Shown here: positions 1-64,000 of the stretch, one piece after another
How the letters are laid out: every line of letters starts with the position of its first letter
Numbering within the stretch: the stretch's first letter is position 1
Source of the DNA: Sulfobacillus thermosulfidooxidans
GTDB taxonomy: Bacteria; Bacillota; Sulfobacillia; Sulfobacillales; Sulfobacillaceae
Reading direction: 5' to 3'
DNA length: 64,000 nucleotides
Assembly: GCF_001280565.1 (NCBI RefSeq)
Contig: NZ_LGRO01000002.1
Span: 62,001 to 126,000, forward strand
Notes under the pieces: model-generated
Seen by the model: only the letters and a program-made list of their open reading frames with translations
Told to the model about the DNA's origin: nothing
Databases searched by the model: none
Made by a program: the position numbers and the translations under genes

Positions 1-1202
1 GGCTCCTCACTCAAACGCGTCATTTCACCCGACAAGAGATCCACTTGATAGATATGCCGTTCGAGTGGTGATTCTTTAGTGGCTTGAATGATTACAGATT
101 GTTCATCGGGGCTCACCCCAACAATTTCCGTAACCATCCACGGGCCCTTGGTAATCCACCGGAGCTGAGAATCCCGGCTTCGAATCACAACATGGCGAAA
201 GCCATCAGGGTTGTTTTCACTGGTTGTTAAAATGTCGCCCGAGTGCAAGACGAAAAGGTCATGGGTAATATTAATCCAATCGGGCGCGGTTTCGGTCCAC
301 AACACATACCGTGAATGGTTTACCGGATTATAGCCCAAAACGATCAAACTTTTTTGGTCTCGCGTCAAAATTTGCACAATCATTTCCTGATCGGTATGCC
401 AATGCACGTCAATTAAATAGCATTCGCCAAATTCTTCCCAGGTAATCCACTGAACCTCTCCCCCTACGAGGGGCATTACACCAAGACGGGTCACTGCGTT
501 GGCTTGTCCGACAAAAGGATAGGCATGCTGTTCCAAGAACACCGGATCCTCTGCCACGTGTGCAATCGTATAGGGTGGAATGCTAGCCGTATTGACTTCT
601 TCAAAGGCGATCCAGGTCTCTTCAGGACTGACAAAAAAGCCGTGGGCACGATCAAACTCTTCTTGGGCCACATATTCGGCGACACCATAATGGATTTGGG
701 GATCTTCCGACAGCATAAGGGGACGTTCTTGACGCGTCTTGACATCAAAGACCCAAAGAGAGCCATCGCGCACAAACACGATTCTTTGCGCCCGTGGGGT
801 TAAATATGGATCCTCGACACCCTGTAATTGTTCAATGACATCCCTTTCCATGGTTTTGACATTAAGAATTTCTAATGAGGACGAGTGGGGGATTAACACA
901 TTGTCCGACGCTTGATGTGCGAACTGATATGTGGTAATGCCTTCCCACGGTATGCGTTGGCGTTCCCGCCGCAATTCCTCCTCCAATGTGCGCGTCTTGG
1001 AGGACCCCTCTCCCGCCAACTGACGCTGTTCTTGGTTGGCTAAATCCAAAGCCCATAAGGACAGTTGAGCAGATCCTGAAGGACTGTATAAATATGTTAG
1101 CAAGGTATTGTCCGGGCTAAAACGTAATTGAATAGGAAATTGCATGCCGGGTGCAGGAATCGAGGCGATACGCTCCCATGTAATATGTTCCAAGGTTTGC
1201 AC
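1..1202 (-). CDS. S9 (prolyl oligopeptidase / DPP IV) family peptidase, N-terminal propeller part; C-terminus off the window
   Basis: An uninterrupted minus-strand frame runs from a GTG at 1202 to the left edge. The GTG is preceded by AGAAGGGAG at a spacing of 8, and an in-frame stop lies about 50 bases upstream, which fixes the start. The roughly 400 visible residues contain repeated blade-like motifs of the DPP IV N-terminal beta-propeller, such as RFSPDNTLLTYLYSP, DPYLTPRAQRIVFVRDGSLW and FFVSPEETWIAFEE. No signal peptide is visible, so the enzyme is probably cytosolic. The catalytic alpha/beta-hydrolase domain with Ser, Asp and His would lie beyond the window. Family members trim short peptides. 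No neighbour hints at a specific substrate. Confidence 0.85.
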   Translation of the reverse strand, partial: MQTLEHITWERIASIPAPGMQFPIQLRFSPDNTLLTYLYSPSGSAQLSLWALDLANQEQRQLAGEGSSKTRTLEEELRRERQRIPWEGITTYQFAHQASDNVLIPHSSSLEILNVKTMERDVIEQLQGVEDPYLTPRAQRIVFVRDGSLWVFDVKTRQERPLMLSEDPQIHYGVAEYVAQEEFDRAHGFFVSPEETWIAFEEVNTASIPPYTIAHVAEDPVFLEQHAYPFVGQANAVTRLGVMPLVGGEVQWITWEEFGECYLIDVHWHTDQEMIVQILTRDQKSLIVLGYNPVNHSRYVLWTETAPDWINITHDLFVLHSGDILTTSENNPDGFRHVVIRSRDSQLRWITKGPWMVTEIVGVSPDEQSVIIQATKESPLERHIYQVDLLSGEMTRLSEE

Positions 1203-1595
1203 GTCGGTAAGGCTCCCTTCTCTTGTCTCTTGGTGTTCAACGTGGTCTTCTCACGATGTACAAAAAGATGAGGTCTAATCCCGTCAAATATCATCTCTTC
1301 GTCATTATAGAATGCGAAATAACAAATCGAAAGAATAGCATGGGAGAACTTGCTTGCCAGAACCTGTCTTAATGTTTTATCGTGCTTTTATGAAACGGTG
1401 CGGGTGGAAGGGGTTCGAACCATACCCCAAATGCTTGTCGTGGACGAGTTCAAATGCGCTGAACCGACATATCGTGGGGAAGCACGGGCCGAAACGTGAT
1501 GGACTTCGATTAGGTTCTGCCAGTCAAACGTGGTATAACCCGCATCGCGCCGTCACAGTTCTAAAGAAACTAAACAGATAAGGAGTTTTGCCTAC
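1203..1595. other. Intergenic stretch without a convincing gene
   Basis: This 393-base region lies between the divergent S9 peptidase and the CPBP protease. A 75-codon plus-strand frame (1354-1581) exists but has no ribosome binding site and no recognisable domain. A 10-base palindrome GGTTCGAACC at 1412-1421 recalls a tRNA T-loop but has no matching arms. Promoters for both flanking genes must lie here; none is clear. Confidence 0.5.
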
Positions 1596-2168
1596 ATGGC
1601 GATTGTATGGAGTTTTGTTGGCAGCATTGTAGCGTTTCTTAGCGTGTGGGCCATTCTCCAACGTTCTGAACATATTACCCTGCATGTCCCAAGTCCACGC
1701 CCATCTCCTAGGGCATTGATCCGTCTTTTAATTTTGATCTTCATCATGGCTTTTATCGAAGAAGGTATCTTCCGTTGGCTCTTGATTGGTGAAGGACATC
1801 GCTTCATCGGTTTAGGTCCGGCCTTTGCCCTCTCCGTCATACTATTTACCTGGGCACACCGACACAACGGGCCCTTGTCATTTTTGGCGACCATTAATCT
1901 GGTTCTGGTCGGCTTAATTTTAGGCGTCATTTTCTGGTGGTGGGGATTTTTGTCAGCCGTTGCCGCCCATTTTGGATGGAACGCCATGGAATGGCTAACA
2001 GGCTTTACGATTAGCGGTGAAAAAACCCGTCCTCTTCTTCCCTCACCTACAGAGCGGCTCATTGAGGGCTATCCCTACGGTCCCGAATCCCACTGGAGCG
2101 CCACCATTATCATGATGATTTGCTTAAGTCTGTTGATTGCCCCGGGTTTAGGACCGTTATTTCATTGA
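1596..2168 (+). CDS. CPBP (CAAX-type) intramembrane metalloprotease
   Basis: A 190-residue polytopic membrane protein starting at an ATG preceded by AAGGAG. It carries the CPBP signatures: an EExxxR motif (EEGIFR, about residue 52) in a membrane segment, and a later HFGWNAMEWL segment supplying the histidine and asparagine that bind metal in this family. Bacterial members cleave within membranes and are often linked to bacteriocin immunity or protein maturation. No peptide or bacteriocin gene sits beside it, so the substrate is unknown. Its stop overlaps the convergent Nudix gene by 7 bases. Confidence 0.85.
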   Translation: MAIVWSFVGSIVAFLSVWAILQRSEHITLHVPSPRPSPRALIRLLILIFIMAFIEEGIFRWLLIGEGHRFIGLGPAFALSVILFTWAHRHNGPLSFLATINLVLVGLILGVIFWWWGFLSAVAAHFGWNAMEWLTGFTISGEKTRPLLPSPTERLIEGYPYGPESHWSATIIMMICLSLLIAPGLGPLFH

Positions 2169-2590
2169 GACGGCCGCTCCGCCGCCGTACACGGCCATGC
2201 AGCCCGAAAAGGAACAAGATGCCCGGAAAAAGCATCCAAAGTCCGGGACAAAAAATGGGGTCGCGTGATCAATTTTTCAAAAATTTCTTTGGACGGATCA
2301 ACAAATTGTACTGCTTGAGTCTCTGCAGAGGTGCGAAGCCGCCCGCTAATCATTTTCCCAACGAACATAACGACCATCACGCCAGTCTGAGTGTTTTGGT
2401 ACACGCCGCTCACGCCTGTGATCGCCATGACAATTCCACTTTCTTCTTCAACTTCGCGAATGACGGCTTCTTCCAGAGTCTCCCCTTCCTCCACTTGTCC
2501 TCCAGGCAATTCCCATGTGTCTTGGCGGTGGTAGGTTTTAACCAAGAGCACTTGACCTTGATCATTAGTGACATAAGCAGCTGCAGCCAC
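2162..2590 (-). CDS. Nudix hydrolase
   Basis: The 142-residue product contains a complete Nudix box, GGQVEEGETLEEAVIREVEEESGI (GX5EX7REUXEEXGU) around residues 30-52. It should hydrolyse a nucleoside-diphosphate derivative; substrate unknown. The only canonical start is GTG at 2590, which has no Shine-Dalgarno sequence nearby. The open frame continues upstream and would add ILTHTPKHI, a stretch that resembles the N-terminus of Bacillus homologues. A GAGGGAGG element stands just before an ATT codon at 2617. Initiation at ATT is therefore possible (see findings). Confidence 0.88.
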   Translation of the reverse strand: MAAAAYVTNDQGQVLLVKTYHRQDTWELPGGQVEEGETLEEAVIREVEEESGIVMAITGVSGVYQNTQTGVMVVMFVGKMISGRLRTSAETQAVQFVDPSKEIFEKLITRPHFLSRTLDAFSGHLVPFRAAWPCTAAERPSQ

Positions 2591-2733
2591 GATGTGTTTT
2601 GGTGTGTGCGTTAAAATCCGTCCTCCCTCAATCTCTTGATTATGAGATTCTCAACCATTATATCCTCTTCATCTCATGCTATCATGTTTGGAGACCGCTA
2701 GGATGTGAGAGCGTCAATGCAACCGCTCGCATG

Positions 2734-3258
2734 TCATGATTCGGCAATAAATTTTTCCATGGCCAAAATATCTATGTATTGCCCATCTAAAATCCCTTGA
2801 CGATAAAAGATCCCCACTTCCCGGTATCCCATGGTTTGATAAAGCCGACGTCCAGCCACATTGTGTGGAAAAGTAAATAATACGATTTTATAAAATTTCT
2901 GGTGACGAGCATAATCCTCAAGGGCCCCCAGCAGTTTTCGTCCCACGCCTTGTCCTCGCCATTGTCGATCAATATAAATCGAAAGTTCTGCCACCCCTTG
3001 ATAGGCCTTGCGAGACGAATAGGGATTTAATGATGCCCATCCAATGATATCATCACCGAATTCTGCCACTAAAACGCCATAGCGCGCCGAATGCCCTGCC
3101 CACCACGTTTTCATCATCTCTTCGTCTTTGGCATCCGCGTCTAATGTCGCGATGCGGTCGGCGATGCCCTGGTTATAAATCCTTTGGATATTTGATAAAT
3201 CATATTCTTCAGCCCGACGTATGACAATTTCCCTATAATTATCCAAAACGGTCTTCAT
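2734..3258 (-). CDS. GNAT N-acetyltransferase, phosphinothricin-acetyltransferase-like
   Basis: GNAT protein with the acetyl-CoA-binding motif A, RGQGVGRKLL, and a following HNVAGRRLYQTMGYREVG segment, both typical of the PAT/YwnH group that acetylates small amines or toxic amino acid analogues. The open frame extends 19 residues upstream to an ATG at 3315. The ATG at 3258 gives a normal family N-terminus (IVIRRAEEYDL close to the start) and is chosen here, though its GAGGTG sits too close to be an ideal ribosome binding site. The substrate cannot be predicted; the gene stands alone. Confidence 0.8.
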   Translation of the reverse strand: MKTVLDNYREIVIRRAEEYDLSNIQRIYNQGIADRIATLDADAKDEEMMKTWWAGHSARYGVLVAEFGDDIIGWASLNPYSSRKAYQGVAELSIYIDRQWRGQGVGRKLLGALEDYARHQKFYKIVLFTFPHNVAGRRLYQTMGYREVGIFYRQGILDGQYIDILAMEKFIAES

Positions 3259-3359
3259 CACCTCGAAAAATCTGAAAAACTTTTCTTTTGCATTGAGCAT
3301 TCTACGAGTAGACATTAAGATATAAGAAAATGAGGTGTCTTGCCAAGGGGGTGGGTTTC

Positions 3360-3653
3360 ATGCCATTGGTCCCACAACCGCCATCGGAAATTCCCACGGC
3401 GATTTTTAATATCTTTATGCTTATGCTCTTGTGGCGCTTTACGGTACGTCTCTTACGCGGACCCAAGCAGCGTCGGCGACATTGGATGACCCAACGCATC
3501 TCTCAGAGTCCTTTTATCGAAAGTGCCGCGCGTCCACAAACCCCGTTAGAAATTGCGCAAGATCGTTATGCCCGGGGCGAAATTGACGATAAAGAATTTG
3601 AGCAAATTGTTGAGCATCTTTTAAAGTCGCGGTCATCGTCACAAGATTGGTAA
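3360..3653 (+). CDS. Small membrane-anchored SHOCT-domain protein
   Basis: A protein of about 97 residues. The start at 3360 is chosen because AAGGGGGTG precedes it; an earlier in-frame ATG at 3330 lacks such a site. One hydrophobic helix (AIFNIFMLMLLWRF) is followed by a basic stretch (RLLRGPKQRRR). A C-terminal SHOCT motif follows (PLEIAQDRYARGEIDDKEFEQIVEHLL), a short domain that usually follows membrane segments and is thought to mediate oligomerisation. No specific function can be given. Confidence 0.75.
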   Translation: MPLVPQPPSEIPTAIFNIFMLMLLWRFTVRLLRGPKQRRRHWMTQRISQSPFIESAARPQTPLEIAQDRYARGEIDDKEFEQIVEHLLKSRSSSQDW

Positions 3654-3957
3654 TTCCTAAGAATTTAAAACGACCTGTCATATGCTCAGGCGATAGCACT
3701 TAGAACATAGTAGCTTAGGATGACGGGGCATGGCGGTGGCTGCAATCAGCAAGAAACATCTTGATGCCGATAATTGGCATCGATGGCCATGCCATGTCCG
3801 CAACCCCATGCACCCACTTACGTTGACGCTCTTCTTACCCTGTAGCAAGCCACAGCAAAACCTATGAACTTGATACAGGCAATTTTCTCCAAACCGCATA
3901 AGAATGATATCTACTCGAACGCAGCCTTAGGTGGGGACCCGCGGACGAGTCGTCATA
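3654..3957. other. Intergenic stretch, no supported gene
   Basis: Between the SHOCT gene and the histidine phosphatase. A 73-codon minus-strand frame (3678-3899) rich in Cys, His and Arg lacks a ribosome binding site and resembles nothing I recognise. A small inverted repeat, GATGCC-N7-GGCATC, is present near 3760-3780. This may be decayed sequence. Confidence 0.4.
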
Positions 3958-4521
3958 TTATTTTGAGAACTCAGTGATTTCTCGCGATAGAAATCCACGT
4001 TCTACTCGCCATTGGTCTACATCGATTACTGACAGACCCGGTAAGGGAACACTTAACCATTCTAAAAGGGTAATTTTTCGACCCAGAATATGGCTATATA
4101 ATAAAGCCAGAATCCGCGCGTGAGAAATAATACCAATGCTTTGACCGTGATGCCGATGGGCCAAATCGTGGATGCACTGGACAATGCGATCGGTTGCAGA
4201 TTTTCGATTTTCACTCAGGTAAAGGGGATTCCCACCTTGTATCTCCACTGGTTCTGCCGATAAGGAAGCCATCGGGCAGACATCGCGCAAATCATCTAGG
4301 GGCTGCAAGGGAATATCCGTGATGCGAGAAATAATCGTCCCCGTTTCCTGCGCTTTGCGTTCTGGACTATGGTATAGCCTCACCACACCGGTCCAGTCTT
4401 CTTGACGCGCCAAATCTTCCGTCTTGGCCCTGCCTGTTTCGGACAATGGCCACAATTCCGGAGCAAGTGCGGGATCTTTTTCAACACTCCCGTGGCGGAT
4501 GACAAACAGCTTTGTGCTCAC
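3958..4521 (-). CDS. Histidine phosphatase superfamily protein (phosphoglycerate-mutase-like)
   Basis: A 187-residue protein with the catalytic RHG motif at residues 9-11 and a second catalytic histidine in IISHARILALLYSH near residue 132. A phosphoserine-pocket arginine is likely in HSPERKAQET. It starts at GTG 4521 with AAGGAGGG at good spacing. Such enzymes use a phosphohistidine intermediate to hydrolyse phosphate from metabolites such as sugar phosphates or alpha-ribazole phosphate. No cobalamin or sugar gene is adjacent, so the substrate remains open. Confidence 0.85.
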   Translation of the reverse strand: MSTKLFVIRHGSVEKDPALAPELWPLSETGRAKTEDLARQEDWTGVVRLYHSPERKAQETGTIISRITDIPLQPLDDLRDVCPMASLSAEPVEIQGGNPLYLSENRKSATDRIVQCIHDLAHRHHGQSIGIISHARILALLYSHILGRKITLLEWLSVPLPGLSVIDVDQWRVERGFLSREITEFSK

Positions 4522-4697
4522 AGGAACCCTCCTTATCTGTGACCATCTCCAATTTTTTACGGATTGGGTTTTATTCTACTGCCCCAAAAATTTTCACAGG
4601 ATTTCTTGTACTCGCCCCGTACTACAGTCAACTTAGCTAAACTCCCTTGTTCGCCACGCCGGTGTTAGGCTCAGCTACTCCTTTACGGCCGTTAGCT

Positions 4698-5057
4698 TCA
4701 TACCTGCATGCCATCGAAATATGTATGCCGCTCAACAATTTTTCCGTTTTGAATAACGAAAACATCCGCAAATTCGGTCTCGATTACACGCCCATCTTTC
4801 AAAACTCCGTGAAACGCTCCTTGAACACACACATGATTCCCATCCACCAAAATATTTGTTAATGTATGAGCCCCTGACTCGATAATACGTGTCCCTTTAT
4901 AGAAGTCCATAAATTGCTCTTTGCCTGCCAAAACGGGATATCCGGGCCGTTTATAAATAATCTGGTCGTCAAAGAGAGAAAATAATGTCGGGAGATCTTT
5001 TTGGTCGACACTGTGGTAATAACGCTCAACCAAAGCACGATAATCTTGTGCGGACAT
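4698..5057 (-). CDS. SnoaL-like / NTF2-fold protein
   Basis: A 119-residue single-domain protein with the pattern of the SnoaL-like ketosteroid-isomerase superfamily: an N-terminal helix pair (YRALVERYYHSVDQKDLPTLFSLFDDQIIY), a GKEQFMDFYKG helix, and a terminal strand ending in VERHTYFDGMQV. The ATG at 5057 follows AAGGAGGATCC. Members may isomerise or hydrolyse small molecules or merely bind ligands; nothing in the active pocket allows a choice. The gene is divergent from the UGA-containing redoxin, with a 20-base palindrome in the shared upstream region. Confidence 0.75.
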   Translation of the reverse strand: MSAQDYRALVERYYHSVDQKDLPTLFSLFDDQIIYKRPGYPVLAGKEQFMDFYKGTRIIESGAHTLTNILVDGNHVCVQGAFHGVLKDGRVIETEFADVFVIQNGKIVERHTYFDGMQV

Positions 5058-5171
5058 AATGGATCCTCCTTGTGATTCATGGTTCCAGGTTGCAGCATTG
5101 CAAAATGAGGCAGTTACAACTATTCTTTACTTTAACAAATTTCGTCCACAATGTCTTGGCCTTGCCGATCC

Positions 5172-5191
5172 GTTGTCAAGACCTTGACAAC
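5172..5191. promoter_or_regulatory. Perfect 20-bp palindrome, candidate operator
   Basis: GTTGTCAAG-AC-CTTGACAAC: two perfect 9-base arms around a two-base centre, placed between the divergent SnoaL-like gene and the UGA-containing redoxin. Each arm contains a TTGACA hexamer, one per strand, which could serve as -35 elements for both directions. A dimeric repressor bound here would cover both. The regulator is unknown. Confidence 0.55.
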
Positions 5192-5351
5192 AATTGGCAA
5201 CATGTTAAGGTGGGTGTATCGGGATTCTGCGAATGACGCAGACTTGATTTTTTGAGGGGATCATCCCGCACTTAATAGTTACCGTTTCCCGATATGGCTT
5301 TTTTCGGTTAGCGGGTCATATCCCATCATAGTAAAGGAGGTGACATGAACT

Positions 5352-6005
5352 ATGGCATATTTGGATGATAAGATTCGTGGCCAAGTCAGCCAATTTTTTC
5401 AAGACCTTAAGGATTCAGTAACCATCCAGATTTATCCCGGTCCGAACGGTGAATTGTCTCAAGTTTTCATCGATCTCGCCAATGAAGTTGCTGACCTTTC
5501 TGATCTTGTCATGGTGACCCAAACCACGGAAGTGCCAGCCTTAGAACCTGGCCATCCTGGCGAAGAAACCATTTCCGGGCCCATTGCCAATTTGCTGGAC
5601 AACAATGGGAATCCCACCGGAATCCGCTTCGTTGGCATTCCGAGCGGGCACGAATTTGGCGCATTTCTAGAAGACATCAAAGCTGTCTCAACCCACCAGG
5701 TTGCACTCAGCGACAAAGCTAAGGAAGCACTGGCCCAAATTAAAGAACCTGTGCATATCCAAGTATTTACGACCCCTACGTGACCATATTGTCCCCGGGC
5801 TGTACGCCTGGCACATGATATGGCATTACAATCTCCGCATATTATTGCGGACATGGTCGACGCGAGTGAATTTCCGGATCTCGCCGGGAAGTACAACGTT
5901 TATGGCGTACCTAAATCCGTCGTCAATGGGAAATTAGACGTGACGGGTGCCGTACCTGAAAACCAGTTGCTAAAAATCGTCCTGGATTCCGTTGGACAAT
6001 CATAA
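5352..6005 (+). CDS. PDO-type glutaredoxin/thioredoxin-fold protein with in-frame UGA at the first redox cysteine (putative selenoprotein)
   Basis: One frame of 218 codons runs from ATG 5352 (AAAGGAGGTGA upstream) to TAA 6003-6005, interrupted only by TGA at 5781-5783 (codon 144). Read as Sec or Cys, the site becomes TPT-U-PYC-PRAVRLAHDMA. This matches the CPYC redox centre of two-domain protein disulfide oxidoreductases, followed by the cis-proline motif YGVPKSVVNG. The N-terminal thioredoxin half has lost its own CxxC, and Cys147 is the only other cysteine in the protein. Homology continues smoothly across the UGA, as expected for recoding rather than decay. The strand after the UGA folds into a SECIS-like hairpin. 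The likely role is thiol-disulfide or peroxide chemistry in the cytosol. A true nonsense mutation is the main alternative. Confidence 0.8.
5784..5823 (+). promoter_or_regulatory. Putative bacterial SECIS hairpin directly after the UGA
   Basis: Immediately 3' of the UGA, CCGGGC (5795-5800) pairs with GCCTGG (5806-5811), five Watson-Crick pairs and one G-U, around a five-base loop TGTAC. An outer stem CCATAT...ATATGG (5784-5789 with 5818-5823), extended by TGT/ACA, closes it. The apical loop begins 17 bases after the UGA and has G as its second base, which fits the known layout of SelB-binding bacterial SECIS elements. Paired by eye; a folding calculation has not been done. Confidence 0.65.
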
Positions 6006-6021
6006 AGCAACGCACGACGTT

Positions 6022-6057
6022 AAAAAGAGCAAGGCCCTCGCTGCCTTGCTCTTTTTT
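6022..6057. terminator. Bidirectional intrinsic terminator between the two UGA redoxin genes
   Basis: AAGAGCAAGG...CCTTGCTCTT stem flanked by an A-run on one side and a T-run on the other, so it works in both directions. It ends transcription of the PDO-type gene on the plus strand and of the convergent small glutaredoxin, whose TAA lies inside it. Confidence 0.85.
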
Positions 6058-6292
6058 ATTCCCGAACCCCTAAGGTTCGTGCTAATTTCGGTCGATTAAA
6101 GCCTACAATAACGGTTCCATTGACAATGATCACCGGCACGCCGGTTTGTCCGGATTTGCGTTGCAGTTCCTGAGCCGCTTGGGGACTTTTCGAAACATCA
6201 ATTTCTTTGAAAGGTACCTTGCGCTCTTGAAGAAACCGCTTAGCATTCCGGCAATGGACTCACGTCGGTGTGGTATAAATCACAACCGCCAC
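6056..6292 (-). CDS. Small NrdH/YruB-like glutaredoxin with in-frame UGA at the first redox cysteine (putative selenoprotein)
   Basis: Minus-strand frame of 79 codons from GTG 6292 (GGGGGTG upstream) to TAA 6058-6056, containing one TGA at 6262-6260 (codon 11). The translation MAVVIYTTPT-U-VHCRNAKRFLQ, with KEIDVSKSP and a cis-proline segment TGVPVIIVNGTVIVGF, covers an entire classical glutaredoxin fold, and the UGA replaces the nucleophilic cysteine of CxxC. Cys14 is the only cysteine. Conventional gene callers would miss this gene or truncate it. It probably reduces protein or low-molecular-weight disulfides. A hairpin after this UGA is weaker (GCCG/CGGT at 6252-6249 and 6238-6235, loop starting with G). 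The alternative is a nonsense mutation, but the same lesion occurs next door. Confidence 0.8.
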
Positions 6293-6428
6293 TGTGCCAC
6301 CCCCATTACGCTTGCATCGGGCCCATTATACCCTTAGAGGTATTGCTGCAGCAAGAACACGCTCTCACCAATGCACACTTTCCCTGTCACCTGTATACCG
6401 TGATTAAGACCAATCGGAGGTGACAGTG

Positions 6429-7460
6429 ATGGAATCCTGGCTGATGCCCCTGTTGGCCGAGGCGTATACGGCATATGGCAAGCATACCTTTTATCGTCAA
6501 TGGGTTCGCTCGATTTCCCAAGCCCTGATCTTAAAAGGCGATGAACCCTTTGTCTCGGCCATTTTACAAGGGCTCGTCAAACATTTATCGTCTCATAGTC
6601 TGTGGACCTTTTCACCGGCCCACAACCCCCACCTGGTTTCAGGCGTAATTCTGTCACCGGAAAATGTCGCCGTTTTGGGCCCGTCGTGGCTTCCTTTTCT
6701 TCAGCGTGACCAATCGCCAAGATGTTATGAATCTATGACCATTTGCCCCACGCGTTCCATCACGCCACAAATTCCCATAGATGTCTCTCGCCACCTCTTC
6801 ATTGCCAAAGAATATCTTCATGACCTACAAAGTTTGTGGAATAATCAGGGACGGTTCCATGCTGAACTGCAAAGCATCCAGAGCCGTCTCATCGCCCAAC
6901 TCCCTAAGCCGCGTAAAGAAGGCCAAACGTGGGTATCGCACGCCTTTTTATCAACGTTAACTCCATTAGGCCCATTTTTCCTCCACCGGGACCAGGCACC
7001 GCGCCATATCCGGCGGACATTCATCGTAAGTCCTCTAGGCACTGGAGTCCCTTCCATGTTAAAACGGGTGGGGCTTTACGCTGCATCCCATTATCACCGG
7101 GTCTTGTTTGTTCATTGCGGGCTTGACCCCTCACAGATTGATCATATCTATTTTCCTGACGCGTCGTGGCTCATAAGCAACAATGTCGCACCCCATCATT
7201 GTCAGGCGAATGACACCGATGAGGTCATCAAAATTTCAGATCTCCCTAAACGTGAAGCGAAAGATTTTACCCGTATGGAAAATCTTTATTTTCTCTATGC
7301 CCAAGCCTATCACCAGGCCTGGGAAGAGCTCTCCCAAATGCCGGCCATTTCCACCGTCCCTAACACGACAGCTGATATAACCCCATGGATTCAAAAGATT
7401 CTTTCTCATCCGATACTGCATTCTGTAGCGGAAAACCAGCAAATGACAGGAAAGCCATAG
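6429..7460 (+). CDS. PRK06851-like ATPase homologue with degenerate nucleotide-binding loops
   Basis: A protein of about 343 residues whose two halves mimic the tandem P-loop layout of the uncharacterised Firmicutes PRK06851 family. The first half has LILKGDEPFVSAILQGL where IKGGPGTGKST would be expected. The second half has a strong match around RRTFIVSPLGTGVPSMLKRV...VLFVHCGLDPSQIDHIYFPDASWLISNNVAPHH. Both Walker A sequences lack the GKS/T core, so ATP hydrolysis is doubtful. ATG 6429 is preferred (GGAGG at 6416-6420, spacing 8); GTG codons at 6420 and 6426 are alternatives. Its function is unknown. It lies next to the UGA redoxin pair, in divergent orientation to the small one. Confidence 0.6.
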   Translation: MESWLMPLLAEAYTAYGKHTFYRQWVRSISQALILKGDEPFVSAILQGLVKHLSSHSLWTFSPAHNPHLVSGVILSPENVAVLGPSWLPFLQRDQSPRCYESMTICPTRSITPQIPIDVSRHLFIAKEYLHDLQSLWNNQGRFHAELQSIQSRLIAQLPKPRKEGQTWVSHAFLSTLTPLGPFFLHRDQAPRHIRRTFIVSPLGTGVPSMLKRVGLYAASHYHRVLFVHCGLDPSQIDHIYFPDASWLISNNVAPHHCQANDTDEVIKISDLPKREAKDFTRMENLYFLYAQAYHQAWEELSQMPAISTVPNTTADITPWIQKILSHPILHSVAENQQMTGKP

Positions 7461-7500
7461 TTCTACGCGGACTTGTCACTCATCAGAGCACTAGCCGAGG

Positions 7501-7535
7501 AAAAAGACCACCCGCTGACAATTGTCAACGGGTGG
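7501..7535 (-). terminator. Intrinsic terminator of the APC permease gene
   Basis: CCACCCG-TGACAATTGTCA-CGGGTGG hairpin followed on the minus strand by TCTTTTT. It lies between the convergent PRK06851-like gene and the permease. Confidence 0.75.
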
Positions 7536-7562
7536 TAGCATAAATCGAGCGTTTTCTTACGC

Positions 7563-9173
7563 TTACAGGGCTCCGGCTTCGCGGGTTTCATCCAAAGCTT
7601 CAAGAACTTCTTCAACATCTTTGGTCTTGTAGCCGCTCGCCACACCCCAGTAGTAGAACAAGAGCGAAGCCACTGCAATAACGACAAGATCCAAGGGATA
7701 GTGAATCGCACCCTTGCCGTGATTGGCTGGAGCTCCGAAGACCGATGACCCGTAATAGGACATCGCGAGCATGAAGAGCAAGTAAACGATTAGCCAAATC
7801 CCTGCCTTCAGTGATTGGGCTGTCGGCCTTTGAATCTGATTGGGCGCCACAAGGGTCGCAATCGCATAAAGAATCAAGCCAACCAACATGGCGATCAAGA
7901 GTGGAAGGTTCACCGCCCATCCTGTCCAGTAAATAATGAGAGACCCTCCGATGAAGGCTAGAGGAGCAATAATGTTCATGCCCCCTAATTTAACGGGGCG
8001 CTTTGCATTGGGGGCTACCCGGCGGAAAACAGCCGCTGAGATAGGTCCAATGATGTAGGTCAAAACGGTTGCAGACGACACAAATCCGACCAGTTTCTGC
8101 CAAGCCGGAAATGGCGCTAAGAAAATCAATCCCATGATAAATGCTGTGATTAAGGCTACTGACGGAACCCCGGTTTTAGGGTCAACTTTGGACAAGGCTT
8201 TCGGGAAATACCGGTTATTCGCCAAGGCGTAAAGAACACGCGAGGTCGATGCTAGATAAATGTTTCCCGTTCCGGCGGGGGACAAAATCGCATCCGCATA
8301 AAGCAAGGTAGCAAACCATCCCATGCCAAGCGTGACAGCCAATTGGGCAAATGGTGCGGAGTAATTGAGCGCCGACCATCCTTTGGCAATTTGAGAGGTA
8401 GGTACGCCACCGATGAAGACGAGCTGGAGAAGGACATACAAAAGTATACCAATAATCAAAGAATACACCACCGCACGGGGGACATCCCGCTGAGGGTGCT
8501 TCGCTTCACCTGCTAAATCTACCGCTTGCCGAAATCCTAGGAACGAAAACACAATACCTGCTGTCGAAACCATTTTCATCATACCGGACGAGTGATAAGG
8601 CGCAAATCCATGGACGGTTAAGTTGCTCCAGTGCATCCCAATGAATAAGAAGATTAAAACCGTCGCTGTTGGCATGATGAACTTAATTAACGTTACGGGC
8701 GTGTTCACTTTAGCAAAGCTTTTGACTCCATAATAGTTGATGATAAAGAACAGAGCCATTAGCGCTGCGGCAACGAGCAAACCCAGCGCCGAGATATTGC
8801 CATTGGCCGCCTTGAAAGCCGGAATATAGCTTTGCGCATAGGTTACGACACCTTCCGCTTCCACAGCCGGCACGGAGGCGTACGCTAAAAATGCTGCCCA
8901 TCCCATGATGAAACTGGTTAAGTGTCCATGGGAGTAATGGGGATAACGCGCAATACCGCCTGATTCGGGAATGAGTCCCCCTAATTCGGCATAAACCAGA
9001 CCGATAAGCATGACAACCACTCCGCCGATAACCCAGCTAAAAATAGCCGAAGGACCGGCACCCTGAGCAGCTGCTTGGCTGGCCAATAACCAACCGGATC
9101 CGATAATGGCTCCAAGCGAGGCCATTGTTAAGTCTAGAAGTGATAATTCCTTTTTGAGCCCCTTGTTAATCAA
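7563..9173 (-). CDS. APC-superfamily amino acid permease (YveA/aspartate-transporter-like)
   Basis: A 536-residue polytopic membrane protein with about 12 hydrophobic segments. It has the APC first-helix signature LTMASLGAIIGSGWLLAS (unwound GxIIGSG substrate site) and the ESGGIARYPHYSHG segment. TTG 9173 is chosen as start because AGGAGGAAG lies four bases upstream; the longer ATG form at 9218 would translate through that site. Family members are proton-coupled amino acid importers, with YveA (aspartate) the closest described type by pattern. It stands alone behind a long AT-rich leader. Confidence 0.85.
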   Translation of the reverse strand: MINKGLKKELSLLDLTMASLGAIIGSGWLLASQAAAQGAGPSAIFSWVIGGVVVMLIGLVYAELGGLIPESGGIARYPHYSHGHLTSFIMGWAAFLAYASVPAVEAEGVVTYAQSYIPAFKAANGNISALGLLVAAALMALFFIINYYGVKSFAKVNTPVTLIKFIMPTATVLIFLFIGMHWSNLTVHGFAPYHSSGMMKMVSTAGIVFSFLGFRQAVDLAGEAKHPQRDVPRAVVYSLIIGILLYVLLQLVFIGGVPTSQIAKGWSALNYSAPFAQLAVTLGMGWFATLLYADAILSPAGTGNIYLASTSRVLYALANNRYFPKALSKVDPKTGVPSVALITAFIMGLIFLAPFPAWQKLVGFVSSATVLTYIIGPISAAVFRRVAPNAKRPVKLGGMNIIAPLAFIGGSLIIYWTGWAVNLPLLIAMLVGLILYAIATLVAPNQIQRPTAQSLKAGIWLIVYLLFMLAMSYYGSSVFGAPANHGKGAIHYPLDLVVIAVASLLFYYWGVASGYKTKDVEEVLEALDETREAGAL

Positions 9174-9517
9174 TGGTCTTCCTCCTAACAGTAGTGTCAG
9201 AACAATTATGATTGGCAATTTGAGGTGGAGCCAATTGGCAATGGACAGAATACCAACTGTGAATAATTTATTTCGACAAAACTCTCAGATTTCCTGCTTA
9301 ATCTGAAATTTTATTTTCATGCTATTTACCGTATTTTTTTCCTGATTTTCATGGTATATGTATTTGTTAATGCTTTTTTCCAAAATCATCGTGCACAAAA
9401 TCGAGAGTTCAACAAACAAAACAAGTGCTTGAACCACGACGTAGAACATCATAATGGAACATCTTTGCCCGTTTGATTGATTTAAACACGATCCACAACA
9501 GAGAAGGAGATATAACG
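9174..9517. promoter_or_regulatory. Divergent control region between APC permease and LigB-like gene
   Basis: 344 bases, AT-rich. It contains a perfect inverted repeat TCAGATT-N8-AATCTGA at 9285-9306, placed upstream of the permease, that could bind a dimeric regulator. No T-box or riboswitch fold is evident by eye, and no coding frame is supported. Confidence 0.45.
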
Positions 9518-10357
9518 ATGTCGTTAACTGGAGTGGCCATGATGTCGCACGGAACGGAGGCACTGATACATTTTATCGATGCCGACGTCTCCCTTGCCTT
9601 TCACGACACCTCTTGCCATCAGATGGAAGTGGCTAGAAAAGTGGCCGAAAAAAAACCAGAGACTCTCGTTATCATCACGCCACATGGTCTCCGTGCGGAA
9701 AAAATGGTCACGATTTCGTGTGCAGAATGGATAGAAGGACATCTAGATATCAACACTTCACAACCTTTGCATGATGTTTATGCTATTAACCGTTCTTTGG
9801 CGGAACATCTCATCCAGTGTGGTTCGCCTGTTGCCACCGCCGCCATTAGTTTTGGCGCCTCATCCGGGGAGCTTAACCGACTTCCACTGGACTGGGGCGC
9901 CCACGTGCCCTTACGTTTTATCCAAGCTTTCTCAATATCTCGTCCCTCCGTTGTCATTTTGACTCCATCTAGGCACCTATCCCTGGCGGATTTGTTTTCC
10001 TATGGTCAGCATCTGGGCTCCTTGCTCACCCATTGGCCTTCACCTCTTGCGCTTATTGCATCGGGCGATCTCGCCCATACCCATGATCCTTCGGGGCCTT
10101 ATGGCTTCGATCCCGAAGCGACTTCCTTTGATCGCGACTTTGTGAAAATGCTTAAAACCGGTCAAACCAGTGGGTTGTTGTCCTTGTCCATTGATCGTAT
10201 TAACCGCGTGAAAGTCGACGCTCTATGGCAAGTTGCCATAATGCTCGGCGTGTTGTCCGAGCTAAACCATGGGCCTTGGCAAATTAGCGGATATTCCTGT
10301 CCGACATATTTTGGAATGGTTAGCGGCTTTGTCGATGTGTATGATACGCAAACATGA
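9518..10357 (+). CDS. LigB/MEMO-family (class III extradiol dioxygenase fold) protein
   Basis: A protein of about 279 residues starting at ATG 9518 after GAAGGAGA. It has the LigB-like arrangement: an early MMSHG motif that would supply one metal-binding His, ITPHG in a second strand, DWGAHVPLRFI (conserved His), and SGDLAHTHDPSGPYGFDPEATSFD near the C-terminus. Some members open catechol rings with Fe(II); others (MEMO, AmmeMemoRadiSam) have no known reaction. No aromatic-degradation genes are nearby, so the MEMO-like role is equally likely. Confidence 0.75.
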   Translation: MSLTGVAMMSHGTEALIHFIDADVSLAFHDTSCHQMEVARKVAEKKPETLVIITPHGLRAEKMVTISCAEWIEGHLDINTSQPLHDVYAINRSLAEHLIQCGSPVATAAISFGASSGELNRLPLDWGAHVPLRFIQAFSISRPSVVILTPSRHLSLADLFSYGQHLGSLLTHWPSPLALIASGDLAHTHDPSGPYGFDPEATSFDRDFVKMLKTGQTSGLLSLSIDRINRVKVDALWQVAIMLGVLSELNHGPWQISGYSCPTYFGMVSGFVDVYDTQT

Positions 10358-10444
10358 TAAAGTGAGGGCGAGAATTTTTAAGAGGTGTTTTACCATTCAA
10401 AAGATTGCTCAGAAAGACGTGTGGCACGAGGAGGTTAAAAAGAC

Positions 10445-11053
10445 ATGCAGGATTTGTCTCAATCTGCTCTGATCGTCGTAGATTTTCAAAATGACTTTTG
10501 CCCAGGCGGTGCATTAGCGGTACCAGAGGGAGATCGTATTTACCCAGTGGTCCAAGCCCTCATTGACCGTTTTCAAGAGGCCGGCCGCCCCATCATATTC
10601 ACGCGGGATTTTCATCCTCAAAACCATATTTCTTTTGTTTCTCAAGGAGGGCCGTGGCCGTCTCACTGTGTTCAAAATAGTCCAGGATTTGACTTCTATC
10701 CTCGCCTGCGCATTCCTCAAAACGCTGCCCATTTTTACAAGGGATATTTAGAAAATGTGGATGCCTACAGCGGATTTGAGGGACGGCTGGTTCATGAGGG
10801 ACGCATTACAGAGACAACCTTGGAATCGTGGCTCAAAGCGCACGATGTAAAAACCGTGTTTATCGTCGGACTAGCGACCGATTATTGTGTTCGGGCCACG
10901 GCGCTTGATGCATTGCACGCACAATTTGAAACCATCGTCGTGACCAATGGCATCAAAGGGGTCGACGTCAACCCGGGCGACAGTGACCAGGCGATAGCGG
11001 ACATGCAGAAAGAAGGCGCTTTATTACTGGAATGGCCGGTTAAAAATGGCTGA
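10445..11053 (+). CDS. pncA: Nicotinamidase
   Basis: A 202-residue isochorismatase-fold hydrolase with the full nicotinamidase triad: Asp13 in VVDFQNDFCPGG, Lys99 in FYKGYLENVDAYSGFEG and Cys148 in GLATDYCVRATALDA. The metal-site region DFHPQNHISF is also present. It converts nicotinamide to nicotinate for NAD salvage. AGGAGG precedes the ATG. Its stop overlaps the ATG of the following paralogue by 8 bases, so the two are translationally coupled. Confidence 0.93.
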   Translation: MQDLSQSALIVVDFQNDFCPGGALAVPEGDRIYPVVQALIDRFQEAGRPIIFTRDFHPQNHISFVSQGGPWPSHCVQNSPGFDFYPRLRIPQNAAHFYKGYLENVDAYSGFEGRLVHEGRITETTLESWLKAHDVKTVFIVGLATDYCVRATALDALHAQFETIVVTNGIKGVDVNPGDSDQAIADMQKEGALLLEWPVKNG

Positions 11054-11618
11054 AAGACCGGCTATTTTGGCCATAGACTTTCAAGAAGCTATAGCTAGGC
11101 CGTCGTCGCCGAAAGATCCTCGCCACCGGGTATTGGCCGCTAGTCAGGCGGTGATTCGGCAAGCGCGCCTGGCTTCCGTTCCCGTTATTTTTACCAAAAC
11201 CCTCAGACGGTCCGATCACAAAGGGGCCATTACAGCCAAAACCGACCGGGACAAGCGCCAGTCTTTATCAGCTACGCCCAAAGAATTGGGAGAGATTCTC
11301 CCCGAATTGGGCCCATTGCCGCAAGATATTGTCATCCCGAAATATCAGTGGAGTCCGTTTTATGCAACACCTTTGGAAATGTTTTTAAGCCGCTTGCAAA
11401 TTACCACCCTTTTATTAATGGGGATTGCCACCAACCTGGCAGTAGAAAGTACGGCCCGCGATGCTTATGATAGAAATTATCATTGTATTGCTATCGCTGA
11501 TGCCATGATGGGAACGACGCCAGAAGAACATCGGTTTAGTCTAACCTATGTTTTTCCTCGTATTAGCCAGGTCATGACATCAACCGCGGCTATTGCCTGG
11601 CTGGTCGGAAAGCATTAA
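11046..11618 (+). CDS. Isochorismatase-fold protein lacking the catalytic cysteine
   Basis: A 190-residue protein of the cysteine-hydrolase (isochorismatase-like) superfamily. Asp11 (AIDFQEA) and Lys99 (IPKYQWSPFYATPLEMFL) of the usual triad are kept. The nucleophile position in GIATNLAVESTARDA is Ala132 (codon GCA) instead of Cys. It is therefore probably not a classical amidase; it may follow the cysteine-independent isochorismatase route or act as a binding or regulatory partner of PncA. Its coupling to pncA (ATGGCTGA overlap) supports a shared job. No sign of frameshift. Confidence 0.75.
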   Translation: MAERPAILAIDFQEAIARPSSPKDPRHRVLAASQAVIRQARLASVPVIFTKTLRRSDHKGAITAKTDRDKRQSLSATPKELGEILPELGPLPQDIVIPKYQWSPFYATPLEMFLSRLQITTLLLMGIATNLAVESTARDAYDRNYHCIAIADAMMGTTPEEHRFSLTYVFPRISQVMTSTAAIAWLVGKH

Positions 11619-11622
11619 GGGG

Positions 11623-12948
11623 GTGAACACCATTAAATCGCGTTGTTTGGCCATTTTATCTGTACCCTCTGTGGCCATTGTCCTATTGGCACTCACAAGC
11701 CCATGGGCGTGGTGGCAATGGCTTGTGGCACTAGTTGGCATCGTCGTACCGTGGACCTTATTTTTTATGAAATCACGAGTCAAACCCTCTGCTCTCTTAC
11801 AAGATGCCTCGGCTGCAACTCTTGATGCGGCGGAAACCACATTTCAAATCGGCCATGCAGCTCTGCCTCATTTGCGGCAAGGTTTAAATCGGGAAACGGC
11901 CCAGCACATTGCAAATATTATTCAACGCACTGTGGGTGTGGAAGCTGTGGCTATTACCGACACCCATATTGTACTGGGATGGGCCGGAAAGAAATGTCCG
12001 CAGCATGATCCCGGTACCGCGTTATCCACGACCACGAAAGAGGTTATGCGGGATAAAGTACAACGCATTCTGAAAACTGAGGAACTACAAGGAGCCTATG
12101 ATGAATGTCAACTCGGAGTGGTCGTCATCACTCCATTAATATCCCATAATCAGGCCGTCGGATCCGTGAAATTGTATGTTGCAGAACAAAGTATGCTGCC
12201 CAAACGCGTCGGACGTCTCGCCGAGGGAATTGCGCAATTACTCTCCATTTTGCTGGAAGTCGCGGAAGTGGACCGACAGCGCTCTTTAGCTGCCGCCGCG
12301 AGATTAGAAGCACTGCAGGCGCAAATTCGTCCTCATTTTTTGTTTAACGTCCTTAACACGATTATTTCCTTTTCGCGGACGGATCCCGATAAAGCCCGTG
12401 ACCTCCTCATTCAACTGGCCTCGTTCTTTCGGCGCTCCCTATCGCACAAAGGCTCCACCGTCTTATTGAAAGATGAAATTGATTATGTTCAAACCTATCT
12501 CAACTTGGAAAAAGCGCGTTATGGAGACAAACTGCGATACCGTTTACGCATACAACCGGAGTCCTTGCAACGTTCCGTTCCTGTGCTCATCATTCAACCC
12601 TTGGTGGAAAATGCTGTTATCCACGGTATTGCCGAGAAAGAAGGATCAGGCATGGTGAGTGTCAGTATTCGCAATCATGGCAGCGACACGATTATTTATA
12701 TCTCGGACAATGGCCGGGGCATCGCCAAATCCAAACAACGTGAAATTTTCCAGATGGGACAAGGGCAAGGCATGGGACTTGGCTTATCCAATGTATCAGA
12801 AAGATTGGTGGGGCTCTATGGCAACAAGTATCGTTTACGATTACGATCGTCTGAAAACAAAGGAACGACAGTCCGTCTCGTGATTCCTGCCACGGGTCCC
12901 AGACAAGAAGCGGCACAATCCCAAACGGTCTATACAGCCTTTAGTTAA
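11623..12948 (+). CDS. LytS-type sensor histidine kinase
   Basis: About 441 residues: two short N-terminal membrane segments, a GAF-like sensor region (residues about 90-210, with VEAVAITDTHIVLGWAGKKCPQHDPG), then a His_kinase domain with the phospho-acceptor QAQIRPHFLFNVLNTI. The HATPase_c domain follows (PLVENAVIHGI, DNGRGI, GLGLSNVSERL). This is the LytS/YehU layout. The start is uncertain: GTG 11623 follows AAGGG closely, and TTG 11593 is possible. The cognate LytTR regulator follows 33 bases later. The cysteine pair in the GAF region might sense redox state or ligands; this is speculative. Confidence 0.85.
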   Translation: MNTIKSRCLAILSVPSVAIVLLALTSPWAWWQWLVALVGIVVPWTLFFMKSRVKPSALLQDASAATLDAAETTFQIGHAALPHLRQGLNRETAQHIANIIQRTVGVEAVAITDTHIVLGWAGKKCPQHDPGTALSTTTKEVMRDKVQRILKTEELQGAYDECQLGVVVITPLISHNQAVGSVKLYVAEQSMLPKRVGRLAEGIAQLLSILLEVAEVDRQRSLAAAARLEALQAQIRPHFLFNVLNTIISFSRTDPDKARDLLIQLASFFRRSLSHKGSTVLLKDEIDYVQTYLNLEKARYGDKLRYRLRIQPESLQRSVPVLIIQPLVENAVIHGIAEKEGSGMVSVSIRNHGSDTIIYISDNGRGIAKSKQREIFQMGQGQGMGLGLSNVSERLVGLYGNKYRLRLRSSENKGTTVRLVIPATGPRQEAAQSQTVYTAFS

Positions 12949-12981
12949 TTTTAATATCTCCAAACGAGGTGGAGGCCCATC

Positions 12982-13713
12982 ATGCTCAAAGCACTCATTG
13001 TTGAAGACGAATATCCTGCCCGCCAAGAACTTCGTTATTTGCTGGAACCCTATCATGAAGTCATCGAAGTCATTGGGGAAGCCCAAACTGCTCGGGAAGC
13101 ATTATCCCTCATTAATGCGTTGGATTATGATGTGGTGTTTTTAGATATTCAGATGCCGGGAATGTCGGGCATGGAAATTGCCCGTTTGCTTAAAGACCAG
13201 CATCCTCATCTGAAAATTGTGTTTGTATCTGCCCATGAACACTATGCGGTCGACGCCTTTGCCATTCAAGTCGTGGATTATTTACTGAAACCGGTTTCCA
13301 ATGAACGCATTGCTGAAACCATCAGACGTCTGACCCAAAGTGATGCACCCGAGCCTGCCAAACCCGCCGTCGAGCCCTTGACGTGGGTCCCATGTGAATC
13401 CGGCGGGCACACGATTCCTGTCAATGTCCATGATATTATCTTTATCATGGCAGAGCATGAGATTATCTATATTTATACGTATCATGAAAGGTATCCCACC
13501 CGCTTTACCCTGCAAGAACTGCAAGAGCGTTTACCTCAGGAAACCTTTTTACGAACTCACCGCAGCTTTATCGCCAATATGCATCAAGTCAAAGAAATCA
13601 TGCCCTATTTTAACGGCACCTATCTTTTGAAAATGAAAGATAAACAGGGCAGTGAAGTTGTGGTTAGTCGATCCAATGTCAAAAAGGTTAAAGAATTATT
13701 TAACATTACTTAG
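12982..13713 (+). CDS. LytTR-family response regulator
   Basis: A 243-residue regulator. The receiver domain (residues 1-120) has acidic pocket VEDE, phospho-acceptor Asp in VVFLDIQMPGMSG and lysine in YLLKPV. A LytTR DNA-binding domain follows from about residue 145 (GGHTIPVNVHDIIFIMAEHE...FLRTHRSFIANM). It is paired with the upstream LytS-type kinase. ATG follows GAGGTGGAGG. LytTR proteins bind direct repeats upstream of membrane or wall genes; targets cannot be named here. The stop overlaps the convergent moaE by 8 bases. Confidence 0.9.
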   Translation: MLKALIVEDEYPARQELRYLLEPYHEVIEVIGEAQTAREALSLINALDYDVVFLDIQMPGMSGMEIARLLKDQHPHLKIVFVSAHEHYAVDAFAIQVVDYLLKPVSNERIAETIRRLTQSDAPEPAKPAVEPLTWVPCESGGHTIPVNVHDIIFIMAEHEIIYIYTYHERYPTRFTLQELQERLPQETFLRTHRSFIANMHQVKEIMPYFNGTYLLKMKDKQGSEVVVSRSNVKKVKELFNIT

Positions 13714-14143
13714 ATTCTTTGGTTCCTTCGGGCTCGTCATGCCATTGGCTGGACCCGTCTGCCCAGTGTTCCTTTTTCCAAATTGGTACCTGCTGTTTCA
13801 CGCGATCAATTCCCGCCTTGGCCGCGGCAAAGGCTTGTTCGCGGTGAGGTGCAGAGACAGCCACTAAAACACTTGCTGCTCCCACCGGTAATTCCCCGAT
13901 GCGGTGGATAATGACCACGTGGCGAATGTCAAATTCCTCTTTGAGGGCTTCCCCAATCTTTCGAATCTGGGACTGTGCCATCGGCGGATAAACATCATAA
14001 TACAGGCCAAGCGAGGCCCGACCTTCAAACTCATTGCGTACCGTGCCGAGAAAGATCGCTTGTGCCCCCGTGGATGGGTCATCAATCATGGATAATGCTT
14101 CAGCCAAATTGATGGGATCTTCTGTAATGAGATAGTAGTCCAC
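13706..14143 (-). CDS. moaE: Molybdopterin synthase catalytic subunit MoaE
   Basis: A 145-residue protein with MoaE hallmarks: AIFLGTVRNEFEG, the HRIGELPVGAASVLVAVSAPHREQAF core and the catalytic lysine segment VKQQVPIWKKEHWADGSSQW. It transfers sulfur from MoaD thiocarboxylate to precursor Z to make molybdopterin. It lies just after moaD on the same strand. The product could serve the formate dehydrogenase at 39-42 kb. Confidence 0.93.
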   Translation of the reverse strand: MDYYLITEDPINLAEALSMIDDPSTGAQAIFLGTVRNEFEGRASLGLYYDVYPPMAQSQIRKIGEALKEEFDIRHVVIIHRIGELPVGAASVLVAVSAPHREQAFAAAKAGIDRVKQQVPIWKKEHWADGSSQWHDEPEGTKESK

Positions 14144-14180
14144 CCCAATGCCTCCTCCTGGTCATCGTCATCTATGCTAG

Positions 14181-14426
14181 TCAACCGCCAGACACCGGCG
14201 GCACAACAGCTAATTCATCTCCCGGCTGCAGTGCGTAATGCGGATCAACCCACTCTTCATTCACACTGAACAACCATGACTCTAACGGTTCTTTTAACGA
14301 TGGATATAAATATTGCTGAAAGAATTCTTTAACTGAGAGAGGTTGGGGCAATTCATAGGTTTTCTCCCGGGTATTCATACGATCGGCAGCAAATGAAAAG
14401 AATAACACGGTAATCTCGGAGGGCAT
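14181..14426 (-). CDS. moaD: Molybdopterin synthase sulfur-carrier subunit MoaD
   Basis: An 81-residue ubiquitin-fold protein ending in the essential Gly-Gly (VVPPVSGG), which is adenylated and thiocarboxylated. The N-terminal ITVLFFSFAADRMN strand and the NEEWVDPHYALQPGDELAVVPP segment are typical. ATG 14426 is preceded by AAAGGAGTG. It forms a two-gene unit with moaE, 37 bases downstream. Confidence 0.9.
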   Translation of the reverse strand: MPSEITVLFFSFAADRMNTREKTYELPQPLSVKEFFQQYLYPSLKEPLESWLFSVNEEWVDPHYALQPGDELAVVPPVSGG

Positions 14427-14477
14427 CTATCTTCACTCCTTTCTTGGCCCCCCTAATCAAGGAGGCGACGTGGCCAA

Positions 14478-15302
14478 GTGCTATGGCACAATTATTTCAA
14501 ACCGGTCCTTTTTGTTGCCGTGATAGTTGTGTGGGCTTTGACCTGGGGCTTCATGGACTACGGCTTCGGCATTCCTGTCCAAGCTTTAACCGGTCAACCC
14601 ATCACATTTTTGCCTCACCCAACACGCGTCGGCATTCTCTATCCCTTAATGATCAAAACCCACGGCTCCATAAACGTATCGTCCCTGTATCATGATATCA
14701 CGCTTGAGCCCCGGGAAAACTTTGTGATTACACCACAAGGCCCCCATGAATTTGCCTTGCATCCCGCACGCTTTTGGCCGGATTCGACCACAATTGCTTG
14801 TGTAATCCATGATCAGGACGGCACCGAGCAAACAGTGCTGCATACCGATGATGGAAAGGTCCTGCGGGTGGATTTGACAACGCAAACCATGGAAGCATAT
14901 GAAGACGAAACCTTAGTGCGTGTTATGCCCGTATCCACTGGGGCGAGCCCTCACTGGACAACACCCACCGGGACATTCTACATTTTCCGCCGGGTCCTTG
15001 ATGATCATATGCAGGGGGGAACACCGGGAACCGAGGATTACTGGGACGTCCATCATGTTCCTTATGCCCAGTATATTTACCGGGGCATAGCGATTCACGG
15101 CGCTTGGTGGAATCATCACTTTGGTATTCCCCGTAGTCATGGTTGCATCCAGCTCTCCACCCGCACACATAATCCTCATCCTCAACACATCATTGACAAT
15201 GCCAAATGGGTCTGGGATTTCGCTGACTTAGGCACCCCAGTTATTATTTTTGGCCAGACGCCTCCGAGCTCATCGACACCACTGTCTTACCCGGAGGAAT
15301 GA
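14478..15302 (+). CDS. L,D-transpeptidase (YkuD domain), membrane-anchored
   Basis: A 274-residue protein with one N-terminal membrane helix (FVAVIVVWALTWGF) and an extracytoplasmic YkuD domain. It has the active-site pattern HGAWWN...GIPRSHGCIQLS, where Cys is the nucleophile. It should make or remodel 3-3 peptidoglycan cross-links or attach wall proteins. GTG 14478 follows GGAGG by 12 bases. Its last 59 bases overlap the convergent lgt gene, an unusually long overlap. Confidence 0.87.
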   Translation: MLWHNYFKPVLFVAVIVVWALTWGFMDYGFGIPVQALTGQPITFLPHPTRVGILYPLMIKTHGSINVSSLYHDITLEPRENFVITPQGPHEFALHPARFWPDSTTIACVIHDQDGTEQTVLHTDDGKVLRVDLTTQTMEAYEDETLVRVMPVSTGASPHWTTPTGTFYIFRRVLDDHMQGGTPGTEDYWDVHHVPYAQYIYRGIAIHGAWWNHHFGIPRSHGCIQLSTRTHNPHPQHIIDNAKWVWDFADLGTPVIIFGQTPPSSSTPLSYPEE

Positions 15303-16068
15303 GCCGTGTTGCTGATTTACGCCATGTTCGCCGCATCATGAGACCTGTAAAGATCAAAATCGGCGGCGTAAAGAGCTGCATTAACGTGGTAAATCCAATT
15401 CCCCAATAAGGGTTAATGTAATGGATGAGATACAAAGGATTGTCCCGCGTCGTTTCGCCGATGAATCCGCGCAAGATCGCGTAATAGAACATGGCCGACC
15501 AGAACTGATATCCTGGTGGCGGAGTCCGGTGGCGCTCCAGCCAAAAATAGCGGAGAATTAAAAATACCCCGATAAAAGAACCCCAGAGTTGTTCAGGCCA
15601 ACGTCCAAACCCTAACTCGGTCATCCGTCCCAGCACTTCATGGTTAAAAATATTGCCGATACGGACCATAAAGATACCAAGACCAATGCCCGGAACCGTC
15701 CAGTCTACGAGATAATTAAAAACTAGAGGTTTTTTACGCAACTGGTACCATAACGCAAAAACCCCTAGACCCACCGCTCCGTCATATGCTAGCCCACCAT
15801 CCCAAATCCGCAAGATCTGCACCGGATCCGTCCAAATCCACTGCGGTTCGTTGGCCAAGACAAATACGAGCCTTGCCCCAATAACTCCCCATAGAACCGT
15901 CCATAACGTGACATTGGAGAGATAATCAGGGTCTTCTCCCAATTGTTTTCCCCGTTCGATCAGATAATAAGATCCTCCCAATATCGCGAGCACCATGAAG
16001 ATTCCATACCAGTGCACGCCAATGGGGCCGATTTTAAAGGCAAACGGATGCAGTTTTGCAATATACAT
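15244..16068 (-). CDS. lgt: Prolipoprotein diacylglyceryl transferase
   Basis: A 274-residue seven-helix membrane enzyme with Lgt signatures: HWYGIFMVLAILGG, GVIGARLVFVL, the GGLAYDGAVG loop and the catalytic-region segment RIGNIFNHEVLGRMTELGFGRWPEQLWGS. It transfers diacylglycerol to the lipobox cysteine of prelipoproteins. Likely clients in this window are the germination protein at 52.8 kb and the FixH-like lipoprotein at 22.7 kb. Confidence 0.94.
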   Translation of the reverse strand: MYIAKLHPFAFKIGPIGVHWYGIFMVLAILGGSYYLIERGKQLGEDPDYLSNVTLWTVLWGVIGARLVFVLANEPQWIWTDPVQILRIWDGGLAYDGAVGLGVFALWYQLRKKPLVFNYLVDWTVPGIGLGIFMVRIGNIFNHEVLGRMTELGFGRWPEQLWGSFIGVFLILRYFWLERHRTPPPGYQFWSAMFYYAILRGFIGETTRDNPLYLIHYINPYWGIGFTTLMQLFTPPILIFTGLMMRRTWRKSATRLIPPGKTVVSMSSEASGQK

Positions 16069-16091
16069 AAATTCCCTCTCTTTATATCATC

Positions 16092-17360
16092 TTATAGCTG
16101 CTGAAAGACTCGATCCGCAGCGTCAAGTGTCGCCTGGATAGTTGCCTCCGTGTGCGCCCAAGAAGGAAATGCGGTTTCAAAAGGCGATGGAGGAAAGAAT
16201 ACCCCTTGTTCTAGCATACCATGGAAAAATTTACGGTACCGGGCATGATCACTCTGAGAAACGTCATCAAAATTTTGGGGAGGCGTATCCGAAAAGAACA
16301 AGGTAAACATGCCGCCTATCGTATTGGCACTCACAGCAATACCGTAAGCCCGTCCGCGTGCCACCAGTTCTTCGGCCAGTGTCCGCGTTTTCTGTTCTAA
16401 TTGGGAATAAAAATCAGGTTGATGAATCTCGTGTAATTGGGCCAATCCTGCCGCCATCGCAACCGGATTACCAGATAAAGTGCCAGCTTGATAAACCGGA
16501 CCAAGCGGGGCCACTTCTTGCATGTAGGATTTTTTCCCGCCATAAGCACCCACTGGCATGCCCGCTCCGATCACTTTGGCTAAACACACCAGGTCGGGTT
16601 CTAGGCCAAAAAGACGAGAGGCACCGCCCCACGCGACCCGAAAACCTGTCATAACCTCATCGACAATCCACAAGGATCCGTATTGACGGGTTAATTGTCT
16701 TACCGTCTCTAAAAATCCTGGCTGAGGCAAAACTGTTCCCATATTGCCCGCCACCGGTTCCATAATCACCGCGGCAATTTGGTCTCCAACCGCATCAAAA
16801 ACCGCTTTGAGAGCGTCCACGTCATTGTAGGGAACGGTTAAGGTGAGCTCGGCTAGAGCTTTAGGAACGCCCAGAGAGTCCGGAACGCCCATGGTCGCTG
16901 CTCCTGATCCGGCTTTGACCAGAAGAGAATCGCCGTGCCCATGATAAGATCCGGCAAATTTGAGGATACGGTCCCGCCCTGTGACCCCCCGGGCAACCCG
17001 AATCGCGGCCATTGTCGCTTCCGTGCCGGAATTGACCATGCGAACCATTTCTAGCCCCGGCACAGCGTCGACCAGCGTTTCGGCCATTTCCACCTCCAAA
17101 TCCGTTGGTGCGCCATAGCTTAAACCTTGGGTGGCCTGCTCGCTGACGGCGGCGACAATTCTGGGATGGGCGTGACCCAAAATGAGCGGGCCATAACTCA
17201 TGACAAAATCAATGTACTGGCGTCCTTGGTCGTCAAATAGATACGGGCCTTGTCCCCGTTTAACAAAAAACGGTTCTCCTCCCACCCCTTTAAAAGACCG
17301 GACAGGAGAATTTACTCCACCGGGTAACACATTCTGGGCTCTTTGCCAATAACTCTCCAC
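16092..17360 (-). CDS. hemL: Glutamate-1-semialdehyde 2,1-aminomutase
   Basis: A 422-residue fold-type-I PLP enzyme with the HemL N-terminus GGVNSPVRSFKGVGGEPFFVKRG, the gating loop SYHGHGDSLLVKAGSGAATMGVPDSLGV and PLP lysine in CLAKVIGAGMPVGAYGG. It forms 5-aminolevulinate from glutamate semialdehyde for tetrapyrrole synthesis. It is unusual only in standing apart from other hem genes. Confidence 0.94.
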   Translation of the reverse strand: MESYWQRAQNVLPGGVNSPVRSFKGVGGEPFFVKRGQGPYLFDDQGRQYIDFVMSYGPLILGHAHPRIVAAVSEQATQGLSYGAPTDLEVEMAETLVDAVPGLEMVRMVNSGTEATMAAIRVARGVTGRDRILKFAGSYHGHGDSLLVKAGSGAATMGVPDSLGVPKALAELTLTVPYNDVDALKAVFDAVGDQIAAVIMEPVAGNMGTVLPQPGFLETVRQLTRQYGSLWIVDEVMTGFRVAWGGASRLFGLEPDLVCLAKVIGAGMPVGAYGGKKSYMQEVAPLGPVYQAGTLSGNPVAMAAGLAQLHEIHQPDFYSQLEQKTRTLAEELVARGRAYGIAVSANTIGGMFTLFFSDTPPQNFDDVSQSDHARYRKFFHGMLEQGVFFPPSPFETAFPSWAHTEATIQATLDAADRVFQQL

Positions 17361-17378
17361 TGTGGTTCCTCTTTTCGT

Positions 17379-18446
17379 TTAAACGTTAAACCGGAAGTTT
17401 ACAATATCTCCGTCTTTCATGATATAGTCTTTTCCTTCTAGTCGCACCAGTCCTAGTTCTTTGGCACGCACCATACTTCCTGCTTGGTCTAAATCATGAA
17501 ACGCCACCACTTCAGCCCGAATAAATCCACGCTCAATATCCGAATGAATTTTACCTGCCGCCTCTTTAGCCGCCGTGCCCTCGTGAATCGTCCATGCCCG
17601 GACTTCATCTTCTCCAGCTGTTAAAAATGAAATCAGTCCGAGTTTGTGGTAAATAGCCTGGGCAACACGTGCCAATCCGGATTCTTCTATGCCCAAATCT
17701 TGCATAAAAATTTGCCGATCTTCGGGTTCGAGCTCTTCCATCTCCTGTTCCATTGCCGCCGCCATTAAAACAACAGGAATCCCTTTGTCACGGGCCAAAG
17801 CTTCAATCGCCTCTTTATCGGGATATTGGCCCGAGGAAAATGCGTGATCGTCAAGATTGATCACCCATATGGCGGGTTTCAAGGTCAGAAATTGGTAGCC
17901 TCGAATCAGACGTAAATCGTCTTCCGGTAAATCCATTTGATGCAACCGACGATCATTCTCCAAGGCATCAATCAGGCGGTCAATCAAGGCTAATTCTTGC
18001 TTAAGTTCTGCCGTGATTTTTTTGCCACTGTTAATCCGCGTTCGACGCTTTTCCAAAAGATCGAGATCGGACAACCCTAATTCCAATTCCATTTCTTGAA
18101 TATCTTCCAGCAAATGAGGCTCCCCAAGCAAATCCGAATGGTAGCCACGCACTACGTGCACGAGAGCATCAACCATCCGCACATCATTGAGAAAACGGTT
18201 TGGTCCCCCGTTATCAGCACGGCTTAATCCCGGGACGTCAACTACGGTTATTGTAGCCGGCGTCTTTTTACGCGGATGATACATCTGCTCTAAGCGATCC
18301 AAACGCGGATCAGGAATAGGTGCCAGTCCCCTGCGCGATTCGGTTTTCCCGGCACCAAAGTTATTGGTGTCCGCTTTTAAGTTTGTCAATAAGTTAAATA
18401 CTGTGGTCTTGCCAGATAATGGCAATCCAATCAGTCCAACATCCAC
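17379..18446 (-). CDS. ychF: Redox-regulated GTPase/ATPase YchF (OLA1 family)
   Basis: 355 residues from GTG 18446 (GGGGG upstream); the longer open frame to 18545 adds residues that do not belong to the family. G1 loop GLPLSGKTT, G3 DVPGL, a coiled-coil helical insert (about 120-200), and in place of NKxD the ATP-favouring NLDD-type motif (WVINLDD). A C-terminal TGS domain ends in GKDYIMKDGDIVNFRFNV. It binds ribosomes or the proteasome analogue and is linked to stress responses. Confidence 0.92.
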   Translation of the reverse strand: MDVGLIGLPLSGKTTVFNLLTNLKADTNNFGAGKTESRRGLAPIPDPRLDRLEQMYHPRKKTPATITVVDVPGLSRADNGGPNRFLNDVRMVDALVHVVRGYHSDLLGEPHLLEDIQEMELELGLSDLDLLEKRRTRINSGKKITAELKQELALIDRLIDALENDRRLHQMDLPEDDLRLIRGYQFLTLKPAIWVINLDDHAFSSGQYPDKEAIEALARDKGIPVVLMAAAMEQEMEELEPEDRQIFMQDLGIEESGLARVAQAIYHKLGLISFLTAGEDEVRAWTIHEGTAAKEAAGKIHSDIERGFIRAEVVAFHDLDQAGSMVRAKELGLVRLEGKDYIMKDGDIVNFRFNV

Positions 18447-18551
18447 TACTGGTCCCCCATTTCTTTCCCGATTATACAAAATGGGACTCCACAAAGAAAC
18501 CTCACGCCTAATTTGACGTGAGGTTTGTTGTGAGCTACCGTCCAAAATAAT

Positions 18552-18710
18552 CTACTCGCTAGTATCTGGTAGTGCATTGTCGTCATTTTGCGGTTTTTTG
18601 ACTTGGTCCGCTGGACTTAAATCAATCCCTAATTCCCGTGCCACTTCTTGTTGAAATTGTTCCTGACTCAATGTTTTTAGGGGTTTTTCGTCTTGTTTCT
18701 GGTTGTCCAT
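18552..18710 (-). CDS. Small hydrophilic protein of 52 residues, possible alpha/beta-SASP relative
   Basis: ATG 18710 has GGGAGG at good spacing, so a short gene is supported. The sequence is highly charged and contains FQQEVARELGIDLS, which resembles the first conserved block of alpha/beta-type small acid-soluble spore proteins (YEVAxELGI). The second SASP block is missing, so the assignment is weak. It lies between ychF and the OsmC gene on the same strand. Confidence 0.5.
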   Translation of the reverse strand: MDNQKQDEKPLKTLSQEQFQQEVARELGIDLSPADQVKKPQNDDNALPDTSE

Positions 18711-18822
18711 CCCAAAGTCCTCCCTTAATTGCGACTCGCCGAACTCTGCCGGAAAAAATGGCGCAAATTTAGCGTGTCCCATTGAGAAGGGATTCATGCT
18801 GGAAAAAAGGACGAATCAATCT

Positions 18823-19275
18823 CTAAGAATGACTCAGTGTCTCGACCAATTCTCCATTAATGAAAATCCGCGCTTCGATGACCGCTGATTTCACCAACAT
18901 CTGTGAGACACTGCAATATTTTTCCTGACTCAGGTGAACAGCCCGTGAGATTTTGTCTTGGGCATCATCTGGGGTGGAAAAACGGTAATTGAGAAAGATT
19001 TTAGTGTAGACTTTCGGATGGTCTGAAGCACGTTCTCCATCAATATCCATGGTAAAGCTGTCTAAGTTTACCCGCATTTTCTTAAGAATGGACACCACAT
19101 CAATGCCTGTACACCCTCCTAGTGCCATCAGAGTCAAATCCATCGGCCGCACGCCCGAGTTTTTTCCCCCAACCTCTGGTGATGAATCAATGACCACTGA
19201 ATGCCCCGTCGGTGCCGTGGCAACGAACTGCATATCCCCAGTATATTTCACATCAACATGTGCCACATTCATCAT
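18823..19275 (-). CDS. OsmC/Ohr-family protein
   Basis: A 150-residue OsmC-fold protein with both conserved cysteines, one in LMALGGCTGIDVVSIL and one in KYCSVSQML, as in peroxidatic members. It reduces organic hydroperoxides or acts as a thiol-dependent detoxifier in the cytosol. GAAGGGAT precedes two adjacent ATG codons (19275 and 19272); either may be used. It stands eight bases downstream of the PD-(D/E)XK nuclease gene. Confidence 0.85.
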   Translation of the reverse strand: MMNVAHVDVKYTGDMQFVATAPTGHSVVIDSSPEVGGKNSGVRPMDLTLMALGGCTGIDVVSILKKMRVNLDSFTMDIDGERASDHPKVYTKIFLNYRFSTPDDAQDKISRAVHLSQEKYCSVSQMLVKSAVIEARIFINGELVETLSHS

Positions 19276-19283
19276 ATCCCTTC

Positions 19284-19997
19284 TTAATTGGAATTGCCGG
19301 CTTCTTCATCCAACGCAATGTGGGCGCCCAACAGAAAGAACGAATCGGGAAAGGGCGGATCAGGTTCCCAATGAGGATGAGAAGAGACCGCCTGTCCCCG
19401 TTCTTCTTCACTCTTAAAACACCGTTGCCAGCGGTCACAGTGCAAACAGCGCACACTCACTTCCCTGGGTGGCAAGACCCGTTTTTGCTGATATTCCCTA
19501 GCTCGCTCAATCCTGTTAGTCATCCATTGTTTCCAACGGGAATCAGGAAAGATCGTCCACAATAACCGTTCATGAGTTTCGCGATTATCAACAATTAAGC
19601 GGCCCTGATCGTACCCGCCAATATTGACGTACAAGGCGAGTTGAGCCCAATGGTCAAAAATCGGACCGTCTTGGCATATCGCTCGAAATTTCTCGTCGTG
19701 GACCGTCTTGTATTCGATGGCAATGTGTTGCCCGTTTTCTTCAATCACCGCATCAATCCGTCCTGAGATGCCTAAATCGCCATCCTTGATAGGCACCTCA
19801 AGACCTATCACATCACTTTTTTGAAGCAACTCCGCTTGAAATGTCTTGTGCCATGACGCGCCCGAGTGCATTGCCGTTAACGTCTCGTCCGTTAGCAGAC
19901 GTCCAAAACCGAGCAGATCCATTACGGCGTAGCGGAGGCACCGGCCTGTCAGCGATGGCGCAAAAGTTTTCAGTTTTTTGGATTTGGGCGCCTCCAT
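19284..19997 (-). CDS. Solo PD-(D/E)XK nuclease with Cas4-like cysteine cluster
   Basis: A 237-residue protein with nuclease motifs SGRIDAVIE (Asp) and IAIEYKTV (E-x-K), and a QLALYVNI helix as in the RecB/Cas4 group. One cysteine at residue 20 and three in VRCLHCDRWQRCF form the split four-cysteine pattern that holds a 4Fe-4S cluster in Cas4 and AddB. No CRISPR repeat, cas1/cas2 or helicase is adjacent. It is likely an iron-sulfur exonuclease of DNA repair or of unknown defence role. Confidence 0.75.
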   Translation of the reverse strand: MEAPKSKKLKTFAPSLTGRCLRYAVMDLLGFGRLLTDETLTAMHSGASWHKTFQAELLQKSDVIGLEVPIKDGDLGISGRIDAVIEENGQHIAIEYKTVHDEKFRAICQDGPIFDHWAQLALYVNIGGYDQGRLIVDNRETHERLLWTIFPDSRWKQWMTNRIERAREYQQKRVLPPREVSVRCLHCDRWQRCFKSEEERGQAVSSHPHWEPDPPFPDSFFLLGAHIALDEEAGNSN

Positions 19998-20021
19998 AAT
20001 CCGGGCCTCCTTTTGATCATC

Positions 20022-20735
20022 TTACCGGTATTGTTGGCCGGGTTGTAAAACTTCGAGGGTCACCGGCTTATCAGCCAGCAAATCCTTTAACGCATCGGGG
20101 CTTCCCTTAAGCGCATCAAAGGTTCCATAATGCATCGGAATTACAACTTTTGGTTCTAAAAGATCTACCGCATAGGCTGCTTCTTTGGGGCTCATTGTGT
20201 AGTGTCCGCCGATGGGTAATAACGCCACGTCAGGCGCATACAGGGTTTTAATTAAGGTCATGTCACCAAAAACATTGGTGTCTCCGGCATGATAAATGCT
20301 CAATCCATTTTCCAAGGTCACAACAAAACCCGCCGCTTCGCCTCCATAAATAATCCCCGTGTCGGTGCTAATGCCCGAACTGTGGTCGGCATAAACCATG
20401 GTGATTTTAATGTCGCCAAATTCCAAGGTGCCACCTTTGTTCATGCCAATCGTATTCGAAACACCCAAAGACGCCAAGTATGTAGCGATTTCAAAATTAC
20501 TGATGACTGTGGCTCCAGTTTTTTTGGCCAACATTTCCGCACTGCCCATATGGTCAAAATGTCCATGCGTAAGAAGAATATAATCGGCTTTATCCCAGTT
20601 ATAGAATTCTGGTGGGCACTTGGGGTTGCCTTCCAGCCAGGGATCAAAAACGATATAGCGTCCACCTGGTGACTTGAGTACAAAAGATGCGTGTCCCAAC
20701 CATGTTAACTCCGCCCCATCAAGGCTCATAATCAT
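20022..20735 (-). CDS. UPF0173 metal-dependent hydrolase (metallo-beta-lactamase fold)
   Basis: About 237 residues with the metal-binding LTHGHFDHMG motif, an upstream LTWLGHASFVL strand, a YHAGDTN aspartate site and a late PMHYGTFDAL histidine site, all typical of the UPF0173/YtkL group. AAAGGAG precedes ATG 20735, with a second ATG six bases later. Substrate unknown. The next gene on the strand is the PD-(D/E)XK nuclease. Confidence 0.88.
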   Translation of the reverse strand: MIMSLDGAELTWLGHASFVLKSPGGRYIVFDPWLEGNPKCPPEFYNWDKADYILLTHGHFDHMGSAEMLAKKTGATVISNFEIATYLASLGVSNTIGMNKGGTLEFGDIKITMVYADHSSGISTDTGIIYGGEAAGFVVTLENGLSIYHAGDTNVFGDMTLIKTLYAPDVALLPIGGHYTMSPKEAAYAVDLLEPKVVIPMHYGTFDALKGSPDALKDLLADKPVTLEVLQPGQQYR

Positions 20736-20819
20736 CCGTCTCCTTTCTGTCTTCCTGGTTTGTCTCATCAAATAATACGTCTAAGTCAGGTGAATGGTGG
20801 ACAATACCCGAAAAATGGG

Positions 20820-21482
20820 TTATTGTCCGGAAAAGCTCTTCTGCCACAAAGCATAAAGTTCTGGCCATGAATAAACAAGAGAATCAGCGCCCGCTTCTTC
20901 AAGTTGCTCGGGCCTAAAGGTGTTATAACAAAACCCAATGGCGCGGCACCCCGCCTTTTTGGCCGCCATCATATCATAAGGGCTATCGCCAATATACCAA
21001 GCATCCTCCCCGGACACACAAAGTTCCCCCAGTGCCCGTAAAATGGGTTCGGGATGCGGTTTATGATGAAGAGTGGAGTCGTGATGAATAATCGTCTGAA
21101 ATATCTCGGCTAAGCCAAATAACTTCAGACCATGCTGCGTCATATCGAGCCGTTTAGACGTCACGACTGCCAAAGAGAGCGTGCTCTGGCGTAATTGTCG
21201 CAATATCTCTCCGGCCCCAGGGATCAAAGACACCATCTGGTCATGATGCGCGTGGTTGTGGGTTCGGTATAGAGTGACCAAGCGTTTGACTTCTTCTGCA
21301 GAAAGATGAGGACGCATTATCCGGAATTGATCATCCAAAGATTTTCCAAAATGAACTAACACCTCTTCGCGGCTGACCCGTTCCCCAAGTCCCTGCTCGA
21401 AGGTGTAGAGAAAACTCTGCACAATCAATTCTGTGGTATCCAAAATCGTTCCGTCCAAATCAAACAGTAAGGCTTGTGTCAA
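20820..21482 (-). CDS. HAD-superfamily phosphatase, PpaX / phosphoglycolate-phosphatase-like
   Basis: A 220-residue HAD enzyme of subfamily IA: motif I LLFDLDGTILDTTE, motif II SLAVVTSKR, motif III lysine in HHKPHPEP and motif IV YIGDSPYDMMAAKKAG. The cap is a helical C1 domain. The length and the FDLDGTILDT start fit PpaX (pyrophosphatase linked to HPr-P in Bacillus) or Gph. Which substrate it prefers cannot be told. It follows the dehydrogenase gene by 12 bases. Confidence 0.85.
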   Translation of the reverse strand: MTQALLFDLDGTILDTTELIVQSFLYTFEQGLGERVSREEVLVHFGKSLDDQFRIMRPHLSAEEVKRLVTLYRTHNHAHHDQMVSLIPGAGEILRQLRQSTLSLAVVTSKRLDMTQHGLKLFGLAEIFQTIIHHDSTLHHKPHPEPILRALGELCVSGEDAWYIGDSPYDMMAAKKAGCRAIGFCYNTFRPEQLEEAGADSLVYSWPELYALWQKSFSGQ

Positions 21483-21494
21483 CCATTCTCTCCC

Positions 21495-22427
21495 CTAATC
21501 ATTCCAGCGTTTAACATAACTAGATTCGTCTAAATTCATGGATCCCCTCTCAGCATGTTTTTGATAGAGAGGCAAAGCGCATCGACCCAAGTCGGCCGAA
21601 AACTGATTTTGCTGAGCCATTTCGATAGCCAGCCGCAAATCCTTTAAACGGTTAGCCACAGAAAACCCCGGGGTAAAGTCGTCATGCTTCAGGCGATCCA
21701 ATACTTTGCTCAGTTCATAACTTTGTGCGGAGCCAAAACTCATAACGGTCTCCATATCCTTTAAATCAAGACCTTGGTGCAATCCAAATTGCAATCCTTC
21801 GGCTGCCGCCATCAAGTTTAATGCCGACACCATGTTGGATACCAATTTCAGGGTCTGCCCCTGACCGACAGCTCCCACGTGTAATATACGCTTCCCCATT
21901 TGCTGCAAATAAGGTTCAACCCGCTGAAAGTCCCTGGCATCTCCTCCTACCATAATGGTTAGAGTCGCCTGGTCGGCGCCGATGTCACCGCCTGTGACCG
22001 GCGCATCCGCCCATGATCCGCCGCTTTGGCGCACCTGTTCTGCCAATTCTTTGGTCACTTGAGGGGATACGGTAGAGTGATCGACGACCAAAGTTCCCGG
22101 CTGAATTCCTGCTAATACGCCCTGATCGCCTAATATCACATCGCGTAAGGCTTGATCGTCGGTGACCATGATGAAGACGATGTGGCTAGCTTGGGCCAAT
22201 GAGCTTGGGCTATCGTACCATGTGGCGCCTTGCTGGATAAGCATGGTGGCCCGTTCTTTTGTCCGGTTATAAACATTAATCGGTTGATGGCGCAGTAAAT
22301 TCCGTGCCATTTTTTGGCCCATAATTCCCAGTCCAATAAAACCAATGCGCTCCTTCAGAATCCATCTCTCCTTTGTTAACGATCGTTTTTTGGATTTGTC
22401 GATAATATAAGACAATGAGCGCGTCAT
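21495..22427 (-). CDS. Beta-hydroxyacid dehydrogenase (3-hydroxyisobutyrate / tartronate-semialdehyde reductase type)
   Basis: NAD(P)-binding GFIGLGIMGQKMARNLL, substrate motif DAPVTGGDIGADQATLTIMVGG, catalytic lysine in GQTLKLVSNMVSALN and the QLSAD-like tail identify the family. The annotated start is ATG 22427, but the family normally begins one or two residues before IGFIGLG. AAAGGAG stands in front of an ATT at 22361 and CTG at 22358, and no ATG, GTG or TTG is in frame there. Initiation may therefore be non-canonical. Substrate not deducible. Confidence 0.87.
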   Translation of the reverse strand: MTRSLSYIIDKSKKRSLTKERWILKERIGFIGLGIMGQKMARNLLRHQPINVYNRTKERATMLIQQGATWYDSPSSLAQASHIVFIMVTDDQALRDVILGDQGVLAGIQPGTLVVDHSTVSPQVTKELAEQVRQSGGSWADAPVTGGDIGADQATLTIMVGGDARDFQRVEPYLQQMGKRILHVGAVGQGQTLKLVSNMVSALNLMAAAEGLQFGLHQGLDLKDMETVMSFGSAQSYELSKVLDRLKHDDFTPGFSVANRLKDLRLAIEMAQQNQFSADLGRCALPLYQKHAERGSMNLDESSYVKRWND

Positions 22428-22688
22428 GCCACCATCACCCGTATGGGGAAGAGGGCGAATTCATGACATGTCACTTCCTTTTTATTAAGCATACCAGACT
22501 CTTGTCTCGAGAAAAGAACAAAAGGATCCCTTCATAGCCTTTTGGCCTTGGGAATATCCATTCCCCGCCACTGAGTGAACCATTTACCACGTAAGCTGAT
22601 AACCGCCATCCGAATGACTTGCGTTATAATAACGAAAGAAGTTTGGGGTCTTTTTTTACCTAGTGTCATTTATCTAGATCAGAAGGAG

Positions 22689-23141
22689 ATGGCCGGTACG
22701 GCAGTGTCGAACAATGGATCAAAAATCATTATGGGAACCTTTTTCGCAGCGCTATTGTCGGTGTCAATAACAGGATGTGGTCAAACTTCCACGGCGAGCA
22801 CCCCATCAATCGCAAAAGACAGGGTTGTGATCGCGCCATCTGGTGTGAAAATGACATTGACGTACCAGCCATCACCTCCCGTCGCATTAAAACCCTTTTA
22901 TGCGAAGGTTAACCTGGTGGCCGCTAATGGACAGCCCTTAAGCCACGCCAAAGTCGTGATGCATTTAACCATGACGGATATGGATATGCCGCCCCAAACC
23001 ATGACCTTGAAAAATGATGGTTCTGGACATTATAGTGGTCAAAGCGTGTTCTTAATGGCTGGCCCGTGGAAAATTACGACAGATATCATGTCACAAGGTA
23101 AAACCATGAAGGAGTCGTTTACCGTTAATGTCAGCAATTAA
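22689..23141 (+). CDS. FixH/YtkA-like lipoprotein
   Basis: About 150 residues with a lipoprotein signal: hydrophobic GTFFAALLSVSITGC, the Cys being the lipidated residue. The mature part has a YtkA/FixH-type beta-domain (SGVKMTLTYQPSPPVALKPFYAKVNL...TMTDMDMPPQTMTLKNDGSGHYSGQSVFLMAGPWKITTD), with a Met-rich TDMDMPPQTM stretch that may bind copper. AAGGAG abuts ATG 22689; GTG 22704 is an alternative. It heads the SafE/FixI cluster, which supports a role in copper delivery to an oxidase. Confidence 0.75.
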   Translation: MAGTAVSNNGSKIIMGTFFAALLSVSITGCGQTSTASTPSIAKDRVVIAPSGVKMTLTYQPSPPVALKPFYAKVNLVAANGQPLSHAKVVMHLTMTDMDMPPQTMTLKNDGSGHYSGQSVFLMAGPWKITTDIMSQGKTMKESFTVNVSN

Positions 23142-23715
23142 TATGGGACCGTCAACCGATCAAAACATACCGCATCAGGGCATGATTCGCACCATCCGAA
23201 ATAAAGGATGGCGTTATGTCGCACTAGTTATTTCATTGCTGGGGTATGCTGGTGCGGTGTCCTATCACATTCAATATCTTAGTTACATCGCGGACAGTAA
23301 AGGCTGTGTCGATAATCACACCTTACAATACACAGCGATTTTGATGACAGGACTATTGGGCGGGTTGGCCCTAGGACCATGGGTCCTAAAGTGGTCAACG
23401 AGTGCGATCAAAGCCCTCATGCCCGATACGCCGGATGAAATCCGTTACCGCCGCATTAAAGCTCTATCCATAGCATTTATTTTATTAGGCATGGCGGTGG
23501 ATTTTCTTTGGATTATTCCTGCCCTCAATGTTTTTATTGACCAGCATACTCCTTTGCTTGTTGAGGTGGATTTAATTTTGTATCTCATGGGGGCGATTGC
23601 CGGCGCATCCTGGTACATCATTTTGGATCGACAATCGTGGCTTGGGCTTCTCGTGACCCCGGCAATGGCTCTTATGATTATCGGCAGCGTTTTAGCGGGA
23701 CACGGTTGGTGTTGA
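23128..23715 (+). CDS. Membrane protein of unknown function in the FixI cluster
   Basis: A protein of about 195 residues with five hydrophobic segments (YVALVISLLGYAGAV, LMTGLLGGLALGPWV, IAFILLGMAVDFLWIIPALNVF, LILYLMGAIAGASWYIIL, LLVTPAMALMIIGSVLA). It overlaps the end of the FixH-like gene by 14 bases; an ATG at 23143 just after that stop is an alternative start. I do not recognise a family. The context suggests a part in cytochrome oxidase or copper-centre assembly. Confidence 0.65.
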   Translation: MSAINMGPSTDQNIPHQGMIRTIRNKGWRYVALVISLLGYAGAVSYHIQYLSYIADSKGCVDNHTLQYTAILMTGLLGGLALGPWVLKWSTSAIKALMPDTPDEIRYRRIKALSIAFILLGMAVDFLWIIPALNVFIDQHTPLLVEVDLILYLMGAIAGASWYIILDRQSWLGLLVTPAMALMIIGSVLAGHGWC

Positions 23716-23788
23716 TTGAGGGCATATTCTGGTCCGCAAATGGCGCGGGATCAGAGCCTGTCTACCGAAAAGAGGCGAATCATTCATT

Positions 23789-24517
23789 ATGGGTGCTTTA
23801 TTGCTGTGGGCTTTAGGTGTCGGACTCTTGCAAGGTTTTCTTCACTGCACAGGTATGTGTGGACCGTTCGTCCTGGCATTTAGTATGTCATATCGTAATC
23901 AGTCAGCTCAAGCCGTGCATCCGCCCAAGTATGTCATTCAAAGCCATTTAGCCCATAATTTAGGAAGAATTTTATCCTTTACCATTATGGGAGCCATTTT
24001 TGGAGCACTGGGACATTTTGTCAACACGGCGGGACATGCAACTGGTCTAGATGCTGCCGCCGGGATTATCGGGGGCGGGATGATGATTCTTTGGGCCCTT
24101 GATGAACTGAAAACCGGCCATGGCGGCGGTTTTATGGAAAAATGGTCCCTTTTGCAGTGGGGACCGATCAAAAAAACATTCCGCAAACTCATGACAATTC
24201 GCAGCCCGCGTGCCGCTTTCATTGCAGGATTAATTTTGGGCATTCATCCCTGCGGTTTAATTTTTGCGATGCTCTTATCCGCTGCCGCCACCGCATCCCC
24301 ATTGTCGGGAGCGCTCATCTTGCTGGTATTTGGCATTGGCACAAGTCCGGCTTTATTAAGCGTGGCTATTGCGGGGTGGTACGGATCCAAAAGACTGCAA
24401 GGGCGGAAGTTCTCTTATATTGCTGCAGGCTTAATTGCTCTTAGCGGCATCATCTTTATGCTCCGCGGTTTAGCGGTAAATGGTTGGATACCGGAGGTCA
24501 ATCCATGGCTGTTTTAA
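23789..24517 (+). CDS. SafE/UreH-like (DsbD-transmembrane-type) membrane protein
   Basis: A 242-residue six-helix protein. It carries the repeated motif GLLQGFLHCTGMCGPFVLAF in the first helix and GLILGIHPCGLIFAMLLSA in the second half, with a cysteine in each half, as in the sulfite-exporter TauE/SafE or CcdA/DsbD-like group. In cbb3-type assembly clusters such a protein commonly neighbours FixI/CcoI, where it is thought to move copper or reducing power across the membrane. It overlaps the following ATPase gene by 13 bases. Confidence 0.8.
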   Translation: MGALLLWALGVGLLQGFLHCTGMCGPFVLAFSMSYRNQSAQAVHPPKYVIQSHLAHNLGRILSFTIMGAIFGALGHFVNTAGHATGLDAAAGIIGGGMMILWALDELKTGHGGGFMEKWSLLQWGPIKKTFRKLMTIRSPRAAFIAGLILGIHPCGLIFAMLLSAAATASPLSGALILLVFGIGTSPALLSVAIAGWYGSKRLQGRKFSYIAAGLIALSGIIFMLRGLAVNGWIPEVNPWLF

Positions 24518-26946
24518 CCTGTTATTTATGTGAGCAACCTGTTGTCACAGAAGTGCCAGGCGATGGACACATCTTTTGTTGTCATGGCTGCCGAGAATTA
24601 TGGCGGTTAATGGGCGACGAAGAAATTAAAGAATTAAAAAGCCGGCCTGGGGTAAACTGGGAAAACTTACGTGAAAGTATCACCACCCCTACTCCGGTGT
24701 TGCCACTTAATGCCGATCCCAAGACGGTGACCATTGATATTGATGGGATGTGGTGTGCGTCCTGTAGTATTTTGGTCGAACAAGTTCTAACCCGTATGCC
24801 CGGGGTGTTGGGCGCTCAAATTGATTTCGCCACCAGCACCGCCCAAGTGGCGATGGATGCCTCTACCACCTCGTCTCATGAGTTAGAACAAGCTATTATC
24901 AAGCTCGGCTATGATGCTAAAGAGCGGGAAACATCTGACGAAGAATTGGAATTCGACCGCGATTTAGTCCTGCTGCGCCGATTTGGCATTTCTGTGGTGT
25001 TAACGATTTTTGTTATGATGTTTAGCGTACCGGTGTGGTCGGGCTACTTGCCCCAATTTCCTCCCACTTTGCGTGATAGCCTGGAATACGGATTGTGGGC
25101 TTTAGCGACTCCCACGGTCTTCTTTAGCGGATGGCCGTTTCTTAGGGGAGCCTGGTCCTCATTGCGTCATGGTGTGCCGACAATGGATTTGTTGATATCC
25201 ATTGGGAGCCTTTCCGCCTATGGATATAGTATCTATACCATCTTCAGTGGCGGCAAGTATCTCTATTTTGATACCGCCACCATGTTTATTACCTTTTTGC
25301 TGTTAAGCCGAAACTTAGAAGTCGGCACACGCAACCGGGCTGCCGGAGTCGTCCGCATGCTTTCACGGCTTAGTGTCAAATCTGCCTGGGTTCTAAAAGA
25401 CGGACAAGAAATTCAAACCGATATTTCCCAAGTCCACGTCGACGATCAGATAGTGGTACGCCCCGGAGAAAAGGTGCCCGTCGATGGGAATGTGATTGAG
25501 GGGCATTCGGCTATTAATGAAGCGTTCTTAACCGGAGAAGCCGTCCCTGTAGACAAAAAGCCAGGGGATATTGTCTATGCCGGAACCGTGAATTCCACAG
25601 GTAGACTTGTTATTAAAGCTCTTAGGGTCGCAGATGACACGATTTTGGCGCAAACGTCCCGTTTCGTTAAAGCGGCTCAAGGAGCCCAAGGACAATGGCG
25701 TAAATTAGCTGACCGCGTGTTACGCATTTTTGTCCCCTCCGTATTAGTATTTGGACTGCTCACCTTTGTCTATTGGGATTTGGTAGCCAAGGCAGGAACG
25801 GCACCCGCTCTCTTAAACATGATTGCTGTGTTTGTTATTGCCTGTCCTTGTGCATTAAGTGTGGCCACACCATTAGCCGTTCTAGCCGGCGCCCAAAGAT
25901 TAGGTGGCTACGGAATGTTGTTACGGAGTGATGACGCCTTAGAGCGCGCTAGTGATGTGGATATGGTCATTATGGATAAAACCGGCACCTTAACCACCGG
26001 ACAGATGACATTAACGGAGTTTTGGCCCATGAATCCCGAAATCATGCAACTTGTCGGGTCATTGGAATTGGCATCGGAACACCCCATTGCGGCCGCTGTA
26101 ACTAAATACCTGGAACAACAGCATGTCAGCTATTTACCCATTGAACAATTCACCGAAGAACCGGGGTGGGGTATTAAAGGGCAAGTGGCTGGTCATGAGG
26201 TGCATATTGGACAATTGGATGGAAGCGAACAACTTTCTTCGGAGATGCAAGAAAAATTGAGGCAATGGCAAGAAGAAGGGCGTACCATTGCCAAAGTCGT
26301 TGTCGATCACACCATTCAAGCCATTTTCAGTGTAGAAGATCAGCCCCGCGCCCACGCCAGAGAAGCCATTTCATCCTTGGAACAGCAAGGTATCCAGGTT
26401 ATTATGGCCACGGGCGACTCAGAAGAAGCCGCACGCGTCATGGCACAAAAATTAGGCATCACCCGCTATTATGCACGGCAAAAACCCATTGACAAGGCGA
26501 CCTTAGTGGAAAAATTAGAATCAGAAGGTCATCATGTGGCGTTTGTCGGGGACGGAATTAATGATGCACCGGCCCTCGTTAAAGCCCACCTGGGTATCGC
26601 CATGGGCACGGGATCAGATATCGCTATTGAAGCCGGACACTTAACTTTGACCCGTCCCAATTTGATGAGCCTGGTTGACACATTAACCACAAGCAAACAA
26701 GTCACCCGGATAATTAAGCAAAATCTACTATGGGCATTATTTTACAATGTTCTGGCTTTACCAGCTGCGGCTTTAGGGTATACGGGTCCTTTCATCGCGG
26801 CGGTGGCCATGCTACTTTCCTCCGCATTTGTCTTGGCAAATTCTCTGCGTATTTTAGGCTTTTCACCCAAACGCTACATTTTGGGAACCAGTGTGGCGCT
26901 AGGTGTGGGAACTTCACTGGCTCTTATTGCATGGCTCGGTTTATAG
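24505..26946 (+). CDS. FixI/CcoI-type copper-exporting P1B ATPase
   Basis: 813 residues from ATG 24505 (GGAGG upstream). An N-terminal zinc-finger-like CYLCEQP...CCHGC segment specific to FixI/CcoI is followed by a heavy-metal domain with GMWCASC (Cys84, Cys87). Eight membrane helices contain CPC at residues 447-449, and the P-domain has DKTGTLT with phospho-Asp491. The TGEAVP actuator loop and GDGINDAPAL hinge are intact. It exports Cu(I) for insertion into a haem-copper oxidase. The three genes upstream form its cluster; the oxidase itself is not in the window. Confidence 0.9.
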   Translation: MAVLTCYLCEQPVVTEVPGDGHIFCCHGCRELWRLMGDEEIKELKSRPGVNWENLRESITTPTPVLPLNADPKTVTIDIDGMWCASCSILVEQVLTRMPGVLGAQIDFATSTAQVAMDASTTSSHELEQAIIKLGYDAKERETSDEELEFDRDLVLLRRFGISVVLTIFVMMFSVPVWSGYLPQFPPTLRDSLEYGLWALATPTVFFSGWPFLRGAWSSLRHGVPTMDLLISIGSLSAYGYSIYTIFSGGKYLYFDTATMFITFLLLSRNLEVGTRNRAAGVVRMLSRLSVKSAWVLKDGQEIQTDISQVHVDDQIVVRPGEKVPVDGNVIEGHSAINEAFLTGEAVPVDKKPGDIVYAGTVNSTGRLVIKALRVADDTILAQTSRFVKAAQGAQGQWRKLADRVLRIFVPSVLVFGLLTFVYWDLVAKAGTAPALLNMIAVFVIACPCALSVATPLAVLAGAQRLGGYGMLLRSDDALERASDVDMVIMDKTGTLTTGQMTLTEFWPMNPEIMQLVGSLELASEHPIAAAVTKYLEQQHVSYLPIEQFTEEPGWGIKGQVAGHEVHIGQLDGSEQLSSEMQEKLRQWQEEGRTIAKVVVDHTIQAIFSVEDQPRAHAREAISSLEQQGIQVIMATGDSEEAARVMAQKLGITRYYARQKPIDKATLVEKLESEGHHVAFVGDGINDAPALVKAHLGIAMGTGSDIAIEAGHLTLTRPNLMSLVDTLTTSKQVTRIIKQNLLWALFYNVLALPAAALGYTGPFIAAVAMLLSSAFVLANSLRILGFSPKRYILGTSVALGVGTSLALIAWLGL

Positions 26947-26982
26947 CCCGAATAGGATCATCTTTTCGGGCTTTTCTTTTTT
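26945..26982 (+). terminator. Intrinsic terminator after the FixI gene
   Basis: AGCCCGAA...TTCGGGCT hairpin followed by TTTCTTTTTT, directly after the TAG-ended ATPase gene. It separates the copper cluster from the iron permease. Confidence 0.85.
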
Positions 26983-26985
26983 ATT

Positions 26986-27004
26986 GATAACGATTATCAT
27001 TATA
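26986..27004. promoter_or_regulatory. Fur box upstream of the iron permease
   Basis: GATAACGATTATCATTATA matches the 19-base Fur consensus GATAATGATAATCATTATC at 16 positions. It lies about 70 bases before the FTR1 start, with a TATAAT at 27012-27017 just downstream. Iron-replete repression by Fur is expected. Confidence 0.8.
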
Positions 27005-27076
27005 TATAACGTATAATTTTGGGGGATTAGCTAAAGACAATACTATCCCATCCAAAGGAAAACGGAGGAATTGTCA

Positions 27077-27898
27077 GTGCTCGCCACGGCCGTGATTTTT
27101 GCCCGGGAATCTCTTGAAGCCAGTCTTATTGTTGCCATCATCTTTAGTTATTTAAAGCAAATCCATGCTCCCCCTAATCTTTATGGGCAAGTGTGGACTG
27201 GTATTCTCATCGCCTTAACTATAGACGGGTTTTTAGGTATGGTCATTTGGTTTACCATTCATGCCTACACGGGAACATCCTTACAGACCATACTTGAAGC
27301 CCTGACCTATGTTCTGGCTGCCATATTACTCACGGGCATGAGCTTTTGGATGAAAAATCAAAGTCCCCACCTCAAGCGTGACCTCCAAGAACACGTCGAA
27401 AAATCGTTAAATGATTCGAAACGCTGGGCCCTGGTATTGTTAGCAGGTATCACTGTCGGGCGGGAAGGACTTGAGACCACTGTTTTTATCCTTGCCCTCA
27501 GCTTCCACACCACATCGGGCGCCATGATATTAGGGGCGTTAATCGGTCTTGGCATTGGCATCTATGCTAGTTATGCCATTTATCATTTAGGTCGTGGATT
27601 ACCGTTGAGAACCTTTTTTAACGTGTTTGGTACGTTATTATTGATTTTTGCCTCGGCATTGCTTGCGGATGGGGTCGAAGACTTTCAAAACATACATTGG
27701 TTGCCAGGTGGCCACTGGATTTTATGGAACACGGGTCACTTCCTCAGTGAATCCAGTGTCTTGGGCGACATTCTCCACACCTTCGTAGGATATGCCCAGT
27801 CTCCCACCGGATTACAAATGGGCGTCTATGTGGGATTTCTCCTTTTGACTATCCCGCGCTATCTCAAAGTCTCCCCAAAAATCCCCGTCAGAAGCTAA
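27077..27898 (+). CDS. FTR1-family high-affinity iron permease
   Basis: A 273-residue, seven-helix protein with both REXLE iron-binding motifs: RESLE at residues 10-14 and REGLE at 129-133. GTG 27077 is chosen (GGAGG eight bases upstream); TTG 27071 would be too close to that site. FTR1 proteins take up Fe(III), usually with an oxidase or periplasmic partner (EfeO/EfeB), neither of which is here. The Fur box upstream supports the function. Confidence 0.9.
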   Translation: MLATAVIFARESLEASLIVAIIFSYLKQIHAPPNLYGQVWTGILIALTIDGFLGMVIWFTIHAYTGTSLQTILEALTYVLAAILLTGMSFWMKNQSPHLKRDLQEHVEKSLNDSKRWALVLLAGITVGREGLETTVFILALSFHTTSGAMILGALIGLGIGIYASYAIYHLGRGLPLRTFFNVFGTLLLIFASALLADGVEDFQNIHWLPGGHWILWNTGHFLSESSVLGDILHTFVGYAQSPTGLQMGVYVGFLLLTIPRYLKVSPKIPVRS

Positions 27899-27962
27899 AG
27901 GTCCCTGGGCTAGCAGATATTGCCTTGCCCACGGACACTTTTGTAGCCTATCCCAAAAACTT

Positions 27963-29354
27963 TTAAGGTCGGTAACCCTGATCTGCCAGCCACTTTTGGG
28001 TTGCGGCAATTTGCTCCTTGACCCGCTTGGGCGCTGTACCCATGGGTTGCTGGCGTTTTTCCACCAGGTTCTCCGGACTCAGTTGTTTCAGCCACTCCGG
28101 ATTAACCTGAGGAGCAACGGATTTCAGCCAATTTGCATCGACATCCCCAAAGCCCTTGCCGAGAGATTCTAAGGCAGTGACGACATGCCCAACCAAGTGA
28201 TGTGCTTCGCGGAAGGTCATTCCCGACTTCACCAGCATATCGGCGAGATCTGTGGCCGCCGTAAAATCGTTGCCGAGGCGTTTGGCAATGCGATCGCGAT
28301 TGACCGTCAATGTTCTTAACATCCCAGAGACAACGGTCAGCACACTGTTCATGGTGTCAACCACATCAAAGACGGCTTCTTTGTCTTCTTGCATATCCGA
28401 ATCATAGGCGAGAGGCAAGCCTTTCATCGTGGTCAATAGACCTTGCAAGCGCCCTATCACGCGCCCCGCCTTTCCACGGGTTAATTCCGCAACATCAGGA
28501 TTCCGTTTTTGCGGCATAATGGACGATCCGGTTGAATAAGCATCGGAGATGCGCACATAACCAAATTCTTGACTAGACCACAATACAAGTTCCTCCGCTA
28601 GCCGGCTCATATGCACCATAGTCAAGGAAGCCCAAGACAAAAACTCAAGAAGAAAATCACGGTCTGAAACGGCGTCAATCGAATTGTCATACACGCGTGC
28701 AAGACCTAATAATTCAGCAGTCCGGGCAGGATTGGTAGGATAGGGGGTTCCGCTTAAGGCCCCGGCCCCTAGAGGTGAATAATTGGTTCGCTCCCGCCAT
28801 TGGCTTAAACGCTCAAAATCCCGCACAAACATACTCTTATACGCTAGCCAGTGATGGGACAACAGGACAGGCTGCGCAGCTTGCATATGCGTATAACCCG
28901 GTATAATGACATCTAAATCGGCGGCTGCACGCTCGACGAGGGCATGGATCATATCCAGCAAACCCCACTGCAATTGTTCCCCAACATCTAACATATAAAG
29001 ATGCATGTCTAAAGCCACTTGGTCATTGCGGCTGCGCGCTGTATGCAGCATTCCACTCACCGGGCCAATAATCTCGGCCAAACGTCCCTCGACATTCATA
29101 TGCACATCTTCCCATTCGAGACGAGGGGTCAATTGACCAGTTTCCCATTCCTGACGGATTTGTTCGAGACCCGCAATAATCTTCTCGGCCGCTTCCGCCG
29201 TCACTATCTGCTGTTCCGCCAGCATCGTCACATGGGCAATAGAGCCTCTCACATCGTAGGGAAGTAACCGCCAATCAAAAAACACCGACGCTGTAAAATG
29301 GGCCGCTTGTTGATCCAGTTGAGCCTGAAGTCTGGGACTTCGAGCCATATCCAT
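27963..29354 (-). CDS. argH: Argininosuccinate lyase
   Basis: A 463-residue member of the fumarase/aspartase superfamily with the signature GSSIMPQKRNPD and the early SRNDQVALDMHLYML segment. It cleaves argininosuccinate to arginine and fumarate. It is the last gene of argCJBDGH; its ATG overlaps the argG stop by one base (TAATG), giving translational coupling. Confidence 0.96.
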   Translation of the reverse strand: MDMARSPRLQAQLDQQAAHFTASVFFDWRLLPYDVRGSIAHVTMLAEQQIVTAEAAEKIIAGLEQIRQEWETGQLTPRLEWEDVHMNVEGRLAEIIGPVSGMLHTARSRNDQVALDMHLYMLDVGEQLQWGLLDMIHALVERAAADLDVIIPGYTHMQAAQPVLLSHHWLAYKSMFVRDFERLSQWRERTNYSPLGAGALSGTPYPTNPARTAELLGLARVYDNSIDAVSDRDFLLEFLSWASLTMVHMSRLAEELVLWSSQEFGYVRISDAYSTGSSIMPQKRNPDVAELTRGKAGRVIGRLQGLLTTMKGLPLAYDSDMQEDKEAVFDVVDTMNSVLTVVSGMLRTLTVNRDRIAKRLGNDFTAATDLADMLVKSGMTFREAHHLVGHVVTALESLGKGFGDVDANWLKSVAPQVNPEWLKQLSPENLVEKRQQPMGTAPKRVKEQIAATQKWLADQGYRP

Positions 29355-30577
29355 TAAGCATCACCCCGTTGTTGCAAAAGACGCTGCCTGACCGCTAAGG
29401 GAAGGCCAAAGAGGTGAATAAACCCTTCTGCATCGTGGTGGTTGTATTGACCCCCGTCAAAAGTCGCCAAATCTTCCGAATACAAAGAGAACGGCGAGGT
29501 CATGGCATGGACCGTGGCGCAACCCTTATAGAGCATGACATCCACCTCGCCGCTTACGACATCATTAGCCGCATTGACAAACGCCATCAGCGATTCCCGC
29601 AATGCCGAAAACCAAAAGCCATCGTAAATCAACCGGGCCATGCGAAGCGCCACAGTTTGAGCAAAGGCTTGCGTTTCACGATCCCAGGTCAAAGAGGTTA
29701 AACCCTGATGCGCCGTGTAAAGAATGGTGCCTCCAGGTGTTTCATAGACCCCTCGAGATTTCATCCCCACGAGACGGTTTTCAACCATGGTGACCCGTCC
29801 TATTCCGTGCTTGGCGCCTAGCTGGTTAAGGGTTTGCATCAAATCGACGGGATCTTTCTCCTCACCATTAATAGCCACCGGGACTCCTTTTTCAAAGCGA
29901 ACTCGCACCCACTCCGGGGTATTTGGCGCCTTCAGTGGATCAGTGGTCCAGGTATAAACATCGGGTGGGGTTTTCACGCTGGGATCTTCCAGTACACCAC
30001 CTTCATGGCTAATATGCCAGAGATTTTGATCACGAGAGTAGGGACTCGAAGGTGTCGCCGATACCGGAATATTATGCTCCTTGGCATAAGCCATCGCCTC
30101 ATTCCGCCCGGTAATGTGCCATTCCCGCCATGGTGCAATCACTTTCAAATCTGGCGCCCAGGCCATGACACCCAATTCAAAGCGGACTTGGTCATTGCCC
30201 TTTCCCGTGGCTCCATGGGCGACCGCGGTCGCGTGATATTCTCTGGCTACCTCAACGAGGTGCTTAGCAATTAACGGCCGGGCAATGGCCGTGCCAAGCA
30301 AATAGACATTTTCGTATATGGCCTGGGATTTCAGCATGGGAAACGCATAGTCCGTTAAAAATTCTTGTCGCAAATCTTTAATCACAACCGCTTTGGCGCC
30401 CGAAGCAAACGCTTTGTCCCGGACTTTATTTAAGTCTTCCCCTTGACCTAAATCCGCACAAAAAGCCACCACCTCGACCCCATAGTTTTCTTTGAGCCAG
30501 GGAATAATAATGGAGGTATCTAACCCTCCGGAGTAGGCCAAAACCACCGTGTCATGAGGATGAATCCCGTCAACCAT
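29354..30577 (-). CDS. argG: Argininosuccinate synthase
   Basis: A 407-residue enzyme with the ATP pyrophosphatase P-loop VLAYSGGLDTSIIIPWL, the citrulline/aspartate segment AVAHGATGKGNDQVRFELG and the SPYSRDQNLWHISHEGG motif. It joins citrulline and aspartate using ATP. AAGGAG precedes the ATG. It is fifth in the arg operon, five bases after argD. Confidence 0.96.
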   Translation of the reverse strand: MVDGIHPHDTVVLAYSGGLDTSIIIPWLKENYGVEVVAFCADLGQGEDLNKVRDKAFASGAKAVVIKDLRQEFLTDYAFPMLKSQAIYENVYLLGTAIARPLIAKHLVEVAREYHATAVAHGATGKGNDQVRFELGVMAWAPDLKVIAPWREWHITGRNEAMAYAKEHNIPVSATPSSPYSRDQNLWHISHEGGVLEDPSVKTPPDVYTWTTDPLKAPNTPEWVRVRFEKGVPVAINGEEKDPVDLMQTLNQLGAKHGIGRVTMVENRLVGMKSRGVYETPGGTILYTAHQGLTSLTWDRETQAFAQTVALRMARLIYDGFWFSALRESLMAFVNAANDVVSGEVDVMLYKGCATVHAMTSPFSLYSEDLATFDGGQYNHHDAEGFIHLFGLPLAVRQRLLQQRGDA

Positions 30578-30582
30578 CTTTG

Positions 30583-31770
30583 TTACGCTCCTTCACGTTG
30601 TGATGTGATATATGATGAGAAAACCTGGGTCATAATCTCAAAAAATGCATCGAGTGCACGATCATCGATAATAAGCGGCGGCAACATGCGAATGACATCA
30701 GGCTTCGGTGCATTTAAGATCAGGCCTTTATCAAGCGCGTCCAATACCAAAGTTTTGGCGGGTGTCTTGACAACCAGTCCCCACATGAGCCCTCGTCCCC
30801 GGTAGCCGCTGACAATCTCGGGGAAGGCGTCTTGCAAGGCTGTCAGCTTAGCTTCCATTTTGGGAGCCATCTGGCGGACATGCTCGAGTCCTTCGCTTTG
30901 TAGCCAGTCTAAAACTTCTAATGCCACACTTGCAGCCAAAGGATTACCTCCAAATGTGGTCCCGTGATCTCCGGGCTGAAAATACTGGGCCACCTCTTCT
31001 TTGGCTAACATGCCGCCAATGGGGATCCCCGCACCAAGCCCTTTGGCCACCGTAATGATATCCGGCTTAATGCCTTCGTGCTGAAACCCAAACCAATCCC
31101 CGGTTCGTCCCATTCCCGTCTGCACTTCATCGACCATCAAAAGCGTACCAGCATCCTGAGCGAGTTTGGCGGCTTGGGATAAATATCCAGGAGGAAGAGG
31201 AACAACTCCTCCTTCTCCTTGAATCGTTTCGACAATCAACCCACAAGGTTTAAAACGGTCTAGCGCTTCTTCTAATGCGGACAGATTTCCTGCCTCGACT
31301 TCATAAAATCCGGGCACTAAAGGAGTAAAAGGGTCTTGATAGGCCGGAACAAATGTGGCCGACAACGAGCCCATCGTACGCCCATGAAATCCTCCACTTA
31401 AACTGAGAATCGCCGAGCGCCCCACCGTCTTCCCATAGCGGCGCATTAGCTTAATTCCGGCTTCATTAGCTTCCGTCCCGCTATTGGCCCATAACGACCA
31501 GTACCCTTCAGTGATCTCGGCCATTTTATTGCTTAAGTCAATCCCGGGCTGGTGCCAAAACAAGTTTGAGGTGTGCGTAAGGCTTAGAGCTTGATTCAGA
31601 GCCTTAGCCACACGGTCATGGTTATAGCCTAAGGCATTGACTCCAATTCCCGCCAAGAAGTCCCAGTAGTGTTTGCCATGAATGTCCCATACTTCAGCGC
31701 CTTGACCATGACTTAATGTCACGGGATAGCGTGCATATACGGCCATGAGATGATTTTCCGTCATTGCCAT
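30583..31770 (-). CDS. argD: Acetylornithine aminotransferase
   Basis: A 395-residue class III aminotransferase with LWANSGTEANEAGIKLMRRYG (PLP phosphate), SLSGGFHGRTMGSLSAT, MVDEVQTGMGRTG and PLP lysine in ITVAKGLGAGIPIGGML. It converts N-acetylglutamate semialdehyde to N-acetylornithine. Fourth gene of the arg operon. The second in-frame ATG (31764) could also be the start. Confidence 0.94.
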   Translation of the reverse strand: MAMTENHLMAVYARYPVTLSHGQGAEVWDIHGKHYWDFLAGIGVNALGYNHDRVAKALNQALSLTHTSNLFWHQPGIDLSNKMAEITEGYWSLWANSGTEANEAGIKLMRRYGKTVGRSAILSLSGGFHGRTMGSLSATFVPAYQDPFTPLVPGFYEVEAGNLSALEEALDRFKPCGLIVETIQGEGGVVPLPPGYLSQAAKLAQDAGTLLMVDEVQTGMGRTGDWFGFQHEGIKPDIITVAKGLGAGIPIGGMLAKEEVAQYFQPGDHGTTFGGNPLAASVALEVLDWLQSEGLEHVRQMAPKMEAKLTALQDAFPEIVSGYRGRGLMWGLVVKTPAKTLVLDALDKGLILNAPKPDVIRMLPPLIIDDRALDAFFEIMTQVFSSYITSQREGA

Positions 31771-31832
31771 TCTCTTTGTCGTGCCCCTTTCGTCATTGTT
31801 CCTGCCGCCATCGTGTCACACCATCGCCTAAT

Positions 31833-32588
31833 CTAGACGATGTGTGTTGTCCGGTCTCGATCATCATAAAACGCCCCAATCAATACCTGCTTGACTCCCC
31901 CCTGCAAAGCTCTTTGGGCTGCTTGCAATTTCGGAATCATCCCCTCGGTCGCTTTCCCTTGTTCAATCCAGAAACTAATTTCATCCTGACTCAGATGATC
32001 CACGATGGAGGCGTCCGGAGCTGGACTTGTCCTGAGTCCACCACGATCGGTATAAAATACCAGCAAATCTGCTCCCAAGTGACGGGCCACAGCCTCGGCC
32101 ACCCCATCCCCGTTACAATTTAAAATTTCGGTATGCGATTCATTGGGCGCCAAAGGCGCAATCACCGGAACGTATCCTAAAGACCATAAGCGCTCTAGCA
32201 AGTCCGTTTTGACATGGCTAATATATCCCACATAGCCAAGCTCCTTCGGAGGCAGATGCCTCGCGACCATGAAAGCGCCATCCATTCCTGAAAGTCCGAT
32301 GGCTGTAATACCTTGGCGATTTAACGCGTGAACTAGCAGAGCATTCATTTCTCCCCGTAAGATCCTGATAACATGCCCTAAAACTTCGGGAGTCGTTATG
32401 CGTTGCCCTTGATAAAATTGAACCGGGGTTTGAGTTTGTCTTAAGCTTTCGGAAATCGCGGGTCCGCCTCCATGGACAACGACCAGATGATGACCTTCCG
32501 CCACAAAAGCTTGGATTTCCCTCATCCATGGCGAGTTACCGGGCCCATCACTTAAGACACTTCCTCCCACTTTGATCACAACACGCAT
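31833..32588 (-). CDS. argB: Acetylglutamate kinase
   Basis: A 251-residue amino-acid-kinase-fold enzyme. IKVGGSVLS at the N-terminus, VVVHGGGPAISESL for the phosphate loop, NCNGDGVAEAVARHLGADLLVFYTDRGGL for the nucleotide site and a KATEGMIPKLQAAQRAL lysine segment. It phosphorylates N-acetylglutamate and is often the arginine-feedback step; the N-terminal helix of arginine-sensitive forms is absent, in keeping with a linear or ArgR-controlled pathway. Confidence 0.94.
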   Translation of the reverse strand: MRVVIKVGGSVLSDGPGNSPWMREIQAFVAEGHHLVVVHGGGPAISESLRQTQTPVQFYQGQRITTPEVLGHVIRILRGEMNALLVHALNRQGITAIGLSGMDGAFMVARHLPPKELGYVGYISHVKTDLLERLWSLGYVPVIAPLAPNESHTEILNCNGDGVAEAVARHLGADLLVFYTDRGGLRTSPAPDASIVDHLSQDEISFWIEQGKATEGMIPKLQAAQRALQGGVKQVLIGAFYDDRDRTTHIV

Positions 32589-32615
32589 AAAATTTTTGCC
32601 TCTCCTATCATGACA

Positions 32616-33854
32616 CTACGTGCGGTAATGGGCATTGATTTCAACGTAACGCTCGGTCAAGTCACAACCCCAGGCCTGGGCATCATGAGATCCGTTGTGT
32701 AGGTCTACCTCAATCACCACTTCATGTTGGCCCATAATCTCTTTGGCTTCATCTTCATCGAAATGGGTGGGCAGACCGCGGTCAAATAAGGTCAGGGGAC
32801 CAATCCGAATGGCGACCTGATCGGGTTCAAAGGCCCCGGGGGTTGTCCCGATAGCTGCCAAAATTCTTCCCCAATTAGGGTCTTGCCCATAAATGGCTGC
32901 CTTAACCAAGTTAGAACGCACCACGGCGCGTGCCTTTTGGGCTGCATCCTCTTCTGACTGAGCACCTTTGACATGACACGTAATGAGATGAGTAGCTCCC
33001 TCTCCATCATCCGCGATCATGCGCGCGGCTTGCCGCAATAAATGTGTCAAGGCCGATTGAAAAAGGTTAACCGATTCCGGACTTTCAATAACCACGCGGC
33101 TAAACCCATTAGCCATCATTAATACCATATCATTGGTTGAGGGATCGCCATCCACGGAAATACGATGAAAACTTCGGTCCACAGCCTGACGCAAAAGATG
33201 GTCTTGAAGCTCTTTGTCAATCACGGCATCTGTGGTAACAAAAGCTAACATGGTTGCCATATTAGGATAAATCATCCCGGAGCCCTTGGCCATCAGGCCC
33301 AAGCGCACCGTGCCTTCTGGCAGAGTGACATCGGCGGCTAATACTTTAGGAACCTGGTCTGTCGTCAAAATCGCTTCACTGGCGGTTTTGCCGTCACAGT
33401 CCCGGTGCTGTTCCCATTGTTCCAACAACTGATCAATACCCTGATCAATCTTGTCCATAGGAAGAGGCACACCAATGACTCCAGTCGATGCGACAGCGAC
33501 AAAGGAGGGCGGAATATTGAGACCTCTGGCCGTACGTTCCTGCATAAGGGCCGCGTCTTTTTCTCCTTGGGGACCAGTCGCCGCGTTGGCATTGCCCGCA
33601 TTAATAATGACGGCCTGACATAATCCGTGATAGACAGTTTTTTGAGTCAGCAATACAGGCCATGCCTTAGCCGTATTCGTCGTAAACAATCCAGAAACCA
33701 CAGCCGGTTTGACCGACCAGATCAGGGCCATATCCGGACGACCCCTAAGAATGCCAGCAGCCGTCCCAAAAGCCTTAAACCCTAATGGCGTGGTAATATT
33801 CCCCATTTTCCAAGTCATGTGTGCCAAGGCGGGTTCTATAATATTTCTTATCAT
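32616..33854 (-). CDS. argJ: Bifunctional ornithine acetyltransferase / N-acetylglutamate synthase
   Basis: About 412 residues from ATG 33854, whose GGAG ribosome binding site overlaps the argC stop; the frame extends to 33896 inside argC. The self-cleavage and nucleophile site is the Thr of PNMATMLAFVTTDA after GLMAKGSGMIYP. GNIEN-type features include VSGLFTTNTAKAWPV and IINAGNANAATGPQG. It recycles acetyl groups from acetylornithine to glutamate, making the pathway cyclic. Confidence 0.94.
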   Translation of the reverse strand: MIRNIIEPALAHMTWKMGNITTPLGFKAFGTAAGILRGRPDMALIWSVKPAVVSGLFTTNTAKAWPVLLTQKTVYHGLCQAVIINAGNANAATGPQGEKDAALMQERTARGLNIPPSFVAVASTGVIGVPLPMDKIDQGIDQLLEQWEQHRDCDGKTASEAILTTDQVPKVLAADVTLPEGTVRLGLMAKGSGMIYPNMATMLAFVTTDAVIDKELQDHLLRQAVDRSFHRISVDGDPSTNDMVLMMANGFSRVVIESPESVNLFQSALTHLLRQAARMIADDGEGATHLITCHVKGAQSEEDAAQKARAVVRSNLVKAAIYGQDPNWGRILAAIGTTPGAFEPDQVAIRIGPLTLFDRGLPTHFDEDEAKEIMGQHEVVIEVDLHNGSHDAQAWGCDLTERYVEINAHYRT

Positions 33855-33859
33855 CTTTG

Positions 33860-34852
33860 TCACTCCAAACCTAATTCCATGGGCCAATTCATCCACCGAT
33901 TGACATGTTGAACCGCCTGACCGGCTGCCCCTTTTTGTAAATTGTCCAATGCGGAATATAAAACCAAGGTCTTGGAGCGTTCGTCGGCTGAGACACCCAG
34001 CTCGACCCGGTTTGTATCCCGTACACGACGGGTTTCGGGCTTCTGACCCGGCGAGAGGACAGTGATAAACCTATTGCCGTCATAATAATCCTGCCATAAT
34101 TCCACCACCCGGTTTGCTGACAAGGAACTGTTGGGAATGTAGATTGTTAACTCCATTCCCCGAGCCATAGGCATCAAATGTGGCTGAAAGACGACCCTCT
34201 GCCCGGTCACGGCTTCCATTTCAAAGGTATGTCGATGTTTTCCCGGATCATTATACGGGGTAACATTTTCTACCATTTCAGCCATCATCAAATGCTCCCG
34301 GGGTGTTCGTCCCGCGCCGCTCACCCCAGATTTGCCATCGACAATCACTAAAGGCAGTGACTGACCCGCAGCGATTAAAGGGGCAATCGCCGCATTAAAT
34401 GCCGTGGGATAACACCCAGGATTGCCTAAAATCCGCATACCATCGTCATAATGCATGTAAGGATCGTCAGCATAGCCGCCTTTAGATAGGGCTAATAATT
34501 CCGGTGCCGGATGCGAACCATAAGCTCGTTCATAAACGTTTATATCTTGAAAACGAAAATCGGCCGATAAGTCGACAATCCGCGCCCCCCGTTCAATCCA
34601 CTCAAAAAAATGGGGTGTCGCTTGCTTCGGCCCCTGACAACTAAAAACCCAGTCAAATTCCATATCGCTTAATTCTTTGGGATCGATAAACTCCGACGGT
34701 CCCCGGAATAAATACGGAAAAAATAGAGAGACAGGCTCGTGTTGTTGCCGGCTTGATGTGAGTGCCACAATCTCAAATTCGGGATGTCGGGCAAGGATTT
34801 TAACGACCTCTTGACCAGCATATCCCGTCGCTCCTACGACCACAGCGCGCAT
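33860..34852 (-). CDS. argC: N-acetyl-gamma-glutamyl-phosphate reductase
   Basis: About 330 residues from ATG 34852 (GAGGTGA upstream). NADP-binding VVVGATGYAGQEVVKILARHP; active-site Cys in ILGNPGCYPTAFNAAIAPL; DGKSGVSGAGRTPREHLMMAEMVENVTPY is the substrate loop. It reduces acetylglutamyl phosphate to the semialdehyde. First gene of argCJBDGH; the start codon lies only about a dozen bases after the predicted transcription start. Confidence 0.95.
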   Translation of the reverse strand: MRAVVVGATGYAGQEVVKILARHPEFEIVALTSSRQQHEPVSLFFPYLFRGPSEFIDPKELSDMEFDWVFSCQGPKQATPHFFEWIERGARIVDLSADFRFQDINVYERAYGSHPAPELLALSKGGYADDPYMHYDDGMRILGNPGCYPTAFNAAIAPLIAAGQSLPLVIVDGKSGVSGAGRTPREHLMMAEMVENVTPYNDPGKHRHTFEMEAVTGQRVVFQPHLMPMARGMELTIYIPNSSLSANRVVELWQDYYDGNRFITVLSPGQKPETRRVRDTNRVELGVSADERSKTLVLYSALDNLQKGAAGQAVQHVNRWMNWPMELGLE

Positions 34853-34866
34853 GGTGTCACCTCGAG

Positions 34867-34899
34867 AATGATTATACATTCTATTGAATTATTATTCAA
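34867..34899 (-). promoter_or_regulatory. arg operon promoter with tandem ARG boxes
   Basis: On the minus strand, -35 TTGAAT (34899-34894) and -10 TATAAT (34876-34871) are separated by exactly 17 bases. A perfect ARG box TGAATTATTATTCA (34885-34898) covers the -35, and a second imperfect one, AATGATTATACATT (34867-34880), covers the -10, four bases apart. This is the arrangement expected for ArgR repression in the presence of arginine. Confidence 0.85.
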
Positions 34900-34979
34900 C
34901 AACATTTCTTAACCGCCCCGAGACAAAATACGCTACCATAATCACGGGCAGTGTGACATAAGGAGGCCATCAACAAGAC

Positions 34980-36128
34980 ATGACAGATCAAGAAATTCTA
35001 ACAATTCGTGAAGAATTCCCTCTTTTACATCACCAATTATATTTAAATAATTGTTCACTGGGTGCGCTTCCCAAGCGTTCAACCCAGTACATTCAGCATT
35101 TTTTGGATTTATGGAATGAGGGAGGTACCGAAGCCTGGAAAGAATGGTTTCCCCAGTTGCAACGCATTAAAGATTTGTTGAGCCCCATTCTCAGTGCATC
35201 TTCTCGTGATATTGCTCTCTCGCCCAACGTGTCGACAGCATTAACTATGGTTGCTTCCATGGTGGCTCCCCTATTCCCCAAGCGACCCAAAGTAGTTGTC
35301 AGTGAACTGGACTTCCCCACCACCGTCTATCAATGGCTTGTGAAAAAGCCCTTAGGGGTAGAAGTTGTCGTTGTCAAAAGTCGCGATGGTCTCACCATTG
35401 ATTTAGATGACTGGGCCAAGGCAATCGACACTGACACCGCATTAGTGGCTACGGGCCATGTTTTCTATTTAACATCAGCCATTCAAGATATCGAAACCTT
35501 GGCACAAATAGCCCATGACAAGGGGGCTCTCATCGCTATTGATGGGTACCATGCGGTTGGCACCTTTCCCTTACAATTACATCAAAGTCACGTGGACTTT
35601 TATGTGGGCGGCGTGCTGAAATGGCTTCTTGGGGGACCGGGCACGGCTTTTTTGTGGACCCCTGAACATATTCGCCGAGCGTTTCCGCCCACCGTTGCGA
35701 GCTGGCTTGGTTCAAAAGAACCTTTTGCCTTCCACAATACTCGTTGGGAACCAGCAGATGATGCCACCCAGTTAGAATTCGGCACACCCCCGGTCCAGGC
35801 CCTCTATCAGGCTCAAGGGGGGCTTGAAATCATCAATCAGGTTGGACTCGAGACGATTCGCCAAAGACATTTGACCTTGTCGCGACGCCTGCTCCAACAA
35901 ACCGCCCATTTGCCTCTTCGCCTGCATAGTCCCATTGATGATGAGAAGCGGGGCGGTATGGTACTCTTTGAGACACAAAGAGCCCACGAAATCGTACAGC
36001 AATTGGCACAGCAGCACGTCATCATCGATGAACGGCCGGGACTGTTGCGCATTTCCCCGCATTTTTATAATACGGAAGACGAAATTGACCAGTTTGTAGA
36101 ATATCTTACCGCTCTTCTTGCTAAGTAA
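34980..36128 (+). CDS. Class V aminotransferase (cysteine-desulfurase / kynureninase-like)
   Basis: A 382-residue fold-type-I PLP enzyme: LYLNNCSLGALP at the N-terminus, the PLP-binding ATGHVFYLTSAIQDI and DGYHAVGTFPL (Asp), and the Schiff-base lysine in GGVLKWLLGGPGTAFLW. The catalytic cysteine loop of true desulfurases is not evident, so selenocysteine-lyase, kynureninase or isopenicillin-epimerase-like activity is equally possible. AAGGAGG precedes ATG 34980. Divergent from the arg operon. Confidence 0.8.
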   Translation: MTDQEILTIREEFPLLHHQLYLNNCSLGALPKRSTQYIQHFLDLWNEGGTEAWKEWFPQLQRIKDLLSPILSASSRDIALSPNVSTALTMVASMVAPLFPKRPKVVVSELDFPTTVYQWLVKKPLGVEVVVVKSRDGLTIDLDDWAKAIDTDTALVATGHVFYLTSAIQDIETLAQIAHDKGALIAIDGYHAVGTFPLQLHQSHVDFYVGGVLKWLLGGPGTAFLWTPEHIRRAFPPTVASWLGSKEPFAFHNTRWEPADDATQLEFGTPPVQALYQAQGGLEIINQVGLETIRQRHLTLSRRLLQQTAHLPLRLHSPIDDEKRGGMVLFETQRAHEIVQQLAQQHVIIDERPGLLRISPHFYNTEDEIDQFVEYLTALLAK

Positions 36129-36149
36129 TCATATTATCGTCGAAATCCT

Positions 36150-36647
36150 CTAATTTTGGGAACCGGAATTCCCTTTAGAGGATTTTGACGAGGCTTGCGA
36201 TGTTTTTTTCTTCACGGAAATATCACCGGTTGGCTCAAGACGGGCCTCGGAGACGTCTTTCAATGGCACGTCGTTTTTACGTAATTCCATAAACAAATCG
36301 GCATTGGAGACACGTTCTTTTTTCAACATGTGCTGGTCGATATGACCATTGTGAATCAACCTAGTAGAGGTACCTTGCGTCATTTTTTCGAGCCACCTAA
36401 AACGCACATTGAGCCACGTTAATAAATATTGCAAGACCCCTAATAACACTGTAATGCCAATTGCGTTAATTAATGGCGTCTTGCTGTCTTCCATGCCAAT
36501 AGCCACGGCTTCGCCGATCATAATAATCACAGCAAAGTCAAAGGGACCCATTTTCGCTAGAGTTCTTTTGCCCATCATGCGAAATACCAATAAAGCTACA
36601 AGCCAAAGGATTGCAGTTCGATATAATAAAATAAATAGCTCGTCCAC
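36150..36647 (-). CDS. DUF421 (YetF-like) membrane protein
   Basis: A 165-residue protein with three N-terminal membrane helices including the family motif VFRMMGKRTLAKMGPFDFAVIIMIGEAVA, then a soluble YetF domain (TRLIHNGHIDQHMLKKERVSNADLFMELRKN). The C-terminal tail is Ser/Lys-rich and low-complexity. Related proteins in Bacillus are spore-associated but of unknown mechanism. Divergent from glnA. Confidence 0.85.
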   Translation of the reverse strand: MDELFILLYRTAILWLVALLVFRMMGKRTLAKMGPFDFAVIIMIGEAVAIGMEDSKTPLINAIGITVLLGVLQYLLTWLNVRFRWLEKMTQGTSTRLIHNGHIDQHMLKKERVSNADLFMELRKNDVPLKDVSEARLEPTGDISVKKKTSQASSKSSKGNSGSQN

Positions 36648-36748
36648 AAGCTCACTCCTTACTGAGAGACTGGGCGTAGCGTATGCTCAATAGGGAAATG
36701 CTATGCGAACAAAACCCTAGAATGTCATGGCAAGAACTGGGAGGATTT

Positions 36749-38077
36749 ATGGGACTGACAAAGACCGATGTCTTAGAAAAAGCAAAAGCTCTCAATGTCA
36801 AATTTATCCGTCTGCAATTTACCGATATCTTGGGTGTGGTCAAAAATGTGGCCATCCCTTTACAATCCCTTGAAGCGGCTTTAGATGGCCAAATTATGTT
36901 TGATGGGTCATCAATAGAAGGTTTTGTACGGATTGAAGAATCCGATATGTATCTCGATCCCGATCCGGACACCTTTGCCATTTTTCCGTGGAGCCCTCCT
37001 GAGGGAATGACTGCCCGGCTGATGTGTGATATTAAACATCCCGATGGTAGTCCCTTTGCCGGAGATCCCCGGACTACATTGAAACGGGTTTTACGAGAAG
37101 CGCATGAGCTAGGTTATGACATTACCGTGGGACCTGAACCGGAATTCTTTTTATTTGAACGAGACAAAGACGGCAAAGCCACCAACCGGACAGTCGACCA
37201 GGCCGGATATTTCGATTTATCTCCTGTCGATTTAGGAGAAGATGTCCGCCGGGAAATCGTGTTAACCTTAGAACAAATGGGCATTGGCATTGAAGCAACG
37301 CACCACGAAGTCTCCCCAGGCCAGCACGAAATTGATCTACGCTACGCCGATGCGTTACGGACAGCCGACAATATTGTCACTTTTCGCTTCGTCGCGCGCA
37401 CCGTCGCACTGCAGCGCAATTTTCATGCGACGTTTATGCCAAAACCCCTCCAAGGCGTGAATGGCTCTGGACTTCATTTGCATCAGGCCTTGTTCAAAGA
37501 AGGGGCCAATGCCTTTCAAGATCCGAAACACCCTGATGGCATTAGCAAAATTGGTCTCCGTTATATTGCTGGCTTAATCGAACATGCCAAGGCCTTTACG
37601 GCCATCACCAATCCCTTGATTAATAGCTATAAACGGCTGGTTCCTGGCTACGAAGCCCCGGTATATATCGCCTGGTCAATGGGTAATCGCAGTCCCATGA
37701 TTCGTGTTCCCCAGGCACGGGGAGAAGCCACGCGTATCGAATTGCGTTCCCCTGATCCATCCTGTAACCCGTATTTGGCTTTAGCCGTAACCATTAAGGC
37801 CGGCTTGGATGGAATTAAACGCAAACTCGATGCGCCAGCTCCAGTTAGCCGCAATATTTACCGGATGCACGAGCATGAACGCCGGGAATATGGCATCGAG
37901 AATCTACCTGAGGATCTCGCCGAGGCTTTGGATTATTTCGAGAAAGACAACGTCATGCGCGAAGCACTGGGCGAGCATATTTTTTCCCGGTTTTTGGAAG
38001 CCAAACGCATTGAATGGGAGATTTACCGTCAGCAAGTACATGACTGGGAAATCGATCAATATCTTACCGTCTACTAA
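36749..38077 (+). CDS. glnA: Glutamine synthetase, type I
   Basis: A 442-residue GS-I from ATG 36749 (GGAGG four bases upstream); the longer frame to 36683 is not supported. [69 protein letters not shown] and NRSPMIRVP supply the metal and substrate sites. The 25-residue insert and the adenylylation Tyr loop of the beta subtype are absent, so this is the alpha (Bacillus) type, usually feedback-inhibited. No GlnR box was seen. Confidence 0.95.
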
Positions 38078-38090
38078 AAACTATCCATCA

Positions 38091-38124
38091 AAAAAGACAA
38101 CGCGGCAGTCCGTGTTGTCTTTTT
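38091..38124 (+). terminator. glnA intrinsic terminator
   Basis: AAAAAGACAAC...GTTGTCTTTTT hairpin with flanking A and T runs, 14 bases after the glnA stop. Confidence 0.9.
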
Positions 38125-38330
38125 GCTCATTGATGGAGCCCCAGAAAAGATTTTTACCGGTTACATCCATCTGCCCGTCATGTCTCATATACCAATATGA
38201 CACTCAGGACCCTTTGCCGGTAAATCCTTTGGCCAGCCTTCCTAATTTAGGTATACTTCATCTCTTTATGGTCCATCCTTGTGAGGGGACGAGACCAGGA
38301 ATGGCGTAAAAGTTTCAGTATACTGACAAT

Positions 38331-38359
38331 TTGTGTTATCAAAATGAGTGGTCTATAAT
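38331..38359 (+). promoter_or_regulatory. Sigma-A promoter of the transporter/formate dehydrogenase operon
   Basis: TTGTGT (38331-38336) and TATAAT (38354-38359) are separated by 17 bases, about 80 bases before the GTG start at 38437. A palindrome CAGTATACTG lies just upstream (38316-38325). Confidence 0.6.
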
Positions 38360-38436
38360 ACCAAATCGAAGGAGCCAATCCTGAATGATTCGCCCCTTAC
38401 TTCTAGTCACTGCGTCATTGCCAGGAGGCGAATGTT

Positions 38437-39030
38437 GTGTTAGCAACAGGTTTTGTGCAATCGCCATTTGTGCCGATTGCGATTGGGTTTTTTGGTTTAG
38501 GTACATGCTACTTCGTTTGGGGCGGACAAGCCCTCTTGGGAACACCCAAAACATCCCCCGATGTGAGCCGCGCCCTGTCGATTTGGGGCATTTGGATGGG
38601 CGGATTTATGCAATTTATCACCGGCGTCTATCTGATGGTCGGTCTCAGTTGGTTTGGGGTTTATACTCATCAAGCCCCGTTGTACATGGCTGCTGTAGCC
38701 TTTACCAGTTATGGCGTCCACTGGTTTGCGATCGGATGGCGGCGTTATATTGGGGCGAATGATGAAGTGGATGGCTACATGGCCCTCGCCTTTTTAGCCG
38801 TCTCGATTCTCGGCGTGCTCGTATTTCATCAAGCGGGCGATGTTCCGGTCACCATTTTATTTGCCCTATTGGCTTTGATTTACCTCTTAGAAATTCCCAC
38901 CCGGCTCGCGAGCTGGACGGCTGGCGTCCGCGCCATTGGTTTCGTCCAGTTTATCACGGCAATTTGGCTCATGTACCTCACTTACGGCGTCGTTATGGAT
39001 GTCGCTTTGACTCAACATTGGTGGATTTAG
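38437..39030 (+). CDS. GPR1/FUN34/YaaH-like membrane transporter
   Basis: A 197-residue protein with six hydrophobic helices. The order of segments (GGFMQFITGVYLMVGLSWFG, AAVAFTSYGVHWFAIGWRRY, GYMALAFLAVSILGVLVF, VTILFALLALIYLLEIPT) resembles the YaaH/SatP acetate channel family, including its AFTSYG-W signature, but the NPAPLGL motif is replaced by QSPFVPIAIG. GTG 38437 follows AGGAGG. Placed 67 bases before fdhA, it may carry formate or another small monocarboxylate. Confidence 0.6.
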   Translation: MLATGFVQSPFVPIAIGFFGLGTCYFVWGGQALLGTPKTSPDVSRALSIWGIWMGGFMQFITGVYLMVGLSWFGVYTHQAPLYMAAVAFTSYGVHWFAIGWRRYIGANDEVDGYMALAFLAVSILGVLVFHQAGDVPVTILFALLALIYLLEIPTRLASWTAGVRAIGFVQFITAIWLMYLTYGVVMDVALTQHWWI

Positions 39031-39097
39031 ATCAAAATTTGCACTTAATTCTCATCCACCGCGTCATCATCATTCATCGATTAAGGAGGCATGTCTT

Positions 39098-42097
39098 GTG
39101 AGTCAACCTGGTTGGGAAATTATTGTCGACGGCCAGCGATTGGCTGGTCAAAAAGGCCAGACCATTTTGGAAGTCATGTTGCAAAACGGGATGGATTTGC
39201 CTCATATTTGTTACCATCCCAATCTAGGACCAATTCAGACCTGTGACACCTGTATTGTGGAAACGGAAGGGGGATTGTTACGCGCGTGTGCGACCCGCAT
39301 TGCCCCGAATATGGTTGTAAACACAACCTCAGGCAATGCCAAAGACGCCCGGGTGGAAGCAATGAACCGGATTCTCCATAACCACCAGCTCTATTGCACG
39401 GTCTGTGACAACAATAACGGCAACTGTGTGGTGCACAATACCACGGAAATGATTGGCATTGCCCACCAAAAATATCCTTTTGAACCCAAACCCTATAAAC
39501 CGATTGATGACACGAATCCCTTTTATCGATACGACGTCAACCAATGTATTTTATGTGGTCGCTGCGTTGAAGCGTGTCAAGATTTAGAAGTCAATGAAAC
39601 CCTTTCCATAGACTGGAGTCTGGATCGTCCACGCGTCGTATGGGATGGCGGGGTTGATATCGGTGAGTCCTCCTGCGTCTCCTGTGGACATTGTGTGAGT
39701 GTTTGCCCATGCAATGCCTTGATGGAAAAAAGCATGTTGGGTGAAGCAGGATATCTCACCAACATACCGGCCGACACATTAAAGCCGATGATTGAGTTCG
39801 TCGAAGATATTGAGCCGAGCTTGCCCCCAGTATTCAAACTTTCCGATATCGAGTCCACCATGCGTCAAAGCCGGATTAAACGAACAAAAACCGTTTGCAC
39901 CTACTGTGGTGTGGGCTGCTCATTTGACATCTGGACCAAAGGCCGTCAAATTCTCAAAGTCGAACCAACATATGAAGCCCCCACTAACGGGATTTCCACC
40001 TGCGTCAAAGGCAAATTTGGGTGGGAATTTGTCAATAGTCCGGACCGTTTAACCTCGCCTCTTATTCGGCGCGGCGATAAGTTTTATGAAGCCACCTGGA
40101 AAGAAGCCTACCAACTCATTGCCGAAAAAATGACAGCGATTAAACAGCAGTATGGACCGGATGCCTTTATGTTTATCGCCTCCTCCAAAGCATCTAATGA
40201 AGAAGCATATTTGCTGCAGAAACTCGCACGCAACGTGATTGGCACTAATAATGTCGACAACGACTCAACATATTGTCAGGATCCCGCTACCTATGGCTTA
40301 CGGACAACGGTAGGATATGGTGGTGACAGTGGATCGATCCACGACATGGAAAAAGCCGACTTGATCATGACAATTGGATCCAACACTGCAGAATCCCATC
40401 CCGTATGGGCCACCCGTGTCAAACGAGCCCATAAGCTCAAAGGAACCAAATTGGTTGTGGTCGACATTCGTAAACATGAGATGGCAGAACGTGCTGATGT
40501 TTGGGTCAAACCCAAACCCGGAACAGATGGCATCTGGATTTTGGGATTGTCGAAGTACCTGGTAGACCAAGGCTGGATCGATCGCAAATTCTTAACTGAA
40601 CGCGTTAATGGCCTCGATGAATATATCGAATCGCTGGCCCCCTACACGCTAGAGCATACCGCTCAAATGACAGGCATTCCCAAAGAAACCACGGTCAAAG
40701 TGGCTGAAATGATTCATGAATCACATGCTATGTCTATTTTGTGGGCTATGGGCGTCACGCAGCAACGGGATGGTTCAGAAACCTCCCTCGCCATTTCAAA
40801 CCTCCTCTTGCTCACGGGCAATTTTGGGCGCCCCGGTACGGGCGGTTATCCCTTACGCGGGCACAATAATGTACAAGGAGCGTCTGACTTCGGAGCTAAA
40901 CCGCATTTCCTACCTGGTTATCAAGACCCCTCAGATGAGGACGTACGCGCCCGCTTCAAAAAAGTTTGGGGTACAGAAATTCCCAAAAACATGGGTGTTA
41001 ACAACCAAGAACTCACGGGTGAAATTCTCAAAGGACGCATCAAAATGCTTTATGTGGTGGGAGAAGATACCGCGTTAGTTGATGCCGATGCCAATCAAGC
41101 CCGCAATGCGTTCAGCCAACTGGAGTTTATGGTCGTGCAAGAAATCTTTATGACCAAAACCGCGCAATATGCTGATGTGATTTTACCGGCTTCGCCTTCA
41201 TTAGAAAAAGAAGGAACTTTTGTTAACACAGAACGGCGTATTCAACGGTTTTATCAAGCGATGGAACCCCTAAAAGGCACCAAACCTGACTGGATTATTT
41301 TGCAAGAGGTAGCCCAGCATCTCGGCGCCAATTGGCCTCTTTACCACCATCCTAGCGAAATCATGGATGAGGTTGCGCAATTAACCCCGCTTTTAGCCGG
41401 TGTGCGCTATGATCGATTGGAGGGCTATCACACGCTTCAGTGGCCGGTCGCTCCCGATGGAACTGACTCCCCCCTTCTTTATATCGACCGGTTCCACAAA
41501 CCTGGGGGAAAAGCGCAACTCACGCCGATGTCTTTCGTGGGTCCAAGCCAAGAAGCAGAAAAATTCGACCTGCATATCAATAACGGGCAACTTCTCGAAC
41601 ACTTCCACGAAGGCAACATGACCTATAGGGTTCGGGGAATCGAACATCTTGTCCCCGAGGTGTTTGTCGAGGTTTCCAAAGAACTGGCGATGGAGCGCAA
41701 CCTCAAAGACGGAATGATGGTGCGTCTTGTCTCACCAACAGGATCGGTCAAGGTCCCCGTGCTCATCACTGACAGGGTAAGTGGACATGAACTCTATTTA
41801 CCCATGAATTCCCGTGGCGAGGGTGCCATTAACAATATCACCGGCACGGGCATTGATACCCGTACAGATACCCCGGCATATAAAGAGACAGTGGCCTATA
41901 TGGAGATTCTCGATGAAGAGGTCCCCAACAAATCGCCGTTACCGCGCTATAACTGGCGATTCCATAAACGTCATCCCCAACTTGGCGTTCAAGTGGAGAA
42001 AAAATGGCAACGGCGCGATTATATTCCGTTAGTCACGACACCTGCTGGAAAAAATCAACCGTTAGAGGAGGATGGCCATGGCTCAGCCCATCACTAA
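39098..42097 (+). CDS. Formate dehydrogenase alpha subunit (YjgC/YrhE-like, cysteine form)
   Basis: A 999-residue cytosolic molybdenum (or tungsten) enzyme. N-terminal 2Fe-2S domain (HICYHPNLGPIQTCDTCIVE), a NuoG-like His/Cys cluster (CTVCDNNNGNC), two ferredoxin clusters (CILCGRCVEAC, CVSCGHCVSVCPC), a 4Fe-4S site CTYCGVGC, then the bis-MGD catalytic domains and a C-terminal molydopterin-binding barrel. The active-site residue is Cys393 (STYCQDPATYG), encoded TGT, where many homologues have selenocysteine. It is followed at once by a DUF1641 partner, as in Bacillus yjgC-yjgD. Confidence 0.9.
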   Translation: MSQPGWEIIVDGQRLAGQKGQTILEVMLQNGMDLPHICYHPNLGPIQTCDTCIVETEGGLLRACATRIAPNMVVNTTSGNAKDARVEAMNRILHNHQLYCTVCDNNNGNCVVHNTTEMIGIAHQKYPFEPKPYKPIDDTNPFYRYDVNQCILCGRCVEACQDLEVNETLSIDWSLDRPRVVWDGGVDIGESSCVSCGHCVSVCPCNALMEKSMLGEAGYLTNIPADTLKPMIEFVEDIEPSLPPVFKLSDIESTMRQSRIKRTKTVCTYCGVGCSFDIWTKGRQILKVEPTYEAPTNGISTCVKGKFGWEFVNSPDRLTSPLIRRGDKFYEATWKEAYQLIAEKMTAIKQQYGPDAFMFIASSKASNEEAYLLQKLARNVIGTNNVDNDSTYCQDPATYGLRTTVGYGGDSGSIHDMEKADLIMTIGSNTAESHPVWATRVKRAHKLKGTKLVVVDIRKHEMAERADVWVKPKPGTDGIWILGLSKYLVDQGWIDRKFLTERVNGLDEYIESLAPYTLEHTAQMTGIPKETTVKVAEMIHESHAMSILWAMGVTQQRDGSETSLAISNLLLLTGNFGRPGTGGYPLRGHNNVQGASDFGAKPHFLPGYQDPSDEDVRARFKKVWGTEIPKNMGVNNQELTGEILKGRIKMLYVVGEDTALVDADANQARNAFSQLEFMVVQEIFMTKTAQYADVILPASPSLEKEGTFVNTERRIQRFYQAMEPLKGTKPDWIILQEVAQHLGANWPLYHHPSEIMDEVAQLTPLLAGVRYDRLEGYHTLQWPVAPDGTDSPLLYIDRFHKPGGKAQLTPMSFVGPSQEAEKFDLHINNGQLLEHFHEGNMTYRVRGIEHLVPEVFVEVSKELAMERNLKDGMMVRLVSPTGSVKVPVLITDRVSGHELYLPMNSRGEGAINNITGTGIDTRTDTPAYKETVAYMEILDEEVPNKSPLPRYNWRFHKRHPQLGVQVEKKWQRRDYIPLVTTPAGKNQPLEEDGHGSAHH

Positions 42098-42563
42098 TAT
42101 TGTGCGCAAGTATCCCTCTTTAGACGAACAATGGGATGAACTCAAAGCGCAACTCATAGATGATAAAGATACGGCCGAGGCGCTTTGGCGCTTCGCCCGG
42201 GCTGCACAAAATGCTGGCGTGTTGCCTTTTTTGACCGGGCTCTTAGAGCAAAAGAATTCGGTTCTTCACATCCTCATGGAGGAACTAAACCAGGACAGTG
42301 TGAAAAAAGCGATTAATAATGGCGAGCAAATCGCGGCCCTGTTAGGAAACATTCCTCAAAATGCGTTTCATAAGGCCATACAGGCTCTCGGACAGGGACT
42401 AACACAAATGGGATCCTCGCCGGCAACGGACACAAATGAAGGCATGAGTATTTTTCAGTTATTGGGCTCATTAAAAAATCCGGATATTGCCCGCGGTCTC
42501 AGAGCTTTACTCGGTTTCTTGGAAGGCTTTGGACAAGCCCTGGCAACATCCAAAAAATCTTGA
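42078..42563 (+). CDS. DUF1641 protein (YjgD-like), formate dehydrogenase partner
   Basis: A protein of about 161 residues; ATG 42078 lies inside the end of the formate dehydrogenase gene and has GAGGAGG upstream. It has the helical DUF1641 pattern (ALWRFARAAQNAGVLPFLTGLLEQ...LLGSLKNPDIARGLRALLGFLEGFGQAL). In Bacillus relatives it always follows the FdhA-like gene. Its role is unknown, perhaps assembly or membrane contact. Confidence 0.85.
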   Translation: MAQPITNIVRKYPSLDEQWDELKAQLIDDKDTAEALWRFARAAQNAGVLPFLTGLLEQKNSVLHILMEELNQDSVKKAINNGEQIAALLGNIPQNAFHKAIQALGQGLTQMGSSPATDTNEGMSIFQLLGSLKNPDIARGLRALLGFLEGFGQALATSKKS

Positions 42564-42578
42564 GCCTTTAATTCACTA

Positions 42579-42608
42579 AGAGGCTAGTCATATCTAGCCT
42601 CTTTTTTT
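42579..42608 (+). terminator. Terminator of the formate dehydrogenase operon
   Basis: AGAGGCTAG...CTAGCCTCT stem followed by TTTTTTT, 15 bases after the DUF1641 stop. Confidence 0.88.
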
Positions 42609-42623
42609 GAGCATCAGCATCGG

Positions 42624-43499
42624 TTAAAAATGATGGCGGAACCATTCATGTACAAGAGGAACCCGGTAAGCCAGCAACGTCAAATGCCCATCTTCTGCAC
42701 TCAAATGGGGTTCGGCCGACACAATATGCTGGTGGAGCCATTGACCATGCGAGAAGGGAACAAAACGGTCTTCTTTCCCTTGCCATATCTGAACAGGAAT
42801 CGAAATCTCCGATACATCAAAACCCCAGGGTTTCACAAAGGCTAAATCATCATCAAGCCATCCGTCAATGCCGTGTGTTTTTACCGTGCGAAAAGATTCC
42901 AGTAAATACGCGCCGAAATCACCCGTCAACGTCCTTTGATCCACTCCACTGAGTAATGAGCGCATACTCTTTAAGAGTGTCGGCAAATCTAGATGACTGA
43001 GTGCTTGCGCCCGCTGCTTTAAATCGGCCTTAGTGGCGTCGGGACCCTGAAGAGCTGCAGAAAATTCTTCGATATTGTCTTCGCCCATCCCAGCAAGAAA
43101 ATCAAGATCTCGGGCCCCATACGGCGCGACACTGGCTAATGCCGCCGCGGCCACCACGCGGCCGGGTAGTAAGGCGGCACACGCCAGGGCATGGGGGCCT
43201 CCTCCAGATATCCCCCAGGTTGCGCAGCGATCAATTTTTAAGGCGTTTAAAATATCTTCGACATCCCATGCAGCATCGGCTACTTTCCGTCCCGCATGAC
43301 GCGTCGAACCGCCATAACCAGGTCGGCTATAACTAATAAGGCGGATATGACGACCAACCGCGTCCGCTATATGAGGAGCATACAAGATGCCTGCGCCAGG
43401 CGTGCCATGATGCACGATGACAGTTAAACCGTCCGGATCGCCCGCTTCCACTACCTGAAGGAAGCGTCCATCACGGGTTTTCACCTGATAAGTTTTCAT
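42624..43499 (-). CDS. Alpha/beta hydrolase
   Basis: A 291-residue alpha/beta-hydrolase-fold protein with nucleophile elbow GISGGG (Ser), oxyanion HHGTPG, an acid residue in IWQGKEDRFVP and catalytic His in SAEDGHLTLLAY. It resembles hydrolases of the proline-iminopeptidase or epoxide-hydrolase-like branch; substrate unknown. Stands alone between a terminator and a gene-poor stretch. Confidence 0.83.
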   Translation of the reverse strand: MKTYQVKTRDGRFLQVVEAGDPDGLTVIVHHGTPGAGILYAPHIADAVGRHIRLISYSRPGYGGSTRHAGRKVADAAWDVEDILNALKIDRCATWGISGGGPHALACAALLPGRVVAAAALASVAPYGARDLDFLAGMGEDNIEEFSAALQGPDATKADLKQRAQALSHLDLPTLLKSMRSLLSGVDQRTLTGDFGAYLLESFRTVKTHGIDGWLDDDLAFVKPWGFDVSEISIPVQIWQGKEDRFVPFSHGQWLHQHIVSAEPHLSAEDGHLTLLAYRVPLVHEWFRHHF

Positions 43500-44044
43500 A
43501 TTATTGCCTTTCTATAGAAATGTGATAGTCTAGGGTGTTAACTTGAAAAATATCCGGTTTCTCTCAACTGCGTCGTCGACCCAACGTCGGATAATTTCCC
43601 CATGAACTCATAATATCTGATGCATTAACGTCTCCTATAATTGCTTCCTGAATTATAGGGTAAAAAGCAACCTCATGCTAGCTTCAGTAATCGAACTCGC
43701 ATCAACACGCAAATGACGGGAGAATCGACGAATTTATTTAGTGCAACCGCCCTAACATGCTTCATGAGCGGTAAAGATGAATTCACGACAATATCCATTA
43801 ATTAATACATCACTATTATTTCTCATTAAAGGACGCGCAATCTTTCCACAAATAAGCTGGATCGACTCGCGTGACGACGAATCGACAGATCTCCCTACCT
43901 CATAAAGGGATTTTAAGGCCGTGTCGCTGGTTTTCCCCAACACTACATGCACCCATCCATCAAATCAACAGGACTGTATTTTGCGTGCAGTCCTGTTGAG
44001 ATACTGACCGATATTTTGATTTTCTATGAGCATTCCAACGATCG
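43500..44044. other. Gene-poor region with one doubtful small ORF and a hairpin
   Basis: 545 bases between the alpha/beta hydrolase and the acyl-ACP-reductase-like gene. A 66-codon minus-strand frame (43752-43952; contains VGRSVDSSSRESIQLICGKI) has coding-like codon use but no ribosome binding site and no known family. An 11-base-arm hairpin CAACAGGACTG...CAGTCCTGTTG (43966-43998) lacks a good T-run and may end the minus-strand gene downstream of it. Confidence 0.4.
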
Positions 44045-45151
44045 TTAGGTTACGCTATGCGAAATCCCCTGGGCTTCTGTCTGACGGACATGCTCCCGGA
44101 TGCGCTCAATCTCACGGTCATCGATAGCTCGTTCAAAACGCCTGAATCCGGCCAATTTGAAGCCGTGTTGCCGTCCCAACTGGTGAATCTCAGATACTTT
44201 GGAGATCTCAATTTCTGATCCAAGGGTAAAGTTCTCTAAACGGTTCGACAAGGCCAAAATCATTGTTTCCGCCATACACGCCTCGACCATTTTCGGTGGA
44301 AATCCAAAGTTAAATCCCATATCAGCTCGCTCACCGGGCACCTCAATCACGCCACCGTCCAAAACCAGCACATCATGCCGTTTCTGGGTCACGACCGCCG
44401 AAATATTGCGGGGACGAGCCACATCCGTAATAACGGCCCCCGGTTTGAGATCCTCCGGTTCGATAATCGCGCCAGGCGCTGAGGATACCGCGATAACAAT
44501 ATCGGCATCGCGAACTGCCGCCCGCGCATCAGTAGAAATATCCACCGATAGATGCGGAAATTGACGGGTCAGACGGGCTTTCAACAAGTCGAGTTGGTCT
44601 GCATGCCGTGCTACTAAACGCAAATGGTGGATGGATGGGGCAAGAACAAAACATGTCGCCCTTCCAATCGACCCAGTAGCCCCAAGCACGGTTACATGAG
44701 CCGTAGCTAAATCCATATCCATTCGCCGGGCTGCTTCCAGCGTCCCCTCGATAGCCGTCGCGGTGGTATAGGAATTGCCCGTTGTCACGGGAATATTCAG
44801 GCGCTGCGAGAGGGTGACACCGCGGTCTCCAGCAATCTTGGTGAAGGCTCCTAATCCTAAAATTTCGGCTCCGAGATCTTCTGCCATTTTTCCCGCTTTT
44901 TCGAGCTTTGTCAGAACCCATTCATAAGGCGAATTTAATATCAATTGCGGAGTGAGGGGTAAGCCGATTAGCCATCCCTCCAATTGTTCCCCTGTTGGGG
45001 AATGAACGCCAGTCACGTGGCCAGCCAAAACGGGATTAATATGTTTAAAAACCGATTCCACTAGTTTAGGTGGAAAATACCGTGTAATCGGATACTTTCT
45101 CGCAAAATCATCAAAGCGCAAGGGATGCAAAATGAATGCAAAACGCCGCAA
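44045..45151 (-). CDS. Acyl-ACP-reductase-like / COG5322 dehydrogenase
   Basis: About 368 residues starting at TTG 45151, the only start with a proper AGGAGGTG site; the ATG at 45187 would read through that site. The order of motifs matches cyanobacterial long-chain acyl-ACP reductase: a substrate domain (GLGAFTKIAGDRGVTLSQRLNIPVTTGNSYTTATAIEG), a Rossmann site VTVLGATGSIGRATCF, VLDGGVIEVPGERADMGF, CMAETMILAL and KVSEIHQLGRQHGFKL. It may reduce an acyl thioester to aldehyde or act on another substrate. No aldehyde-deformylating oxygenase partner is nearby. Confidence 0.7.
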   Translation of the reverse strand: MRRFAFILHPLRFDDFARKYPITRYFPPKLVESVFKHINPVLAGHVTGVHSPTGEQLEGWLIGLPLTPQLILNSPYEWVLTKLEKAGKMAEDLGAEILGLGAFTKIAGDRGVTLSQRLNIPVTTGNSYTTATAIEGTLEAARRMDMDLATAHVTVLGATGSIGRATCFVLAPSIHHLRLVARHADQLDLLKARLTRQFPHLSVDISTDARAAVRDADIVIAVSSAPGAIIEPEDLKPGAVITDVARPRNISAVVTQKRHDVLVLDGGVIEVPGERADMGFNFGFPPKMVEACMAETMILALSNRLENFTLGSEIEISKVSEIHQLGRQHGFKLAGFRRFERAIDDREIERIREHVRQTEAQGISHSVT

Positions 45152-45343
45152 GTGGCCATCACCTCCTGTGCACAAATATGTGCACATTTTACCACATTGC
45201 GCCCAAAAGCCAAACGTTGACGCTCTTCATCCATCACGTTGTGTAATTGGACTCGGCGCCTGGTGGAAGAGCAGCATGGTTAGTGATCTGCTACACCATA
45301 GATTCATGGCTCCCTATATACCGTCTTTCACGTTGCAGGGTGC

Positions 45344-46729
45344 TCACAGTTCGGTGTCGGGTAAGAAGAATTGTTCGGAACGGTGGCTTAATCCCCATTC
45401 AAGAGCTTCCATGGCTGGACCAGACAGTTTAATGCCCGCATCCGGATGCATTATGGCCAGCACTTCGTCGGTATCTAGTTGCCGGCGGTAAGGGCGCGCA
45501 TGCGCTAAGGCATCGTAAACATCCGCCACTGCCACAATTTGTCCGGTTAATGGAATCTCTTGTCCTTTAAGACCTAGATGATAGCCACACCCATCCAGTC
45601 TCTCATGGTGGGAAGCCGCTGCAACAGCGACGGGATGCAGTGCAGACAAAGGCTCCAAGATATGATAAGTCCACTGAGGATGCTTTTCGATTTCTCGTCG
45701 TTCCATTTCATCAAGTCGTCCTGGCTTATCCAAAATTAAATTGCTCACCCCAAGTTTTCCCAGATCATGAAGGAATCCGGCCAGTAACGTTTCTTCTTGC
45801 AAACGCTTGCTGAGGCCCATCATTTCGGCTATCGCAGCCGCAACCCGAGCAGTTCGCATTGAATGCCTTGCCGTCCAACTTGATTTAGTATCAACGATTT
45901 CGGCAAAAACCCGGGCGATATGCAGCAATTGGTCCAACGAATTTAAGGGGATTGCAGAAGGATCCGGATCGAGAGCAGCAATGGCACGGGGATCTGAAAT
46001 TTGACTAAGCTGGTACCAAAAATGTGCGGAACTAGCCATGGCCAGAAAGATATCTACCAGTTCCGGATCAAACCATGTGCCTTTTCGCTCTAGCGCGACT
46101 TGAAGCGCACTATCTGGCCCTGAGCGGTTCCAAAAAATTTCTACGGTTTGTGCCAAATTTAAAATACGAGCCAAAACAGGAATCTCTTCACCTTTTAATC
46201 CGCGCGGGTGTCCTGATCCATCCCAGTGTTCATCCAGGTTAAGAACGGCTTCAGGAGCAATATTCACCCATCCGAGTTCCCTCACCACATCAGCACCCCG
46301 GGTACAGCGCATCTCAACCAGTTCGCGCGCTGCCATAGGACCTCGTTTGCCGAGGCTGACAATTTGATAAATACGCTGAGCTAACGGAGCCCCTACTTTA
46401 GCTTGGGAGACGGCATAGCGCATGGCATGCCATAAATTGGACCAATTGACCGATTTCAGCGCGTATTTCGCACTGCGATCATCTGTCCCAAACCACTCAG
46501 CTACTTGCTGGGCATTAGCCGAGCATCCTGCATCTTTTAACAGCAAGGCATAGTAGAGCTCCGCACGTTCTTTTTCTGGCAAATCTAAATGCCGGCCAAT
46601 TTCCATGCCAATCCAACAGGTGCGCATCGCATGGCCCATCGGCTCGCCCTCTGTAAGATCTAATGCACGAGAGAGGGCCGCCACCAATTCAGCGGTGGGA
46701 ATCGACATAACAGGATCATAATTAATCAT
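45344..46729 (-). CDS. Tandem HD / HD-GYP domain protein
   Basis: About 461 residues with two HD-type domains. The first is degenerate (HAMRTCWIGMEIGRHL, LLLKDAGCS, where KD replaces HD) but keeps DGSGHPRGLKGEEIP. The second is complete: RHSMRTARVAAAIA, FLHDLGKLGVS, HPQWTYHILEPL, HHERLDGCGYHLGLKGQEIPL, ADVYDAL, with GYH in place of GYP. The second should hydrolyse cyclic di-GMP or a similar messenger; the first may regulate. No sensory or receiver domain is attached. ATG 46729 is preferred over GTG 46741. Confidence 0.85.
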   Translation of the reverse strand: MINYDPVMSIPTAELVAALSRALDLTEGEPMGHAMRTCWIGMEIGRHLDLPEKERAELYYALLLKDAGCSANAQQVAEWFGTDDRSAKYALKSVNWSNLWHAMRYAVSQAKVGAPLAQRIYQIVSLGKRGPMAARELVEMRCTRGADVVRELGWVNIAPEAVLNLDEHWDGSGHPRGLKGEEIPVLARILNLAQTVEIFWNRSGPDSALQVALERKGTWFDPELVDIFLAMASSAHFWYQLSQISDPRAIAALDPDPSAIPLNSLDQLLHIARVFAEIVDTKSSWTARHSMRTARVAAAIAEMMGLSKRLQEETLLAGFLHDLGKLGVSNLILDKPGRLDEMERREIEKHPQWTYHILEPLSALHPVAVAAASHHERLDGCGYHLGLKGQEIPLTGQIVAVADVYDALAHARPYRRQLDTDEVLAIMHPDAGIKLSGPAMEALEWGLSHRSEQFFLPDTEL

Positions 46730-47014
46730 TGGGATGCTCACCTCACTTCCAACTTATCATAGCTTGGGTGAGACGAGGACATCCTTAGACGCAATTTCCC
46801 AGACAGGCACTGCACAGAAATTCTCCCATCTTTGCCGCTCACATCGCCTGCCTCTTCTTGCTGTTTACGACGAACACAGAACCGGCAAAAAAAATTGCTT
46901 AATCATAAATTTTCATACCAAAACCCATTCCCCTTCATTATCCTTATGCGATAATTTGTATGATTCAAATATTATGATATTGGGTTGGAAAAATTATCCG
47001 AAAGGTTGTGTGTT

Positions 47015-49375
47015 ATGAGAAGACGACGAGCCTTATTCCCCTTAATGGCAGGTGCTTTAGGAACTTTTTTGTGGAGCGGCACTCCTCTTTTCGCGGCCTC
47101 TTCTCTGCCTGTCACCTTATATGTGAGCCCCCAAGGAAGCAATACTACGGGAAGTGGTTCCCTACAACAACCCTACCAAACAATCAATTATGCGTTGTCT
47201 GTGGCTCCCAGTGGCGCAACGGTTGTGCTCTTACCTGGCGTCTATCATGAAAGCCCTATAATTGCCAAACCCATTACGCTTAAAGGAGAACCTGGCGAAC
47301 GCCAACACACCATCATTGATGCCAAAGGATACAATAATGCGGTATTAATTACGGGCACTAACGCAAGCGGTACCCAAATTTCACATTTAACCTTGGAAAA
47401 TGCCAATAATCAAGATATTTTAGGTGTCGATGCCTCGCATCTCCTTATTAGCCATGATACTATTACCCAAAGCGACCAAAATCCGACACCCTCTATTTTC
47501 GAAGACAAAGCGATTACGTTGATGGGTTCCACAGGCAGCATCATCCGTAACAATATGATTGTTAATAACCCTGAAGGAGGCATCACCTTAACGGATGACG
47601 GAATGTTTTCTCCTGGACTAGCTGACCCGTTATCCGACCATCCCTCCATGGTCTCAGAAGACAATCAGGTATCCAACAACATTGTGGAAAACAATCCCGG
47701 GGGCTGCGGCATTGTGGTGGGTTCGTTTAATAAAGCAGGATCCATTGGCAACCAAATTCTGAATAATACGGTATCCGGTAATGCGCAAGGCATTGACATC
47801 GGTGTCGCTCCTATGGGAAGTCAATCGCTTAATAATGTGGTATCTGGCAATGTGATTTCCCACAATAGTATTCCCGGAGTGCTGGTTCATCTCACAGCGC
47901 CCGGCCAGATTATGTCCGGCACTATTGTCCGCGACAACACGATTTCCGACAATGGCCCTGATCCGGAATTCCATTTGTTCAAGCCAAGCGGCATTGCGCT
48001 AATGGGAAATGGTTCGGTGGTGAAGAACACCACCATCGAACAGAATATCATCAACCAGGAATATTATGGCATCTGGAGTCAAAATGCCCAGAATACACAA
48101 GGTATCCCATCAAATACAACAAGCCATGTCATGACAGCATACACCGTGGCCACACCGCCTTTGACCATCAATTTGCAAGGCCCAACGGGACAACTGACCT
48201 CAGGGGCAAGTTTGACCTATAACGCGCTAGCGTCGGAGTCGATGCTCTATCAATTCTGGCTCCAAAACCCTTCAGGTCACTGGACCGTGATTCAAAATTA
48301 TTCCAAGAATTCTCAAGTGCATCTATCCAAATTACCGGATGGGACCTATACCCTTGTGGTTTACGGGATGACGCCCGCTGAGTTCGCGGATCACGACTGG
48401 CACAGCGCCGTGAGTCAAAGCGCTGTCATTGAAGTGGGAAGCCAAGTTCACGTATCACAGCAAGGTTCCTTCATCGTCGGTCAGACTGAGACAGTGATGG
48501 CATCATCTTCGGAAATTTCTCATGTCCAGTATCAATTTTGGCTTAAGACGCCTGAAGGTCAATGGATATCTTCCGGTGCTTATGGCGCGCCTTCATTTAA
48601 ATTTACTCCTGAAGAACCGGGAACGTACCAAGTGGTAGTTTATGCAAAACCCCTAAACGCTGTAGCCAATGCTAGCGAAGCCGCGAGCACAACCACAACG
48701 ATGAGTATTGCCCCGGCAGCCAATTCCCTTGTCGCTTTAGGCGATTCGATTAGCTTTGGCTACAACTTAGGTTCAAACCTTCAACCGTCCCCCTTGGCTT
48801 TCCCCTACCTTATTGGCCAACAAGAACATCTTCCGGTTAACGATTTAGCTGTCCCAGGATGGACATCAACCAACTTACTTACAGCGCTGAAATCTCCTTT
48901 GTATCTTGAGGCGCTGAAAACGGCCAAAGTCGTTACCATTGATATCGGCAGCAACGATTTGCTGTCCATCGCCTTGAAAGATGGCATCTTATTCAGCGGT
49001 ACCAATCAACTCACCCCAGCTGAAGAGAATGCAATCTCTCAAACGCTAAGCCAATTTAGGGTCAATCTCGGCATGATTTTGACAGAAGTGCATCAAGCGG
49101 CGCCGCAGGCCCATATTGTTTTATACAACATTTACAATCCATTTCCGACCCAAATGGCCTCGTTGCATAATCTTGTCGATCCTCCGATTGTAGCAATGAA
49201 TCAAATTATCGCCAAAGCCGCTTCGGCCTTCAACATTCCCGTCGCCAACGCCTATCAGGCCTTTGATGGTCACGAACAACAAGACATTATTACCGAAAAT
49301 GTTCATCCCTCTGTCGTGGGACAAGAAACCTTAGCTACCTTAGGAGAACAACTACTTGGCCCATCAAATCCCTAA
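47015..49375 (+). CDS. Secreted multidomain protein: parallel beta-helix + Ig-like repeats + SGNH/GDSL hydrolase
   Basis: About 786 residues from ATG 47015. A signal peptide (RRRR, LFPLMAGALGTFLWSG, cleavage near TPLFAASS) is followed by a NosD/pectate-lyase-like right-handed beta-helix (about 30-390, repeated NNxV/I turns). Two related beta-sandwich repeats follow (YQFWLQNPSGHWTVIQNY and YQFWLKTPEGQWISSGAY). The C-terminal SGNH domain has GDS with Ser578, GSND with Asn647 and His764 in ENVHPS. The usual Asp three residues before His is Glu. It probably binds or trims an extracellular polysaccharide. Confidence 0.8.
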   Translation: MRRRRALFPLMAGALGTFLWSGTPLFAASSLPVTLYVSPQGSNTTGSGSLQQPYQTINYALSVAPSGATVVLLPGVYHESPIIAKPITLKGEPGERQHTIIDAKGYNNAVLITGTNASGTQISHLTLENANNQDILGVDASHLLISHDTITQSDQNPTPSIFEDKAITLMGSTGSIIRNNMIVNNPEGGITLTDDGMFSPGLADPLSDHPSMVSEDNQVSNNIVENNPGGCGIVVGSFNKAGSIGNQILNNTVSGNAQGIDIGVAPMGSQSLNNVVSGNVISHNSIPGVLVHLTAPGQIMSGTIVRDNTISDNGPDPEFHLFKPSGIALMGNGSVVKNTTIEQNIINQEYYGIWSQNAQNTQGIPSNTTSHVMTAYTVATPPLTINLQGPTGQLTSGASLTYNALASESMLYQFWLQNPSGHWTVIQNYSKNSQVHLSKLPDGTYTLVVYGMTPAEFADHDWHSAVSQSAVIEVGSQVHVSQQGSFIVGQTETVMASSSEISHVQYQFWLKTPEGQWISSGAYGAPSFKFTPEEPGTYQVVVYAKPLNAVANASEAASTTTTMSIAPAANSLVALGDSISFGYNLGSNLQPSPLAFPYLIGQQEHLPVNDLAVPGWTSTNLLTALKSPLYLEALKTAKVVTIDIGSNDLLSIALKDGILFSGTNQLTPAEENAISQTLSQFRVNLGMILTEVHQAAPQAHIVLYNIYNPFPTQMASLHNLVDPPIVAMNQIIAKAASAFNIPVANAYQAFDGHEQQDIITENVHPSVVGQETLATLGEQLLGPSNP

Positions 49376-49386
49376 TTCTTAATCAC

Positions 49387-49420
49387 GACAACGCCGCTAC
49401 CCTTCCGTAGCGGCGTTGTC
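49387..49420. terminator. Strong hairpin, probable terminator
   Basis: GACAACGCCGCTA...TAGCGGCGTTGTC: 13 perfect base pairs with an 8-base loop, a few bases after the secreted hydrolase stop. No clear T-run follows, so its efficiency is uncertain. Confidence 0.65.
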
Positions 49421-49599
49421 TATCATCTGTACCTTGGCAACTAAATGATGCGCCAAAACCTCTAGCTCGAGTGATTCGCCAGCCCTACATCCTATCCTTC
49501 ATGCGTTCACATAATGGATTTCAGTATCTAGATTATCCCTCGTCATATGTGCTAATATAATACTTTTGGCCTGTGCAGAGAAGTAGAGTGCCGTAAATT

Positions 49600-50820
49600 T
49601 TAACGCGAAGCACGACGATTGGTGGAGGATAGCCAAAAGAACGGTGATTTCATTATCAATAGGGAAAACAGCCCGAAGACCATGACAATAAAACCCGCTG
49701 CAGCGGTGATCTGCGGCACAGCAAAAAAATGTAGAAGCCACAACCCCATAATCCCTCCCAGCACCGATCCGGTATAAGCACTTGATCGGCTTAAACCAGA
49801 AATCCGCCCTATCCAGCGTGCGTCTGTTTGTTGCTGCCGCAGGGCTCGCCAAAATGTGGTATAGACCGTGACTCCACCTAAGTATAGGGCTTGGCCCACG
49901 ACGACAAGCCATGGAATGCTCGCCCAACTCACCCAAAGCACTCCAAGTCCCTGCGCGACCACCCCGATGGCCATAAAACGCAAGGGATGATGCGCCAGGC
50001 GCATTATCCCGGAAGAAGCATGTTGGATAAAGAGATTCACGAAATACGGGAAGCCATTGGCAATGCCCAGCCATAATCCTATTTGAGCAATAGAGGAGTG
50101 CAAGTGAAGTCGCAATAGAATGACCAAGAGACTGGAATATGTAGCCAAAGAAAAATTACCAAATCCGCTGAAGACTAGTCCCCAACGCAGCTTGGGATGA
50201 CGTGGAAGAAACAATACAATGTCTCGGGTTAGGGAAAAAGATGTTACCCGATTTGGTAACCCTAAATTCTTAAGACTTGGGGCACGATATAAGCTGATGA
50301 CCGCTATGAGCACTAATATGCCTTGAAAAATCAAGATGTCAACATAGCCCGCCAGCGCTAACAGGGTTCCGCCAATAAGAGGGCCTAAAAATCCCGTGAC
50401 ATAGTTGATAGCTTCCCACCGAGCATTCATCTGCAACAAGAAATCGGCAGGAGATAATAAGGGAAAGCACGATTCTGTGATGGGTAAAACACTGGCTAAT
50501 GATGATCCCATGAAGAACCCGGCCAAAGGTACCAAAATATGCCACAATGGATGATAATGCCACATCATCAACAGCAAAATGGGCAGAAATAATGTCAAAT
50601 TCAATATGATCAGAAGACGTTGACGATGAAACCGGTCGGCCAAAATTCCGCCAACTAAACCCAGACCAATATAGGGAATCATCTCAAAAATAAACGCCCA
50701 TAATGCCCAAATCGCATTATGAGTTGTCGAATAAATTTCCCATGGCAAAGTCACCCAATACATTTGATAGACCAGCAAAATCAAGCCTTGGCCATACAAA
50801 AGAGAATTCACCGTGTCCAT
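49600..50820 (-). CDS. MFS transporter (EntS-like, MFS_3 type)
   Basis: A 406-residue, roughly 12-helix permease. The loop GGILADRFHRQRLLI between helices 2 and 3 is the MFS motif A (GxLADRxxRR). It resembles exporters of the EntS/MFS_3 branch that expel siderophores, drugs or metabolites. No biosynthetic partner lies beside it. GAGG precedes ATG 50820. Confidence 0.8.
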   Translation of the reverse strand: MDTVNSLLYGQGLILLVYQMYWVTLPWEIYSTTHNAIWALWAFIFEMIPYIGLGLVGGILADRFHRQRLLIILNLTLFLPILLLMMWHYHPLWHILVPLAGFFMGSSLASVLPITESCFPLLSPADFLLQMNARWEAINYVTGFLGPLIGGTLLALAGYVDILIFQGILVLIAVISLYRAPSLKNLGLPNRVTSFSLTRDIVLFLPRHPKLRWGLVFSGFGNFSLATYSSLLVILLRLHLHSSIAQIGLWLGIANGFPYFVNLFIQHASSGIMRLAHHPLRFMAIGVVAQGLGVLWVSWASIPWLVVVGQALYLGGVTVYTTFWRALRQQQTDARWIGRISGLSRSSAYTGSVLGGIMGLWLLHFFAVPQITAAAGFIVMVFGLFSLLIMKSPFFWLSSTNRRASR

Positions 50821-51168
50821 ACATCCTCAAACCATAATCCCGGAAAGTTGTTAGAATCTCTCAATGGGTAAGACACTACACCATTAACCAGTCATGGTGC
50901 TTGTATCACCAAGATCTCATAAAAATTAATCACGTGACAAGATTTTTAATATATAATATCACCCTCAAATACCCCAATTGAGTTGCTAACAGTGCATATC
51001 TTCTCTCATTCCGTGAGATCGGCAGAATCTTATCATCCGTCCCTAGACTTCAGATTTTCATGAAAAGGTGAGAAATCTTCAAGGAAAACTCTAGCCACAG
51101 GAAGTCTCTGATTATTCCCGGTAAGGCACACCGGAATTTAGCGGTAGATCTGTATAAAAATAACGACT
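50821..51168. other. Intergenic region upstream of the ger operon
   Basis: 348 AT-rich bases between the divergent MFS gene and the germination operon. It must carry both promoters. I looked for a forespore sigma-G pattern (GNATA...CATNNTA) and found no convincing match. A run TTTTTAATATATAATATC near 50943-50960 is a possible -10 region. Confidence 0.4.
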
Positions 51169-52770
51169 GTGGCAGATTGTATGGTTATGAACAAAGACCT
51201 ACCCGACATATATGCTGATTGGGCCAATTTAACTCAAGATGTTCTGTTTCGTATCGACCAGTTGTTACAGCATCTGAATGAAGGCAATAGTCTGCCTCCC
51301 TTGTCCCAAGTGGGTCCGTTATTAACGGCTTCCTTCAAACCGAGCCCAGATTTGGTGATTCGGATGGTAGAAACTCCCGCAATTCAACCACAGGCAGCGT
51401 CCCTCGCCTACCTTTCTACTATCGTCGATGCCACACAGGTTGATCAGAATGTCGTGGCCGCCTTGATAAGTTCACCGGCCCCTCCTGACCAATGGGATCG
51501 GATACCCATTAGTCAATCTCCTGTCAAGCGCATCACGACTTGGAAAGATGTGCTTCAGCACTTGGTTCAGGGATGGACACTGATTTTTGTTCCTGGAATC
51601 ACTTGGGCTTGGGGAGTGGATACCACCAAATTTCCCTCCCGGAGTATCGGCCGCCCTCAAACCGAATTGACGATTCGCGGGCCCAATGATGCCTTCACGG
51701 AGCTGCTCACCACCCAAATGGGTCAATTGCGGCAACGCTTTCATGATCCGGCCCTGACTTTTCATCCCATTACTTTGGGACATAGACAGCGCACCGATGT
51801 CGCTATAACTTATCTGCGGGGCTTAGCCAACCCTAATCTCATCGATCAGGTTATCCAACGACTCAATACTATTGATTTCGACGGCCGCTCTAGTTCCTCG
51901 GAAGTTGCCGGGTTAATCCGGGACCATCCCCAGTCTATCTTTCCGACTATCCGTTCCACCGAACGGGTCGATATTGCTACGCGTGCTCTATTGGAGGGCA
52001 AAGCCGTGATTTTGGTCGACGGCGATCCATTTGTGCTAATCGCTCCCGCTCCCTTAGCCGATTTTTACCGAACGGCCATGGATTATTCGGGAGCCTGGTA
52101 TGATATTTCATTTGTCCGCGTCATCCGTCTTTTTGGTTGGATTATGGGTATCTATCTACCTGCTTTATATATTGCTTTAACAGAGGTCAATACCAATCTC
52201 TTGCCTCCGGCTCTGTTAATTCTCATAGCAGGCGATCATGCCGGCTTGCCATTCACCCCACTCGTGGAAGCGCTCCTTATGGTCTTAGTGATTGAGGTCT
52301 TGCGCGAAGCAGCATTGCGACTTCCCAAGGCGTTATCGACAACTATTGGCACGGTTGGCGCCATCGTCGTGGGTACTGCGGTCGTCAAGGCTGGGCTCGT
52401 GAGCCCGCAAATGATCGTCGTCATCACCTTAACCGCGCTCAGTTTTTATTCCGTTCCGGTTTATGATCTGACCGGCACATGGCGTCTGGTTAATGCCATC
52501 ATGCTTCTCGCTAGTGCCATGCTGGGTTTATATGGCATCATCTGGGTCACCATGGTCGTCATGGGTTTTCTTACGGATTTAACATCGTTTGGCACCCCTT
52601 ATTTCGTTCCCTTTGCTCCTTTTCGGGTGACCGATTGGCGCGATCTTTTCATTCGGCAACCGTGGACCCGCTTTCGCCGCCGCCTCACCACAGCTCGGCC
52701 GAGAGACATCCGAACGATGGACGACTCCCATATTGTGCCCCCACCCCATTTAAAGAAAGGACGATCCTGA
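51169..52770 (+). CDS. Spore germination protein, GerA (A subunit) family
   Basis: A 533-residue protein with the GerAA/KA layout: N-terminal soluble domain (IRGPNDAFTELLTTQMGQLRQR), then VDGDPFVLIAPAPLADFYRTAMDYSGAWYDISFVRVIRLFGW before five or so membrane helices, and PLVEALLMVLVIEVLREAALRLP. It is part of the inner-spore-membrane nutrient receptor. The start at GTG 51169 lacks an obvious ribosome binding site; ATG 51184 is also possible. First of three ger genes. Confidence 0.93.
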   Translation: MADCMVMNKDLPDIYADWANLTQDVLFRIDQLLQHLNEGNSLPPLSQVGPLLTASFKPSPDLVIRMVETPAIQPQAASLAYLSTIVDATQVDQNVVAALISSPAPPDQWDRIPISQSPVKRITTWKDVLQHLVQGWTLIFVPGITWAWGVDTTKFPSRSIGRPQTELTIRGPNDAFTELLTTQMGQLRQRFHDPALTFHPITLGHRQRTDVAITYLRGLANPNLIDQVIQRLNTIDFDGRSSSSEVAGLIRDHPQSIFPTIRSTERVDIATRALLEGKAVILVDGDPFVLIAPAPLADFYRTAMDYSGAWYDISFVRVIRLFGWIMGIYLPALYIALTEVNTNLLPPALLILIAGDHAGLPFTPLVEALLMVLVIEVLREAALRLPKALSTTIGTVGAIVVGTAVVKAGLVSPQMIVVITLTALSFYSVPVYDLTGTWRLVNAIMLLASAMLGLYGIIWVTMVVMGFLTDLTSFGTPYFVPFAPFRVTDWRDLFIRQPWTRFRRRLTTARPRDIRTMDDSHIVPPPHLKKGRS

Positions 52771-53868
52771 ATGGCCCGGTGGCAATGGAAACCATGGATT
52801 ATGGCACTTCTTCTCCCCATGATCACCGGATGCTGGGATCAACGGCCTATTGAGCAAGAAGCCATTGTGGTCGGCATGGGAGTAACACGTAATCACCAGT
52901 GGACGATGGTTTTTCCCAATGTGGCAGTCAGCGTCGGCAGTCTCACCGGGATACCGCCCAGCCAGCAGTTCTATTCGGTCACTGTAAAAGCCAAGACATG
53001 GCCCCAAGCCCTAGAAGAAGCGCAAGCAGCCATCGACCGCAATATTTCCTTTGGAGAACTTCAGGTCTTAGCATTGGACCGTCATCTACAGACCCCATCT
53101 GTCGCGAAAATAGTCGATGCGTTAAATGCCATGGGTCCGATCCCTGCAACGTTTTGGTTGATGGCCGCCCAGCGAGGTCCTCTGACCCTTCTAACCCGGA
53201 GCTCACCTCAAACCATCGTCCCCTATTATTACCTGTCAACCTATTTTGATTGCACCAATTGTCATGCCATCAATTTGGATCAACGCGAATGGCAGTGGTG
53301 GGCTCAATCAGAAACGCCTGGTATATCACCTTACGTACCGCTTGTCGTGCCGATTTCCGGAGGAATAACAGTGCGGCAAATTCTTGTTTATCCTCCCCAT
53401 GGCTCTCCACAGTTGATGCCTATTACAGCCACGACCGGGTTTGCTTATTTAACCGGTCGTGTGCTCCATGCCGCACTCACCGTACCCGTCGAATCTTATA
53501 AATTTGTGCTCGGCAAAGTCGGGGAATCCGTGAAGGTTCATGCCCATTTCACTTCTCAATCCGTGGCTGTACACATTACCATTCATGCCCATGGCATCAT
53601 TATGTCGACACCCCCAGGGGTGATTGTGACCCGTGACATGGAAGAAATCGCATCCCATCAGGCCGCCCAACGAATTGCTGCCGAGTCCCTAACAGCTATA
53701 CGCTGGGCCAATGAGACCCATACCGATCCCTTTGGATTTGCCAAGAGTGCCGCATGGGCTCATCCCATTCTCGCTGCTCAATTCAGTCCTGAGCAGTTGA
53801 CCCAGTTACCTATTCATGCACAGGTTACCGTAAAATTTCAGGTACTTGGAGAAGGAGTTTCACGTTAA
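52771..53868 (+). CDS. Spore germination lipoprotein, Ger(x)C family
   Basis: A 365-residue lipoprotein; lipobox MITGC with WDQRPIEQEAIVVGMGVT following, which is the hallmark CWDxxEI start of GerAC-type proteins. FGELQVLALDRHL and the C-terminal third (VKVHAHFTSQSVAVHIT) fit the three-domain GerC fold. It is lipidated by Lgt. It sits between the A and B subunit genes; the family order A-C-B is common. Confidence 0.92.
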   Translation: MARWQWKPWIMALLLPMITGCWDQRPIEQEAIVVGMGVTRNHQWTMVFPNVAVSVGSLTGIPPSQQFYSVTVKAKTWPQALEEAQAAIDRNISFGELQVLALDRHLQTPSVAKIVDALNAMGPIPATFWLMAAQRGPLTLLTRSSPQTIVPYYYLSTYFDCTNCHAINLDQREWQWWAQSETPGISPYVPLVVPISGGITVRQILVYPPHGSPQLMPITATTGFAYLTGRVLHAALTVPVESYKFVLGKVGESVKVHAHFTSQSVAVHITIHAHGIIMSTPPGVIVTRDMEEIASHQAAQRIAAESLTAIRWANETHTDPFGFAKSAAWAHPILAAQFSPEQLTQLPIHAQVTVKFQVLGEGVSR

Positions 53869-54974
53869 TGGAGCCGATAGAACCGATTGGTCGAGGCCAA
53901 TTTTTCCTAATGACTGCTGTCTCTGTCGTGGCAGGCGGTGTGTATATTTGGCCCCAAACTGTGATTAGTGAATCCGGACGTGATGCAGCTTGGGCCATCG
54001 CCCTATCGATTGCCACCGCCATGATTTTGGTTTGGTTACAGACACTCTGGCCTCCGAAAACAGTGGGAGCGACGGAACTCGGGCGCATGCATTCTTTATG
54101 GGGATTTTTCCGGTGGCCCGTATTTATGGCCACCGCTTTGCTCTATGTTCTTCTCGATGGGGCATTGCTTGCGCTTTTTAGCCAGCTCTTGTCCATCGCA
54201 TTTTATCCCCGAACCCCCCGGCTGGTATTCACACTCAGTATTGCCCTGCTCTGCACTTGGTTTGCCAGTAAATCCCTGACGCATTTGGCCCGCACCGTGC
54301 AATTTTGGTTTCCCCTAGTCATTGGTTCCTTTCTTCTTCTCACCCTGTTATCCTTGGGTAATCTACGCAATCCGGTAGCCATTCTCCCCTCCAGTCAAAT
54401 TCAACTGCTCCCCATTGGCCGGGGATTTGTGGCTACCTGGTATCTTTGGATCCAAGGGGAACTGATCGTGACAGCCGGAGGCCATGTTCGCGGTACCAGC
54501 TGGACGGTCATTCGGCGGTGGGCTTTAGCCGCTATCGCTTTTCAAGGTTTAATTATCATCCTGATTTATGTTTTGGTAATCGGTACCTTGGGCCCCGATG
54601 CGGCCGTTACCCTAGAATGGCCCCTGATTTATATTTTTTCCAATTTAACCGTTCAAACAGCATTCATTAGCCGCCCCGGACTGCTCATTATGATCGCATG
54701 GGTCGTCGCGTTGATTCTTTATCTCACAGTGCACTTATGGGTCTTATCCACCAATCTTCAAGAAGGCTGGCATCTAAGAGAGCGTTATCGCATCATCGTG
54801 ATCGTCGCCGTTGCGGGACAATGGCTTCTCATTGCCCATTTCTTACCCAGTCCCATTGTCGCCACGCACCTGGTCGTACGAGCTATTGATCCCGTCGCCT
54901 TAACCGTGACCGTTTTCACCACAGTCAGCGCCGTTGTGCTAAGCCTCTGGCATCACTCCCAGCATGAAACATAA
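53868..54974 (+). CDS. Spore germination permease, GerB (B subunit, APC-like) family
   Basis: A 368-residue, ten-helix protein of the GerAB/YndE family, with the N-terminus IGRGQFFLMTAVSVVAGGVYIWPQTVISESGRDAAWAI typical of these germinant-binding permeases. Its ATG overlaps the stop of the preceding gene by one base (TAATG). It likely binds an amino acid or other germinant; which one cannot be read from sequence. Confidence 0.92.
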   Translation: MEPIEPIGRGQFFLMTAVSVVAGGVYIWPQTVISESGRDAAWAIALSIATAMILVWLQTLWPPKTVGATELGRMHSLWGFFRWPVFMATALLYVLLDGALLALFSQLLSIAFYPRTPRLVFTLSIALLCTWFASKSLTHLARTVQFWFPLVIGSFLLLTLLSLGNLRNPVAILPSSQIQLLPIGRGFVATWYLWIQGELIVTAGGHVRGTSWTVIRRWALAAIAFQGLIIILIYVLVIGTLGPDAAVTLEWPLIYIFSNLTVQTAFISRPGLLIMIAWVVALILYLTVHLWVLSTNLQEGWHLRERYRIIVIVAVAGQWLLIAHFLPSPIVATHLVVRAIDPVALTVTVFTTVSAVVLSLWHHSQHET

Positions 54975-55055
54975 CCAGCACTTTCGTCAGCGCAGAAAAG
55001 ACTGAAATAATATCAAACCGAGAGACTACCATATCCATCAAAAAAGTGGTCTTCA

Positions 55056-55394
55056 TTAACTAGCATCAAAAAATCGGGCGCCACCGGCGGCGGCGACTTT
55101 ATCCAGAGCCCGTCCGAGGGCATCATCCGTAAAATCGGCCGCGGTGCGGCCGGATCCAAACAACAAGGGCACATCGGTTAACTGAAATTGCTCGTGGACG
55201 CGATACAGAGGTCGACGAGCGGTGAGCAAATTGACGACGAGCGCGAAAATCCGTTCGCCGGGCGACAGGTGGCAACGCTGCGAATCCCACGCAACGGTCT
55301 GATTTATGGCCTCGACGAATCCAATTTCCTCACAGAGGGCTCGGATGACCGTTCCAGCCCCCACAACAGCGGGTGTCGGCATGGGTGTGTTCAT
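55056..55394 (-). pseudogene. Truncated IS1634-type transposase (DUF4277 N-terminal part)
   Basis: 112 codons encoding the DUF4277 N-terminal domain of IS1634-family transposases (VIRALCEEIGFVEAINQTV, SPGERIFALVVNLLTARRPLYRVHEQF). The DDE catalytic domain of several hundred residues is missing; the frame stops at 55056 within unrelated sequence. AAAGGAG and ATG are intact at the 5' end. High GC compared with neighbours. A dead insertion-sequence remnant. Confidence 0.85.
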
Positions 55395-55410
55395 AAGAGA
55401 TTACTTCGCC

Positions 55411-55845
55411 ATGCGATACACAATCTCCTTTGCGATAAGCCCAAAAAAAATAATTTTTTTGTTCCCGCCACGTGCGGAAAGTAAGGTACAGAGATCCACG
55501 GACGAAACTTTTACCGAACCGTTCTTTCATGAGATTTACCGGATCATTAAGGAACGAGAAATTCTTACCCACCGCAATCTTTTGAATCCTTACACTGCCG
55601 AAACCTATTTGATCGATGTGATCGGCGAAGAACCTTGTTGGATATTTCGCTATACGACATTTGAAAACATCTCCCAGCCCCTTAAGGGTAAAAGCTTTAA
55701 TGTGTTTTGTAATCCGCGAGATATGGTGAAGAAATTTTATTCGTTGCTTGCTGATGTCAACACCGATGAAGTGCAGAAATGGGACAAGACAAAACTGGCA
55801 GAACAGATTTTCGAGATGATAGAAACTGCATTAATTGGGGGATAA
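55411..55845 (+). pseudogene. Unknown gene, probably truncated at its 5' end by the IS remnant
   Basis: The frame is open from 55306, but upstream residues are the antisense of the transposase. From about 55440 the sequence becomes AT-rich and protein-like (EPFFHEIYRIIKEREILTHRNLLNPYTAETYLIDVIGEEPCWIFRYTTFENISQPL). No start with a ribosome binding site is present. I do not recognise a family. A short intact gene starting at 55411 cannot be excluded. Confidence 0.5.
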
Positions 55846-55849
55846 TAAA

Positions 55850-56180
55850 ATGTTCTATTGTTTACCCTCAATCCCTCTTAGTTCAATTAACACGTATCAC
55901 TTCGTCAACAAGTTACAATAATATTGTCGCCCAAGCATTGTCAGGACAATAGTATTATCTGCGTGAAGGTAATCTCAGTGCAGGATGGCAACACTGTACC
56001 TATGATCACGGCTGGAGCTATCCCGGAGATACTTTGGCGATTGCTCAAGGTATATCTTATCCCATGGCAACTTATCTCCGATATACTGTATTTTACAATG
56101 GTACGGAAGCTATATGGAATTCTACGCCCGCATACCGTACAGCCTTGGTGTCTTGTCCCGTACCTAAACCCGTAGATTAA
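55850..56180 (+). pseudogene. Remnant of a secreted-type protein with an in-frame TAG
   Basis: A continuous frame without start encodes CSIVYPQSLLVQLT..., then TAG at 55950-55952, then YYLREGNLSAGWQHCTYDHGWSYPGDTLAIAQGISYP...LVSCPVPKPVD and TAA. The downstream 75 residues look like the C-terminal part of an exported Tyr/Gly-rich protein with two cysteines. The normal stop use of TAG elsewhere in the window argues for decay. No family recognised. Confidence 0.45.
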
Positions 56181-56204
56181 ACCATCTCAAAGGAGGCATT
56201 CTTA

Positions 56205-56930
56205 ATGAGAAGTACGAGCCAGGAAACCGATAGTGTCCGGTCTTTAATGCGCCATGCATGGGATAACGTCGAAACCGTGCGTGCCGTAGCGCGGGCGCAA
56301 TACTATGACGTCGGCGAGGACGCGCAGCCAAGCCGTCATCCTTTTTGGCGATTTTTGGACCCCACCGCGTTGTTTGCGTTTGATAATCAACCGGAACCGT
56401 GGAGACTCCGGGCATGGTGGAAAAGCCCCGACGCCTGGCGTTATGCGGAACGAAGTCCTGCCGGGACGGAGGAAGAATATGTTGCCGTGGGTCATCACTG
56501 GACTTATCGGATGAATGGCCAGCAAATGGCTTACGGTGTTTTCCCCGTGAAGGAACTGCCTCTCGTATTGAGTGTCGGCAGCCCCCAGTGGACGGCCTAT
56601 GAAAATTGCCAACGGGTCGGATGGCTGAATCCAGCTTTGTGGGTGGACTCAATGTCTCTGACTGTCTTAGAACACGCAAGGATACAAGACTATGAGGTTT
56701 TTCATGTGTTAGCCTATCCGGATCCGGACGCATTACGGACACAGCGTGGATTATTTGACCCGACGCAAGATCTTGAATGGGTGACGGCGGGCCACGTGTT
56801 TCAACTCTGGGTGAATGCGTATACAGGATTTTTCCGGAGGCTCTCGGCGGAAGCCGACAATGGCCGAGCTTGGGACATTCTTATCGACATCTTAGAAATT
56901 AACCAACCGTTGGATGGAGGCATTTTCTAA
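56205..56930 (+). CDS. Hypothetical protein of 241 residues
   Basis: Complete gene: AAAGGAGG at good spacing, ATG 56205, TAA 56928-56930. It is soluble, with no signal peptide, and unusually rich in Trp, Tyr and Arg (PFWRFLDPTALFAF, WRLRAWWKSPDAWRYAE). The middle segment resembles the LolA-like fold loosely (WKSPDAWRYAERSPAG...HWTYRMNGQQMAYG), but this is only an impression. GC is higher than in the flanking remnants, suggesting separate origin. It is convergent with a frameshifted small membrane gene. Confidence 0.7.
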   Translation: MRSTSQETDSVRSLMRHAWDNVETVRAVARAQYYDVGEDAQPSRHPFWRFLDPTALFAFDNQPEPWRLRAWWKSPDAWRYAERSPAGTEEEYVAVGHHWTYRMNGQQMAYGVFPVKELPLVLSVGSPQWTAYENCQRVGWLNPALWVDSMSLTVLEHARIQDYEVFHVLAYPDPDALRTQRGLFDPTQDLEWVTAGHVFQLWVNAYTGFFRRLSAEADNGRAWDILIDILEINQPLDGGIF

Positions 56931-56932
56931 AG

Positions 56933-57117
56933 TTATTGTCGGTTCATTGATTTGAAAGGGGCCATCGTATTCGGAAAGTATCCAAGCACTAACAATCCGA
57001 TGGCTGTCCCAGACAGCAAGCCATCTACAAAGTCGGGTGCTTGTTAGTGAAATATATTGCAGCTGCTAACAAACTTATCCCAACGACAATGAGAATTTTT
57101 GGATTTAATTTAAACAT
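56933..57117 (-). pseudogene. Frameshifted two-helix small membrane protein
   Basis: From ATG 57117, with AAAAAGGAGG upstream, the frame reads MFKLNPKILIVVGISLLAAAIYFTNKHP, then hits TAG at 57027. In the next frame the protein resumes as DFVDGLLSGTAIGLLVLGYFP...MNRQ and ends at TAA 56935. One missing C in the CCC run near 57036-57040 would join them into a roughly 60-residue, two-helix protein of a type common in Bacillota. It may be a real mutation or a sequencing error. Confidence 0.65.
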
Positions 57118-57375
57118 TGGCTGACCTCCTTTTTGATCGACTAACAATGACTGTATATATAATTAATCGGTTTAATCCCCAATATCTAGACAAATCGCCC
57201 GATCGCATGGGTTGGCTCACGATAACGATGAGATGGAATCTATTTCTGTAAGCATGGGCGGCAAGGAGATTTCTGCGCTCGCGTCACGGACGATACCGCC
57301 CGGAGTCGCCAGGCGTCCAGAGTCCGCTATGTCGTGGTTTCGCAGTGCTCGGGACCCTCGGCCCTCCGGGCAATA
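57118..57375. other. Intergenic and GC-rich stretch without a supported gene
   Basis: The first half is AT-rich and carries the upstream region of the small membrane gene. From about 57265 the base composition rises sharply. A 40-codon frame (ATG about 57255, MGGKEISALASRTIPPG) ends in TAATG overlapping the next ORF, but has no recognisable domain. Confidence 0.35.
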
Positions 57376-57759
57376 ATGCGTCGACAAGAGCGCAGAAGTG
57401 CTTACGGCGCACAGTTAGCGGCTTTTTTGCTTTCTGCGTTTGCAACCGTAACGGGTCAGGTCGAGTTGGACCGTGAATTGCGAAAGTAGGGAGAACAAGA
57501 GACATTTGCCACGTTAGGGACAAAGTGGGAAGACAGTTTTCGGTCGCCAACAGGAGAGTTTGACGCGGACAACTTTGTGCAGGAATCTATGCAAATGGCC
57601 ACACTACTTGGAGGATCGGCAATATCTGATGAAGCTTTTGTGGCACAACAAAAATTGCTGAAAATTGAAAGATGCTGGAACGAACTCACACTGGCCCAAC
57701 AAGATCAAATCCTTGTAACCATCAGGTCTATGCTAAATAAAAGTCGTCCTAAAGATTAG
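57376..57759 (+). pseudogene. Unknown ORF interrupted by an in-frame TAG
   Basis: 128 codons from ATG 57376 to TAG 57757-57759, with one TAG at 57487-57489 (codon 38). The part after it (ETFATLGTKWEDSFRSPTGEFDADNFVQESMQMATLLGG...WNELTLAQQDQILVTIRSML) reads like the helical C-terminus of a real soluble protein. No ribosome binding site is visible at the ATG or at GTG 57577. Likely a decayed gene; alternatively a short gene begins at 57577. Confidence 0.4.
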
Positions 57760-57894
57760 TTGTTCCTGCAGCCCACGGCTGCGGCGTCTCGTGTCCTATT
57801 TCCTCCCTGTTTTCCCCGGAGCGTTGGGTTCGGGCGATGTGTCTTTTGACGGCGCGAATGGCACCCGGGATCGCCCCGGTTGCGGGCGGGTTCT

Positions 57895-57919
57895 CTCGTG
57901 GTGACGCCTCGTGGTGACG
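57895..57919. repeat. 12-base direct repeat beside the tRNA gene
   Basis: CTCGTGGTGACG occurs at 57895-57906 and again at 57908-57919, in the GC-rich stretch 57760-57935 that lies between the decayed ORF and the tRNA terminator. No supported gene is found in that stretch. Confidence 0.5.
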
Positions 57920-57936
57920 GGGCGGAGGTGCGGGGC

Positions 57937-57968
57937 AATAAAAATCCCGCAACATTGTGTGGTGCGGG
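57937..57968 (-). terminator. Terminator of the tRNA-Arg gene
   Basis: On the minus strand CCCGCA...TGCGGG followed by ATTTTTATT, 11 bases after the CCA end of the tRNA. Confidence 0.75.
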
Positions 57969-57979
57969 TTTCAAACTTT

Positions 57980-58054
57980 TGGTGCGCCCGAAGGGACTCG
58001 AACCCCTGCTTCAGGCTCCGGAGGCCTGCGTGATATCCACTTCACCACGGGCGC
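57980..58054 (-). tRNA. tRNA-Arg (anticodon CCG)
   Basis: A 75-base tRNA with encoded CCA. Acceptor stem GCGCCCG/CGGGCGC, D-arm GTGAAGTGGATATCAC, anticodon arm CAGGC-CTCCGGA-GCCTG with anticodon CCG, four-base variable loop and T-arm AGGGG-TTCGAGT-CCCTT. It reads CGG arginine codons. It has the standard acceptor length and a short variable arm, so it is not tRNA-Sec. Confidence 0.95.
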
Positions 58055-58078
58055 AAACGCTCAATTATAATATCATGA

Positions 58079-59011
58079 TCAGGCCATCTTCGCAATATTT
58101 TGCCCCAAGGCCAAAGGTCTTAAAGCCCAATAAGCCGTTTCCATGCGCGGAATTTGCACATGATATGTCCATGCCTGACGTGTAAGATATCCTTGAAGAT
58201 GTTCCACTTCTAGCGGATATCCCCGCTGAGAATCTTTAAACATTGATGAGGTCATGGATAAAGGGAGGCTTTGAATTCGGTTCCAAATGCGGCTATGTAT
58301 GTCCTCGGGCAAAGCCACTTGAAGGGAACGAGCTACCGTTATGGTCTCCTCCAGAGCATAGGATAACCATGAGGCGCTGTGTTCATCCGCTAAAATTTCC
58401 CCGATGCTATTCTTAAATACCGTCGTAGCCGCACTGAACACCACCAAAAAAATATATTTAATCCACATATCTGTCATAATATTTGGGCTCTCGGTGAATT
58501 GCACTCCTTGTCGTGCAAAAGCTTCCCCAAGAAATGCTATGTTCGCCGGAAGATTTCCGGTGACAGAACCCACCACCAGTTCTTGCATTGGACTCGTTTG
58601 TTCAACGACACCACTGGGTAGAAGTGTCGCCTCGGTGTAGCATATTCCACCTAAAACATGCTCTGGTCCATAACGAGCGAGCAATTCATCCATGTGGGCG
58701 ACGCCATTTAATAAAGGAATGATAACACTTCCTTGAGTCACTAATTGATCTAATGTATCCCACAGATTGGGCAGGTGATAGCTTTTTACCGCCAAAAACA
58801 CGACATCGTAATGACTCGCGGATGAAATCCTTTGCAAAATGGGCGGATGCAGATGAAAATCCCCGTGGACACTGTGTACCACAAGTCCGTCCTTTTGAAT
58901 TTGTTGGTAACGACCGGAACGAACTAAAAATGTTACCGGGACGCCTTCTTGAATCAGTTTTCCACCAAAATAACTGCCTAATGCACCAGCTCCAATTACC
59001 AAAACAGTCAT
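58079..59011 (-). CDS. panE: Ketopantoate reductase (2-dehydropantoate 2-reductase)
   Basis: About 310 residues with the NADP site VLVIGAGALGSYFGGKL, the AVKSYHLPNLW motif (catalytic lysine), PLLNGVAHMDEL and the C-terminal helical domain ending with a SMFKDSQRGYPLEVEHLQGY segment (Glu and Ser of the active site). It reduces ketopantoate in pantothenate synthesis, though some homologues act on other 2-oxoacids. No other pan gene is adjacent. ATG 59011 is preferred over GTG 59014. Confidence 0.88.
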   Translation of the reverse strand: MTVLVIGAGALGSYFGGKLIQEGVPVTFLVRSGRYQQIQKDGLVVHSVHGDFHLHPPILQRISSASHYDVVFLAVKSYHLPNLWDTLDQLVTQGSVIIPLLNGVAHMDELLARYGPEHVLGGICYTEATLLPSGVVEQTSPMQELVVGSVTGNLPANIAFLGEAFARQGVQFTESPNIMTDMWIKYIFLVVFSAATTVFKNSIGEILADEHSASWLSYALEETITVARSLQVALPEDIHSRIWNRIQSLPLSMTSSMFKDSQRGYPLEVEHLQGYLTRQAWTYHVQIPRMETAYWALRPLALGQNIAKMA

Positions 59012-59014
59012 CAC

Positions 59015-59390
59015 TTCACCACCCTATGATTTTTATTCACTTTACTATAGCAAAGGTTTGATAAAATCACGCAGGAACCAAACATCACAATGAAGGCTTA
59101 ATTCCGAAATGATTCTCCTCTTTTCTCCCTGATATTTCCGAAATATTTACTTTTAATGATATATGGCATTTAACCTCTCAAAGAATTAGGCAAAAAGCAT
59201 TACAATAGGTATAGAGGTTTTTAACCAGTGCGTATTTATGGTGTTTTCCCGCCAATCTCACGTATTAACGCATTCGAGATGAGTGTGATGTCACGATTAT
59301 CATGATTCGTACTATGAAAGGGCGTTTTCGGGCTTTAGATCCTGAGGTTCCCTATCATGCGGTATTACCGGTGTCAAAGGAGGTTTTTAT
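59015..59390. other. Intergenic region with a possible 30-codon upstream ORF
   Basis: About 376 bases between divergent panE and the membrane protein gene. A short frame (ATG near 59301, MIRTMKGRFRALDPEVPYHAVLPVSKEVFM) ends in ATGTGA overlapping the GTG start of the next gene, a layout seen in translational coupling. Its ribosome binding site is weak, so it is only a candidate. Confidence 0.35.
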
Positions 59391-60374
59391 GTGAGTTCAG
59401 CTATAACAATGTATCAACAATCATTAGAAGATGTGTTGATTTTTCTTTTATTCGGGATCGGTGCGAAAGTCATCATTTTATTAGTCATTCGCACTCATCC
59501 GCCCAAAGTCCCCAAAGGTCGTATTATTCTTTGGTACGGATTAGGAGCCTATTGGGCCATTAGCTCATTAATCCAAATGTGGCCTACTATGGCGGTAGCT
59601 TCGGCACAGTCTTTGCAAACTCACCCGTTATTACATGCCCTTGCCCCATTTTGGGGTCATCATCCAGTAGCTGACACCCTGTGGAGTATCGTTATCCAAA
59701 TGGTCTTAGGAATCGTTTTGCTCACAGAAAGAGAAAACATTACGGGCCGCATTGCCCTAATCCTTTCTGCTTTCTGGTCATTTTTCCTATGGATTGCGGG
59801 AGAGAATTGGGGAGGCTTGAGTCACACTTCCGCATCCTTAGTGATGGGAAGTCCCGGTGCAGGATTTTTTGCCCTGTTAGCCTCATTAGCCCTTTTAGCT
59901 CCTGTATCTTGGTGGACCAATGCCAAAGTGCCCCAATGGATTTTTAAAGTCCTGGTCGTTGTTTGGGGATTAGGAACAATTTGGCAACTTATCCATTTCA
60001 GTTCCGCGACCGCATGGCAACCGGTATGGATTCCGCAAGTCGATGGCGCCGAACCTCACTGGGTCATCGCGTTACGGCATGGAGAACAAGCCCTCTTGGA
60101 ACATAACGCTCTAGTCATCAACCTCATCCTCGTGGCGCTCATGGTCTTGATGGAAGTGCTGTTCATCATCCCCTCACCGAAAGCGCTATTTTGGACCGTA
60201 TTGGCCATCAATCTCGCCGCTTTTTGGTGGCTTGGACAAGGATTTGGATTTCGCCCAGCCTACGGTGCCAATTTAAATACGGCACCACTCCTATTACTTC
60301 TTATTCTCTCCACCAAAACGCACTGGCGAAAAGTTGAGGGGCAAAAACAAATGTCCTCCCGTTTATCTGCTTAA
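59391..60374 (+). CDS. Polytopic membrane protein of unknown function
   Basis: 327 residues from GTG 59391 (AAAGGAGG at good spacing), with about eight to nine hydrophobic segments. Notable are two HH/Trp-rich loops (HALAPFWGHHPVADTLW and WIAGENWGGLSHTSASLVMGSPGAGFFALLASLALLAPV). The pattern of paired helices recalls DoxX-like or oxidase-associated proteins, but no diagnostic motif is present and I do not assign a family. A terminator follows. Confidence 0.75.
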   Translation: MSSAITMYQQSLEDVLIFLLFGIGAKVIILLVIRTHPPKVPKGRIILWYGLGAYWAISSLIQMWPTMAVASAQSLQTHPLLHALAPFWGHHPVADTLWSIVIQMVLGIVLLTERENITGRIALILSAFWSFFLWIAGENWGGLSHTSASLVMGSPGAGFFALLASLALLAPVSWWTNAKVPQWIFKVLVVVWGLGTIWQLIHFSSATAWQPVWIPQVDGAEPHWVIALRHGEQALLEHNALVINLILVALMVLMEVLFIIPSPKALFWTVLAINLAAFWWLGQGFGFRPAYGANLNTAPLLLLLILSTKTHWRKVEGQKQMSSRLSA

Positions 60375-60393
60375 TGCCAAATGCTCTTAATAT

Positions 60394-60430
60394 CTCCGCC
60401 CTAGAATCTAACAAGGGGCGGAGAGTTTTT
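60394..60430 (+). terminator. Intrinsic terminator
   Basis: CTCCGCCC...GGGCGGAG hairpin followed by AGTTTTT, 20 bases after the membrane protein gene. Confidence 0.88.
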
Positions 60431-60542
60431 CTGTGACTACCATGTTCATAATTTTCTTCAAATCTATGATTTTCATAGATCATCATCAAAAGGTTCATCC
60501 GGGATCCTCATTATCCCAATGTCGCGAAGCACATTGTTCCCA

Positions 60543-60815
60543 TTACAACTTTCCCGTCATCAACAAAAATCCTAGAATAACAAAAGCTGCTCCCGCCCCA
60601 AAGTGAATATATTGGGCAGGAATCAATTTCGTCACAGCTTCCCCAAAAATGACACCCAATAAAGCACTAAACGATAAAGCGAGAGCGGCTCCAATAAACA
60701 CGGATAATGCAGAATTGCTTTGAGCTGACAGGGTCATCACACTCAGTTGTGTTTTATCCCCTAATTCGGCAAAGAAAATTAATCCAAAGGTTGACAACAT
60801 GACCTTCCAATCCAC
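60543..60815 (-). CDS. Half-size GDT1/TMEM165-family (UPF0016) cation transporter
   Basis: About 90 residues from GTG 60815 (GGGAGGG upstream), with three helices and one copy of the family motif FAELGDKTQLS (E-x-G-D-K). Full-length members have two such repeats and exchange Mn2+ or Ca2+ for protons; single-repeat bacterial forms work as dimers, often from adjacent paired genes. No second half is found beside it. The longer frame to 60920 is not family-like. Confidence 0.8.
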   Translation of the reverse strand: MDWKVMLSTFGLIFFAELGDKTQLSVMTLSAQSNSALSVFIGAALALSFSALLGVIFGEAVTKLIPAQYIHFGAGAAFVILGFLLMTGKL

Positions 60816-61040
60816 CCAAATCCCTCCCCACATAGCTTGTGCCTCGTCCTCCCCATCTCTTAGGATACCTATGACAGAACGGCCGGTTTCATGAACGAAA
60901 AATGGGCCATACTCGAGCATTTGCCTAAAATTCTGGCTAGTTGTGTCAGGTTCTACCGATAAGGTAGATGATATAATGACGCTTTAAGCGATTGGCACGA
61001 GACAATAGCGATGCCACGATGTTTGGGGGTCATAAGGCAC

Positions 61041-61676
61041 ATGTGGAATATCCTTAATATTTTTGGCACCATAGCATTTGCCATATCCGGTGCTCTGGTT
61101 GCCATTGAAGAAAATTATGATATCTTTGGGATTTTTGTGTTGAGCTTTATTACCGCATTTGGGGGCGGAGCTATCCGTAATCTTTTAATCGGCCTTCCCA
61201 TCCAGCTATTATGGAGTCAGTCAGCATTGTTCCAGACTGCACTTTTAACCACGCTTGTCATCTTGCTTCTCCCCACAATATGGCTTAAACGTTGGCCTTT
61301 GATTCTCATCTTTTTCGATGCAGTGGGTCTTGCCGCCTATGCAATTGAAGGAGCCCTCTATGCCGTTTCAGCCCATCACGGATTGGCAACGATCATCGTG
61401 GCAGCAACCTTGACGGGAATAGGAGGTGGCATGTTACGCGACGTCCTTGCAGGACGCAAACCTTTTGTGTTACAACATGACGAATATTATGCCATCTGGA
61501 CCATTTTAGGCGGGCTGGCTATTGGCCTTAAATGGGTTCAAAGTCCCTTCCAACTTTATATGCTTTTAGGATCTATTGTCGTCTTGCGCATGATATCGGT
61601 CATCTTTCACTGGCGTGTTCCGCACCATCTTTTCACGCAATGGAGCCGGCAAAAAGGGAATTCGCCGACTCCGTGA
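61041..61676 (+). CDS. TRIC-type cation channel (UPF0126, YicG-like)
   Basis: About 211 residues with two repeats of three helices plus one, including FAISGALVAIEENYDIFGIFVLSFITAFGGGAIRNLLIG and its second-half echo GLATIIVAATLTGIGGGMLRDVLAG. The paired GGG(A/M)xR(N/D) motifs mark the family, which forms homotrimeric potassium or cation channels. ATG 61041 is chosen; the frame to 61011 adds ten unlikely residues. Confidence 0.87.
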   Translation: MWNILNIFGTIAFAISGALVAIEENYDIFGIFVLSFITAFGGGAIRNLLIGLPIQLLWSQSALFQTALLTTLVILLLPTIWLKRWPLILIFFDAVGLAAYAIEGALYAVSAHHGLATIIVAATLTGIGGGMLRDVLAGRKPFVLQHDEYYAIWTILGGLAIGLKWVQSPFQLYMLLGSIVVLRMISVIFHWRVPHHLFTQWSRQKGNSPTP

Positions 61677-61696
61677 ATGCTAAAGTTCGCCATGCG

Positions 61697-64000
61697 TCAA
61701 GACGTTTTTATGAGATCGAGACGGTAATTTTGGCCTTCCCAGTGTCCCGCATCTGGCCAGTAAAAGGTGAATTCCACCATTTCCTGTCCTTTGAGATCGA
61801 CATCGAAAAAGTACACACCTAATCCGTTATCCTTCATGTCCTGCATCTGGTGCGTTTTCCATGCGTTTGTGGTAAATACACACTCTGCGTGTTGGGGCAC
61901 CACAATCCGCAAAGTCTCATCACTCGGATAGAAATGATGGCGTTTATGGTTAAATTGCCAAAACACCATGTGAGAATGCGTGGGATGCATCGTATAACGC
62001 ATTTTGACCACATCAGGCATTTCAAAAACGCGTCCGTCCATGGCCGAACGCAGTAATTTGATGTATTCGGCATGAGCCCAGACCAGGGGCATAGCTGATC
62101 CTGAAGGCCGGCCAAAAAAGAGTTCTTTTTCGGGAATATCCGGTTGATCCCAGACTTGTTCGGGAATCATTCCGCCTACACTGGAGGCTCCTTCCATGGC
62201 TCTTAAATAAGGTTCGGGAGATTCTCCGAGTGCCAGAGCATAATGCCCCCGCTCTCCGGCCAATAAGGGCCACAGACGTCCTTGGCCCGCACCTTGAAAT
62301 GGCGATCCATCAGGCATTTCGCCGTATCCATCGTGATTATAACGGTGCCATAACGGACCATAAGGCAAATCCACCTTTAACACCGCATCATAGGCAGCTA
62401 CTGAATCGACAATATGGGGATCGCGAGGCGATTTTAAGCCGTAACGGACCAGTTCCAAAAATCCGCCATCAATCACGGCTTCTTCCGGATATTGATTCGG
62501 TTCGCCTGGCAACACATTCTTGATGGGAACGTAGCCATGTTCCACCCGACCGTCGGGACTGGGCGGGACGGATACGTGAATGCGAACATAATGCCGCGGA
62601 AAACGGGGATCGACTTGCCCATGCTCAGTAAAAGTCCATTTGTCGATGCGCCCTTGCCAATAATCAGCAAGGTGCTCACAAAATTCGGCAATATTGTCGT
62701 CGCCCTGCTGCCGGGCTAAATCAGCCCCCAGGATTAAGGCACTAATCGTGGCAGCCAATGTGGAGGGCGAATAGCCGCCGTCTTCCTCCCATCGGTCTTG
62801 TTGCGTCACCGGACCTGATAGGCAAATATACCGGAGAGCTTTCTTGACCATGCCGTAAACTGCCCGTTGGTTTTTTATATCTTTCAATTGCCACAAATGA
62901 TAGGCTAAGTGAATAGGAAAAGCGGTTTCGTCGAGTTGCGATCCTGACCAATAGGGGACGCCATCCAGCCAAAAATTCTGTGGCCACGACCCATCCGCCT
63001 TCTGCGTCGCAATCAGAAACAACAATGCCTGCCATGCCGCCTCAATGTCTCCTAGGGCAATAAATGCCTGGGCCGCTTCGACCATGTCCCTTGGCCAAAC
63101 CAAATGGTATCCGCCCATGTTGCCGTCTCCCGCAGCATTACCCCAGGGAATTGATAAGGATGCGATAATGCCGCCCGGAAATAATTTGCCGTGGTGAATT
63201 TTTAGGACCATGGCCGAAATGCGCTGCTCACGACTATGGGGATCATCATAAGGTAAAAGGCCACTTAAGCCACTCATATATTCACGCCATTCTTGAATAT
63301 AGCGTTGTTCAATCGTGTAATAGGGATGCAATAGAGCTAAGGACGCCGTAAATTTTGCTTCTTGGATGCTGCGCCCAAAAGCCAAAGCAATCATCTGTTC
63401 AGGTTCTGTTAAATCAAGTTCCGCGGTTAAGGCCACATTACCGTCTAAAGCCTCATCATAGGCTTCTAGTGTTCGCCTATAATAGAGTTGTGTCCAGCCA
63501 TCTGACGCTCCGACGTAACCGACACTGCAGGATCGAAATTTGGCGGTCGATTGAATGCATAATGCCGTAGCTTCCCGCCAAGCCAATAATGCTGGTTCTT
63601 CGCGCAAGGTGATAATTTGTGCGTTATTGTGTGCCCCCTGATTGCCGATATGGGGAGCCACTAACAAGAAAACCCGAAAGTCTTCAATTGATCCCTTGAG
63701 AACTTCAAAGCGAAACTGTTGGATAACGACATTGCCATCGGGCCATGTGACAATCCGTTTGATGATCCGAAAGGTGCTCTGAGGATCCGTATTAATGAGT
63801 TCAAAAGCGGGTGCATCGGGGTCTATGTAATGAAACTCATGCCGCAGATCCCGTTTTTCTTCCAGAAAGCGGCCATCATGTGTGAGGACAAGAAATTGCG
63901 CGTCGCGGGTATTGGCCTGATCCATCCGAGGAAAATAGATTTCATTTAAAATTCCATGCGATAAAGTAAACCATACGCGGGATGTTCCAGCAATTGATGT
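61697..64000 (-). CDS. GH15 glucoamylase-like enzyme, 5' end off the window
   Basis: 768 codons are visible; the frame is open to the right edge, adding GTSRVWFTLSHGILNEIYFPR before the first internal ATG at 63925, which is the typical start region of the bacterial GH15 beta-sandwich. So the true start lies just outside. Catalytic (alpha/alpha)6 domain: GGYHLVWPRDMVEAAQAF, DGSWPQNFWLDG, DRWEEDGGYSPSTLA (catalytic Glu region) and GGMIPEQVWDQ (second Glu). It removes glucose from the non-reducing ends of starch or glycogen-like glucans or trehalose; no signal peptide is visible. Confidence 0.9.
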   Translation of the reverse strand, partial: TSIAGTSRVWFTLSHGILNEIYFPRMDQANTRDAQFLVLTHDGRFLEEKRDLRHEFHYIDPDAPAFELINTDPQSTFRIIKRIVTWPDGNVVIQQFRFEVLKGSIEDFRVFLLVAPHIGNQGAHNNAQIITLREEPALLAWREATALCIQSTAKFRSCSVGYVGASDGWTQLYYRRTLEAYDEALDGNVALTAELDLTEPEQMIALAFGRSIQEAKFTASLALLHPYYTIEQRYIQEWREYMSGLSGLLPYDDPHSREQRISAMVLKIHHGKLFPGGIIASLSIPWGNAAGDGNMGGYHLVWPRDMVEAAQAFIALGDIEAAWQALLFLIATQKADGSWPQNFWLDGVPYWSGSQLDETAFPIHLAYHLWQLKDIKNQRAVYGMVKKALRYICLSGPVTQQDRWEEDGGYSPSTLAATISALILGADLARQQGDDNIAEFCEHLADYWQGRIDKWTFTEHGQVDPRFPRHYVRIHVSVPPSPDGRVEHGYVPIKNVLPGEPNQYPEEAVIDGGFLELVRYGLKSPRDPHIVDSVAAYDAVLKVDLPYGPLWHRYNHDGYGEMPDGSPFQGAGQGRLWPLLAGERGHYALALGESPEPYLRAMEGASSVGGMIPEQVWDQPDIPEKELFFGRPSGSAMPLVWAHAEYIKLLRSAMDGRVFEMPDVVKMRYTMHPTHSHMVFWQFNHKRHHFYPSDETLRIVVPQHAECVFTTNAWKTHQMQDMKDNGLGVYFFDVDLKGQEMVEFTFYWPDAGHWEGQNYRLDLIKTS

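Follow-up and report, generated by a model that had tools for sequence, protein, structure and literature searches.

Sec-containing glutaredoxins with a UxxC motif (PF00462) and the TIGR02187 proteins are both listed selenoprotein families (PMC13188914, PMC9312934). An example of the former is the glutaredoxin (Grx) of Clostridium oremlandii, for which PMC13188914 cites Kim et al. 2011. Selenocysteine (Sec) has also been mentioned in connection with Sulfobacillus: a Sec-containing formate dehydrogenase is reported from Sulfobacillus genomes (PMC4378227), and proteomics of S. thermotolerans names a peroxiredoxin with Sec (PMC7409299). In the passages covered from papers on both Sulfobacillus and selenocysteine, no description of the glutaredoxin gene considered here was found.

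We analysed a pair of convergent genes with in-frame UGA codons in a stretch of 64,000 nucleotides from Sulfobacillus thermosulfidooxidans, the whole of which is called the window below. The genome that contains it (G000) has a size of 3.83 Mb. The following features were assigned, with the evidence in parentheses:

5352-6005, plus strand: convergent selenocysteine-type protein disulfide oxidoreductase (PDO) gene, 217 residues (TIGR02187, 202.1 bits, cut-off 185)
5781-5783, plus strand: in-frame UGA of the PDO gene, first position of the C-terminal UPYC motif
5795-5811, plus strand: SECIS-type hairpin of the PDO gene, stem CCGGGC/GCCUGG, loop UGUAC (folding and conservation)
6022-6056: probable bidirectional terminator separating the two convergent genes, AAAAAGAGCAAGGC ... 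GCCTTGCTCTTTTT (read from the sequence)
6056-6292, minus strand: predicted selenocysteine-type glutaredoxin gene (UxxC), 78 residues, GTG start (UGA translated as a residue; PF00462, NF041212, predicted fold)
6234-6248, minus strand: candidate SECIS stem-loop of the glutaredoxin gene, at +12 to +26 after the UGA (fixed-register pairing test)
6260-6262, minus strand: in-frame UGA, codon 11, predicted to encode Sec as the catalytic nucleophile (conservation, alternation with Cys)

Read from 6292 to 6056 with UGA as a residue (U), the glutaredoxin frame is translated as VAVVIYTTPTUVHCRNAKRFLQERKVPFKEIDVSKSPQAAQELQRKSGQTGVPVIIVNGTVIVGFNRPKLARTLGVRE, followed by a stop codon. It contains a single UGA, codon 11, which opens the active-site motif UxxC. 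The translation matches the whole length of the PF00462 profile (6.7e-22, 77.9 bits, cut-off 22.9), which confirms the 78-residue, UGA-containing minus-strand frame with a GTG start proposed by the initial annotation. As was also claimed there, the gene escapes ordinary gene finding; the frame is missing from the list of standard open reading frames of the window.

The highest-scoring profile is TIGR02196 (GlrX_YruB, 85.2 bits, 3.3e-24), just under its curated cut-off of 88.55; this profile matches all 23 members scanned. The Uxx_star profile NF041212 is passed with 72.6 bits at a cut-off of 66, and the scores for Uxx-star subfamilies 1, 2 and 3 (NF041114, NF041211, NF047338) are all under the cut-off. 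The NrdH profile TIGR02194 yields 58.0 bits, under its cut-off of 85.75. Judged by these profile scores, the protein is nearer to the YruB and Uxx-star glutaredoxins than to NrdH, which refines the original description of it as NrdH/YruB-like. Close relatives of it are found in Sulfobacillus records. The predicted structure has a glutaredoxin fold (mean pLDDT 89.7) with the elements E3-7 H12-23 E29-32 H37-47 E54-57 E60-63 H67-74. In this thioredoxin-like model residue 11 immediately precedes helix 1, the classic position at the helix-1 N-terminus.

The neighbouring plus-strand gene, in which a UGA had likewise been noticed, also proved to be real. It encodes a PDO, and its UGA occupies the site homologous to that of the glutaredoxin. 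Between the genes lies a long inverted repeat, which is perfect, contains A and T tracts and overlaps the glutaredoxin stop codon; a consensus terminator scan picks up part of it, at 6042-6028 on the minus strand. The two genes sit side by side in convergent orientation in the window genome and in G013, G015, G016, G017, G018, G019, G029, G030 and G031. They lie near each other, sometimes on one strand, in several more genomes, for example G020, G021, G022, G028, G003 and G004. A shared pathway of the two proteins is plausible. A bolder suggestion, which we make tentatively and consider less likely than not, is that the two Sec proteins work as a single relay in Sulfobacillus that reduces disulfides in dependence on selenium, and that both switch to Cys jointly upon loss of the Sec system.

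Three further PDO paralogs were observed in the window genome. Two of them, L165 (G000:C1:1467164-1467799) and L167 (G000:C1:1246881-1247477), have in-frame UGA codons in the motifs TPT-U-PHC and SPT-U-TRC, respectively, with the same hairpin spacing as in the PDO of the window. The other, L166, has Cys (TPT-C-RWC).

The window genome contains all components expected of a bacterium with selenoprotein genes: SelA (557 bits), SelB (361 bits), SelD (362 bits) and one tRNA-Sec with the anticodon UCA (64.5 bits). When all RF00005 tRNA matches were checked with ARAGORN, the UCA anticodon was limited to this tRNA-Sec. The absence of a tRNA for Sec or UGA, which the initial annotation had considered as a potential argument against recoding, is therefore not what is seen. 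The selD gene itself (L017, G000:C1:2149778-2150713) also contains an in-frame UGA (SGUGCK), with a strong hairpin (-18.5 kcal/mol) after it.

Two other groups of observations were made on the side. There is an unusual tRNA-Cys(GCA) of 93 nt at L002:1501-1593 (G000:C1:2157494-2157582), with a long variable arm, a Sec-like body and U before CCA. It exceeds the tRNA-Sec cut-off (49.9 versus 47 bits) and resembles the selC* tRNA-Cys of Firmicutes (PMC7609411). L189 and L191 contain similar tRNAs, and the window genome has an ordinary tRNA-Cys(GCA) as well, at L128:1595-1669. Several genomes of the family (G024:C64, G008:C72, G025:C211 and others) also contain weaker matches to the glutaredoxin query, longer frames of approximately 260-330 residues with one in-frame UGA each; these are probably other selenoproteins.

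Downstream of the PDO UGA, an 11-nt spacer leads to a SECIS-type hairpin, with a stem of 6 bp and a loop of 5 nt in which the second base is G. The region folds at -18.5 kcal/mol (z -2.78), and the upper stem is preserved in all 15 distinct segments, including changes from G-U to A-U and from G-C to G-U. The same spacing recurs in selD and in both of the further PDO paralogs with UGA.

The situation with the glutaredoxin gene is less simple. The segment following the UGA in the window folds no better than chance (z +0.46 against dinucleotide shuffles), UGA orthologs have no advantage over Cys homologs in their folding z-scores, and RNAalifold over all UGA orthologs of the glutaredoxin finds almost no common structure. 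As the Cys-homolog control scored equally, minimum-free-energy folding and RNAalifold were dropped as evidence for this hairpin. However, in the register set by the hairpins in SelD and in the PDO copies, the UGA-type glutaredoxins formed on average 4.35 of 6 pairs, compared to 1.35-3.35 pairs in slid registers; this is support and not proof, because the choice of register followed inspection of the sequences and the orthologs share ancestry. Synonymous shuffles have 3.49 pairs (sd 0.20), and none of 1000 reached 4.35. Cys-type homologs in the same register have 2.43 pairs, below expectation. The check proposed at the outset, folding of the minus strand after 6260, thus gave a divided outcome: the free energy is not significant, but the fixed-register pairing in UGA orthologs, unlike that in Cys homologs, beats all synonymous shuffles. 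Together this supports a weak SECIS in the glutaredoxin gene. Some known bacterial selenoprotein genes deviate from the standard SECIS model (review PMC9312934).

The UGA is found at codon 11 in all 13 close orthologs of the glutaredoxin, the window included. Among 34 genomes of the host family, 32 have an ortholog, with UGA in 25 (for two of these, G023 and G026, the count rests on the stop tally, with the codon neighbourhood unread), Cys (TGC or TGT) in seven, and no other codon. The UGA-bearing genomes span several genera, and occurrence of UGA at the same codon in 25 of the 32 orthologs excludes chance. Outside the family, CxxC relatives from Clostridium, Spirochaetes, Cloacimonadota, archaea and others have Cys at the UGA position. 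With the UGA codon set aside, mean dN is 0.098 and dS exceeds 1; since dS is near saturation, the direction of the difference is meaningful, and not its size. By this comparison, strong purifying selection acts on the glutaredoxin codons, most of which lie downstream of the UGA.

Both genomes of genus g3, which are 96-97% complete, contain no match to SelA and no tRNA-Sec above the cut-offs. In both of them Cys replaces UGA in the glutaredoxin (L088, L090) and in the PDO (L118, L119); the PDO orthologs have either UGA or, in genomes lacking SelA, Cys. The five other genomes with a Cys glutaredoxin keep SelA and a UGA-bearing PDO. In G002, with the glutaredoxin UGA and a tRNA-Sec(UCA), no SelA match was found; an assembly gap is likely, as its congener G001 has SelA. 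In six UGA-bearing drafts (G016, G027, G029 and G031, more than 90% complete, and G014 and G023, which are not) no tRNA-Sec was recovered among the 90 candidates scored per genome, and given this limit we do not take it as true absence.

Two of the checks suggested initially, conservation of the UGA and its alternation with Cys, came out in favour of recoding, and no degraded copies, also anticipated there as a possible contrary sign, were found among the orthologs examined. The proposal that both genes are recoded is supported by the complete Sec machinery, the conservation of the UGA, its alternation with Cys only, and its replacement by Cys in both genes in genomes that lack SelA. From these sequence comparisons, the frame at 6292-6056 on the minus strand is almost certainly a selenoprotein gene and not a pseudogene, with UGA decoded as selenocysteine in the active-site motif.

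We are highly confident that the product is a functional selenoprotein glutaredoxin, in which Sec would be inserted at codon 11 and Sec11 would serve as the nucleophile, and that the convergent PDO is made alike. Following the established pathway of bacteria, SelD would provide selenophosphate, SelA would convert Ser-tRNA-Sec(UCA) to Sec-tRNA-Sec, and SelB would bring the latter to the codon-11 UGA, guided by the hairpin just downstream. In the UxxC site Sec11 would attack disulfides and Cys14 would resolve them, as in characterised UxxC redoxins, so that this catalytic role is inferred by analogy. The PDO would be produced by the same Sec route.

Other readings of the codon fare worse. A suppressor tRNA-Cys(UCA) might decode it as cysteine, as proposed for the selC* tRNA-Cys of some deltaproteobacteria. 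The Sec-like long-arm tRNA-Cys at G000:C1:2157494 and the report of such tRNAs from Firmicutes lend this some appeal. However, the anticodon of that tRNA is GCA and not UCA, UCA belongs to tRNA-Sec alone among the tRNAs found, and SelA, SelB and SelD are all in place; this makes cysteine suppression very unlikely. Even lower, and in fact negligible, is the probability that UGA has become a sense codon genome-wide. The in-frame UGAs are the sole support for it, but UGA terminates nine of the 39 non-overlapping long open reading frames of the window, and the tRNA-Trp genes of the genome have CCA anticodons. A sequencing error or a decaying gene, with a Cys codon TGC or TGT turned into TGA, would take one base change, but this is equally close to being excluded by the persistence of the UGA across genera, the purifying selection and the lack of further disruptions. 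We therefore rejected cysteine suppression, reassignment and the pseudogene on the anticodon census, stop usage and UGA conservation, respectively.

The remaining possibility retains Sec insertion and sees the UGA mainly as a selenium-dependent switch, with little full-length protein made without selenium and the weak hairpin providing low-efficiency readthrough. The glutaredoxin hairpin is indeed weak beside that of the PDO. We consider this unlikely as the main role of the codon, although it is compatible with a functional Sec-containing glutaredoxin and does not exclude it.

Standard gene callers drop or truncate the glutaredoxin gene and assign a wrong end to the PDO, and hence redox proteins of industrial bioleaching bacteria would be under-counted. 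The family forms a compact natural series, comprising UGA, Cys in genomes that retain the Sec system, and Cys in genomes lacking SelA. It is suitable for the study of selenocysteine gain and loss, and for testing the contribution of Sec in an acidophile.

The window PDO is above the cut-off of TIGR02187 (PDO_seleno_TRX, homolog of the AhpF N-terminal domain), with UxxC in its C-terminal half and no notable difference from this family. The glutaredoxin shares with the Grx of C. oremlandii the fold, Sec (here predicted) in the first position of a CxxC-type motif and the bacterial Sec system. It differs in that its sequence resembles YruB and Uxx-star proteins more than Grx3: the chain 4tr0 from PDB (glutaredoxin 3), which we take to be the C. 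oremlandii protein, is matched at 9.2e-07 only. It falls into the Uxx-star family NF041212 of Sec- or Cys-containing glutaredoxin-like proteins, but under the thresholds of the named subfamilies, and its best profile, GlrX_YruB, is narrowly missed by the curated standard. The Sulfobacillus glutaredoxin thus belongs to an already published type of selenoprotein, whereas the gene itself was previously unannotated.
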